A DNA stretch of 64,000 nt, taken from contig BLZA01000002.1 in the NCBI GenBank assembly GCA_013423385.1, positions 310,001 through 374,000 of the forward strand. Direction: 5' to 3'. This stretch comes from Naganishia liquefaciens (Eukaryota > Basidiomycota > Tremellomycetes > Filobasidiales > Filobasidiaceae). Below, in pieces: positions 1 through 64,000 of the stretch; position 1 is the first letter of the stretch; every line of letters starts with the position of its first letter. The notes under the pieces were generated by a model. The model was not told the origin of the DNA. It worked only from the letters and a program-made list of their open reading frames with translations, and made no database searches. Both the position numbers and the translations under genes were made by a program.

Positions 1-490
1 GAGAAGGCGAGACTCTTGCTGCAACTCAGCCAGCGAGTAGATATGGTGACGGCGGCTACACATTGATCAATGCTAGCCATGCAATCAAGGATCTGATATG
101 TCTGTAGCTCATAATACGCCCTGTATCGTTGTAGTATGTCAGAAGACACAAAGCAAAGGTATTACCTCTCCGGGATATCCGCTGCCGAATGAATGCCTCT
201 GATTCCGAACGCGTGTCTCGCTCGCTCGCAACTCAACCAGAATAATTTGGATCCGATCTGCCCGTTGCGATGCCGTTGTTCGATAGTCGATAGTGGTGAA
301 TCAGCGCAAAAGCATCATCCATGTATGCTGATGTGGCAGCTCCACTCGGCGAAGCCAACCTGACAATACATGTCTTCTCGATAGAATCAGCACGGTGCTC
401 ACACGTCACAGGCAAGAGGTGATGATTGGTACATCCTCGTTCGACCATCTCCAACACACAATTATTTCTCGGTAACAGTCGCCCTTCAAG
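1..490. other. intergenic / 5' flank, nothing recognised
   Basis: No open frame of convincing composition and no RNA gene is visible on either strand. The right part is presumably the promoter and 5' leader of the gene that starts at 491; the left part may belong to a gene outside the window. Confidence 0.5.
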
Positions 491-3400
491 ATGCCACTTC
501 TCCGCGGCAGAAGAGGTCTTGCCATCATCGTCGTGTTGGCTGTCGTGTCTCTTCTGCTATTCATTCGATCATCCAATGTGAGTCTTGGATCCTCTAGCAG
601 AAGTCTCAGCTAACGCATCTGCACATAGTCGGACGACTATGTCGTGATCGTGGACGACTATGCGCCATACAGAAAGCCAGCGACATCGTATGACAAAAGC
701 CCGCTCGTAGGTTACCACGACAACGATCTATTCGACACCGGGTCCAAATGGGTACCCGATACCTGGAAACCGGCAGCATGGCTTCCGGATCTCCCATTCC
801 TGTCCAGCAAACATCATCATCTGCCGGACGGCAAACGAGGCAGAGTCCTTGTCACAGGAGGTGCCGGTGCTTTGGGCATTCCTGTCGTGGATCGGCTTCT
901 GAAGGAAGGATTTGCCGTCACGTTACACGATCTACGTGATCCGTCACCCAAAGACACACAGTATATTCGACAGCGCAATCCCGATGCCACCAAGGGTGGA
1001 AGACTGACATTCGTCAAAGGCGACATCATGTCTCGGCGCCATTTGACAGCGCTGATGAAGGAGCTCACCGCGCCCGCGGCCAAAAAGGGGAAGAAGACGC
1101 CTGTCGCGGAAGGATCGTTGCGCGCCGGTGGGGGATTGGTGGGAGTGGTCAACCTGGCGGGAATCTCCCGTGATGTCTGGTGCTCGACTCGAGTGGAGGA
1201 ATGCGAAAAGCTCAACGTGCAGAGCGCAACTCATCTGTTTGACACCTTGGCCGAAGCAACAAGACGTGCCGCGGGACAAAAGCCTTGGTTCCTTCATTTT
1301 TCGACGCTGGACGTTTACGCTCCATCGACCAATATGATCGCCACGACGAATACAGACGAATTGACATCGCTCGGCAGATCAAAGCTCTTTGCGGAAAGGG
1401 AGTTGGAAAAATCATACAATAGTCACTTGGAAAATTTTGCAGAGGGGCCCAACGGCATGTCGAGCGATGACGAGGATGGGATTCGTACCATGATTTTGCG
1501 TCCCAGCACTATCTATGGGTCCCCATCGGATATCGAAGACCGTCTCGTTCCGGCGCTCATCAAGAACGCCCTGACGGATCTGCCCGTGCAAATTCTGAAC
1601 GGCAACGCACAAGTGGATTTTATGCACATCGATGACGCTCTGGATGGGTTCGTCGGAGCGATCGAGCGACTGATGGGCAGTCAAGCAGTGGAAGAGACCT
1701 CGAATCCGTCATCCGAAGAGAATGATTACAAACCGTCCGAGGAACCTTCCGCCGGATTCAAGCTGGCCGAAGAGTCGGTGGAAACGGTAAAGCGACAGAT
1801 CGCTCCGGCAGAGCAGAGTGGGCCGATGTTTGAAGCATACGACCTCGTTTCCGGTTACCGAGCGACGCCACGGCAGCTTCTCGACATGGTGATGAGCCTG
1901 ACACATTCAGTGTCCCCCATTCAGGATCATAGCTCGACCATTGACGGCACCCGAATCAAGCTGCCCGTGATGTCGGTCAACGTTCCCTCGACGTTGCGCT
2001 CCAAGCTCGGATTCCAAGCCGCCATTTCGCTAGATCAGGGCATCGCGGGCTATGTCAACACGCTGCGACAGGGCTTTACGGACTGGGCAAGGGAATACCT
2101 CGGCAACGAATGTCCATCGTCGCCGCTGTATGGGGATCCTCGTATCACACACGTTGCCGACCTGAGGAACAAGCACCTAGAACGACTCGTCGGATGCACT
2201 GCCAACATTGGCGTCAATCATGAAGGCTGGATACATCACGTCAAGTGCGGCGATTCCACCTGCGGCGCCGACAACATCAAGACGAGCAGTTTCAACTGGA
2301 ATCAGACCATCTTTACCATTATTCCTTATCAAGATGCAGAGACCGTTGCCGATGGGCAGCGAGTCGATGAGGTCAATGCTGCAGCCAATGCAAAATGGGG
2401 ATGGGCATTTGGACTCTTGGGCTCCGAGTCGAAAAAGGAAGCGTCAGGCCCTGTTCATGTACAGTTTGAGGACAAGAACAGTAAAAAGGTCTTGGGATTC
2501 ATGCGGAAGGAAGCGCCCAAGGGCAAGACACAATACGTCAAGCTTCGACTGTTTGATCAGGCCGAAGCCAGGGATAGTCGGACCATTGTTTCGGTATTCG
2601 AATTCAAGGTACGTCCAGTGCATTTCATCGGCTTGAAAGCTCATCATCTACTCAAGGTCGCCCACAATGCTTCGTACCTGCAATTCACCATCCCTGGAAC
2701 GAATGAATACCTCGCAGTGGAGCCTCAGATCGACATTAATCGATTCAGCATCGACCGTGTGACGAAGAGCTCGCCCTATGATTTCCGCTTGACCCTGCTG
2801 TGTTGCCCTACGGATAAACCCTGGCCTCTTCTTCTCGATGACTGTAAGCTCATTCTGCAAAGCCGCTGGAGCATTGCTCATTCCTCCCAGACGAAACGGC
2901 CGATATCAGATACGGCAGTACCGGAGACATTCCGTTTGACAGTTCCAAGCGATCACACGAATGCAAGCGCGTGCAAAGAGCGCTCGAGAACGCGGAATCG
3001 CTGCTCAGTCCGGTGCCGATCGAGACCGAATTCGGAAGCTTCCAAAGGCCGCTCACCCTCTCAACTACGAAACGCCCTCATGACTGGGTTCTACGCGATC
3101 TGCCCACGTGCATGAATTCATGCGACAACCCCTTGATCTGCGTGCAAGATGGCCACTGTCGGTGCATTCAGGCAGACGACTGTCCAGCGGAACGAGCAAA
3201 CCCACTGACCCCGCTCGAGTTACCCGCTGGATCAAAACTGATCTCGATCACCACCAATGCCGACTTTGTCAAGGCGGTCGGCAATCTTCGATGGCAGGAC
3301 GTCTTGCTTCCTCCGGCTATGCGAGTTCTCGAAGCTTTCCCCAATCTCATCAAGGTGCACGTCGTCTCTGGCTACGATGGCGAAGAGGAAATCGAAGCGG

Positions 3401-4499
3401 CTCCATGCCATAAACTCGCATCCAATCATTGCTTTTCCGCTGACAGCATCATGTACCGGGCAATGAGGTCCATCTCCGTCCCAGCTGATCAAGCAGATCT
3501 CATCATCTTGCCCGCCTATCAGCATTGCGATGGCGCCCCCTTTATCTTGCATGATTTGATGGATTATGCGCAAAAGACGATTCCCGACTTCAAAGATCGC
3601 GCTGTAACAGTCGCCCTGACGCACGATTGGGGGATCTGTATCGAGTTTGCATGGAACATTTGGGAGGCGAGGACCAACAATCGCTTGTATCCGGACAGTA
3701 TTCTCAGCAACGTCTTTGTGTGGTCCGTCATGGGCGACACTGTTTCCAAATGCTACCGACCGCACATGGACACGGTTATTCCGGCGAGAACCTGCAATAG
3801 CGCCCAGCTGAAGGAGACTTTTGGGAATATCGAGAATATCGTTCCCATCGCTCAGCGACCGCACTTGCTGACTTGGGCAGGTGAGTCGACGCGCGATGTA
3901 GCCCGGACGTGGCTGATACATTGCCAGGTACCATGTGGGGAACGGGAAAGAGCGCCAGGATGAGGCTTGTGTGTGACCGAGGCGGACTTGCTTCCGAGGA
4001 GCTGGTCCCCGGTGGCGGTCCCCAATCCAGTTTCCTCAGCTGGGATTACATGCGTGATCTATCTCAGGCTCGATTCTGTCCTCAGCCGGCCGGTATTGCT
4101 GGTATGTGCAAGGCCCAGTGTTGCGTTTGAAATGCTGATCTTCTTGCAGGCTGGTCTTTCCGAGTCCAAGATGCCATCTATGCAGGCTGCATACCAGTCT
4201 TCATGAGCGACGGCACGCATTATCCCTTTGCCGACATTCTTGACTACTCCAAATTCAGTGTGCGTGTCAGCCCTACCGAGTTCGACCATCTCGAACACAT
4301 ATTGCGTGATATTCCGCTCGAAAAAGTGGAAAGCATGCAAGCCCACTTGATTTCCGCACGAGAGGCGTTTATCTATTCATCAGATGAGCGTCCGGAAGAG
4401 GAGCTTGAACGCAAGGGACCGCTCTGGTATGCCCTGCAAAGTGCCAGAGTAAGGCTCAGTACGGAATATCCGACCAGCAAGGTGCCGGTCGCAGAATAG
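491..4499 (+). CDS. SDR (NAD-epimerase-like) / exostosin GT47 fusion protein, type II membrane
   Basis: Predicted protein of about 1,250 residues. Exon 1 (491-577) encodes a short basic N-terminus and one hydrophobic segment (residues about 10-26), a signal anchor; the intron is 578-628. Residues about 100-480 form an extended SDR / NAD-dependent epimerase domain that begins with a Rossmann glycine motif (VTGGAGALG, residues about 104-112). The SDR active site looks altered: where YxxxK is expected (near residue 275) the sequence reads LGRSK, so the Tyr is replaced by Leu. The middle region is unrecognised. It leads into a Cys-rich EGF-like stretch (encoded around 3105-3190) and an exostosin (GT47) domain to the C-terminus. 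Introns near 2609-2656, 2846-2890, 3881-3928 and 4102-4149 are needed to keep frame across both halves, which supports one gene. I infer a Golgi glycosyltransferase with an attached nucleotide-sugar-binding module. The substrate is unknown. The stop is the TAG at 4497. Confidence 0.8.
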
Positions 4500-4629
4500 A
4501 GCGCTTTGCGCTATAGACGAGGGCCTATGGCAGATCGATTGTACAGGTATACATGGGGTATTAGGATTGCTATAATATCGGCTGGGCTGGCTCTTGCGCC
4601 CTACAACTTGTTATCGCATACAACGCAAA

Positions 4630-6809
4630 TTACTCTCGCTTGGACTCGGCCTCGACCTTGCGCTCCCACTCGGCGTCGAGCCACGTCACGCCCTTCCCGA
4701 CCCAGCCCTGCATGGGCGCCAACCGCCGTCGCTTGAGATGCACGAGAATCGCCAAACCGAGCGCAAACGGCGCGAATCCGAGGCGACTGCGGGGGGTGTA
4801 AGTCGCGTTTCGCCAGTATCCTGGAAAGACTCACCTTCGCGACCTCCACCAGCCCTTTTTGACTCCAATCTTCCACAACGTTGCCATGCTCAATCTGACA
4901 GAATACAGACCTAGCTCGAGCCGCCTTGCAGCAGGAACGAGGAAGATCCAGAGACCGGCGAGCATGCCTCCGAGGCCGAATCTGCCGGGGAAGCAGGCGT
5001 CAGTCGAGAATGATGGGAGGGCAACGACGCTTACCTGGGGCGCGTCAACGTTCCTGGCGAGAGTAAACGCTGAAAGACGCAAACCCAAGCCTAGAGGGGC
5101 AATACTCAGACAAGCTCTCGAGTGGACTCAGGACGACATACCCATGCGTTGGAGATGGAAAGGGTGACGAACGCAGCCCCGCGAATACTGCCTTTCAGCC
5201 ACTTGATCAATGCAGCTCTCGGGCTAGGCGTCACAACTTCAGCGCGGAAAAAAATGGCCAAACAGCGACAATCCACTCACTCCTGCCTGAGCGCTTTGAA
5301 GCGCGCCAGCATCATCGCCCCGCTGTATCCCCCCACCAGCGCAAACGCACTCGGCGCGCTCTCGCAAACGCTTCCGATAAAGTTTCTCGTGCAGCTCGTC
5401 TCGAGCGGATGTAGCGTTGCGCACATGGCCCGGGTGTGGCCTGGCGCGGCGAACTGCATTAGCGGGAGAAATGGCGCGTATTGTGTGTTGAGGACGTGCG
5501 ATGTAAGGAGGGAAGCTGGGTCGGATGATTCAACGAGAGGCAAGCGGGGGTGTGGAAGGGGCGGAAGGGTGAATTGTGGGAGGAGGGTTAGGAGCGTAGA
5601 TGGTGCGGGCAGGGCCGTGGCGAGTGAGGATTCATGCGGGATACCGAGACTGTCGGCGGATGGGAGGTACCGCTTGCTCCGCTGATCAACCAAGAATAAG
5701 CTCGCTGAGGTCTGCGACGCAAAAGTGATCGTACTCACGGCGACGATGACATTCCTGTACGACCTCGGGAAGCAATCACTCTCGAACACAGCCGTATCGA
5801 GCAATAAGCCCTGCGTGAGGGGGAACAACCACCACCCGCCCCCCTTGGATAAGGCATCCCAGCATTGCTCGGCGACGCGGAACGAGGCGGCCCGTATCGA
5901 TCGCGCCTCTTGCTGATCGAGGAACCCAAAGTGTCGGTCTGCCACCTTGCTTGGTCCATTGGATTTCATAAAATAAGGAACGTATACCTTGTCGTCATCT
6001 CGACCTCGTTTCACCGCGTTGTCGCGCCATTTCGCCAATCCTTTGCGAACCCGTGCGTCGAGGACGATGGCGGACGCATGACCAGCGGCACAGAGGGTAT
6101 AGAGGTTGATCTGAGTGACAAGATTTGCCGGTAAGAGGTTGGCCAACGGACCGAGGACGATAATAGGTAAAGCGGTGGCGAGGAACGTCGGGTCCGAGGC
6201 ATTCTGGCGCAAAGCGAGAAGACGATAGAAACTGGGGAAAGCGGCGAAAAAGGTACTGCTCTTGAGTGAGGATTTGTTCGGTCTGAGGATCGCGCGAAAG
6301 AATACGCTGAGCGCCCGACGGATCGTTCGGGTCGTCCTGGGAGCAAGTCAGCGCATAGAGTGCTTGACGAAAACAACGTTGACTTACTTTCGCGCGCGAA
6401 GGAGCACGCCGAGTGCGTTGATCGTCTGGAAAGCTGCGTAACTTAGAACGAATATTTGCAGAAATTGGCGGCGGGCCGATCGTCTAGTGTTTCGAATGAT
6501 TGGAAGTGGAAGGGATTCCCCGCGAGGTGGTATCTCCACGGGAAGAGGTGTGCTCGGCTCCTCCTTGTGCTGTGAGTCGGACGTCTCGGTCGTGTTTAGA
6601 TCCCTTGGCATCGTGTCGTGGTTGCTGTTTGTGTGCGGAACGGGCGGTCCCGGGGCTGTGGTTGTGATTCTGTAGGGGTTGGGCGGACGTGATGCCAAGG
6701 GTACGTCTTGCAATGGATCGGCTTTTACTGAATGGTCAATGTGCAACTCGGAATCTTTCGACGCAGGGCTGCTGCTGCCCAAAGCATCGTCTGACGGCGG
6801 ATCGCTCAT
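4630..6809 (-). CDS. TMEM135 / Tim17-superfamily-like multispanning membrane protein
   Basis: Starts at the ATG at 6809 and ends at the TAA at 4630. The first about 130 residues are a disordered Pro/Ser/Thr-rich tail. Hydrophobic segments follow, with Gly-rich small-residue helices (for example around 6200-6090 and 5330-5280). The C-terminal block (about 5240-4870) reads as an RG...F..T..AWVCVFQRLL segment, then G-L-G-G-M-L-A-G-L-W-I and a basic AARRLELGLYSVRLS motif. That pattern is typical of fungal proteins related to TMEM135, which acts at peroxisomes and mitochondria. Splicing is supported at several places: a 5' intron at about 6386-6337, and introns near 5275-5215, 5130-5080, 5035-4985 and 4835-4790, each with GT...AG. 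Two further GT...AG stretches (near 5990-5950 and 5755-5690) are multiples of three with open frame, so splicing there is ambiguous. It converges with the preceding gene (130 bp apart). The family assignment rests on remembered pattern only. Confidence 0.6.
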
Positions 6810-7166
6810 TGAAAATCCGGAGCGCCAAAATTGAAGGAGTGATCCTTTCTGTTCCGAGCGTTATGGTCTCTCCGCCGTAGGATCTTGGGCGTCTTTGTTC
6901 CGCACGTCCCCGTCGTCGTCGACCGTTCCCCCCCCCCCACCGTCTCCCGCTCCCTGTTCAGCCCAAACGGTTGCCTCGGCAGAGACGATACCCGAGCGGA
7001 CCGGCGTTAGGTAAGCCAGCCAGATGATGATCGGCAGCGCGGATGCAATTGCGAGATGGCATGCAATATGGCGGCCAGCAGCACGAGCTGATGGGAAGAT
7101 GCATCATGTTGGACGGGATGATCACGGCAACGGCAACCGCGACCCTGCATCCAGACCACCGCCATC
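6810..7166. promoter_or_regulatory. shared divergent promoter region
   Basis: A 357-bp gap between the start codons of two divergent genes (the TMEM135-like gene on minus, ARP5 on plus). It holds a C-run of about 12 at 6928-6939 in a C-rich stretch. No specific factor site is claimed. Confidence 0.45.
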
Positions 7167-10100
7167 ATGGCCTCGCGCCACTCCCGCTCGCCCACTCCGG
7201 AAGACGCGTCGTCATCCCGCTATCGAAATATCCGGTACAAATCTGACCTGTACGTGCAGGATGTTCCGACCGAGTCGTACACGAGGGATGTCGCGGATTT
7301 CAAAATCGTCGACGACGAACACGAGGCCATTGTCGTCGATAACGGTACGCTCCTCTTCTCTTGGCTCAATGGATTACTGACATATGATCCAGGCACGTCT
7401 CATCTCCGCGCCGGATTCGCATCCCATGCGAAACCATATATCAACGAGCCCAACCAGGCCGCCAAGTTTACATCCCGGAAATCTGCAAAGACTGCGCTGT
7501 ATGGACGGGATTGCGAGGTTGATAGCGCCGTACGGCCGAATATCAAGACCGTGTTTGATGGAGACATCTTGATGACGAATGAACTTCTCGTATGGCTGCA
7601 CCTTTTCAACCTGTCTTCCCTGCACTGACATGTCGCTTCATCTATTACAGGAGACGGCGCTTGATTACACCTTCCATCATCTGACACCGCTGTCTCGCGC
7701 TCTTAAAGGCAACCCTTCTCATGTGCCTCACCCGATCGTCATGACCGAACGCCTCGCCACGCCCCTCTATTCACGCAGCATCACTTCAGAACTCCTTTTT
7801 GAAGCGTACGGTGTACCCTCCGTGACGTACGGCGTCGATAGCCTCTTTGCATTCGAGCATATTCAGGCGCGCCGTAAGGGTCTTTTGAGTGGACGGCGCG
7901 CAAAAGGGGAGAGTGCCGCCAAGGGGGAGAGTGGGCTCGTGATCAATATGGGGCATATGAGTACGACGTTGATTCCGGTTTTGAATGGCAAAAGCATGAT
8001 GAATCGGGCAAAGCGGTGAGCTGCGGAGGCTTGAATTCTGTACTAGTGCTAATTTGGATCACAAGTATACCGTGGGGTGGCTCCCAGGCTTCAGATTTGA
8101 CCTTGCGTCTGATGCAACTAAAATATCCGGGATTTCCCATGCGTGTATCGCAACGTCAAGCAACCGTACGTTCTCATTGCTCCGACGCAAAGCATCACCT
8201 AATCTTTTTTCCCGGCAGTACATATCCCACAGGACCCTCTATTTTGCGACCGACTACGCCGCCGAAGTTTCCGCCCTTGCGGATCCGGAACGTATGAGCG
8301 CCGCATCAACGTCTGTTCAGTTCCCTTACCCCGTACCGGAAGGCGTTCAGCGGAGCGAAGAAGAGCTTGCAGCCATGGCGGAGAAGCGCAAGGAGCAAGG
8401 GAAAAAATTGCAAGAAATTACGCAGAAGCGGAATCGGGAAAGGGTTAGTCTTTGGGTGTCTTGCCTTGTGCTGTGTCGAATCGTTTGCTGATCGCGGTGA
8501 GCAGACGGAAAAGAATCAGATGGATCTGATGGGGCTGAAGGATGTAATGGAGAGTAAAGCGACGATGACCGACGAAGAGTTTGAGGTGGGTGATGATCTT
8601 GCTTCGCCGAGGCTGGCGCTGGCTGAGCAGGTTATGGACAGGACGTACTGCTGCACATGGGATATCAGAGCGAACAAGAGTTGATGCGGGATTTGCGGGA
8701 CTTGGAAAGGAAGGTCAAGGCTGCGAGGCTTCGTGCCGGGGAATTGGAAGACGAGGTGAGTCAATCATTGCTCGCACGTGCGAGATCACCGTTGACGGCT
8801 CAACCAGATCGAAGAAACCCCATCATTCCCGCTGCTCGACGTCCCCGATGCCGAATTGAACCCAGAGCAGCTCAAAGAGAAGAAACGCCAGCGCATGTTG
8901 AAGGCAGGGTACGAGACGCGCGTCAAGCTCAAGGCAGAGAAACAGGCCGAGCGGGAACGTTTGGTGAGTCATGTGCCCTTGAGAGGTCTTTTCAATGCTG
9001 ATGGGCCGCAGGCGGAGATACAGCGCAAGGACGATGAAGCGCGAGAAGAGGATCTGCAAGGATGGGCCGAAAAGCTGAAACAGGATCACTCGGTACGTCT
9101 CTGCTCCGCGTTGGGCCTCTTTATGTTTCTTACCCGGCTCGCCAGGCAACAATGCTTCGTATGCGAGAACGCAAGAAACGCAAGGCGCTATTGACGAATC
9201 GCAAGAGTTCGGCGGCGCAAGGACGAATGAAGCAGATTAGCGAGCTCGCGGCGGATTCGCCGGTCGGAAGGAAGCGGCGCAGGGGCGGCGATGGTGAGCT
9301 TTTGCGGACGCCAAGTAAGGCTCGTACTGACTTGGCTCCAGCTGATGATGGATTCGGCGCCGACGACGATGACTGGGCCGTTTATCGGGAGATTGTATGT
9401 TCACGTGTCCTGTGTCGCCTCCCTCGCTTATACCCCTGTGCAGGAGGGCACAGAGGATGTCGATGAAGAAGCCGTCGATCAGGACCATATCCAAGATCTC
9501 GAAGCCAAACTACTCAAATACGACCCGACATTTACCGAAGCCGACACGATGGAGTCTATCTCGAACCGGCAGTCGGCCCTCGTGCATGCTTTCCTTCGCG
9601 GAAACGAGCCCCAGGCTGGCGTGACATCTGAGGAAACCGAGCCTGGGAATGGGGAAGCCGCCAACGTGTACCAGCAGCAAGAAGAAAGCCTCGCGCAGGC
9701 ATATCGGCTGCATCTGAATGTCGAAAAGATCAGAATTCCCGAGGTGTGGTTCCAACCGAGTATCGCAGGCGTCGATTGTGCCGGGATCGCTGAGCTTGCG
9801 GGATACCTGCTCGATAGCTTTGGCGAAGAAGACAAGAAGAAAATGATGCAGGTGTGTAGTCGTCTGGTATCGAATGTCCTTGTGCTAACGCGCCGCAGTG
9901 CATCTACGTGACCGGCGGGTGCTCGCTCATCCCCAACCTAAAACCGCGTCTCGAACGGGACTTGACCATGCTTCTTCCCTTCCGTGCACCACTCAACGTT
10001 ATCACCGATACCTCGATACCGGCAGACTGGCCCGTCGCCGCTGAATGGCCCAAAGATCCACGTGTGAGCGCATGGCAAGGGATGGCGCACTGGGCATCGA

Positions 10101-10216
10101 CAGATGAGGCGCGATCGGCGCAGATTAGCCGTGCCGAATGGGAAGAGTATGGTGGCGAATGGCTCAAGGAACATCGGTGGAGCAATTGGTGGGATGAGGG
10201 GCATTATGTAGATTGA
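7167..10216 (+). CDS. ARP5: actin-related protein 5, INO80 chromatin-remodelling subunit
   Basis: About 820 residues after removal of roughly ten short introns (first at 7345-7392, others near 7590, 8017, 8162, 8442, 8586, 8756, 8964, 9091, 9394 and 9851). The first two exons join to give the actin-fold nucleotide-binding motif VDNGTSHLRAGFA. The actin-like fold resumes with ETALDY and the segment around YGVDSLFAFE, then the phosphate-2-type stretch GLVINMGHMSTTLIPVLNG. A long, charged, coiled-coil-rich insertion (about 8330-9400) interrupts the fold; such an insertion is characteristic of Arp5 and contacts Ies6 and the Ino80 ATPase in yeast. The C-terminus (about 9720-10216) returns to actin fold with a CIYVTGG motif and ends in WAKEHRW-like Trp-rich sequence. 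It acts in the nucleus in nucleosome sliding. The start ATG follows a clean leader and is the first in frame. Confidence 0.93.
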
Positions 10217-10740
10217 TACGTAGCAATAGATATGTGCTGCCATGATGGACATCGACTAGGCCTCGAGTGTCGTCATTTGAATCCAGAGGCGACGCATCCG
10301 CCATGTTCCGCCCTTTCCATCGTCAAGGGGGAATCGAGCATTGGTGAGTGTAATATCACAATTTATGTGCAGAAAATTGGGAAGAAAAGGGAAGCGCCCA
10401 GATCATTCAGATCGCTGATCAGATCAAACAGGCTCTGAGCAATTTTAACAATGATGGTGTCATGTCTAAGACTAATCTGGACCCCTCGCAAAGGCTATGT
10501 TAGCGTGCCTTGTTGGTTATTCTCGCGGTCAGAGTCGCCGTTTTGCGCTCTTTCTTTGCCACCTTCTCTTATGTTCATCTCGCAGCATTTGAGTTGTTGA
10601 AAATGTAGAAAAATGCGAGAAGGACTCGTACTGAAATATCCGGCCAGCTAGGTGACGGCTTGGCACCCGGTGCAATGGTCTTTGTTTTAAACTTGCTCGT
10701 TCGCCCCGTCAGGTCTCTTCCAAGGCTGTTTACCAGGTTT
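10217..10740. other. intergenic, no gene seen
   Basis: This is the 3' flank of ARP5. Only short frames occur and composition is AT-richer around 10430-10660. The tandem-repeat block begins just beyond this stretch. Confidence 0.5.
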
Positions 10741-13700
10741 TATCGAGCAAGCTTCTGAAACGCGCTGGCCATGCGACATGCCAAACGTTTGTTCAGAAGT
10801 AGCGCACCGACACGCGCGACCATATACCATTCGTGGCCTCGTGGCCTCCGGGGTACAGACGTCGAAAACTGCTGGCAAGACCGTGTGGCCGAATAGCGGA
10901 CCTCTTGTCGTATCCATGCTCATCTCAATTGCCACGCCGTGGCGCTCGCCGACGTCGCGTGCCGAGCAGGGAGGGCAGGAAATATCTCGACTGAAGGCTT
11001 GTAATGGATGCGAGATGGCCATTTCTCGTAATCTTTCATGATACGAGCGGCGTCTACCTCTGTCGAGCCAATGGGAGATGCTTCACCATACCCGTTCCCA
11101 AACTCTTGTCTATAAGGCTCAGCTACACCGCGTGCCAAGTCGTTGATCTCCAGCAGCTCGCGCAGCAAAACGCGACCATGGTGAATCAGAGCACCCCGGG
11201 CAAGCGATAGGCTGGACGAGTGACAAGCTCATCAAGGTAAATTTCTTATGGCCAGCTCGACTGCAGGCATCGCGTGCCACGCATTGATCTTTTGTCGCGT
11301 TACGCGATCTCAGTGGCAAGCGCGACCACTCAATCGCGGCACCCGGCGCGCTCACGACAATACCTGTCGCACCGACTTGCCCAGGATGTAGCATGGTCTT
11401 CTACGTACCCGTGTGGTGCTGTTTTGCCGCCGTAAGGTGACCGCTGACACGACGTGCCAGGGGGAAAATCCAGTCGGAATGGGAATTGCAGCACACGAAC
11501 AGTGGTTTCGGCTGAACTATGAGGCACCCGACGTCGGTTCCTCCCATGAGAGCTGCTCTGTCACCCGTGGAGGTGTCTTGGGGGCTCATCTGCAATTCAG
11601 GCCCAATTAACCGCCTCTCGCTGCTCTAGATGCGCCGCGTGCCAGACATGTGTTGCGGACCGCTGCAATCGCGACCGGTTTGACAGTTGGCACGCGGTGT
11701 AACGACGACGACAACTGAGCTTCTGACCGGGTGGCAATGGTAACGAGCCTTGAGAGTGTCTGTACAGATGACAGGGGTCGTGCTGAGGCGATCATGGTCA
11801 CGGTTTGCCAGAGGGGCGGGGGAGGAAGGTGGGCAAGCAATTTTCGCCAAGCTCGCAGCGATGTGGCATCCGATGTGATCCTTTGCGTTTCGAGCTACTC
11901 TCGCCGATGCTCGGGCACAACGGGAGACTGTCTACAATGCATAGTCCTTGATTTCTTATCTGAGGCTTCAGCTACACCGCATGCCAAGTCGTTGATCGCC
12001 AAGCAGCTCGCTGGCATATGCAGGTGATACGTGATGATTGGCACCGGCGGTGCAGACGGCATCACGAGACGCCGGGACCGGTCAGGGCGAATGAAGGGCT
12101 AGTACCAATCTCGTGTGGACCATCATAACTCAATTGACTCCACTCGGTGCACCGCATGCCAGCCGTTTGTGACGCGACATCTTTGGCTGCGAAGTTGGTA
12201 CGCGCGACCGTGTTCATTCGGGGCACGCGACGTACAGACGGCGCCATCCTCTGCGTCGACCGGCTAGTCTGTGAGCAGAGCCGGTCTCAAGTTTGCCGAG
12301 GTGATCACGCTTTGATTTGCTACACTCAGTGCGCCGCATGCCAAACTCTTGTTGCCCAACGCGGGAGAAAAAGCGCGACCACCGTGGCATCCGGCGTTTA
12401 GGCTGTGCGATTGGGTCAACTGACCAGTCGTAGCGATACAAGAGCCTTTCAAAGATCGATAGGAGACCCAGGTGTGACGCAGCCACAACTATCGGCACGG
12501 GGTGCCAACTTGAAAGCGACTTTGAAAAGGAATCTTGACAGGCGGCTCTCGCGGCTGGCAATGATGTGGCATCCCACGCAACCGCATCGTTTCGAGCGGC
12601 CCGCACTCAGCATCAGATACAAAAGAGGTACAACTACACTGCAGAGCCAGCCATTCTCATCTGGCAGCTCTGGCAGCACCAGATGCCCTGTTGCAACACA
12701 CAGGCGTTTGGTAAAAGCAGTGCGACCGTCTCGGAACGTGGCAACCGACGTTCAGAGGCCGCCCACTGCTTTGCCAATTGATCAAACATGGACAGAAGCA
12801 CTGTTGGTCTCCATCTATACTACGATTGCCACGTTGTCGTTGTCGCTAGCATGGTGTGCCAACGCGAAAAATCTGGGGACGGTTTGAGCAGAGATTCTGC
12901 AACGGTATTGTCATCCGATACATAGAGCGCGTCGTCTGAGTCGCCGACCGTCGAGCGATTCGGCAGAGCCTTTGAACGAATTGCTGAGCTGATTGTGCAC
13001 TCGTTTCTCCCGTTCAATACATCGCATGCCAGACATTAGTGTAGAGAAGCCCGCTGGCACAAGTACAACCGTGTTCTGTTGTGATTTTGGTCTGTTAAAG
13101 GCGCCGATATGGGAATAGGCAAATTGGGTGAACTTGCGACTACTGCTCTTGTGGTAGGTACCTATGCGTTAACAGCACTGCGGTAATTGCTGCCATTAGG
13201 AGCCAACGTGAAAGCTGTCTTTGGGGGATTACGACGGACGGCTAGCAACTATTTGAAATCGGCGCAATTGCGTGTCATTCTAGCTGTACTGTTGCACCAC
13301 GAGGTAGACTCAAGGTGTATCTACAACATCTGATCAAGTGATCTCGCCATGGGAGCGTCGTTTACACGGCCTGCCAAGCGTTGTGCGTATGGGATGTCAG
13401 TGTCGATATGCGATCCAACTGGGTCGTGGTATCAGAGGTCCAGACGAGGACATCGGTTGCGCTCTCTGGCTTGGAAGCCGTTAAGAGCTGCTCAGCCGAC
13501 TTTTTTGAGCCGTTTGATTGGTCCGTTTCACCGCATGCCAAAAAAACTTGTTGCAAAGGGATCGCGGGGGCGTAGCGGCCGTCTGCGAGCCTTGGCGTGG
13601 CACGTGTGGTGTAGCCGTCAGCATCAGGCCCGCTGGCGCCGGGCGAATATGTCCCTCGAGTCGCCTTGTTTCCGACAATGCTACAAACCAGGTTGCGGTG

Positions 13701-14650
13701 ATGATCGATGCGATTCCCCCGGATGAAAGAAGCGCAGCACAACCAGCACAACAGGTTCGCTAAATACTTTCGGCAATCGCCTGGCACGCGATGTCACCGT
13801 CTGCGTCTGAAGCTTTCTTTGTGCCTCGTGTGGTGGAATGGGAGGTCGTCCGCATCCTACGGCCATATAATCTCCTCTTCAAGTGCTGGCTACATGGCGA
13901 GCCAACCTTTAAGGGTGAAACGCTGCCGACACGCGCGCGGCCGATTCAAATGTGGCTCCCGGCGTTCAGACAGTGAGAGCTGCCATGCTGACCGGACACA
14001 GCTGTGCAGAATGCCTTGTCTTGTCTGCCGATGCTACAACTGCTGCACTCTGGTGATCACTCGTACGGGGTACCATGAGGTCCTCACGCGCAAAATAGTC
14101 GAAAAGGATTTTGAAGACGCACTATGCGATCATTCGGCATCCGGTGTAAACGGCAACGTTTCAAGCTAGTCTAATACTCTACTAGGTAAATTAGCAGATC
14201 ATGATCAAAACAGGGGTAGACGACCTAATCCCAGAGCTCTGGCTACACCGGGCACAAGGTGTCCACAACGCACAGGTGCCGAGGGTACTTGCGACCGCGT
14301 TTGTATCGTGGCACCTGGGGTGGAAACTTCCAGCTCTGCTGCGCTAATCGGGTTGAAGAAGGTGAGCAGCCTTTCTCGGACCCTTACATAGTAGGCCCGT
14401 GGTGCCGTGATGCCCATTGACACGAGGTGTCGACGTTTTGAGCAAAAGCGCGTAAGAAAGACGGACGACGGCTAGCCACGGGTTTGCAGGCAGTGAAGCC
14501 GCCACTCTTCCGAATTGTTCTGATACTTGAGCAAATGTATCAGATGACCGCCTATACTGGGGTAGAGCCAGACAATTTCGTCTTGGCAGCTCTGATGGCA
14601 CCGGATGCCAAAACGTTTGTCGTCCGTCGCGGTATGCAAAGCGCGACCGG
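10741..14650. repeat. degenerate tandem satellite, unit about 174 bp, about 23 units
   Basis: No gene-like frame exists here, but a short core recurs at regular spacing. Its consensus is roughly CACCGCATGCCAAACGTTTG. I find it near 10774, 10951, 11126, 11268, 11446, 11630, 11801, 11976, 12150, 12331, 12496, 12677, 12850, 13020, 13194, 13365, 13529, 13893, 14064, 14246, 14420 and 14599. Steps are 142-182 bp, mostly 165-182, with one missing unit at about 13700. Two further marks keep phase with it: GCGCGACC about 30-50 nt downstream and a TGGCAYCCGGCGTTYAGAC-like block about 65-90 nt downstream (for example 10841, 11336, 12384, 12745, 13949). Units are strongly diverged, so the array is old. 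All units point the same way. The array stops just before the tRNA-Asp gene at 14691. The function is unknown. Confidence 0.8.
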
Positions 14651-14690
14651 CCGTCCAAACATTGGGGCTGAAACCGACAAAAAGGTGATC

Positions 14691-14785
14691 TCTCTCGCCG
14701 AGAATCGAACTCGGGGCGGGCGCGTATAATGCTCAGACGAGGCTGAACTTGACAAGCGCCAATGTTACCATTACACCACGAAAGA
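14691..14785 (-). tRNA. tRNA-Asp(GTC) with intron
   Basis: Read on the minus strand the acceptor stem is TCTTTCG pairing with CGAGAGA, the D stem is GTGT/ACAT, the anticodon stem is GGCGC/GCGCC and the loop carries GTC. The T arm is CCGAG-TTCGATT-CTCGG. An intron of about 25 nt follows position 37. A TTTTT terminator lies just downstream on the minus strand (plus positions about 14679-14683). The copy at 29469-29563 differs by one base, inside the intron. Confidence 0.93.
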
Positions 14786-14950
14786 TGGTTGGATGTTTCG
14801 TTTTGCAGTTAGAGCCTATAATGTTGTTTGTCTGCACACGTCATCCAACCCGATCATCCCTCTTGCGCCCACCGCTGTCGACAAGCAATCTGCCTTCCCT
14901 CTGGCGATACATTTCGCACCGCAGCGTCCGAGGTCGTGCTGATCAGCATC

Positions 14951-17900
14951 ATGGTATACGTCACATGGGCACAAGGGTTCAAGGAAGCCAACGTAAGCAT
15001 CTTCATCCGCAAGCTGACCGACGTTGACGGCTACCAAGATATCCACCACGGCTTCCCTTAAACTCGAAACCACTCTCCCTCACACGCTTCCCAACCTCAG
15101 TCAACGGATCTTCCCTTCTTACGTTTCCTCGGCAACACTATGGTCCGATCTCCTCGCATCTGGTCTTGCGCCCCCATCGTCAGGCAGCCAGCCGTTTAGC
15201 TCGGACACGCCCGCGACAAGGCAAGAAGCGATCAAGAAATGGCGGATGTGCTTGGAGCGGGCTGATTTGGTGAAGAAGAAGGTTGCTGCCATGGGAGGAC
15301 AAGTTGGTAAACCCGTAGGCAGGAGTGTGGGAGAGGCTAGTGGCCAGGGAGATATGTCTGCCAAAGCAGGCGACCCGCTGGATAGGCTCAAGAGTCAACG
15401 CTCCAAGCATGATGAGGCGGAACAAATCAGCATCCTGCGCCGCTCGAGCACGATCAAGCGTCGTTCCCGCCATTCGTCCTCGAATTCGCATCGCCATGGA
15501 GCGCATCCGTCCGAGGACAATGCTAAATCCCTACATTTGCCGCTCTGGCATGACGCCGATGCGACATTCCTCACGCCCCTCTCATCAGCGCAAGTCGAAG
15601 CCATGGTCGTCCGGCCGGAACTCTCTCCCGATCAACGAGCCCTCCACGCGACGTGGGAAAATATATACAACGCTGCCAATCCATTCGTCGACTTTGCGCC
15701 CTGTCTTTCGCCTTCGCGGACGCAAGGCGTCACAAACTCTATCAAAGTAGAACAAGGGATCGGCGCCAACTGTTCCGTCGTTGCGGGGCTCAACGTGCTC
15801 GTCGCGCACAACGCTCGATGGGGTACCGCCCTGGGACTGCGGAATTTTGTGCCGATTCGAATCAAAGATAAAGGCGTTAATGGGAATGAGGCGTCGCAAG
15901 TGCGGTATTGGAGGGTCAAGGTGTTTGTCAATGGTGCTTGGCGCAGTGTAAGTCGGTATATGTCAATCGCGTCTGGATCTAATGTGACCTGCAGCTTGTA
16001 ATAGACTCCCGCTTACCCGTGTCATCGACAACAACCCAATCCCTTCATTGTGTTCTGACCCCATTCGGATCGGACTCGCAGCCGTCCCTCGAATCAACAT
16101 CCTCACTCCTGTGGATTCCTCTCCTCGAGAAAGCATACATGACCATCATAGGCTCCTACGCCTTTCCCGGCTCGACACCCGCCACCGACATCCATACCCT
16201 TACGTCATGGATCCCCGAGCGCATCTCTTCTTCCGGCTCTCAGGGCTTTCCGCGGGAACGTACGTGGTCACGAATCACCGAAGGCTGGAATCGCCGTAGC
16301 TTGATGATCACCCTCGGCACGGGCGCACTCGTGGGCCGCAACGGGGTCTCTGACGCACGGGTCGTTCCGCTGCATGCGTATGCAGTTGTTGATGTCACGC
16401 AGGAGGACGGAGGGGAACGAAGGATGCGCGTGATGAATCCGTGGAAAAGAGGGAGAACGCATATGGATGATGGCAGGGCGTGGACGAGGGATCTTTTAGA
16501 GTCGCTGGCGGAGGAAGCGGAGGATGAAGAAGGGGAGGAACCGTCAGGTGCGTATTCGCGGCTTTCTTTCATTGGTATATTAGCTTACCTTTTCCCCCGT
16601 AGATATCTGGTGGATGAGCTGGGATCAGGTGTGCAATACCTTTGACACGGTGAATCTGAATTGGGATACGAGTCTGTTCGAGAATACCGAGACCGTACAT
16701 GGGTATGTCTGCTACCATACTTCGGACCACAGCCCCATCTGAAGCCTTGTTTTGCGTGCAGGGTGTATACAGGCGAAGATGACAGCCGTTAGTTGAGCCA
16801 TGACTCGATGACGTCCGCTGATCTCTTCCAATGCAGAGCCGATGTCAATCAGTGTTGCGGCACCTACCTCTGGGTCCGACGTTTGGATTCTCCTTCAGCG
16901 TCATCAGTCTACCTTTGCGTCCATGACCGAAGTCGATGATACGCAAATGAAGCCAAGTCCCCAACACAAAGCAATCAAGATGGCGCTGCAGTCACTGGAA
17001 GATACTTGTACAGGACCCGGTTCTCGAGATATTCGCCTAGACGATCAAGGTCCAGTAAGTCGTATTCGCGGAGTCATGGTTGTTGTGACTCACGCTAGAA
17101 TTGCAGTTGGAGTATACGACATCGACGTGGATTTTGGTGAGGCTCGCTCTTCTTCATGATCGTCTCGTCTCTCATTATTTCATTAGCTGCAACATATCTG
17201 TCTTATGGACAGGGCAAGCCTTTTCATCCGGCCTAAATTCGAAATCCCAGACGATATCCGTGGTCACGATCTCGCATACACTGTAACAGTATATTCGGAT
17301 GCCAATATTCACGTGGAGCGTAGGCCCACGGCATATCCGTATGAACAAACAGTGAGTGGTGTCGTGACCTTCAGTCACCTGCAGCTCAAGTATTGTCTCA
17401 ACAGCTTGCGGTTGACTTTTCAGGCCGCTCGGCAGGCGGTCACTCGGGAACGCCAACCTACATGTATAATCCCCAGTATCGCATTCAATTCAAGCATGAT
17501 CCATCTTCGAAATCAGAGGCTCTTACGGCCAGCATTAGATGTTCGTTGAAGGGCGAGGAAAAGACCAGCTATAATCTGAAGCTAGTCTGGAGTAGTGGCC
17601 GCCGGGTAACCGAGTATGTTAACATCAGTTTTGCTTTGCTCGCTTGTCCTGAATTTGGCTTCTAGGCTAGAAGCCCAAGACGTCGTTGCAGATTCGGGAG
17701 AGTACCGATATGGCCAAGCAGCAATATCGAAAAGTATTACAGGTGAGGCCAGCACTGTATCGCTGTCATGCGTTTCTAAGTCTTCATTTGCAGCTGGAAC
17801 ATACACTCTCGTGGCCTCTTCATTCGAGCCTGGAAAGGCCTCGCAGACATCGTTAAAGATCGATTCAACGATACCCCTAACTGTTTTGCCGATTCCTCAA

Positions 17901-18416
17901 GAGGGAGCAGGCATGTTCAGTCGGTCCCTCAAAGGGCAATGGTAAGCTCAATTGCCCTTAAGATTCCCTCCCGCTCACGATTCGTCGTTATCACAGGTCA
18001 GGCCCTACAGCTGCGGGGCGACCCTCACTTGGCTCCTATGAATCAAATCCACGCTTTGAGCTGTTGGTGCCTGAGCCCGCTTCGGTATTGTGAGTTCCAG
18101 ATGAACTTGGATTTGCCTGTATCGCTGACAAGACCGACCGACACTTCACAGTTGTCGATTGCAATTGGCGTCTCCAGCTTCAACTTCTGTACCCATCAGT
18201 ATCGCCGTATTCAGGCGCGGCCCATCGGGACTTCTAAAAGACCAAATTGCCACTTCCGGGCCATACGCAGACACAACCAGTGGAGTGGTGACTCCAGACA
18301 TGCACTTCGATGCTGGTCTTTACATCATTGTGCCATCTACATATGCTGCAAAGGTCGAGGAGTGCTTTGTCCTGAATGTTTATGCCACAAGGAGGATAGA
18401 ACTGGCGCCGATATGA
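14951..18416 (+). CDS. RIM13: calpain-like cysteine protease of the ambient-pH (Rim/Pal) pathway
   Basis: About 950 residues with some ten introns. The catalytic Cys lies in VEQGIGANCSVVAGLNVL (encoded near 15750-15800). The catalytic His is in PLHAYAVVDV (about 16368-16397) and the Asn in MNPWKRGR (about 16432-16455), so the triad is complete. Next comes the family stretch ending in LNWDTSLF (about 16655-16680) and two C2-like calpain domain III repeats to the TGA at 18414. In ascomycetes RIM13/PalB cleaves Rim101/PacC at endosomal ESCRT platforms at alkaline pH. The 5' end is uncertain: I favour the ATG at 14951 with an intron at about 14993-15038 joining into the long exon, but an upstream exon coding for a MIT-like domain could be missing from my model. 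Splice junctions near 17055-17215 are also not settled. Confidence 0.85.
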
Positions 18417-18595
18417 ATGTCGGGCGCGATGTCATTAAAGCCTCGACGCCACGGCTATTCAGCTGTTCGCATGTGACTGACCAGTATACACTAAATGAAC
18501 TTTGAAAGTCTAGTATTATAGTAGATAATTTCTATCGATACACATAAGACAGTAAACCTCTATACACGGCTGCGTGTCTAGAATAAAGTCAGGTC

Positions 18596-20889
18596 TCAGA
18601 CCTGCGGCTTTTGCTGCATCTGGGCAAACATCTTCATCTTCTGGCCCAATTCGTCAGCCTCTCGGCCAAACTTGGTCATCACACGGATCTTGTGTCCGTA
18701 CATGTAGAACAAGCTATGATGAAGAGACAGTCAGTAAATGTTGCTATCTTTGATGATGCACACGCGCACGTACATTGGAAGCGGAGCACAAGCCAAGGCC
18801 AGGAAAGCCACGAGTGTCGAGGCCCAGTTCACGCCCAGGTTGTGATACATTTGAGTCGTAAAGAGCGGGAATGCTATGAGAAAATAAACGTTATTTTGCG
18901 CAGAACACTTGTCGTGGAGATGGTACATACCGACACCGAACAACGATCGGATGACCGAATTGGCAGCCAGTGCACTAGGGAGTCAAATCAATACGGCTGT
19001 AATCACGCAATGAACAGGTAGACTTACCTCGCAGCGAAGAGGAGGTAACTGTCGACCAGATATCCAAAGATGGACAGGAAGACAAGAACCATGCCGGCGC
19101 CGAAGGGAACGGAACAGATGATAGGTGCGATCCAGTGAATTGAAGCTGGTGAGGCGGTCCATGCAAAGGAGAACAAGCCCTGAAGCAGTAAGGTTCAGTA
19201 AGTAAACACTTCTTGCTAGCTGGTATCCAGAGACTCACGATCGGGAGCAGCACACCGCCGATGATTGCTGGCGGCAATCGAGCTTCAGGGGCAAGCCAGC
19301 CTCCGTTGGCCTATCAAAAGCGGAAGTCAATTGATGTCGCTCAACATCGGTGGGACCGGTAACTTACGTTGACATTGCGCGCGTAACGAGGATTTTCAAA
19401 GAAGATGATGTATGCCAGGGCAAGCATAAATCCAACAAGAACGCCGAGGAAGGAAAGTCCGCCGATACCAGGGGACCATCCTCGCTCCTGCTGGAAGACG
19501 ATGGGGAAAGCGGCGAAGAGCATCTGACGAAAAAAAGGTAAGTACGGGCAGAAATTGACAAGATGCCATCAACTCACGTAGAGCGTGGCATAGACGATGG
19601 CCATGCTGAAAGGCAGGTCAGATGTGATGCGACGAGCGTCCAGCAGATCGACTCACTAGAGCGATAAAAGGAAGACGATCGGCTCCTTGAAGAGCAATTG
19701 CCAGGGCCTGCTCAAGGCCTCCGAGTACAGCGACTTCAAGTCGATATTCTTTCCCTTGTCGGCCTTGTAGATGTATTTGCGGCCGGTGACCTTGGACAAG
19801 AGCGCTGCTCGACGTCGCAACAACACCACCGGGTAGGTCTCCGGGAAAAAGAGGGCACCGATGACGGTAAGAAGACCGGAGAACAAGGCAATCAAGGCTC
19901 CGACCCAGCGCCATCCGCCGGTTTCACCGAGGAATCCACCACAGATGGGACCGACAGCGGGACCGAGGAAGGGCGCGGCAGCAAAGATTGCCATACCGAG
20001 GCCTCGCTGCTTGGCGGAGAACAAATCTGCCACGGTTCCACTTACCGAGTAAAGCTATGGCATTAGCGACGACGTAAGAGCAAGCGCAAGTCGATCGCCA
20101 AACTTACCCAGCATTGGTCAAGGGGCTACTACCTGCCGTTCCAGCCAGGAATCGCAAAATGATCAATGTCCAGATGTTCTGACTGGCACACACAGCGCCG
20201 TTGAAGATGGTGAAGATGATATAGGTTCCAATGAACAAGTTTCGTCGACCAGAGACTTCGCCGGCGGGCGCCCACATCAGCGGACCTAGCACGAAACCGA
20301 GGACGAAGCCGGATGTGACTATTGCGGAAAGCACGTCAGCGAGAATGCGTCGTCCAGTAGAAGTCAAAACTTACCCATGACATAGGCGTCAATATGGTAG
20401 CCCGGGAAGCTCTCCCGAATCGATCCAGTTGCTGCAGATCTGGGGAAAAAGCAGGTAATCAGCCGCGGAGCATTGCAACTGATTCGCAGCCAAAACTCGC
20501 AATGTCGAGGATGCCATCGAGACAGCCAAAGTCGCCACCGCAGCGATCAGCATCACCGTCCACTTGTACCGCGGCTTCCATGTCATCGGATTCTCGTGAT
20601 CTGACGGCAGCCAATCCACCAAATACGGATCCTCGTCCGTTCCCGAGCCTGCATACGGGTGGGAGACAATCTCGGACCATGGCGTCACGTATCGCCGCCA
20701 TGGGCGTTTGCGAAGGGTATGATCACGGCCATCGTCCACTGGCAATGCTTGCTTCTCCGTCGTCGTCGTTACCTCGGTTGAGTCCTCCGGGCACGCGAGC
20801 TTTTTAGTAGCCTTTTCCATGACCGGTGAATGTGGGTGACTAGGTTCGCCGTCGTGAAGCGTTGACGTCGCAGACGGTTGTGCGGACAT
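18596..20889 (-). CDS. MFS transporter, DHA1 type (polyamine/drug exporter-like)
   Basis: Starts at the ATG at 20889; the TGA is at 18596-18598. The about 130-residue hydrophilic N-terminus (acidic/Ser-rich) precedes the [14 protein letters not shown] motif, which marks the first transmembrane helix in this family. The loop 2-3 signature appears as [11 protein letters not shown], equivalent to GxLaDRxGRR. The helix-4 [16 protein letters not shown] and helix-5 GxxxGPxxGG-type motif ([15 protein letters not shown]) are typical of H+-antiport DHA1 proteins. About ten short introns are needed; one has a weak GTTGCA donor near 20480. Length after splicing is about 600 residues with 12 predicted helices. 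It probably sits in the plasma membrane. Substrate cannot be read from sequence. It converges with RIM13, 179 bp apart. Confidence 0.88.
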
Positions 20890-22310
20890 GTTCAGGTGCT
20901 TATTAACGTGCAGGTCTGTGTAAACAATGGTATATGTGCCAATGTCTATACGTGCGACACAGCATGGGAATCTCTATATACTTTGTCCTAGCGTCGGACA
21001 AGTGCGTCGGACAAATCGTCAATTTTGCAAGCACCACGATTGATGATCACAGTAGTGCATTTGCTCAGCCCTCATGTGTCAGATCTATCGGTGGCTCGAG
21101 AATAGAAATACCCGAGCAGCGTAAATATAGCCATCCCGAGCGCAAGAAGCCATGTGACCGCCACAAGGCGGCCGCTCTTGGCTGAGGCGCTAGTGCGGTT
21201 CCGGCTCCGGTAATTCATTGGAGGCAAGCCATACCCGGTGGCGGGCGAACAATGAACGCTAAAACGGATATGCTAGAAGTTTCTTAGGTAATATGGTGGA
21301 CCCTGGACAACATTTTGGGGGGGAGTCGAGGTGTCAATAGAGTTCCTGCTTCAAATCTCGTATGTGTATATGTAATAACTCTCGAAGTGCAAACGGATTC
21401 CGCCGTCTCCATCATGCTCCTCGCTTGATCTCCATCCTACATTTTGGTAAGCCCGGACATTCATTAGCTGGATCTTTTGTTGGGTTAGACCACACAAGCG
21501 GTTTACCCTATTCATCGCACGAAGAAGCAGGCTGCTCGGGACGCACGCAGGGTCATGCTGTATATCTTCATAATGCAGAGATGTGAGGTGACAGCGCGCA
21601 TGATTGACGTTGAGAGGGAAGATCAACAGACTACCCGCGATGATACTAAGGAATGCCGGCGAGATTCGCGACTCGATAATCTGGAAGATGCCAAGTCCAT
21701 CACTGATCTGCATCGATGTTGGACATTTCCCGACGCACTGACTCCGTTGTATTAGCGAGAACAAGATCGCGTCGATGGCTTGAGTCGATCAAACCCTGTC
21801 CAGATGCTTTCAAGTATTTGCCACCAGGATTCTCCAATGAACAGGGATATTAAGCGCAATGTGAGATTTATGTCACCCTTGCCCCCCCACATCGTAATAG
21901 CGAAATGAATCCCCTGGGCGAACCTTGCCCGGTATGTAGCAATCAGCAGACGGACTTGCTAGCAGCGTATCACGAAACTGCACACTCCCAAAGGCCTTTC
22001 AGCTGCACCGCGTCTGAGTGCAGGAGCGATCACAGTTTAGACATGCTGGGCCTTTAGTTCAGCGATTCAGCCGTTGTGGGCAGCAAAGGGCATATTGTCA
22101 GCGTCATTGAGTATTCTGGCATGTCTTATCAGGCGATACAACCGGTGGCGCGTTCCGCTAGTCGAGCGACGATACGAGGCAGAGAGAAAGCGAGTCTCAA
22201 AGATCGTTGATCTTCTAACGGACGTGTCTTTCGCCATCGCCGTCGCCGTTGTCGTCGTCAGAATGGGATCATTCTACTCGGCAGGACCCTAGAGCTCCCA
22301 CGTCCAACAC
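20890..22310. other. intergenic, no supported gene
   Basis: This 1.4-kb gap holds only short frames. The longest open frame (minus strand, 21351-21764) begins with TTG and matches nothing I know. A fragment near 21990-22050 (CAGCTGCACCGCGTCTGAG ... GCGATCACAG) recalls the 10.7-14.65 kb satellite core but is too short to be sure. Confidence 0.45.
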
Positions 22311-23162
22311 CTATGCGTGACGAGAAGCGAATTTGTCGTGATCCTCTTTTTCGGATGAGGGCGGTAAACCGAGCAACTTTGGCGCCACCACGGCGTTCAT
22401 CTTGCGCAGCATCTTCCAGATTTCCAGATCCGATCAGCCTACGCCCGATGAACACGTGTTGATATCCATATTCGAGACTTACAGTGATCAGACTATTCGA
22501 TGGGATCGCCTCCATCGGCCGATCCTGAATACGCACAATCAAACCGCTCGCCTCGTCACTGAAAATGACAAGCGTTGAATGCATATTGACGGTAGTCCCA
22601 AGAGGCTTGAACGAGAAGCGATGATGTACCTTGACGTCGATCTCTGAAATCGTCTTGCTCGAGGGCGAAGAGGCCGTCAAGCTCGCCGGCTCGGCCGATG
22701 TGGAAGGTGTCGACGTGATCGCGGGTGGGTGCGGGTTCTGAACGGCAGTTTCCGAGACAGGCTTGACGGCGATGACTTCATGAGAGATCGTTTCCGACTT
22801 TGTGGTGACCAGAGGTAGGCCCAAAAACTGTCCCGCTACAGATGGTGTCCGTTAGAAGTCGATTCGACAGCAGCAGCAACAACGCTGTTATGCTCACCGA
22901 CTTCGATCCTATTCTTCGCTGTCGCAAACAGATCCTCATACACGGCATCCTCGCTCAACCCGTGTTCTATTTTCGCCCATGTTCCCTTTGCCTGGAACAA
23001 GTCGAGCACGAGACAGACGTGATACTGCTGGGTCGGCGTCAGCTGAACGCCTGGTGCGTAACGGAGCGCGGATGGCTGGTTTGCGAGGGATGTCAGGGAA
23101 GATCCGAGGTTGGATACCGTGGATGGTGCATCCGGCTGTGCTGGCGGGTAGGTGGAAGCCAT
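22311..23162 (-). CDS. NTF2/SnoaL-like fold protein of unknown function
   Basis: Exon 1 (from the ATG at 23162) has a low-complexity start and then an alpha-helical block containing VLDLFQAKGTWAKIE, EDAVYEDLFATAKN and RIEV. This is the pattern of small fungal NTF2-like proteins. An intron at about 22899-22838 leads to a Ser/Thr-rich insert and a beta-rich part (VHHRFSFKPLGTTVNMHSTL, VIFSDEASGLIVRIQDRPME). The last exon should encode EIWKMLRKMNAVVAPKLLG and end at the TAG at 22311. The canonical acceptor (TAG near 22441) puts a TGA into that frame, so either a less typical acceptor about 25 nt further on is used or a frame disruption exists. Function is unknown; enzymatic residues cannot be assigned. 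Confidence 0.6.
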
Positions 23163-23548
23163 GATTGATGGTGTGATACAGAGTAGAGGAAACAGCGAGC
23201 AGATACCTTGCCATACCCCAAGATGAGCGAATGGACCGATGCACCGATGTCCATCTTCGATCTTTGGGATCTGACGTCATCTCGGTTCGACTCGGGCCGA
23301 GCGGAAGGAGAGTCCAAGTCGCCACTCTTGGCGGCCGAGACGACAGGGCTGTCCTCTAGTTTCAGCAGAAATGACATGATCATGACCACGCCTGCATGAT
23401 ACAACTCGAATCAATGCAATGTACAAGAAATAGAAAAGCAGTGTCCCAACAGGCGATACAACAATTGAGATGGATGATGGTGGCGTCGAAGAGTAATGTC
23501 GAACGGGCCAAGCGCAGGGGTGCTTCAGAGCCCATCTATGTGGACCGA
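23163..23548. other. gap between two minus-strand genes
   Basis: A minus-strand frame with an ATG near 23371 runs to about 23205 and is followed by GTATCT. It could be a leader with an upstream ORF, or an alternative first exon of the NTF2-like gene. I see no homology and treat it as 5' leader/promoter. Confidence 0.35.
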
Positions 23549-25778
23549 TCATTGAGCGGGAGGAAACTTGTACTTTTTCCAGTTCTGGTGGAACGGCAAG
23601 ACGATCAATTGCGGATTTCGATGTCAATGGGCTCTCAATGCATACCTGATGATCGACCGTCCTGAAATCCGGCAGTTTGGCCAGCGCGACGAGCTATCAA
23701 AATGCATGAGTCTCAGATCCCTCTCGATCGACACAAAGATTGATGCTCGTGCTCACATATCGTCCAAGCTTGGGCAACTGGTCGTCTCGCGCACCCTCGG
23801 GCGTACCGGCCTTTTTGTACGGGCGAATCTGTTCAAGCGGTTTGCCTAGATAAGCAGAGCACAGGGTGAAGCCCGATTCGCGAATGCGACGTACTTTGAG
23901 GCCTTCTCCGGGATTGAGAGCAAAATTTCGGGACTGCGTTTAGCGAGGTGTGTCAGCTGCCAGAACTTGTTCGTCAGGAAGAGACTCATACCCACCAACT
24001 AGATAGCGGAAGCGGTAATCATACATTCGAATCATCAGCGCTTGTCAAGGGGTACAACATCATAACGCACGTCATCGATATGTATTGTATTCTTGGCAGA
24101 CCTGCGAACGGCGGGGATCATATCAGTCTCACATGACAGTCGCGCGCCGTTCTCTGTTACACACCATTGCGGGAACTTTGCCCAAATGAATTGCAGTGGT
24201 TTGACCCTGTACGGAAACACAGTCAGCAGACATGCGCCTGCCCATCTTTGGGCCTTGAAGGCTCCTCGATGGGATCTCCATAGCACTCACTCATGCTTGT
24301 ACGGCTTGCCATCTCGCTTGCCGAAGATCTATGCATACACGGGTGAGCATTCCTCACCGACGATCGGCCGTTATACTGACCGGAAACATCGACGTCTTGT
24401 CTGTTACAAACGCAATCTACGCTACCCGGCGGATCAGCGTCGCTGCAATACGAACAAGAGAGACGACACCGCACCTTGTAATTCCGCGTCGGATCGCCAA
24501 TCATACCCATCTCGACCAACTTGCTTTCGAGCCACCTCCAATGGGTCTAGAGGCGTGCATGAGAAGCCGTCTCAGGGCGGCCTTCGTGAACATACTTGGC
24601 TCCAGACAGCGATATCATAGAACGGATACACCCTGGAAAGATGTTTTGTATCAGCCGATCGTAAACGCGCGGGACGGAACGATCAGACATGCTGTTCGAG
24701 GAATTCATGCAGGCCCGGACGAAGACAATGTGACGTAGGAAGCGACCCCTTGAGCAATGGTTCCGTATCGACGATGGCTGTTAAGAATACTATGAGCGCA
24801 TGATCTCCACAGTAATGAGGAGGACGTACTGTAGTCGAGATCGAGCACAAGCAGACCCTTGCCCTCCCGCGGCTCGTTCATAATCTGTGCACAGCGTATC
24901 ATTAGGTGCCACTCCGCGCCAGGAAATCGACCTACGTCAATCTGGCATTTTTCAATCCGATGCTGTACGAGCCGTTGGTTTCTGGGATCATCTGCAGGCT
25001 TGACACCTTGTCCCTTGTCTGAAACCCGATAATCAGCTTTTCTGCGCGGAGAAAAGCAGGGTCCTGTGACGTACAAGAGACATCAAAGTCATCCATCACG
25101 TCAGGCAACATCTTTGGGTCAACGTCGGAAGGATCGACGAAAGTCTTGTCCTGCGGTGTGCCAATGAGGGTGAACTTGTGTCGATGGGCCGGGACAGCGA
25201 GGTCGTTGCTGGATACCACAGGCTTGAGTTTCAAGACCATTGGAGAAGCGGGTAATAACGTACAAGCATGTTTCGTCCCCTGGGATCTTGCCCTTGACGA
25301 GTCCAATGATCTTTTGACGTTCCGGCGGAACAGAAGTAAGCGAATAGATAATCGCCTAACGGCTCATGATAACATTAGTCCTCCTCTGGAATGGACACGC
25401 GTGCAAAGGCATGCCTACCTTGCAATCATAAAGCCGATCAGATCCCTGAACTCTGAAATCATACCCCTGCCCAGCCCACGTCATCCGCAAATCAAATGAG
25501 ATTTCCTCATGTCGTTCCGGCGCCGCATCGACTTCCGCACCGCCATCCAACTTGACCCGCTTCGTGTCCCGCTCTCCCGCGGGCTCATTTACGCTCGGCG
25601 GATCCTCGCACGCGTCATTGCCGGTCTTGCTTGTTTCTTGACTCAAAGCATGCGGGTGGGATGCCTCGATGTCGGGCAATGCTTCGGTGACGATTGACAC
25701 TGCGGGCGAGGTCTCCTCTGGGGAAATCGGCGGCTGGGCATGCGTAGAGTCTATCATCTTGCTGTCTTGCGACGACAT
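23549..25778 (-). CDS. UBLCP1: UBLCP1-like ubiquitin-like domain HAD phosphatase (nuclear proteasome phosphatase)
   Basis: ATG at 25778, stop TGA at 23549. An acidic disordered tail of about 95 residues precedes a ubiquitin-like domain (starts ISFDLRMTWAGQGYDFRVQG; next exon continues VPPERQKIIGLVKGKI). The family motif KFTLIGTPQDKTFVDPSDV follows, then the HAD catalytic motif: GLLVLDLDY is completed across an intron to DLDYTIVDTEPLLKG, the DxDxT nucleophile motif. Later exons give WSQTSWRWLETKL, PLQFIWAKFPQW and the C-terminal LVALAKLPDFRTVDHQ-NWKKYKFPPAQ. About a dozen very short exons are required. In animals UBLCP1 dephosphorylates the 26S proteasome regulatory particle in the nucleus and lowers its activity; the same domain order supports the same role. 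All essential motifs are present. Confidence 0.88.
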
Positions 25779-26012
25779 ACTGGATGATGTCGACTCCTTG
25801 ACAGTGTCAGGCTATATACTCACTAGCCATGGCTCCTCCTTTATCGCCCTCAAGGGGGAACGCACAATGCAGTCCCGACGCTCTGATAATCCGGGGTCCC
25901 CGCATTGACGCGCGCGGAGACACGTCATTGTTTTATTCTCGCCTCAGTAATTCATTGTCTTTGCCATACAATACGATGCCCTCTACAGTCCAATACAGTT
26001 TGTCCCGCCACT

Positions 26013-29000
26013 CTAGGAATCATCCCCATTCGCACCAGCAGGCGCGGCAAACACGCTTCCGCCCACCTCAAACATCATTTGAAACCGAATCAAGTCGCTC
26101 GTCAGATCCGCGAGCAGTTGCGAGCTCTTGCTTGGTTGCGGCAGCACCGCGGCGGGTGAGTCCTGTGTCGGTGGCGGGACCGTCGATGATCCGCCTGAAG
26201 TCTCCTCGGTCGGGTGAGACGCCGCGGCATCGTCTGGAACAATCGTTTTCGTTGGTTCGGTGCCTTCAGCCGGGACCGCATTTGTCGTCGTTTCCGGTGC
26301 AGTCAGGGCGGAATCCACCGGCTTCTCCTCTGGCTTGACAGGCTCCGCGGTTGTCTCCTCTCCTGCAACGACTTCGGCGTCGACGTCCATTGCCATGGGT
26401 TGCGCATTTCCGCTCGCCTCCGCGCTCGGCACCGGAACAGGTGTCGCCACGTCCTCGACGTTCGATTCTGGCACTGTTTCGGCCTTTTGCGCTGCGTCGC
26501 CGTCCGGTGCATCCACCTGCATTGCTTCTTCACTCTCCAGGACTCCCTTGACGTCACCGACGACATCCTCTGCGGCCTTGTTGTCACCCTCATCGCGCAT
26601 CAGCTGTGCACTCAGACCCAACAGCCGAGCCCTCTCGGCACGCTTGTCCTCCTCGCCCTGCACCCTTCCCACAAACTCCAACAGATTCCTCACGCGCTTC
26701 CGCATCTCGCCGATAGTCATACGCTTCGTCGGGTACCGGACCTTGGTAGGCGCCTCGAGGTGCGTTGCCGGTGCTGCTAGTGCCGCGGCCGACGTCGATG
26801 ATTCGCCATCCTGCGGATCCGCGTTGGCTCGCTGTTTGCCGTTACCGGACGGCCGAGGGGTAATGATCTCGAGCATCGTCGGCGGATGGGGCGGTAACGT
26901 GTATGCAAACGGCGCGAGGTGGTCCGGTAGGTTCCATGTCAAAGATGTATTCCCATTGACGCCGCCGCCTGCCACGCTGCCCGAAACGCTCGAAGGTGTG
27001 CCGCCGCGCGTACCGGCACCTAGGCGTCGCGAGGTGGCATTTGAACCGGCACCGGCTGATAAACCTTGTTTCTTGCTGGGCGAATTGGGCAGAGCGCGCG
27101 ACTTTTCCGGTGCATTGAGGGATGCCTGTGTTGGCGTCGCCGTTGATGAACCTGAAGGCCCGGGTTTCCTATATGTATACTGATTCGGATGTTTGGGTTT
27201 GTTGGCTGTCAAGATGTTAGCAGGGGCTCCTTGGCAATCTGATAGACTTGCCTTCTGATTCATCCTTCTTCTTTTTGCCCTGTCTTCTGGCGGAAGCACC
27301 AAGGAACTCTTCTCCGTCATCCTCCTCCTCCTGCCGACTCCGCTTTTGACCCCGCGCGACACCAGGTGTGCCCGCGGTACTTGTCCCAGACTTTTTCCCG
27401 CGCTTTCCTTCGTCCTCATCATGTTCCTCATCCCGACTCTCCGTCGCCCCGCGCCTACTGCGCGTCCCCGCCACCTCACCCTCTCCGCCTGCCTCACGCA
27501 AACTCGCTGCGATCGCCTCTTCATACGCCGCGTCCCGCGAATTCATCGTGCTGCGCTTCTTGCCAGGCGGCAAATCCTTGTGCGATTTGCTTCCATGCAC
27601 GCTCGTCGGCGAATCGGAATCTGACGCATTCGAGAATCGACGCCCCGCGCCGCCGTTCGGGCGCGTACTGCTGCCGCTTGGGACTTTAAAGTCGGAATGA
27701 CCCGCCTTGTCGCTGAGACCGCTATGCGCACGGTGCCCTGCGCCGGCAGATCGACGGGTATCAACCGCGGGCGACTGCGCTTTCGCCTTGTGGCTCCTTG
27801 ATGCTGGGGCGTGATGACTTGCACTGCTTTTCGAAACGGGTGCCGCAGGCGGTGGCGGGCTGGCGGATTCATCCTTGATGACTGAAGGATCCGTCCAGCG
27901 TTTCGACTGCGACGGCTTGTGACGGTCGGACGCAAAAAAGAAATGTTTTAGGTCTTCCGGCGTCGGTACAGAAAACCCAAGTCTGCGAGGTGTCAAGAAT
28001 CGTTTCTCGCGGCGCGGCGTCGAGCTTACCCTTGCTTTTGTCTCTGTCGGAGGAAACGTCTGAGAGGCGCGTGTAAGTTTGGCTTACACAATTCACAAAA
28101 GTATTCTGGTCGACTGTCAGAAGTTGCACTGAAACGAAAAGGCCAGCCACTCACCATCAGGCGCTTCCTCGTCGCCCCAGATACCTACGCATGCGCCGTG
28201 CTGCCAGACATTGCAGTGATCGCACTGAATCATCATTGCGTCAATGTCCGCTGAGAGACGAGAAGTCAGCCTATATCGATGGAAGATGTGCGCTGTACTG
28301 ACCTTCACGACCGCATGGGCACCTCGTCACGTCGCCGTTGGCATCGACTTGTCCCTCTGGCTGATCCTCGGGAGCGACGTCTTCCGCGGGATCCGCCTCC
28401 ACGACATCCATTTCCGACATGGTAACGTCCATGTCAACATCGACCGTGCCGGTCTTTTTCTTGTCCTTTGGTTCGTTCGATTCCGCTGCGCCCGAGCGGT
28501 TGCGCAACGAGCGTTTCTCAGACGATGTTTGCGACTCGACATCTTCCGCTTGAACTTTCGGATCCTTAAAGTCCTATCGAATCGTCAACGAGAGTCCGGC
28601 AAATGCGAATAGGTGCTCACCGATGTCTCCTCCGGCTCGGCTTTGACCGTCTTTGATTCCTGTGTCACAGTCGTGTCTGGCTGCCCTTCCTCTGCCGATT
28701 CATTTCCAGCCTCGTTCTCCGACAGTCCACTGGTCATCGTTTCGTGATCCTCCTCTTTGAGTTCCTCCTTCTGCGCCGCTCCCGGCTCCGCCGCCTTCTC
28801 CTCTTCTTCATCCTGCTTCTCCGCGTCCCCCTCTGCGGCAAATCCACGCTGCTTTCGCTGCTTGGCACTATATGCCTCCCAACCCTGAGGCTCCTTGTCT
28901 TCCTCTATTACAGCACTCTCCTCCTCTCGCTCCTCTTCAATCCGCTTGCGCTCCTCCATGCGTTCCATTTGGCTCATCTGCGAGTCCCGACGCGGCTTGG

Positions 29001-29259
29001 GGACTTTAGGCGGCAATGGCGGAAACAAGGGGTTTCCCGGCCCATTCTTCGGTAGCGGCCCAACCCGTGCACGTGTCGGGCGGATACTTGTGGATTCCGA
29101 ATCGCGCCGCGGCATGGATGTGGGTGTGCCGGATGCGCGGCGTTGGCGGTCACGAACGGAGGGCGGGAAGTGGTTGTCAGAGGATGCTGAGCCTGGGATG
29201 GCGCGCGGAGTCGCATGGGAGAGGGTGGGTGTAGAAGATGCCGCGCGTTTAGATGCCAT
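26013..29259 (-). CDS. PHD-finger chromatin protein, Cti6-like (Rpd3L-type complex)
   Basis: Roughly 980 residues, ATG at 29259, TAG at 26013. The N-terminal about 330 residues are disordered and highly charged (Glu/Lys-rich coiled stretch at 28930-28700). The PHD finger is split by two introns: DVTRCPCGREG, then DIDAMMIQCDHCNVWQHGACVGIWGDEEAPDG in pieces, then EYFCELC. This gives a full C4-H-C3 zinc ligand set. Downstream there are more basic/Ser-rich tracts (nuclear-localisation-like KKRKK-type runs near 27265), a conserved YRKPGPSG segment and an Ala/Thr/Val-rich acidic tail. In yeast Cti6 binds H3K4me3 through this finger as part of the Rpd3L histone deacetylase complex. The finger resembles Cti6 most, but the rest of the protein is too diverged to be certain. 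Confidence 0.7.
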
Positions 29260-29468
29260 GATGGGCGTTATCGGCGACGTCGACTCTCCTGCTACGAGTC
29301 ACACTGCATGGGAGCATGTTTTGGCAGCAGAGAGGGCATCCGGCCATCATGCATGCAGACAGCGGATAGCGAGGGGGATTGCTTCCGCGCGCGAGATGTG
29401 GCCGCCGAAAGCTGAATTTGGGAAAACAAAACGCTCCATTCTTTCGACTTCAATCCAGTCATCAATCA

Positions 29469-29563
29469 TCTTTCGTGGTGTAATGGTAACATTGGCGCTT
29501 GTCAAGTTCAGCCTCGTCTGAGCATTGTACGCGCCCGCCCCGAGTTCGATTCTCGGCGAGAGA
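29469..29563 (+). tRNA. tRNA-Asp(GTC) with intron, second copy
   Basis: Same stems, anticodon and T arm as the gene at 14691-14785. The only difference is one base in the intron (ATTGTA here, ATTATA there). A T5 terminator follows at about 29570-29574. Confidence 0.93.
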
Positions 29564-30071
29564 GTTCATCTTTTTGTCGTTTTTGGAGAGCAACCTTTGC
29601 CCGTGAACGTGGTCAGTATTTTTCGTTTGCGCCTGAATGGAACTTGCGCATGACTCCGCAGATTTCCGGTAAAGTAGCAACCTCCGGACCTCGTATAGAA
29701 AACAGTTCACAGGTAGGGCGGAGGGACGCCGCCAATTTCTACCACTGCTCAAGCCACCTCGATGCTTGGCGCTCAGCAAGCTCTCGGTCGCGCTTGACTT
29801 CGCACAACTCGTGAACATGTATACTATATATGAAGACCCTAAGATTACAATCGCGAGTGTTGACCAGCGAACCACTAGAGATTGCCACTACAAAAAGGTT
29901 CTGATCCCGTCACTACTTCCTCGTCTTGGCCGGAACTGCGTGATCGATTGCGTAGGTGATAAGCTCGTTGCAATTGACGGCTTTGGTGAACGCAGATTGC
30001 AGGATTCCCTTCTGCTCACTCAAGAGTTCACCGACTTTTTGTCGCGCATTGCCAGTCGAATGGACGAAATC
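29564..30071. other. gap with a possible C-terminal extension of the neighbouring minus-strand gene
   Basis: On the minus strand the frame of the gene ending at 30072 stays open beyond its TAG to about 29925. That stretch has protein-like composition (for example ARQKVGELLSEQKGILQSAF). The rest, 29575-29920, shows nothing. Confidence 0.4.
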
Positions 30072-31354
30072 CTAAACCTCAGTTCTAGACATTCTGAAGC
30101 GAAGCCTGATCCCGGTTTTTCCCAATCTCTGTTCGAGAATATCTATGTTCTTTGGCGGCATGATTATCAAAGTCATAGGAACGTCGTCCGACGTTTGCAA
30201 TTGCCTCGAAAATTGTGTAGGCCGAATGGTCACCTTCCATCCATCGAAATTAGTGATAGAGTCCCCGCTCGAAACAGTTGCAGTGTTCCCGGACCCAGAG
30301 CCGCTAGCTCGACCGTGGGACATTCCATTTGCGAGGTTATCCCACCACGTCTTGAGTTCGACTGACTCCTCGTTGAAGCGCTCTATTTCACTGCCATTCG
30401 ATACGGCAGTGTTCCTCCCAGATGCCGATTCCGATCGATTGGCAGTGTAGGAAGGCGCATCGTTAATTTGAAGCTTCTGTAGGAGGATCGCTGAGGGGGA
30501 TTCCGGTTTGAAGACTGTAGCCAGTCCTGCTCCTCGGGTACATGAGGGGTGGTGTCCCGGACGTCTGCATCTGAGGTGCCGAAACCGTTGCTCCTGAAGC
30601 GGATCTCGAAGGTTGAGTGGGATCGTGAGATTGCTCGTCGGTGCTGGGAAGTGAAGTCCGAGGGTGAGACATTGTATGAACGTTGAGCAAACAATGTGTG
30701 TATGGTCAAGCGCATATCGTATGCTCCACTGCTGGCTTGCGATATATCTCTAAAAGCAAAATCGCGATCCTTTGTTGGGAAATGTTCCGCGCCCTCGCAA
30801 GTCAGAACAGCCCATTCGGTGAGGCGTGTCATCCTTTGGGCCTTCAGTCTTAATTAAGTAGTGCTCCATGATGCAACCAGCAGTCTACCTCCTTACACAT
30901 CTGGTATGCCGTGACTGCAAATTGTCGGCTGGGCGCCGGTCTCTCTCGAGATAGCGAGTACTCCAAAACTTTCGCTTGCAACGGGAATGTTTTTCGCAGC
31001 GCAGCAACGACTTGCGACAGGTTCGAAGTTCTACTTTTCCGCTCGCGGAATATCTGCGTATTATCATAGAATTCCATGAAGCCTTCTTTCCGACAAGCCG
31101 ACGACCATGATTTTGAGATTGACGCATGAACAGTTGAATGAACAATCCAGGTCTTGATGAAGCTGGCAAGTTGACAAGCCTCACGTTCGGGATCAATCGA
31201 GCCGAAGATGCCGTCACCCCGGTCGATCGCACATTCGGCTAGTCTGTTCTAGGAGCTGTTCTATGTTGCGAGTTCCTTGTTCCCTTGGCAGATGCAGATG
31301 ATCCATAGCTGTCACTCTTGAACTCACTCTGGCACCATTGACTAAGTTACACAT
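30072..31354 (-). CDS. hypothetical protein, unrecognised, spliced
   Basis: I do not recognise this gene. A frame can be followed from about 31235 to 30947 (containing EREACQLASFIKTWIVHSTV and FREKR-like basic helices). It splices through a GTGTAAGG donor near 30898 into LKAQRMTRLTEWAVLTCEGAE (about 30845-30680). A last exon follows with ELKTWWDNLANGMSHGR and MPPKNIDILEQRLGKTG, ending at the TAG at 30072. An ATG that fits the first exon lies at 31354, only 12 bp from the divergent start codon at 31367; that is tight, so the 5' end is doubtful. The junction near 30670 is also unsettled. After the TAG the same frame continues open for about 50 codons. It could be a genuine lineage-specific gene or a decaying one. 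Confidence 0.4.
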
Positions 31355-31366
31355 CCTGGACTCGAC

Positions 31367-34300
31367 ATGAGCAAGTTCCTCGCCCGGCTTGGTGGCGGCG
31401 GGAAGAAGAAGGACAGCCATAGTCCCTCCAGCAGTCCCTCTGGACCCATTGCTGTGCGACCCGGGACTCCGTCGTCTCCTGCAAGTGACAGACGAAAGTC
31501 AAAGCAGCTGCTCAATTTTGGCCTCTCGAGTCCAGAGAACGTACCGGAGAGGTCGACACCGGGACGAGATGCTTCGCCGACCACGAGTCGGAGCGCTGCG
31601 CCGAGAATCGAGCTTGACTTTGGGGAAGGGACCTCGCACTCGTCCGCTCATGAATCGGCGCTTCAGTCAACAGGTGTAGGACTGCAGTCGCCAATCACGG
31701 GCGACTTCTCGGCGCAGTCCCGTACGGAGTCGCGGCTGGATGATAAGCAGCAGCGAAGGGTGATCAGCGGAGCAGAAGCAGAGCTATTGCGTCATATCGA
31801 GTTTACGTGGACACAAGTGGAAAGGGCATGGGATGTTGCAGGACAAGAGCTAAAAGTCATCGGTAAGAGCCCTCGCAGAAGCGTGTTGTCGCCGCTGAAG
31901 GCCCTTGATCTAGGCTTGAAGACGCCCGAATTGTTCCATGCGCCTATCGACAAAAGTCCCGAATCTTCGTCGCTTGATGGAATTCAAGATGAAGCCAATC
32001 GCCTCCTCGCCATCTTCACGATCTCCACCTCGTCATCGCCATCATCAGTAATAACCTCGTTTCCATCGCTCTCAGATTACTATCCACCTGTGTCGTTCAT
32101 TCCGCAAAGCCAAGAATGGCACGACAACGACTTCAAGACCAACATCGGCTGGACCAAGAATCCTCATGTTCTAGTGCGATTCCTGAAAATGGTGACGCAA
32201 CAGGTCAAGACTGAACACTCACATCCTGGCGCCACTTCCGATACGAGTCTTCCCGGTTGGTATCAACGCTTCGAGATCCTCGAGCGCAAATCCTCTTACC
32301 CCTCCGACGCCTTCTCCCGCCTCCTATCGCCGCTCATCACGCCCGAACACTACCGCGCCCTCTGGACGATCTTTGACCGATGGGCCGTCATCTCCGCTAA
32401 TGCGGCGCACAATGGGTGTCGAGCGCGTGAGGTGCTCTGTGGAATGCTTGGATGGTGGTTGATGGATGCGCGGTTCGAGGGTTCAGGTTCGCGGAATGGG
32501 TTGCCGCAGGAGGGATGTGCGGAAGGATGGAGATCACTGCATAGCGCATGGGAGAAGGCTAGAGATGCGACATACCACCTATTCATGGCATGGATCAGGT
32601 ACGCAGGTATACCTCTCTAAATCCAGCAGCTCGCTCATTTTTGCTTGAAGAGATCAAGAAGAGACGGGTACGCTGCCGCTCTTGGTTCTCGATCATGTCA
32701 AGGATTATCAAACGCGGCTTGAAGAACATCTGCAAAATGGAGCGAATGATGAGATGACAGTACTAGAATGCAAGCTTCTCTACCAGCCGTCATCAACTAC
32801 TGCGAGCTCGACATACATGCCGTCCGCCGAAGACTTGCTTGGCGGCGCTTTGAAGGCATTCGAAGACGCTACTCTAGGGGAAAGGTCGGATACATCCCTT
32901 TTGCGAAACTGGCAACGAGGTACAGAGGACGGTGTAGACGAGGACGTGGGGCCGATAGGAGTCCTGAACGTCGTACGAGCGATCAGAGACGCTCGTTACC
33001 CCCATATCCTAACCACCCACGAACGAAACTCCTCGACTGCCTTGCCCAAGACTCCGACGGCCACGAGTGAATCGTTCTATCGACCGTTCCGAACCCCATC
33101 CTCGTCCTCATTCATGAATGACGGCGGTACTCCGAATAGCACGTCTTCACCTGGATTCAACTTTGCTTCAGCCGCAAACCAGGCCAGTCCGTCGCAGACG
33201 CCGTATACGCCGGTATCCTCGACAACGACCCCCATTGCGGATGCCCCGAATTCAACGACCTTGTCAGAGAATTCCGAGAATTGGACCGACTTTGCGCAGA
33301 CGGGCTTCGGAGAGGCGGTCGCCAAGCCGAAACCCTTTGTGCTTGGAGAAGCATTCAAGCAGCTGAAGCTTCGGGACGGACAGCCCAATCCACAAGCCAG
33401 TGAGCCCCGTGATCTGGTCATGGGTCGATCGGTTGCCCACCGTCGGGCGGAACGAAGCCAATACCCTGGAACGTACAGCCTGGAGTCATGCGATACGGCC
33501 ACGCTCAGCGTCGCATTTATCGGTTTCCAACATGAAGCTCGAAATGGTCGAGAGCATACCAGATCATGGCCGGCTTTTGGCATTTTCGATGTGATTGCAG
33601 AAACGGCTCGGAAATACAGCCTTTGTGCGAACCGTCTGCTCGTGTCTGTACGCGTACAACTGGAAATAAAAAAGGAAGTCTCGCCCGGTGCAGCAGCCCC
33701 GCCTTCCTCGATCCCCCGACCGCTTGAGAACTCGCCAACACCGTTGCAACAACCCGTCAGCCATCCGCCAAGCGCCCCCGATGCGGAGAAACGGAATAGA
33801 CGTCGGAGCTTCTTCCGCAGCTTTTCAGGATCATCGGCCAAGAATCGACGGACGTCTTCCGTCAATATCTCATCGCCTCTGGAATCTCCGTTGCCGGCTG
33901 TCGCTGAGAAGCGGGAACCCCGGTTCCCGTCCGCTGCCGCCATCCGAGCACCTTCTCCGCTGGCCTCGCCCCAGCCCGCGCAGACACCGCAAGTCTCAAA
34001 GCTGGTGTCTGGCAATTCTCCACAGACGGAGTCCTTGCGGTCTCGTTCACCGTCCAGCATGCATCGCAAGCCGGTACCCGCTCTCGACGAGACAGAGTTG
34101 CGGGAACTGGGGTTGGCTGGCGCAGGCGAAGTCGAGAATAGCAGTCGCGCGTCTGTGCCGCAATCAAGCCAAGCTCCAAGCGGGGCGTCGTCTCGATCCC
34201 TCAAGACGTCCTTCCCCTCTGCAACGGTTGTCGATCTTACTGAACCCGAGGAACTTGTTACGGCAGAAAGCTCGGTGACGTCCGTTTCATTGACCGAAGA

Positions 34301-34574
34301 GCACGATATCACAAAGTCACCGGCGAGAAAGAGGCGGTCCGGTGCGCCTTCACCGGCATCTTCAGGCCCTGCCGATATTGAAACCGTCGGCACCCAGACA
34401 TCTGGGGTCAACGGTGATGTAAATCCAGAACCTGTCAGGTCTGCTGAGCATGTCAATGAGCCGCCCCGCGAGGCGACTGATTCTTCAGCGCTGGAAAGTA
34501 CGCTGGAAAGCAGCATCAGTCCTCTCGAGAAGCAGACACCGAGTGCCCCTGTTTCGCTCGGAACACTGTTGTAA
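31367..34574 (+). CDS. MSB1/MUG8-like morphogenesis protein
   Basis: Two exons give about 1,050 residues; the intron is about 32599-32649 (donor GTACGC, acceptor TGAAG). After a Ser/Pro-rich N-terminus (residues 1-145) comes a folded domain of about 400 residues. It contains EFTWTQVERAWDVAGQELK, LKALDLGLKTPELF, WYQRFEILERKSSYPSDAFS and, across the splice site, TGTLPLLVLDHVKDYQTRLEE. This resembles the Msb1/Mug8 (RhoGAP-like) domain of fungal proteins that act in polarity and cell-wall signalling with Rho1 and Cdc42. The C-terminal about 450 residues are disordered, rich in Ser/Pro with basic patches (around 33790-33850), as in proteins heavily phosphorylated at the cell cortex. The domain call is from pattern memory and moderate. 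Confidence 0.6.
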
Positions 34575-34700
34575 AATATGGTTTATATGCCGGTGGCCGA
34601 TGATTCGTCATCAGCCTCGATCGGCCCATACACACGTAAACATTCGCCATCTCCCGTCCTCAACGTGTCTCGCCACCCTCTTCTGTACACAGCTCCAACA

Positions 34701-35816
34701 ATGTCCATCGCCATCTTTCCGGCCGCAGGCGGCCTCGGCGGCGCAACCTACACTTCCCTCCTCACATTGCTCGACCCTCGGGATATCGTTCTCATCTCTC
34801 GCCATCCAGAAAAGCTCCGACAGGAGGAAGAACGGGGCGCAACGATCCGCAAGGCCGATTACGATGATGCCGAATCGCTCAAGGGAGTGTTTGAAGGCGT
34901 CAAGACGCTCAATTTGATTTCGTATCCTAGCATTGAGCACGAACATCGGTTCGAGGTGAGTCGGCGCAGATGGGCATGAGGAATATGCAGACCTAGGAAC
35001 GCTGACTCCCTGGCCTTGGCGTTACATTCCTATGATTCAGGTAGCAAAGGCAGCCATCGACTCGGCCCGTGCGGCCGGCGTGCGACACATCTTTTACTCA
35101 TCCCTCGCCTTTGGCGGCGCCACAGCTGACCCCCCATTCCGCGCCCAAGTCATGCTCGCCCATCTCGACACCGAAGCTTACCTCGCATCCCTCCACGCCC
35201 AAGACCCTCAAGGCTTCAGCTACACTGTCGTCCGTATCGGCATATACTCTGAGAGCTTCCCCATCTATAACGCGGCCTTCGATATCAATGATCCGCCCGC
35301 TGACGGCAAGATTCGCGTGCCGCATGACGGGTCCGGACCAGGTCTCGCTTGGGCGAAGCGCGAAGAGTTGGGTCAAGCTGTGGCGAAATTGATCGCCATG
35401 TACGAACGGGATCCGGAGCAGTTTCCCTTCTTGAACAAGTTGCTGGTGCTCAGTGGGCCCAAAGAGTACTCGCTCGCAGAGACGGCACAAGTATTCTCTG
35501 ACGTACTCGGTCGAGAAATCGCCATACAGGAGGTCTCGGTCGACGAGTACGCCAACCTGCCTCAGGTCCAGGTAGGTTTTCTCGTATACGTCTCCGCGCG
35601 TCAACATCAAGTCTAATTCCGCCAATCTTGAATTCGTCCAATCCACAGCAGAGCTTGGGCTACGGTGGGGCAAACTGGGCAAAGCCGTGGGCAACGGCGT
35701 TTGAAGGTATCAGGCATGGTGCCGCCGCCGTCGTCACCCCTCACCTGCGTGACTTGCTCGGAAGGGAGCCAGAGGCGTTCGAGGTGACGGTCAGAGGGAT
35801 GAAGACGAAGGCCTAG
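34701..35816 (+). CDS. NmrA-like NAD(P)-binding oxidoreductase (atypical SDR)
   Basis: About 315 residues in three exons (introns about 34956-35040 and 35572-35647). The N-terminal Rossmann motif reads FPAAGGLGGATYTSLL, close to the GxxGxxG of NmrA-type SDRs. It continues with VKTLNLISYPS, the alpha-helix/strand AARAAGVRHIFYSSLAFGG and a substrate-side region TVVRIGIYSESFP. The pattern matches HSCARG/NmrA proteins, which sense or reduce NADP(H) and often lack the usual YxxxK pair; no clear YxxxK is seen here. It is tail-to-tail with SMC3 (305 bp apart). The specific substrate is unknown. Confidence 0.8.
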
Positions 35817-36121
35817 GCGTCCGGACGCCCTCGAGTGGCATATACAATCCATCCGCTTCACGCAAGTACGGGGAACAAACCTTTCTACACAAGCCCCTCT
35901 TGCTGGCAAAACGAAAGAGGGAGCAGCCGCAGTGGCCGGTCGTGTCCACCTTGAACCCAAATCACAAAAAGACCCGCGCATGCGCAGATCTTTGTGGAGA
36001 ATTGGCTTTTTGCACGTGGACAGTATATCACAATCATGCATATTACTAGATTGCACGCCAAGACGCGACCCTGGCGGACTAGGAGGCCATCCCTCTTACA
36101 AATATCTTCTACTGCCTTCTT
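35817..36121. other. gap between convergent genes
   Basis: Holds 3' ends of the NmrA-like gene and SMC3. No gene or repeat was recognised. Confidence 0.5.
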
Positions 36122-40694
<4,573 letters not shown>

Positions 40695-40785
40695 TTAAAT
40701 GGCTCATTTACGGCCCATTAAGGGGACGGCGGAAGGGGGCTATTCTCGTTCTCGTTTCGCCGATACTGCACTATCTGCTTTCCTA

Positions 40786-41549
40786 CTACACCGCACTCTG
40801 CCTCACGCCCGCCACGCGGTCCGCGACGCTCCGTATATAAGGCAGCGAGAGAAACGTGCCGACGACGGGCAGCTGGCGCATAAAGTTGAGGATGACGGGG
40901 AAAAAGTCGCTGATGAGAGGTGAGGGCGTGTCAGGACGGGTCGTCTCTGGAAATGGGGGTGGCAAGGAGAGTGGCAGGGACGTGAAACGTACCCAAAGAG
41001 CCCCATGAATCCGACAGCCTCGACCAATACCCCAATGATCGGATACTTGAAAAACACCAGTGCCCTGGACCGGACCGAACCGGACGAGTCAGCCCGTCTC
41101 ATCCCGCGCGCGGCATCCCCGACGCAAGACTCACACGCCACCGAAAAAGCACACGGTTCCACGCAGCTTTTGCCGCCTCGAGAAAAAGTAAAACGTCTTG
41201 GTCGGACCGATCAGCAGCGGCAAGCCCGAGATGAAGAGGATCTGCAGACGGGGGGTTTTCGCGGTGAGCGTTATGCGCACAAGGAATGCCGTGTTGAACA
41301 AAAGGAGGACGTACGTTGCCGAGTGCGAGCAACGCTCCGTCGAATAACAGGACGACGCCTTGGGGGGAATCACGGTATCAGCTGTCTCGCGCAAACGGCT
41401 TGAGCAAGGTGTGCGCGGGCCCGTACCGAGGAACATGAAGAACATGCCGAATGAGACGAGGGCGATGCCGATTTCTAAAGAAACCGTTGGTCAGCGGCGG
41501 GGTACTGCAAAGGGAGAGAGGGCCTACTTTGAGCGTCTGTGAGCCACAT
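40786..41549 (-). CDS. GOT1: Golgi transport protein GOT1 (tetra-spanning vesicle protein)
   Basis: About 140 residues in short exons: MWLTDAQK joins through an intron (about 41527-41476) to IGIALVSFGMFFMFLG. Next come LLALGNLLFISGLPLLIGP, TKTFYFFSRRQKLRGTVCFFGG, ALVFFKYPIIGVLVEAVGFMGLFG and a C-terminal LPVVGTFLSLPYIRSVADR. The four hydrophobic helices and the RRQKxRGT cytosolic loop are diagnostic of Got1/GOLT1. It works in ER-Golgi vesicle traffic and homotypic fusion. Length is normal for the family. It reads the same way as SMC3 and is divergent from the WD40 gene 224 bp upstream. Confidence 0.93.
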
Positions 41550-41773
41550 GATGGTTGGTTTGGTGATGGACGGAGGGAGGGAGGGAGGGAGGGAACCCTA
41601 GTCTCGGTAGAATGGCAGAATGGACGTTGATCGTGACGTCGACCTGCACCCGGCGCATGGCCTCGTCCGCGCTCTTGCTTCCGCGGATTATCCCCGTAAA
41701 ATCGTCGATCCTTTTTCCCGTCAAAAATCCCCCTCCCCCCCCGCGAGAATCCGAGACAAGCCCCCCCTGATCC
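41550..41773. promoter_or_regulatory. divergent GOT1 / WD40 promoter with GGGA repeat
   Basis: The short gap between two start codons contains an uninterrupted GGGA microsatellite (about 41573-41594) and a C-rich tract close to the WD40 start. No transcription factor site is claimed. Confidence 0.5.
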
Positions 41774-43191
41774 ATGTCCCCCCTCGAGTCTGTCCCCCTC
41801 GCTCCGCATCTCCCCCCCCTCTCCCCCATCCCTCCGCCCATGCCCGACTTTCGCGCCCACCACACCCTCCTCGCCCACTCGGCCGCCATCACAGCCACCC
41901 GCTATTCCCCACAGGGCCACATCCTCGCCACCGCCAGCGCCGACGCGACCGTTCATCTGTGGGATACCTCGGATCCCGCGCGTGCGCCGTTCCATCAGAG
42001 GTCGCTCAAGGGGCAACACACCCGTGGGATCAATGATATTGCGTGGAATAAAGATGGGTCGTATCTCGCGACGGCTTCGGATGATGGGACGGCTGTGATT
42101 TGGTCGGTGAGGAAGGGGACACCGTTGAGAATCCTGAGGGGCCATACATCGCATATCCTCTGCTTGGCGTTTCATCCGAAATCCAACATTCTCGCAACGG
42201 GAGGATGGGACGAGTCGGTCATCTTGTGGAATATCCAACGTGGAACAAAGATCAAGACATTGCAGGCGCATTCGGATCCCGTATCGAGTTTGGCGTATAA
42301 TCCGGACGGAACAATGATTGTCACGGGAAGCCACGATGGACTCATGTACGTTCTCACTTTGGGGCTCTAAGAGCCTCGGGTCTCTGAGCTGACCGATCCC
42401 CTCTTGACAGGCGTCTCTGGGATGCAACAACAGGCCAATGTCTGAAAACAATAGAAGACGACCAAAACGCGCCCATGTAGATCCCTCTTCTTTGCCCCTT
42501 TCCTCCCACACACACACTGACCATCCCCCTCACCAGCTCACATGCATCATTCACGCCCAACGGACAATACATCATCTCCTCGGCGCTCAGCTCGACCATA
42601 CGGTTATGGGACTACCGACATGCCCGGGTGATCAAGACGTTTACGGGACATCGGAGCGCGAGGTTTGGGTCTGGCGTTGGGTTGATGGATGCGAGGGCCT
42701 GGGGTGGTGAAGTAGAGGAAGGGAGGGTGGCAAAGAGAAGAAAGGTCCAGGAGGAGGGATCGGTGGACGGGTCAAAGGGGAAGAATGATGATGCAGCGAC
42801 GCAGGCGATGGAATCGGGAGAAACGGAAGCGGAAGCACCAACGTCCGCTTCAAAACCCCACCAGCCATCCACAGAAACCCCGCAAGACACCCAACCCGCA
42901 CCCCTCCCGCCACTACCAACTTCGGACACAGCCTACCTCATCACCGGCACAGACACCGCCACCGCCATCATCTACGACCTCCAATCCCGCCACATCATCG
43001 GATGCCTCAACCCACGGTTTCCCTCTGACGGCAGCGGGGATCCGATGGGAGAAGGCACGACGGCGCAGCGGGATACGGGAGAGGATGATGAGGCCGTGGT
43101 GGCGATTGGGGTGCATCCGTTTAGGAGGGAGGTTGCGGTCGGGGGGTTGGGCGATGGGAGGGCCGTGAGGGTGTGGAGGGATTGGGCGTAG
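41774..43191 (+). CDS. SWD3: WDR5/Swd3-type WD40 protein, COMPASS H3K4 methyltransferase subunit
   Basis: About 430 residues and three exons; introns lie at about 42345-42411 and 42479-42536. Seven WD40 blades can be followed: HTLLAHSAAITATRYSPQG...TVHLWD, TRGINDIAWNKDGSYLATAS, GHTSHILCLAFHPKSNILAT, AHSDPVSSLAYNPDGTMIV, then GLM-RLWDATTGQCLKTIEDD and SHASFTPNGQYIISS...IRLWDYRHARVIKTFTGH. The order and the QCLKTIEDDQNAP stretch match WDR5/Swd3, which binds Set1/MLL. Between blades 6 and 7 an unusual low-complexity insert of about 80 residues (acidic, Ser/Pro/Ala-rich) is present. The last blade (DEAVVAIGVHPFRREVAVGG) follows. A second in-frame ATG at 41840 would remove a Pro-rich tail and is an alternative start. 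Confidence 0.82.
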
Positions 43192-43645
43192 GCTGGTGGT
43201 AGGGTTTGGGGCCGGTTGTATATGGGTATCAGAGCGAGTTGCAGGCGCATTGCATTGCATGGGGAAGATTTTCGGCGACTACGTGTTTGCCGTGACGACG
43301 TGACGGCATCGTAGTTGGTCAAAGTCGAAGGATTCTGCTGCCAGTTTTGCCATCCGCCAGAAACCGCAGTAGGCTGGGGCGCATAGTCCTTTCGCAATCT
43401 CACGCCATCCACTAGACAATTCAAACAGCTTCCCCCTCCATTGCTCTACCACCAGCCAGGCTCTTCGGCCCATCAAACGGGGGTGAAAGGATAAAGGAAG
43501 GTAACTCCGCCCGGGACGGGCTATGTCCTGGCGGTGCATCGGACCATGGCGATGCCATGACATTTTGTCGATAAAACATGGGGTCGCGGCGCGATGTTCC
43601 CCTCGGTCCCAGGTTTTTTAGTTCCGGCGATAGTTATCACATCCA
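43192..43645. other. intergenic, nothing recognised
   Basis: Only short frames occur. This is the 3' flank of the WD40 gene and 5' flank of the small hypothetical gene. Confidence 0.45.
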
Positions 43646-44397
43646 ATGTCTTTCGCCCATACTTTCGGCATGACATGCGATGCTTGGGGCAATCCATTGC
43701 CCAGGGATGACCAGAGGATAGAACGAACCGACTATAGCGACTTCGGCGGTATCTCAACGACGACAAGCGACCACAGCAACCAAAGTTATCATATCACTGG
43801 AGGGGAGGCGAACGTCGCCCAGTCCATCCAACCTTTTGCCAACTGTTGCGTACAATGTGCTTCCGGGGTCTCCACCGACCTAAGGGATGTGCAGGGATCG
43901 TGGGCGTGGACGATTCCTTCACGTAATGATCGCTACAGTCAGTATTCGGGATCAATGTCAATGCACAGGCCACCTGTCGCAATGCAGGATCCCTCATCGT
44001 CGCATCCTCAGATGGATCAGACGTTCTCTACGAACAGCGCATTATATCAGCTGCTTCCTTCCCACCCCGGACTGGGAGTTGGAGGGCGTTCGGAGCCATA
44101 CGAGCAGAGAGAACCGGAAACATCGTATGCTGACCCAGTGGTCCCGCCGTCGTTAAGCAGTACAAGATTGACCTTAGATGGGCTGCCATATGACGAATCG
44201 TTGTTAACCAGCCTATCTGAAGCGTCATCGCGCATCAAGGACGTTCTTCGATATACGGGGCTGCATGTGAACTCGAAGTAAGTCTTCTTCACTACTTTGA
44301 TGAATCTGTAAGAAAAGAAGTCACTGATGACAGTGCTCTATCGGTCCTGGCCCTAAGGTGCCGTGAAGGAGAAACTCTCCGTCCAAGCAAAAAGTGA
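43646..44397 (+). CDS. hypothetical protein, about 230 residues
   Basis: A single open frame from the ATG at 43646 runs 211 codons. A canonical GTAAGT donor near 44279 and an acceptor near 44333 (branch-like CACTGAT) would extend it by about 20 residues to the TGA at 44395. Composition is Ser/Gln/Pro-rich with no transmembrane segment and no known domain; the only structured-looking part is the C-terminal helix LTSLSEASSRIKDVLRYTG. The spliced stop sits inside the T-tract terminator of the tRNA-Ile gene on the other strand, one base from the tRNA. It may be a small regulatory protein or a chance frame. Confidence 0.45.
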
Positions 44398-44398
44398 T

Positions 44399-44487
44399 GA
44401 TCAATAGCGGGATCGAACCGCTGACCTTACGCTGTACTATCCAAGTAGGATATTAGGCGTATGCTCTACCGACTAAGCTAACCGACC
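44399..44487 (-). tRNA. tRNA-Ile(AAT) with intron
   Basis: On the minus strand the acceptor stem is GGTCGGT with ATTGATC, the D arm is GCTT...GAGC, the anticodon stem is TACGC/GCGTA with loop CTAATA giving anticodon AAT, and the T arm is AGCGG-TTCGATC-CCGCT. An intron of about 17 nt follows position 37. A T5 terminator follows (plus about 44390-44394). Confidence 0.9.
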
Positions 44488-45111
44488 AATTGTTGTTTGA
44501 GACCATTGTTGATAACTTGTATTATGTTACAAAGTTATGCCTTTTGCGCCTGGACCCTTAGCACGCCTTTTCCCAGAGATCAATCTGACTTTGCTCCGCC
44601 GCTCACTCATTCTGCACTGCGGATCGCAGAAGAGAGTTTGAGCCGTACCGTACGACTACGATCCGGCAGCTCTACAAATATGTTGGCATTGACAACCTGC
44701 TGCCGCTGACCCTTGGAACCTCCCTGTCGCTCAGGCCGGTAACAAAGCACCCGCGACTGAGATGAGTCTATGCTGAATGGATCTTTCACACGAGTCCTCC
44801 ATGTCCAGACGACTAGCCTTGCGGCTGACGGCGTTGCTCATGAAGCATGCCGTATGGCTCTTGCTAGCCTTCGTAGCTGAGGGGGTCGGTTCTGGCGTGC
44901 TGGATTCTGGAGCGTCTTCGCTAGCGTCGCTTCGCCTGCCTTCTACCTGTTTTCAAAGCTGTCGTTTCTGTCTGCTAATATGCTCTTGATCGAAATGACA
45001 TCTGGGGGAGCGGACGTCCATCTTCCGTCGACCAAGGCCCTGAGCTGCTCCGATGCATGGCCAGACGTTTTATGTGGTGGACAAAAAGCTCGACGCCTCG
45101 GGAAAAAGGAT
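44488..45111. other. gap between two tRNA-Ile genes
   Basis: No gene is recognised. A stretch at 45041-45080 resembles the core of the 10.7-14.65 kb satellite (GCTGCTCCGATGCATGGCC followed by AGACGTTTTATG). Confidence 0.4.
45041..45080 (+). repeat. possible isolated relic of the 174-bp satellite core
   Basis: It shares about 25 of 35 positions with the satellite core when small gaps are allowed, and like the main array it ends next to a tRNA gene (45112). A single diverged copy cannot be distinguished from chance by eye. Confidence 0.25.
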
Positions 45112-45199
45112 GATCAATAGCGGGATCGAACCGCTGACCTTACGCTGTACTATCCGAGTGGATATTAGGCGTATGCTCTACCGACTAAGCTAACCGACC
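45112..45199 (-). tRNA. tRNA-Ile(AAT) with intron, second copy
   Basis: The mature part is identical to the gene at 44399-44487. The intron differs in length by one base and in two or three positions. A T5 terminator lies at plus positions about 45104-45108. The two genes are direct repeats about 710 bp apart. Confidence 0.9.
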
Positions 45200-45411
45200 C
45201 ACTGTTGGTGGGCTGTTGCCCTGCGCGCTCATAACACAGACACGGTACTCAACTTTCCGCGTTATTTCCGATATTACCCTCTTTTATTGTTTTCTTCAAT
45301 TTACGGTCTAATTCGTTCCGCCCGGTCTACCCCCAATAAGCGGACTCGGCCACCTCATCCGCCCGCCTTCATCCTTGTCCACAACACCCCCCCACCCCGC
45401 CCGCTCCAACC

Positions 45412-47104
45412 ATGGTCCCTCCCGAATACCACCTTCCCTTCTTCGACACCCCGCTCGGATTCACGCTCGTCATCCTCGCAATCGTTACGGGCTTTTACCT
45501 CTTTATCGGGAGATTCAAGACGCCGGCGGACTATCATCGACAGGGCGTAGCGATTCAGGAACAGTCGGAAAAGCAGAAGGAAATGTCGCAGCAGGCAAGT
45601 AGTCAGCAGGCGGTGGAGAATGGAAAGAAAGGGGAGAAGATTGAACAGGTGAGTTTTGGCGTGCGGGAATGTTGAATGCATTGTGGGAGATCGGGGAAAG
45701 GGCCGCCGCAGTGATGGCGTGGCACGCTTCCGCCGATATCGTTGCCAGACACCCGCGTCGTCGTGGATTCATGTCACAGGACATGCGAAGTATACGGTAT
45801 ATCGGATCAGTCATTTGTATGTGTGCATGCACCGAGGGATGAAGGGAAACATGGACGACGTGTGGAAGAACGATCAGCGGAACTGTTTCGTCCGTTTTCC
45901 GCGTGTCATGTGTTGCGGGGCGTAGTAGCCGTTGGATCGGGATGCCTCGACCTATGAAGACGTTTGATTCTCCAGGCAGGGATGAAGCCGGTGTAGGTTG
46001 TGGCTATACTCTGGCATGGCCTACCGGCTGGTGTCTACGGGCGTCAGAAACTCTACAAACTGGAGCGAGAGGATCTTTTGTTCGTTTTCGACCGGTAGGC
46101 GGGTTCTCCGCTAAAAGTTATACACTCGAACGATGTCGGTCAAAGTCTTGGCTCCAATCCCTCAAGGGAGGACACGAAAAGCACCGGACATATGCCTCTC
46201 ATCACCAGAAAGCCAATCTCTTGCCATAGGCTGACAACGTCCTTTGTCCACCTTTTCAGGCAGCATCCATCATGGCACCCCCCGCCGCCGCTCTCGCTCC
46301 ACCCAAGGTACATCCCCCCCCCTCCCCTGCCCCCTGCTCCCCGCATCGTCTAACCCTTTCCCCTCTCGGCCCCTCCAGGACGACCCGATCACCCCTGCCC
46401 AACTCGCGCAACACGACGGCACGGACGAATCCAAGCCGATTTACGTGGCGATCAAGGGTACGGTGTTTGATGTCACTGCCAAGCGCGCCATGTATGGACC
46501 CGGAGCTGGGTATAACGTGTTTGCGGGCAAGGATGGCAGTGTCGGGCTTGGTGAGTTTTGGGAGTGTGAAGGTGTACGCAGAGAGCTTCGCGGTGTGTCG
46601 GCGAGTCGGACGGGAGAGATGGCTGTAGCGTGATCATGGGCGACGCGAAATGACAGCGACGGGGCTTCACAGGGGTCTTGGAGGAATCCTCGTTGCTGCG
46701 TTCGGTCGCTCGAGGGAATTCAAGCGCTGGAATTCTCGCTTCGCTCGACGAGACAGGGGATCCTCGCTCCCTCTAGTCGCTCGACGGTATTCTCGCGCGC
46801 CCTACGGCGCGCTCGAGATGCCTTGCCTGCGGCGCCTTGTATTCTCGCTCTCTTCGGTCGCTCGGGAGTATTCATCGCTTCGCTCGCTAACCCCACCCCT
46901 CGCCCAGGCAAATCGTCCCTCAAACCCGAAGACGCCGTGCCCGACTACTCGACCCTCGAGCCTGCCGAGATGAAGGTGCTCGACCAGTGGTATGATTTCT
47001 TCTCCAAGGTGAGGCGAGGGCGCGCGCGTATCCGGGTTGATTGCGTGCTGACTGACGATGCCGGCTATCAGAGGTACAATGTGGTGGGCAAGGTGGTGCA
47101 GTAA
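45412..47104 (+). CDS. DAP1: membrane-anchored MAPR haem-binding protein (Dap1/PGRMC1-like)
   Basis: 196 residues in five exons: 45412-45648, 46260-46307, 46379-46550, 46908-47008 and 47072-47104. Exon 1 encodes one N-terminal transmembrane helix (PLGFTLVILAIVTGFYLFIG). The cytochrome-b5-like domain has ITPAQLAQHDGTDESKPIYV, IKGTVFDVTAKRAMYGPGAGYNVFAG and, across the fourth junction, VGLGKSSLKPEDAVPDYSTL. The Tyr residues of the MYGPGAGYNVFAG stretch are those that ligate haem in MAPR proteins. Dap1 supports P450 enzymes such as Erg11 in the ER and damage resistance. Phase is kept across every junction, so one gene is likely. Oddly, the first (611 bp) and third (357 bp) introns are many times the local norm. 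A start at the ATG at 46272 would lose the membrane helix. Confidence 0.85.
46681..46895. repeat. cluster of about six short hairpin-like repeats inside a DAP1 intron
   Basis: Units of about 25-40 bp begin with ATTCTCGC or ATCCTCGC and end with GCTCGA/GCTCGG. The sequence between the ends varies, and several units can pair CTCG with CGAG. The clearest hairpin is at about 46792-46816 (CTCGCGCGCC-CTAC-GGCGCGCTCGAG in two parts). Similar units lie at about 46686, 46730, 46761, 46839 and 46870. Confidence 0.6.
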
Positions 47105-47285
47105 GATGACGGCGGTGGGGCGAGTCTGTCGTGGTGGCGAGTCATCATCTGTAGTGTGCGCCTGTCTCGCTGTGTTTGCTTCCGCGCGCCGCTGGGCGGG
47201 CGATCGAATGAGTTTATCGATGAATGCAGAGGATTCTCCGTGGTCAGAGGATGCCATTCCCACCCCCGCATATACACCCCTCCCT

Positions 47286-47302
47286 GCACACACACACACA
47301 CA
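47286..47302. repeat. CA microsatellite just before a start codon
   Basis: About eight CA repeats end two bases before the ATG at 47305. Confidence 0.8.
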
Positions 47303-47304
47303 TC

Positions 47305-50080
47305 ATGGGCCGCGGCAAGATCAAAAAAGTAAAGCCCGTGTCCCTCCAGGCACGCAAGGCCGCCATTGCCCAGCAGCAGCAGCTCCAGGCGCAGAAGGCC
47401 GCGCTCGAGCGCCAGATTGCCGAGGAGCGGTCCAAGCAGGCGAGGCTGCAGCGGGAGATTGAGGAAAAGGAAAGGCTTGTCCGGGGGCTTGAGAGGGCTG
47501 GGGCCGCGCAGGAGAGACAGGCGGGCGCAGGGGCCAGGGTGACGGGCAAGCAGGATTCCGCGCGGGTGAGGGGCAAGGCGTCGACAGAGGGTTCGTCGTC
47601 GGTAACCTCGGCGCCCACGCAGCCATCGCCGCCGCCTCCACCACCACCACCACCACCACCGACCACGGATTCCCTCGTTCCCATCTCGGACAAGGCGCTC
47701 TCCATGCTCAACCACATGCTCGGCAACCGCGGTCTCATGCAACGTGACCCACGAACGGGCGCCATCGATGTCGTCTTGAACCCGGAAACACTCGCGGCCG
47801 ATCCGAGTCTGTCCGAGGACGATCGGGGACTGTTGGCCGGGATGAATGGAATGCTTGGGGAGAATGCGTTGGCGGCGGCGGCAGCGGCGGGTGCGGGAGT
47901 CGGGGCGGGGAATGAGGCGAACGCGGAGACGAGGGAGGCATTGGCCGAGGCGATGGCCGCGATGAAGGCCGCTGCGCATGTGGCCAAGGCGTTACCGCTC
48001 ATGATGCTCAAGACGGCCGCTCAAGCCATGACGGCCAACACTTCCATCAACCCTGGGTCGTCCACATCCCCGCTCAACCAAACACCGCCGCCGCCGTCCC
48101 TGCAGCCCCATCTGCCCGCACACGAACAGCCATACGTCATGGGTCCGCACGGCCAGATGATGGTCGATCCTGCCATGATGGATGAGCATCTGAGCGAGTT
48201 TCGCGCCATGATGGAGGATCCAGAGGAACGCGCGCGGTTGGGCGTCGGGTTTGAGATGCTCGGGTGGGCGATGGGGGAGCATTTGCCAACGGGGGCGACG
48301 GCGGCGGCGGCGGCGGGAATCCGCTCGGGGGATGAGACGGGTGCGTTGCCGACGTTGGAGGATATGCTCAAGTTGCCGATTTTCAACAACGAGGCGTAAG
48401 TGCCGTCCGTTCGTTTACCATTCCAGCCGAATCTGATTCCCCCTCGCCCCCTTCGCATAGATTCCGCTCGAGTCCCATGTTTGGGAAACCGACGGTATCG
48501 GATGCTCATCAGCCGCAGGCCCTCACCGGTGAACTATTCCTCGAGTCGGCCGACGCACCGACAACGATCGACTTGCATAATCTTGATCTCATGTCGGATT
48601 TCCTATCGAACGCGCCGGCCATGCTCGGGGGGCCGCTCTTTGGCGGCGGCGGCGGCGGGCATTCTTCGGGGATGAGCGGACCGGGAATGAGTATGGGTAT
48701 GAGTCTCGCGATGCCGCTACGTCAGAATGGGCCGCCAAGTCAGAATCAGCAACAGCAGCGAACGGGACCGGTGGTGGAAGACGACGATTATCCCGGTGAT
48801 TTGACGGCGAGCGAGGCCGTCAAGGCCGTCACCCAACTCCTCGAGGCGTCCAGCCGGAAATTGCAAAAAGTCACCGAGGAGCAGCAAAGCGGCAGAGGCG
48901 GGGGCGGCGGTGGGACGAGAAAAGACCGCGCGGCCGAGTCACCGGTGCTGATGAACGTTCGGCTGGACAAGTCGTCGCGTGTGCAGCCGCAGCCGCAGGC
49001 GCAGGATGCCGCGCAACCAGTCATACCCGAGGCGACTGTGCAAGCGATTCTGCAGGCGCGCGAGAGGCAACAAGAGGCGTTTGACGAGGATGGTTCGAAT
49101 ATCGATGCGATTAGCGTGGATGGTGATGTTGATGCGTTTGACGAGGCCGAGGATGACGAGTATTATTCCGACGACGACGAACAGTATGAAGAGGATGAAG
49201 AGTATGACGAGGATGAGGATGGCGGGCTTTATCTCAGTGACGGCGAAGAAGAGTCCGACTACAGCCGCGACGGGTCATCGTGCTATGATTCCGAGGCGGA
49301 AGAGGAAGGAGATGACGAGCAATACCCCATCGCCGAGGTCATGCCGTTCCACGCGCCCATCAGAAGAAAACGAAATAGCCATTCCGCAGAGCAGAATACG
49401 GGCCCATATCTTGCCGGAGGACCGGCAACGCCGCCACGGCCACATTATTCGACAATCCCTTACCTGCCCGGCTCGAGACGCAACCCAGTGACAGGCAAAC
49501 AGATGCGCGAGATTCTGGATCGACTGAGTCCCGCGGCAAGACACAACTATCAGCAGGCCCTGATACGGGAACATCAGCTAGAAATGGAGATGGAGAAGCA
49601 CGGACACGGGCACGGGCACGGTGGGCAGCATCATCGGCCGACGACAGCGGCGCCGGTGCAGCAGCCGATGCTACAGTCGATACCGTACCCCGTCCCGCCC
49701 CCACAGCAGGCAGAACAAGCGCGGCAGCCATCCGTGTTGGATGATCCTGCCGTCATGGCAAGTCCACTCAAATGTGTAATGATCGCATGCTGACACGCAT
49801 CTTCTATCAGGATCAAGCTGTAGACGAACTATTCTCCTGGATCAAAGCCGTCATCTGGACTATTGAACAACACGCCATACGCGCCGCGCGCGCACAAATG
49901 GAAGCCAAGGGCGTGAGCGGCAAGACGACGGAAATGGAGCAAGCGCCGGCATCATCAGCGAATCAGATGCCAAAGGCCGGGGGAATGGGCGCGACGACGT
50001 GGACGCCCAAGGCGACGCCGGATGGGGAACGGATGCGAGCGATGATGCGGACGGTGGGCATCGATGTGGCGCCCGCGTGA
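47305..50080 (+). CDS. large low-complexity protein of unknown function
   Basis: About 890 residues in three exons; introns near 48398-48460 (GTAAGT...TAG) and 49788-49810 (GTAATG...CAG). I do not recognise it. Start MGRGKIKKVKPVSLQARKA is very basic. A coiled coil (residues about 20-70, Gln/Glu/Lys/Arg) follows, then a Pro-run of 11, a helical Ala/Met-rich region, GPHGQMMVDPAMMDEHLSEF, and Gly-rich and Gln-rich tracts. A long Asp/Glu-rich stretch (about 49085-49330) and a His-Gly repeat (GHGHGHGG, about 49603-49625) come later. The C-terminal exon has a helix DQAVDELFSWIKAVIWTIEQ. No transmembrane helix. The mix of coiled coil, acidic tract and His-rich run suggests a scaffold or condensate-type protein, which is inference only. 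Confidence 0.7.
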
Positions 50081-51912
50081 GATGGTGGCAGGGAGGCGGG
50101 TGGTATCGCGTGCGGAGAGAGCTATCGTGTATCGCACATGGAACTCGATGGACTTGCATAAGTAGCAGCAGTGGGAGAACGCAATCTCACCGAGAGTTCG
50201 GCCCGAAGACTAGATCTGTGATTCGTGTTTCGTGAGGCGCATGATGGCGCTTTGCGTACAACGAGAGTCTCTATCGTATCGTTGTTGACTCAATGATAAG
50301 CCGTTCTTACTCATCTGGTCATCTTGAAATGCGTACACCGACGGCCGTGTCCCGGAACGGCGTCAGCATTAACGCCTGCCCAAGAAAGCGGTCTGCGGTC
50401 TGCGGGTTTCGGTCATGTCGCCTTTACATCAAGCATTATGACTTTCGTGAGCGCACATGCAAGTTTGTCAGAGCGAGTTGGAAGTATAGGCAGACCAGTC
50501 CCAATGTGCGATCGCAAGCGTACAGCTGTGCCGAAGGCCGCAGCGCTGCCACGCCGCAGTACTCTCTCTTCTGTCCGATTGCATTGATGTCAAGCTACCT
50601 TGTTATCAAGGCTTTCATAGCTCCATAGCTCTTGCCGGGAACATGCACAGCAACCTTTATTTGCGGTTCACAAGCTGGTTGCACGCCTGAGAGGTATAGG
50701 CGGCGGGGTGTTGTCGAGGTGTTCAGGAATAGACCAATTAATTGACCCCGTCGCGCTGTGCGCTTGGATTCGAAATCTATATTCGCACAACTGCGGGACC
50801 GATATTCGAAATTCACCATAACGTTTGAGAGCGTAATGTATCGTAACGAATCCTTCTGTCGGCTTTCTATGGTGAAAGCAAGTTGTGCATGCTATCTACG
50901 GCCCTACAGCCAAAGGCCTTTCACAGCTGTTGGTCTTGCGAGAGAACCCATATACTTGTTGGTTGCGTCTAAACGCATCATGCAAAAGTGGCATGCCAAG
51001 ATTATCGATTCCGACAATGCGAGCAAGATCCATATACATTGGCAGGACTCGGAATCTCGCCTCGATGCCAGACGCGTCATGACCTCCATAATCCGACATA
51101 TGAGCAGTTGAAGGCAGCGGAAGAAGCTGCGGAAGACTCCAGCAGTGCTCCAGCAATCAAAAGTTGTGCCTACTCAGAGCTGGTGTACCAGGTGCCCTGT
51201 GAGGCCCCCTCGATTTGGCCCTCGGAAGCGAACAGCTAGAAAATGGTCTGGGCCGGCTGGCGGAGCCTGGCAATAGCCTGGCTGGCGAAATCGCTGGCGT
51301 CCTTGAAGCCCTGGTGAGATCTCCGACGGAACAGGCAGCCAAACCCGCTTTAGAAAAGGCACGCCCCGCGGACAGAATCAAGCCTAAAAAGGCGCAAATA
51401 CCTGCTCTTGGTGTGATCTTCAAAACTTTTGCGACGTAGATCGCTTTCGGGTGCTCAAAGCGAGACCTTTTCACATTTACAGCTCCCTTTTTGCCCTCTC
51501 CCCCTTCATTGGCTCGGGGGTGCTCGGGGGTAATGCCTGTCGCCGTATTTTCTTCGTCCGTGCGCAGCTGCCACAAGCTGCAACTTGTGGAGAGCACATG
51601 GGGGACTCTGGCCAAATCCCTTCAAAGGCAAGCAAGAAGAGCTCAAGAAAGCCAATCTTGTTGTTCATCTAGTGCGCAATTTGATAATACGGCGCAGCCA
51701 ACCAGCGATCGGGTTGACTGTACTGCCACCCTCTTTCTTTCGTTCTTCGACTTGTGTGTTTCTTTCTTTCTTTGGCCTCGTCTTCCAACGCCGCGCCTCT
51801 GCTTCCGACGGAACATCCCAGGTCCAACGTGCTCGAATTCCCCAGATCGACCCAATTGACGCGAGATACAATTATCACAGACGCCCCGTTGCGCCTGTTT
51901 CTCCATCTTGCC
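50081..51912. other. 1.8-kb intergenic region
   Basis: No gene can be supported. Two short plus-strand frames at about 51095-51237 and 51215-51436 have helical, charged composition (for example ENGLGRLAEPGNSLAGEIAG) but begin without a convincing ATG and are unlinked, so they may be remains of a lost gene. The right end is the promoter and leader of the GT32 gene. Confidence 0.4.
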
Positions 51913-54744
51913 ATGATGTCTGGTGGATATCGCAAATCAGGAGCTTCGACACCCCCGCAGCCAGCGCCTCCGTACTCGGCATCACCGCAATCTGAATTGC
52001 GCAACAGGCGGTCGTCGTCCATATCTATCACTTCTCGCACCCACTTTGCGGAACCGCCGTCACGACGCGGTTCGAATCATTCGAGGAATAATTCGTCGTC
52101 GTTAACCACAGGCGTCGCTCGCGTCCCGTCCGTCGATTGGCAACCAACGTGGGATTGGCCAAGAGGGACATCTGGTACGACGCCACAGCTTGAACAGGTG
52201 TTTGAAGCCGCGCAGCAGTGGACGCATAAGCCAGAAAGGTATCCGTCACGTCGATCATCTGGACAACACTCGACAGATCGAAATAGCGGTGGTCCGTCAA
52301 TACCCATACGGACGCGTTCAAGAGACCTTTCACAATCATCTTCAGGACCATCCGTTGTTCCCGCGTCTCGTCGGTCACGGACACATACCCTTCATTCTCA
52401 CCAACCCCGTCATCTCCATCTGCAACGCGTCATGTCACGCCCCACAAGCGCTCAAGAAGAACTCTACGCGGACTCTCATGATTTCGACAACGACGGTGAC
52501 GGTGAAGCTGATCGCGGGATGACGGAAGGCAGCAGCGGCTTCCTCACGAGCGATAACGAATTCACGGACGAGCCGGAATCCTTTGGTCAGCGCCCGACTC
52601 CCACGCGACGGGACTTTGCGATGGGCGGTCAGCAAGGGGATGGCAAGTTTGTCGATGAGCCCGAGGAGATACGCGGTGCTCATCGAGCATCAGCACGCAC
52701 ATCTGCCAAAACACATCGTCTGAAACGCCCAATACGCAAGTCGAGTATCAAGACGCTGATACCCTCAGCGCCATCGTCAACGACATCCACGACGTCCTCT
52801 CGGAAATTCAGCGACACGTCGTTCCGACAGAGACTCATCATTGCGAGCTTGATCATCCTCGGGCTCTTTCTTCTCGGGACCGTCATCGTGCTCAGCACGA
52901 TTCAACGGTATTTCCGTATCGAGGACTGGGCGTATCTTTCCGAGAACGAGATCGGCGGGTGGACGAACGCTGCCGGCGAAAACGGGGCGATACCGCCACT
53001 GTTGGACCTCAATTCCTCGCGTCCGACATCGGACTCGAGCGAGTACCACGACGAGAGCGAGGAGGATGCAGGCATGTGGGGACCGAATGGGCGTGGAACG
53101 GGTGGATATTGGATGCAAAAGGACTGGGATGGCGTTGTTCGGAATACAGAGTCGTGGGACAGGCTATACAACGTTTCATTACGGTGAGTCCCGCTTGTCA
53201 GGAGTCGGGACAAAGCGACATCAGCTGAATCTCATTATTAGTGCCGGCGAGCGAATGCCACGAATCATTCACCAAACTTGGAAATCTGACGTGTTGCCCG
53301 AAAAATGGAGAAAGATCTGGATGGAATGTCGCGAGGGCATGCCAGATTAGTGAGTCGCGTGGCAAATGGGCAAAGATACAGGGCGTTAAAGTGTCACGAT
53401 AGCGAGTACATGCTCTGGACCGACGATCAATCTCGTCGTTTCATTTCCGAGAAATACCCTCAATTCCTCGCCATGTTTGACGGCTACGAATATCCAATTC
53501 AGCGAGCCGATGCCATTCGATACTTTATCCTGCATCATTTTGGCGGCATCTATATGGACCTGGACATTGGGTGTAAACGTCGTTTGGAACCTTTGATTTC
53601 GGGCGATTGGGATGTGATTCTGCCCAGAACCAAGCCCGTCGGCGTGTCCAACGACTTGATCTTTAGCGCCCGGAGACACCCCTTTATGGAAGCGACAATC
53701 CACGGTCTGATCGCATTTGATCACCGATACGTCACCAACTACCCGACAGTCATGTTCAGCACGGGACCAATGTTCTTGTCGGCCCAGTATGGATTGTACT
53801 CTTCAGCGCACCCGCTCACGCCCGTTCATCCGCGACCGCAAATCCGGATCTTGCCGAAATCCCTCTATGGAAAGAACGCCAAGCCCGAGGAGGCACCGCA
53901 TTCCTTCTTTGCGCACTACTACGGATCGTCGTGGCACGCGGACGATGCGGGATTCATCACGTTCTTGGGAAAATCGGGCAAGCTGTTGATGTATGCTGGC
54001 ATGGCCGTCTTTGTGTTTGGCGGGCTGTGGTACTGCTTTATACGGCGATCAGGCAAGGGTGTGCGATCAGGAAAGCGGAGTCTCCGGCGGCTGATCGTCG
54101 GCGACGTCATTGGCGGTGGCTCAGGTCAGGAGGGCGGCGCCTACCATATGGTTTCGCTCTTGCCCACCTCGTCGGCACCCGGTAGTCGTGCTGCTTCACC
54201 TACACCACATACGTCGTCGGACGACGATACCATTACGAGCGAAAATACAGAGGACGGACGCGCACAAGCGATTCTCGATGCTGTCCGACGTGCTGGCAAT
54301 TTCATCTTGGCGGCACCGGCGACACTTCTAACGAGCAATTCGAGACGCGGACAAAATCAAAACGATAACGCCCGATCGGGTGTGCTCTACTTTTTACCGG
54401 CGTTCTTCGCACCTCTGGCATCGTCAGAAAGCGCATCGTCATCAGGGCAAGGAAGAAGAGCGCGAACGGCTTCGATGGCGAGCATGCTTCCGGCGACGCG
54501 TACCCGCGGAAACGGTGTCAGACGATCACGTCGGTCAAGTCATACGCAATCGAGGCTCGAATCTGGGAACTACCATCAGCCGCAGTCGATGTCGTTACCC
54601 CATCAAGCGGTACAGGAAGAGGATGAGCGGTACCTCTCTGGCGAGGATACCAAGATGTTTACAGACCCGCCGCCGTCGTATGCGCAGGACCCGTCGATGG
54701 CAGAGGTCGACCCGTTCTTAAAGTCGCAAGAACGGTCGACGTGA
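51913..54744 (+). CDS. GT32 mannosyltransferase, inositol-phosphoceramide (SUR1/CSH1)-like
   Basis: About 905 residues, three exons (introns about 53185-53241 and 53349-53399). Residues 1-310 are disordered (Ser/Arg-rich, then acidic). A transmembrane anchor lies at about 318-342 (LIIASLIILGLFLLGTVIVL). After a linker the catalytic domain begins at RMPRIIHQTWKSDVLPEKW, then ADAIRYFILHHFGGIYMDLD, where DLD is the DXD metal/nucleotide-sugar motif, and HYYGSSWHADD near its end. A second hydrophobic segment (LLMYAGMAVFVFGGLWYCF) and a basic/Ser-rich tail follow. That layout matches fungal IPC mannosyltransferases in the Golgi, which add mannose from GDP-Man to inositol-phosphoceramide. It is more than twice the length of yeast Sur1 because of the two tails. 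The ATG at 51913 was chosen over the in-frame upstream TTG; 51916 is equally possible. Confidence 0.88.
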
Positions 54745-55093
54745 TGTATGGGGCGAGGACAAGTGTGACGAAAAATGTGACGAGGGATTTTTGACGCTTG
54801 GCATGTTGTATATGTGAATACCACGAGGAAGCAAGGCGACTGTAACGGTGTGGCAATGACTGTATGAGTACCCCCGCACGCGCACGACATGATGATACAT
54901 GCAGAGTCTGTTTACTTTGTGGCGATTCGATGAACGGCGATCTCGCGGCGCTTGCAACAATTTTGTCGGGCGCTTCTTTTTGAGCAGACAAGGATAGGCC
55001 AAACCGACTTCACGGTGGTGTCATCTTGACGGTGGTCGAGGTTTCGGTCAGGCTTCGGACTCTGGAACTCAGCACGACACGAGAAGATTCAGG
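54745..55093. other. intergenic, 3' flank and promoter
   Basis: No gene or repeat recognised between the GT32 gene and ENP2, which run the same way. Confidence 0.5.
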
Positions 55094-57709
55094 ATGCCGG
55101 AACCCACTTCGAACGGCAGCTTTACGAAAATTTACACTGTCAACGGCCCATCGTCGACATCCTCATCATCACTTCCAACATGGCTCACGACCAAGGTTCG
55201 CGCAAAAAAGTCGGCGGGAAAAAAGCGACAGCGAACACAGCATACGCTCGGCCAGCTCGAGCTCGTCCAAGGGTTTTCGTTCCCCCAGTCAGCTATCAAA
55301 ATCAAGACGACGCCCGATGGTGATTTCGCCATGGGAACCGGGACGTACAAGCCGATGATCAAGGTGTGGGATCTCAACGCCCTGACAGAGAAATTCACGC
55401 GGGTGACGGATGCCGAGAATGTGGATTTTGTGTTGTTGGGACAGGACTGGACGAAGAGTCTGCACCTTCAGGGTGATCGGTCGTTGCAGTTACACACGCA
55501 GGGAGGACTTCACTACACCTTGCGACTTCCGACATATGGACGTTGTCTCGCCTACCATGCACCGAGCTGTGAGGCGCTCGTCGGCGCAACAGGTCGAGAG
55601 ATCTTCCGGTTCAACCTCGAGGAGGGACGTTACATGATTCCTATCAAGGTTGGTACACGCGCATCGTCCAAGGGCAAGGAACGCGCAGAGTTCACCGAAG
55701 ACACGGATATCGAGGGCGTCAACTGTATTGACGTCAACCCGACGCACGGACTGTGGTCATTTGGGCTTGACGGAGGAACGACATCCCACATTGAGTTCTG
55801 GGATCCGCGGTCTAGGACCGCGTTGACGTCGCTGCATCTACCCGTCGCCTCGCTTCAACCGACGGCGGCGAGCCGCAACAGGCCGTTCAGCGTTACCGCC
55901 CTGAAATCCCATCCAACGGATGGTCTCTCCTACGCGGTCGGTACTTCAACCGGTCATACGCTGCTGTACGATATTCGAAGTGCAAAGCCGTTTGCGGTCA
56001 AGGATCAAGGTTATGGAGAGGCGATGAAGACGGTAGATTGGATGCTGGGTTCCAAAGCGTCAGGTGGAAACGGCGGAGCAGTGCTGAGTGCGGACTCCAA
56101 GGTAGTAAAAGTCTGGAATAAGAACGACGTGAGTAGCTTCTCTCTCGAGCTGCCGACTCGTCCGACCGATTCTCGCTTTTACAGCCGTCGTCGAATATCT
56201 TCTCTCTTCATCCCCCCGCGCCGCTGTTGGACATTCACGCAATCCCTCATACCGGCCTGCTGCTCGCGGCAACAGATTCTCCGACGCCAAACGCTTACTA
56301 CATTCCCGACCTTGGCCCTGCGCCAAAATGGGCAAGCTTCTTGGATGGTGTTACGGAAGAATTGGAGGACGACGTCGAGACCACAGGAGCAGGAAAGGGA
56401 GCGTATGCCGACTACAAATTTGTGGACAAGGAGGAATTGGACACGTACGTTTTTGCATCGCCTGTCCGCTCGATAATAGAATTAAGGAATGTCTGCTCTA
56501 CAGTCTCGGCCTCACCCATCTCATTGGAAGCCCTCAGCTCAAGCCATACATGCACGGCTTCTTCCTTTCCCTCCAGCTATACACCAAAGCTCGTCTCATC
56601 GCCAACCCGACATCATACACCGAACACCGAGAAAGGCTCCTGGCAACGAAACTCGCCGAGCAATCGGAATCGCGTATCCGAGCAAAGAAGCAGCAGCCCA
56701 AGGTCAACAAGGCATTGGCTGAGCGAATCAGGAGGAACGAAGAGCGTGAAGAGGCCAAGGAGAAGAGGAAGCGGGAACGATTGGGTAAGGGTCTTGAACC
56801 GGAGGATGAGGACGACGAGGGAGCGACGAAAAACAAGCCGGCCGCGAAGAACATTTTGCAAGACCCGCGGTTCCAGGAGCTGTGGCAGAATCCCGACTTT
56901 GAAGTTGACGAGGAGAGTCGAGAATTCGAGTTGCTCAATCCGGCAACCGCTCACAATGCCGTAAGTTTATTCTGGGACCTGCCCGACATGTACTGATGCT
57001 CTTCATCATTTCAGAAGCGTCAAAAGACTGCAGTCGAGGAGGAAGAAGAGGAGAGTGACAGGTCTTCGTCAATCGGCATGTCTGAGAGCGAGTCCGAGAG
57101 TGAAGAGGAAGCAAGCGAGGATAGTGACGATGAAGGAGGTACGTCGACCTTGAGCCGTAACTTTTCGCTTGACTGACTTTGAAAACTGCAGATCTGCGAC
57201 AATACGATGTGCGAAATCCCAAGAACCGTCTTCCCACGGATCGAGCAGTCGGGACAAACAGAAGGAATGAAAACAAGCCACGATTGTTTGCCGGTGATGT
57301 CGACACCACCCACACTACGGCCCGCGGACCCAAGTCATTTGGCCAGCGTCTGCGCAACACGGCCGATAGTGCATCCAGTCGACAATCCGGCAAGGGCAAG
57401 CGCGATGACTCCATCGTCACAATGCGACGTCTCGAAGACGGGGGTATGGAAATGTCCTTTATTCCGTCCGCTAATGCTGGACAGGGCGATGACAACGTGG
57501 AAGGTACCGACTTTATCGCCGATCCCAATGGCAAATCCAAGAAGAAGGATGCGAAGGCCGATAAGAAGGTGGAGAGGTTTGGTGCTGGATTGGAGAAGGG
57601 TGGTTTGGCCGCTGGTGATCGCGAGTTGACAGAAGCGGAGCGCAGTGGTAGGCAGAAGAGGCGTCATCCCGGGCGAAGCGCCTCGAAGAATGTCTTCAGG
57701 GGAATGTAA
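55094..57709 (+). CDS. ENP2: ribosome biogenesis WD40 protein Enp2/NOL10
   Basis: About 740 residues; introns near 56130-56184, 56445-56505, 56960-57014 and 57139-57190. The N-terminus MPEPTSNGSFTKIYTVNG and the propeller blades (LELVQGFSFPQSAIKIKTTPDGDF, GTYKPMIKVWDLNALTEKFTR, FVLLGQDWTKSLHLQGDRSL) match NOL10. Next come DVNPTHGLWSFGLDGG, LLYDIRSAKPF, and LGPAPKWASFLDGVTEELE, the well-conserved NOL10 motif. The C-terminal part is charged, coiled-coil and nucleolar-like (RNEEREEAKEKRKRERLG), then the GDDNVEGTDF stretch and a basic tail. Enp2 is part of the small-subunit processome in the nucleolus. Confidence 0.92.
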
Positions 57710-57962
57710 GAAGGATGGCCACGACCATTATATGATGCATGCATTTGATCTACCCACATTTCTGCTTGCTATCGCCGAGGTACCAAGGTCGAGTCACGAC
57801 GGATCGCTAGAGAAATAATCGCTAGCTGCTTCCTTCCATTGATCGAAAACGAAAGGCAGTTTTCCATCACACTGTTCCAAAGTTCCTTTGTTCCGGCGCT
57901 GGGACTTAGGCGAATGACTGTAACAGCTTTCGGGCGGCAAGCTGCTTCAGCGAGCAGCATAT

Positions 57963-60900
57963 ATGGACACGGTGCGTATGCTTTCGTATGCCTTTCAGAA
58001 TGACCTCCCCTTTCCCCGGCATCCTGCTAAGAGTCCATTAAAGCTCGCGTTGTATTGCCATTGCTTGCCGTTGCAACCCTCAGTCTCTTCTACTCCGACT
58101 CCAATGTCGCTCGAACCGGAAAAATGGCCCGCTGCAAAGGTGAGGCAGACCTTCATCGACTATTTCTCTCAGAAGCCAGGATACGAGCATGTGTTCTGGC
58201 CTTCAAGCAATGTGGTCCCGCATGATGATCCTTCTCTGCTTTTTGTTAATGCCGTAAGTCGCGTTCCGCCGCTCGTCACGCTCTTCTGACCTCGTGCATT
58301 ACAAGGGGATGGTTCAGTTCAAATCTCTTTTCCTTGGTACCGCAGACCCCAACACCGCTTTTGGCAAGCTCAAGCGGGCCGTTAATTCGCAAAAATGCAT
58401 TCGAGCTGGCGGAAAACACAACGATCTCGACGATGTTGGCAAGGACAATTATCATCATACCTTGTTTGAAATATTGGGCAATTGGTCGTTTGGTGATTAC
58501 TTCAAGGAAGAGGCAATCACATTCGCTTGGGACTTGTTGACCCGAGTCTACGGATTGCCAGCGGATAGACTCTACGTAACGTATTTTGAGGGAGATGAGA
58601 GTCAAGGCGTCGAATGTGATTTGGAGGCAAAGTGAGTGTCACCCTGATGAGCCATGGTGAGGATATTCTGAGGTGTGGATGAACAGGCGCATCTGGCAGC
58701 AGATTGGCGTACAGCAAGATCATCTGTTACCCGGCAACTTCAAGGACAATTTTCGGGTAAGGATCGGCACGTACCGTCTCCAAGCGGGAGGATCTCATAC
58801 ATTACTTGCGCATCAATGATAGGAGATGGAGGCGTCTGGGCCCTGCGGACCTTGCAGCGAAGTGCATTTTGACAGGATTGGCGGAAGGAATGCTGCGCAT
58901 CTAGTCAATAAGAATGATCCCAACGTCATTTAGATCTGGAATATCGTCTTCGTCGGCTTCAATCGAGAGCAAGATTTGTCGCTTCGCCCCCTACCAAATC
59001 GACATATCGACACTGGTTTAGGCTTCGAGCGTTTGGTATCGTGCCTGCAAGACAAGTCGAGCAATTACGACACGGACATCTTCACTCCCTTGATCGGTAA
59101 AATACAGGAAATCACCGGTATACGACCGTATTCTGGCAAGCTTGGAAGCGACGACACCGATGGTATCGACACCGCATACCGCGTCTTGGCCGATCATGTA
59201 AGTTTCCCCGTTTCTCCCTGACGTATATTTCTTGAGATTGACGGCATCCAATCGGCAATGTGCAAGGCACGCACCTTGACCTTTGCAATATCGGATGGTT
59301 GTGTCCCTGCCAGTACCGGTCCCGGCTATGTTTTGCGACGCATCCTCCGACGAGGGGCTCGCTACGCAAGTAGCAAGATGGGCGTCAAGATTGGGGAATT
59401 CTTTTCGAACTTGTCAACAACGGTGCGGGACGAATTTGTCAGCGTATATTGGGATTTACATTCACGAAAGCAATGCTGATATGCGAGCTACATCCCAGGG
59501 CAATTTCTATCCTGAGCTCAAAGCGAAAGAAGCAGAGTGCAAAAGAATACTCGATCTCGAAGAGAAAGCCTTTGCTCGATCTCTTTCCAAAGGAGAAGCC
59601 TTGTTCAACAAGTGTGTCGCACACGCCATTTCAAAGAATACGGACACTTTAAACGGCGACGATGTGTGGCGATTATATGCCACGTATGGTTTCCCGGTGG
59701 ACTTGACGCGACTCATGGCGGAAGAACGAGGTCTCCGTGTGGACGAGGCCACATCCGAAGCTGCTAGGCAGCAGAGTGTACAGGCGAGCAAGACTCCCAG
59801 CGTCTCCAATGGTGGTGAAGGTATCAAGCTTGATGCTCATGACCTGGCAACCTTGGAACAATTTGAGGGGGTTCAAAGGACGAATGATAGGGCTAAGTAC
59901 CGTGAGTCGCAAAGGTAATCTATCCGGAGACTCCTTTCTGATTGCAGCCTTCTCACCCAGTACCGGGTAGCATTCAAAGTCGAATTCAAGCTATCTATCG
60001 TAAAGACCCAACGGGAAATTTTGTCGAAAACACGTTTGCGATTGACGTCACGAAGCCCTTTGGTCTGTTGTTGGATAACACGAATTTCTTCGCCACCGCC
60101 GAAGGACAGGAACACGATACGGGAAAACTAGTCTCTGTGGATTGCAACGATGAGTTTGCGGTCCTCGAGGTTCAAACCTACCAGGGCTATGTATTGCACG
60201 TTGGTCAGCTGAAATGCGGACAGCTGAGAGTAGGGCAGAAGGTCATGAGCATCTACGAACAGGTTAGTAGGGCGGGGGTCTTCTTGAATCTCATGAACTC
60301 ATGTATCATCCCGGCAGGAAACTCGCCGAAAGATCAGCAAAAATCATACCGCAACGCATCTCTTTAATCTCGCCATCAAGGAAACGCTCGACGCTTCCGT
60401 TGCTGATAAAGGATCCACCGTCTCGGCGGAGACACTGCGGCTCGATTTTGCGCATCACGCTCCTCTGCACACCCTCACAGAGAATCAACTTTTCGTGCTC
60501 GAGGATACGGTCAATTCTTGGATCTCTCGAGGGACTGAAGTTTACACCGGAGAAGTGGATCTCGTCACCGCTCAACGAATCCCTGGTATTCGAGCGATGT
60601 GCGTTCCGGCGTTGTTGTGCTGTACTGAAATGACTGCTTATAATGAATCTGTCATAGTGCTGGGGTACATTATCCTGATCGTGTTCGAGTGGTCTCTATC
60701 GGGGTCCCTTTGGAAGAAATTTTGTCTGACATGAACAATTGCAAGTGGAAGTCATATAGCGTGGAGATCTGTGGCGGAACGTACGTACATTTCGGAGAAA
60801 CGACTCTTCTTGCTGATACTAACTGAATGCCACAAATGAAGGCATGTTCGAAACACTCGGGAAATCGACAACGTTGTGATCGTAGGAGAAAGCAGAATCG

Positions 60901-61786
60901 TAAACGGTGCGAGAAGGATCATGGCGGTGACCGGTGTCAAAGCGCGCGAGGCGTCCAGAGTTGCCGATGAACTTTCCGAACGATTGGAACCTCTTGCCGA
61001 TGCTCGCACGCACAGTCGAGATCAAGAGATTGAGGTCAGGCGATACTTGTCGGTGAGTTATGTCATTCTCCCGTTGAGCGGCGCGGTCAGGGTAACCGTT
61101 CTACATAGGATCTGTGCAAGCAGGATTTGCCCCTTGTGAGGCTGAGGTCGCTGGAAACTCAGGCGAAAGCATTGCTCACAGGTTATCAAGCCGAACTCAA
61201 GAAAAAGTCTGCCGTACAAGCTAACGAAGTGAGACGACGCGGATGACGAGCGCTTTTTCGTGGATGCTGATGTTCAATCACACAGGTCGAACGAAATCTC
61301 GGTCGCTACTTCAAGGCAAACCCGCATGTGAAAGCCTTTATCGGCGTCCTAGAAGCCGCTGACGAGCGATGCGCCCGGTTTCTGATCCAGTCTGCCATCC
61401 AGTTTGGAAAGAAACGGGGTCTGGCGATCTATTCTCTCTGTATCGATGATGAGGATCGGGGAATCGTCATGCATGGAAATTTTGTGCCTAAGGAAATGCT
61501 GCGGGAGACAAGATTGCGAGCGGACGCGTGGCTGAATGAGGTGAAGAAAATCACTGGAGGCAAGGTCCGTACGAGCCTCCCAGCGGATCGCATATGACTA
61601 AGAGTTGACCTGTCATTTATCTGACAGGGGGGAGGTAGCGACATCTCCGCTATGGGTACAAGACATCACATCCAAGCTATTCAAATGGCTGTAACTCGAG
61701 CACGAGAGTATTTTGACTCGAAGGTCCACGCCGGGGAGCATGGTGACGCTCGAATTGCCGATGGTGTAGCTTCTCTCAAGCTCTAG
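57963..61786 (+). CDS. ALA1: alanyl-tRNA synthetase with an in-frame TAG (mitochondrial/cytosolic form)
   Basis: About 960 residues in many exons; TAG stop at 61784. Class II core: [20 protein letters not shown], motif 2 region [55 protein letters not shown], and [20 protein letters not shown]. Editing domain: HTATH (HxxxH) and CGGT-HVR across a junction. The cytosolic start is at 58104; an in-frame upstream ATG at 57963 adds 47 residues with little acid and several basic residues, a plausible mitochondrial presequence. The oddity is a TAG at 58931-58933 in frame, in place of the Glu of the conserved IWN-preceding position (DPNVI-TAG-IWNIVF). No nearby splice pattern removes it without deleting conserved residues. 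Elsewhere introns such as 59434-59502 are well formed and the frame is kept. It may be a recent disabled copy, a sequence error, or read-through. Confidence 0.85.
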
Positions 61787-62009
61787 TGTACCTACGCCTG
61801 CTCAAATAAATGCAGATGATCTTGTTGATTCAACTGGAGTATTGCTTGAATCTTGAGAGCGAATCATTATCGATCGCGTACTCCTTATCAACCAATATGA
61901 GGCTTACATGACGTAATACCGAGATGCTGATCGAACCAAAGTCGTCTGCTTCAGCTTCACCTGTCATGTTTGCAGCGAGATTGGATTGTAACATTCAACT
62001 CTTGCCATC

Positions 62010-64000
62010 ATGCAGCTCTCCCATCAGCGCATAGAAGAGCTCTCTCGCGAATGCCTCCTTTATCTGCAACGTCGAGCACGGAATCGCCTGACCGCTGCTC
62101 CGCGCGCAATCACCAACCCGGAACTCCGGAAATTTCGAACATGGCTCGCTCTGTTCTTCATGAATGGCGCAATGCAGGAAAAATTCAAGTCCTACATTCG
62201 GGATAAGGGAAGAGCTCGGAGACGCCAAAGAATGAGGCAGGCGTTCGAGGGATACATGCGCGGAGTGGTAGACGTGGCGAATGGAAGATTACTCGTATGT
62301 CGCTGTGCGATAATCACTGGGAGATGCTCAGGAGTCGATGTCATTACAGTCACAAGCACAAGCATTGCTACCTAACTTCGCGAATCTTGCCCAGGCAACG
62401 CCTATAGAGCCTGCAGAATTTGACTTTGACCTTCATGAAGCAGACAAAAGAGCCATTCACCTCGTCCGTTGGTTCAAGCACGATTTCATGCGATGGGTCG
62501 ATCCCATCATGTGTCCACGCTGCAGAAGAGAGACGAAACATCAGGCGTCGTATGGACCAGAGGGGATGTCTTTGGAAGAGCGGCGCGTTGCGGGAAGAGT
62601 GGAAATCTGGAAGTGTAGCGATGATGATTGCGGAGGAGTTGATAGATTTCTGCGGTTAAAGTGAGTACTACGAACTACCCTCGCGTGATGTTGCAAGTGA
62701 CAAAGACCTGTCCAGTGACCTCGGGGAGCTTCTCAAGTCCCGTCGAGGCCGATGTGGCGAATTCGCCAACCTCTTCACTCTCTTCCTAAACGCGACTTCC
62801 CTGCAGTGGCGCATCGTCATCAACGCAGAGGATCACGTATGGAACGAATACTGGTCGACCTCTGCCCAGCGGTGGATACACCTTGATCCGTCAGAGGGTA
62901 CAGCGGATCAGCCCTTGGTATATGATCTGGGATGGGGCAAAAAGCAGAGTTACTGCATCGCATTTGGACCAGCGGGGGCAAGGGACGTGACGAAAGGATA
63001 TGTCAGTGATTGGGGGGATGTCGGAGGGTGTCAAGAGAGGAGAAGGGCGTGGACTGAGGAGGATCTTCAGACGGTGAGATTAAATTTTCGTTTCACATTG
63101 GTGGTATAGTAGGCTGATACCATATCAGATGCTTGCTGAGTTCACCACAAACCGTCGAACGGCAGACTCTTTGGCTCGTGTGTCTTTCTTGCCTTCAGCG
63201 GAGGAACTGAGACTCCAAGACGTCAAGGAAGATACCTATCTATCGGACTACGTAGGGCGGGTGAAGGCAGCGAGGGAAAAGAACCTCGGCGGGAGGACGA
63301 GTGGGACCCTGGATTGGCGCGCGCGAAGGCAAGAAGTTGGACTAGACGTGGATAAGGCAGAGGTCGTCCCCCGAGAGACCAGTGAGCCGGAAGAGCTCGC
63401 ACGCTGCCTCGATGTATGCTGACTTGATACAGGTGGCGAGCCGATTTCGGATATGACAACCGGACTCGCTGATATTACCCTACATGGCTCGGCAGACTTG
63501 ACATCGTCCTCATTGAATCCCGACACCACGATGCTCTCGCTCACACCACTCGAAACGGACGAGACGGGTAGTGCGTTCCTCTTTCCAGGGATTAAGGCCG
63601 CCCAGTCATATTCGCTGGATGTCACCTTTCGTATATGCAAGCAAGATGGACATGATGGAGCGGATGGAATGGCCGTGACTGTCCTCTCAATTCCATCAGA
63701 AGATGTGGAAGGATACCGCAATGCGACAGGCCAAGTACGAGTCGTGGGCGACGGAGGAGCGGGACTGGGGTATACTGGTCTAGGCACGTCACAAGATTTC
63801 GCTATCGAGCTTGACACATACCGAAGGTGCGTTGGTTACTGGTCTGGCCAGGAAAGTGACTCACCCTAAATTTTACTCTCCCCAGTGTCGACCGTTGTAA
63901 TGATCCTCCTACGCCCCATGTCTCGTTGCACCAGCCTCCAAACTCGCACCACAAATTTGCTAAGGCATGCACGGCGCCGCACACCATCCCACACCTCGCC
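62010..64000 (+). CDS. PNG1: peptide:N-glycanase fused to a ConA-like (L-type) lectin domain, 3' partial
   Basis: Begins at the ATG at 62010. Introns lie near 62296-62349, 62661-62715, 63074-63128 and 63395-63444 (A|GTGAGC...TACAG joins A to GT, keeping frame). Domain order: helical N-terminus; zinc-binding cysteines (CPRC near 62515 and CSDDDC near 62617); then the transglutaminase-like core. The core has Cys in SRRGRCGEFANLFTLF, His in EDHVWNEYW and Asp in WIHLDPSEG, the full Png1 triad. After a charged linker comes a lectin-like stretch: AQSYSLDVTFRICKQDG, DGADGMAVTVLS, GGAGLGYTGLGTSQDFAIEL and DTYRR. This is the carbohydrate-binding pattern of L-type lectins (G-x-G-L-G-Y and A-I-E-L-D-T-Y). 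The gene leaves the window within that domain. Png1 strips N-glycans from misfolded glycoproteins for ERAD; the lectin part may help it hold glycans. Confidence 0.85.

What the first reader, a model, noticed from the sequence alone, without database searches (positions are those of the whole stretch)
10741..14650. Old tandem satellite with a nucleosome-length (about 174 bp) unit in a gene-free block
A conserved core recurs 22 times in the same orientation, mostly at 165-182 bp, with two further marks (GCGCGACC, and a TGGCAYCCGGCGTTYAGAC-like block) kept in phase. Units are so diverged that the array is easy to miss. A 174-bp unit equals a fungal nucleosome repeat length and recalls centromeric satellites. 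The persistence of sub-motifs despite general decay suggests some motifs may be under constraint, though this is inference.
Basis: seen in the sequence. Interest (0 to 1): 0.78.

Follow-up and report, generated by a model that had tools for sequence, protein, structure and literature searches.

The report
Old two-type tandem array, fixed-spacing modules
Between two ordinary genes of a yeast-like fungus lies a 4-kb row of about 23 worn-out repeats in which the distance between two mirror-image DNA motifs has mostly stayed at exactly 111 bases although most letters between them have changed, which suggests that spacing rather than sequence once mattered there.

Summary
The array is real. It runs from about 10608 to 14650 in a gap without recognised genes, between ARP5 and a calpain-family gene of a basidiomycete close to Naganishia: 23 units, mean spacing 174.0 bp, SD 9.6. 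Raw autocorrelation and TRF miss it; held-out profiles and motif periodicity show it.

(1) Units are of two types, A and B, alternating in 18 of 22 neighbour pairs. (2) The third mark is the reverse complement of the core, so most units carry an inverted pair of one 12-bp motif. (3) From the minus-oriented motif to the next plus-oriented one the distance is exactly 111 bp in 13 of 22 intervals (shuffles: at most 4), while the other gap varies; the interior is nearly saturated and not coding, and no RNA structure held up. (4) I found copies at only two other loci (97.6%, and 77-95% identical), so it is not a satellite of every centromere.

Best reading: an array once selected for the spacing of paired binding sites, now drifting: substitutions between copies are not depleted in the motifs (34 of 203, 30.4 expected).

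The parts
10608..14650 (+). whole array: 23 numbered units plus part of one more at the left; two types A and B; ends about 40 bp short of a tRNA gene
10661..10783 (+). first 123-bp module: TGGCACCCGGTG ... 111 bp start to start ... m1 at 10772 (both cores exact)
11337..11459 (+). module, m3 11337 to m1 11448, 111 bp
11522..11644 (+). module, m3 11522 to m1 11633, 111 bp
11688..11810 (+). module, m3 11688 to m1 11799, 111 bp
11864..11986 (+). module, m3 11864 to m1 11975, 111 bp
12039..12161 (+). module, m3 12039 to m1 12150, 111 bp
12221..12343 (+). module, m3 12221 to m1 12332, 111 bp
12385..12507 (+). module, m3 12385 to m1 12496, 111 bp
12739..12861 (+). module, m3 12739 to m1 12850, 111 bp
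13953..14075 (+). module, m3 13953 to m1 14064, 111 bp
12332..12396 (+). best example of the inverted pair around an A-type linker: m1 CGCCGCATGCCA, GCGCGACC at 12373, m3 TGGCATCCGGCG at 12385
13427..13540 (+). module that departs from the rule: 102 bp here, 113 bp in the C3 copy (11-bp length difference at 13484)
11348..12012 (+). 665 bp present here and missing from the C3 copy (3-bp microhomology GGC at the junction)
14691..14783 (-). intron-bearing tRNA gene, read by eye as tRNA-Asp(GTC); the array lies on its 3' side; not reported by ARAGORN or cmscan
   Evidence: sequence read; multi-copy in the genome; misses
9899..10216 (+). last exon of an ARP5-like gene (left neighbour)
   Evidence: Arp5 chains, best E 1.2e-10
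16019..16645 (+). calpain-family peptidase domain (right neighbour gene; ORF 15024-16001 just before it matched no Pfam family)
   Evidence: PF00648, E 3.1e-10

Best explanation
Shown: an ancient tandem array whose conserved skeleton is a 123-bp module made of two inverted copies of one motif (TGGCAYCCGGYG ... CRCCGCRTGCCA) at a fixed 111 bp start to start, joined by linkers of variable length that keep a few type-specific words (GCGCGACC in A). The interior is nearly saturated with substitutions, yet its length is mostly unchanged. Inferred: the motif is a binding site for a DNA-binding protein that reads both orientations, and the module was kept for the geometry between its two sites, for instance a dimeric complex or a nucleosome-like particle with one site near each edge, repeated about every 174 bp to build a block of ordered chromatin next to a tRNA gene. 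Also inferred: the function has lapsed or weakened. Pieces of the array, at one locus together with the tRNA gene, were copied to two other loci, and all copies now drift.
For: 13 of 22 intervals between successive m1 sites have the best m3 exactly 111 bp before the next m1; the most frequent distance in 500 shuffles was shared by at most 4. Leave-one-out from the m3 side: 13 of 18. Linkers (20 measured, 5 of them using m3 places set by the spacing) run from 41 to 62 bp. In-register interior identity 0.35 (A-A) and 0.31 (B-B) against about 0.25 off register. Inverted relation of the motifs: the enriched word CGTGCCAA occurs 15 times on plus and 10 on minus, 1.3 expected per strand. Pairing between m3 and m1 is no better within a unit or module than between random ones, which fits two separate sites rather than a hairpin. 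Block conservation: 0 of 600 simulations. Copies at C3 and C24.
Against: No depletion of substitutions in motifs between copies (34 of 203, expected 30.4; core 9, expected 10.7; 121 of the 203 come from one diverged stretch of C24). Length differences now occur inside modules (2 bp at 12972, 11 bp at 13484). No protein, chromatin or expression data. No match to a known site was tested. The nucleosome idea rests on length and a weak 10-bp signal that nearby periods almost equal. 9 of 22 intervals do not give 111: 2 are off by one, the others have weak m3 matches or changed length.
Confidence: 0.45

Rival explanations
1. A plain decayed satellite or tandem duplication with no function ever; the motifs and the 111-bp spacing are chance survivors of uneven mutation.
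For: Motifs evolve at the same rate as the rest between copies; only three loci in the genome; length changes now happen inside modules.
Against: With interiors at about 1.5-1.9 substitutions per site between units, the indel to substitution ratio between the C1 and C3 copies predicts 4-5 indels per module (which used 3 indels per 53 substitutions; with the 2 that lie in the array, about 3), yet 13 of 18 have none net; block contrast exceeds 600 of 600 simulations.
Confidence: 0.25
2. Array derived from a short mobile element (MITE-like, 123 bp, 12-13 bp terminal inverted repeats) that was tandemly amplified.
For: Inverted ends at fixed distance; copies at other loci.
Against: No solitary 123-bp copies were recognised (pattern hits outside the three loci are single and unlike); linkers are also homologous within a type; a dead element would not keep its length while its sequence saturates.
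Confidence: 0.12
3. A row of small non-coding RNA genes or one long structured RNA.
For: Modules fold slightly better than shuffles on both strands (mean z -0.72 and -0.78); one central stem with G-U pairs exceeded 200 of 200 column permutations.
Against: That stem pairs only about half of its positions and does not stand out for Watson-Crick pairs (best P 0.095); RNAalifold finds 5 and 3 pairs with little energy; no Rfam match except a SNORA9 hit at E = 1, 19.6 bits against a cut-off of 85; ends do not covary.
Confidence: 0.1
4. A live or dead centromere or pericentromere satellite.
For: About 174-bp units in alternating A/B types recall alpha satellite (PMC2729386, passages seen); dead layers of such satellites diverge.
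Against: Clusters at 3 loci among 28 contigs, 1-4 kb long, among ordinary genes; centromeres of the related genus Cryptococcus are regional, tens of kb, rich in LTR retrotransposons (PMC12633873, passages seen). Diverged arrays elsewhere could have been missed, because a profile search of the genome was not available.
Confidence: 0.05

Closest known systems
Primate alpha satellite (about 171-bp monomers, A and B types; dead layers beside centromeres)
   Same: monomer near nucleosome repeat length, two alternating types, a short protein-site-like motif kept in phase, old divergent layers
   Different: three short loci instead of megabase arrays at every chromosome; a motif pair in inverted orientation; fixed length of only one part of the unit; no sign of homogenisation; fungus
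Budding-yeast point centromere (CDEI-CDEII-CDEIII; recalled, not tested)
   Same: two conserved ends around a stretch of similar total size whose length matters more than its sequence
   Different: here about 22 in a row, interior about 53% GC instead of AT-rich, same motif inverted at both ends, no CDEIII-like element looked for
MITE-derived tandem satellites (recalled)
   Same: short inverted ends, constant length, tandem arrangement
   Different: interiors saturated while length is kept; no solitary copies recognised
Subterminal transposase-site arrays such as those of En/Spm (recalled)
   Same: many copies of a 12-bp motif in both orientations
   Different: fixed 111-bp spacing over 4 kb and no transposase or element ends recognised at the window locus

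Membership tests
tandem satellite array | head-to-tail homologous units at regular spacing | tested here: met
   held-out profiles and periodicity
tandem satellite array | units alike enough for standard tandem-repeat detection or autocorrelation | tested here: not met
   TRF and base autocorrelation negative
centromeric satellite | present at each chromosome, one main site each | tested here: not met
   clusters at 3 loci only by DNA and pattern search; diverged arrays may be missed
centromeric satellite | CENP-A chromatin | not testable with these tools
   no ChIP data
nucleosome-phased satellite | unit length near the nucleosome repeat length | tested here: met
nucleosome-phased satellite | 10-bp WW/SS periodicity in phase between units | tested here: inconclusive
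   coherent signal P 0.01-0.05 for WW and 0 of 300 for SS at 10.0, none per module; 10.0 is the highest of 26 periods by a narrow margin
structured ncRNA array | covarying helices | tested here: not met
   one G-U stem was significant by permutation but pairs only about half of its positions
protein-coding repeat | open frame, period-3 conservation | tested here: not met
   23-35 stops in every module frame of 22 modules; period-3 conservation at noise level
MITE-type element | terminal inverted repeats at constant distance | tested here: met
MITE-type element | dispersed solitary copies with target-site duplications | tested here: inconclusive
   no solitary copy recognised by patterns; target-site duplications not looked for

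The most novel reading that the evidence does not exclude
An ancient chromatin element of a new architecture: a row of about 22 particles, each defined by two inverted protein sites at exactly 111 bp with an interior free to change, so that selection acted on spacing while sequence saturated; the three loci are relics or late copies of an element that may still be active in related species.
Probability: 0.25. Interest if true: 0.75.

Novelty: new variant of a known kind. Interest (0 to 1): 0.5.

Why it matters
Arrays of this age are invisible to standard repeat finders. Here a simple measure, the fixed distance between two motifs against the free length of the neighbouring linker, separates selection on spacing from selection on sequence. 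If relatives keep the 111-bp rule, this is a ready model for a chromatin element defined by geometry; if they do not, it is a warning that motif survival can mimic constraint.

Tried and rejected
Raw autocorrelation and TRF: negative. Hairpin between m1 and m3: a first count was out of register and was redone with 12-mers; no excess within units or modules. RNA: rejected as told above. Coding. Enriched 8-mers: the motif leads the array list (log10 P -10.8), but GC-rich blocks elsewhere in the window reach -8.5 and -10.5, so that test alone would not do. Whole-genome profile search: models R1 and R2 were built but could not be used on this genome and went into no search; diverged arrays elsewhere therefore stay possible. 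Exact-core pattern TGGCA-N113-TGCCA: 47 places, of which 6 lie in the window array and 3 in the C3 copy; the other 38 against 15 for the backward control show that these words are common here, but they form no cluster like the array. Papers: searches found no description of such an array in Naganishia or relatives in their listings; only passages of PMC12633873 and PMC2729386 were read.

Full report
Setting. The window is G000:C1:310001-374000 of a 19.4-Mb assembly in 28 contigs. One ORF (53305-54744) has its best named matches in Naganishia albida (82%), N. cerealis (75%) and N. vaughanmartiniae (73%); unnamed sources reach 95%. The array lies between the last exon of an ARP5-like gene, which ends at 10216, and a calpain-family gene (PF00648 in 16019-16645). 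Just right of it, at 14691-14783 on the minus strand, I read by eye an intron-bearing tRNA-Asp(GTC) gene; ARAGORN and cmscan did not report it, but the sequence is multi-copy in the genome.

Observation. Base autocorrelation and TRF show nothing at 174 bp. Motif scans do: 14 plus-strand core hits where 2.0 are expected, with a best period of 174.0 bp (R 0.95, 0 of 2000 random placements). 23 unit starts give 22 spacings, 142-188 bp, mean 174.0, SD 9.6. In a held-out test, left-half profiles find 7 of 7 A and 5 of 5 B units on the right; right-half profiles find 7 of 7 A and 3 of 4 B units on the left plus an unlisted B unit at 10608; the best of 4 x 100 shuffled sequences gave 10.3 bits, real hits 7.3-37.7. 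A profiles did not list B units above 5 bits, except one 5.1-bit partial hit at 12908. By my type calls, 18 of 22 neighbour pairs alternate between A and B.

Anatomy. The core m1 (CRCCGCRTGCCA, plus) and the third mark m3 (TGGCAYCCGGYG) are reverse complements; both orientations are enriched (13 minus-strand core hits, 2.5 expected). A units have GCGCGACC in the linker from m1 to m3. From m3 to the next m1 the distance is exactly 111 bp in 13 of 22 intervals when m3 is found by a matrix that leaves the interval out; the most frequent distance in 500 shuffles was shared by at most 4 intervals. The other nine gave 131, 70, 110, 13, 73, 102, 83, 112 and 130; four of these had m3 scores below 3.2 bits, that is, no clear m3. 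From the m3 side, 13 of 18 best m1 sites lie at 111, the rest at 110, 102, 119, 118 and 112 (the weak m3 sites were left out of these 18). Linkers run from 41 to 62 bp (20 measured; for five units the m3 place was set by the 111 rule). For the 20 modules used, the same five places were so set.

Interior. In-register identity of positions 16-95 is 0.354 for A-A, 0.306 for B-B and 0.264 for A-B, against about 0.25 off register; B-B at a shift of one is 0.293, so for B the register rests mainly on the ends. Every module frame has 23-35 stops in 22 modules (about 36 expected), and conservation has no period of 3. Folding is slightly better than shuffled (mean z -0.72 and -0.78; 100-nt controls elsewhere 0.12). 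One central stem passes a permutation test with G-U pairs (0 of 200) but not with Watson-Crick pairs only, and pairs about half of its positions; the permutation does not keep the relatedness of A and B units. I take it as no support for an RNA.

Copies. DNA search finds the array at C3:60673-63619 (minus; window 12013-14802 at 97.6%, 11196-11347 at 97.4%) and C24:656447-657533 (77% for 10854-11349, 94% for 11196-11411, 95% for 13050-13371) and nowhere else; the remaining matches are the tRNA. Patterns agree: TGCCA-N22-48-GCGCGACC has 41 places, 5 in this array, 4 in C3, 2 in C24; TGCCA-N42-72-GGCAYCCG has 70 places, 4, 2 and 3 of them; the rest are scattered. At C3 the array lies between two copies of the tRNA in the same orientation (C3:60673-60801 and 63661-63788). 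C3 lacks window 11348-12012 (3-bp microhomology), and C24 joins 11411 to 13050 (4-bp CCCG). So pieces of an already old array were copied later, once together with the tRNA.

Constraint. Between units, motif blocks are kept better than a uniform star-like decay allows (0 of 600 simulations; 0 of 240 with less conserved settings). Between copies, they are not: 34 of 203 substitutions fall in motif sites, 30.4 expected (P of so few or fewer 0.79); core 9, expected 10.7. Length changes also fall inside modules now (2 bp at 12972, 11 bp at 13484). Given the divergence between units, 4-5 indels per module would be expected at the C1/C3 ratio of 3 per 53 substitutions; one of those 3 lies outside the array, and without it about 3. 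Thirteen of 18 without net change has P 5e-10 if each had a 10% chance, 3e-5 if 25%. I conclude that spacing was under selection for a long time and is no longer, or only weakly, in these copies.

Mechanism. Two inverted sites at a fixed distance and an interior of free sequence suggest a two-fold symmetric complex that spans the module. A nucleosome-like particle is one candidate: the unit is 174 bp, and a weak 10-bp WW/SS signal is coherent between modules, but other periods are nearly as strong and the mirror correlation of GC is only 0.11. This step is inference.

Known systems. Alpha satellite shares monomer size and A/B types (PMC2729386, passages). Cryptococcus centromeres are regional and rich in LTR retrotransposons (PMC12633873, passages), unlike this locus. 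I know of no described array with this rule; the paper searches behind that were made, in an open-access library only.

Noticed in passing
window 14691-14783 and 29463-29583; C3:59223, 63661, 65283; C19:348846: Copies of an intron-bearing tRNA, read by eye as tRNA-Asp(GTC), missed by ARAGORN and cmscan in the window; four copies lie within about 6 kb on C3, two of them flanking the array copy.
   Followed up: partly
L025 and L023 (C3:45001-65000): Four tRNA-Glu(CTC) genes in the same neighbourhood as the C3 array copy: a dense tRNA region.
   Followed up: no
whole genome G000: CRCCGCATGCCA with up to one mismatch occurs 277 times against 140 for the backward control; only the first 100 places were listed, so the excess outside the arrays is unexplained.
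   Followed up: no
L026 about 7555-7640 (C24, right of the array copy): The phrase TTGCATCTATTATTGTC occurs twice within about 60 bp next to the end of the C24 copy (sequence).
   Followed up: no
C24:656447-657215 (L026): The C24 copy holds a tandem duplicate of one A unit (window 11196-11349 matched twice, 77% within a longer match and 94%), a younger duplication inside an old array.
   Followed up: partly
window 44396-44488 and 45111-45199, minus strand: Two further tRNA genes, 44398-44487 and 45111-45199 by cmscan; ARAGORN lists only the first, without an amino acid.
   Followed up: no
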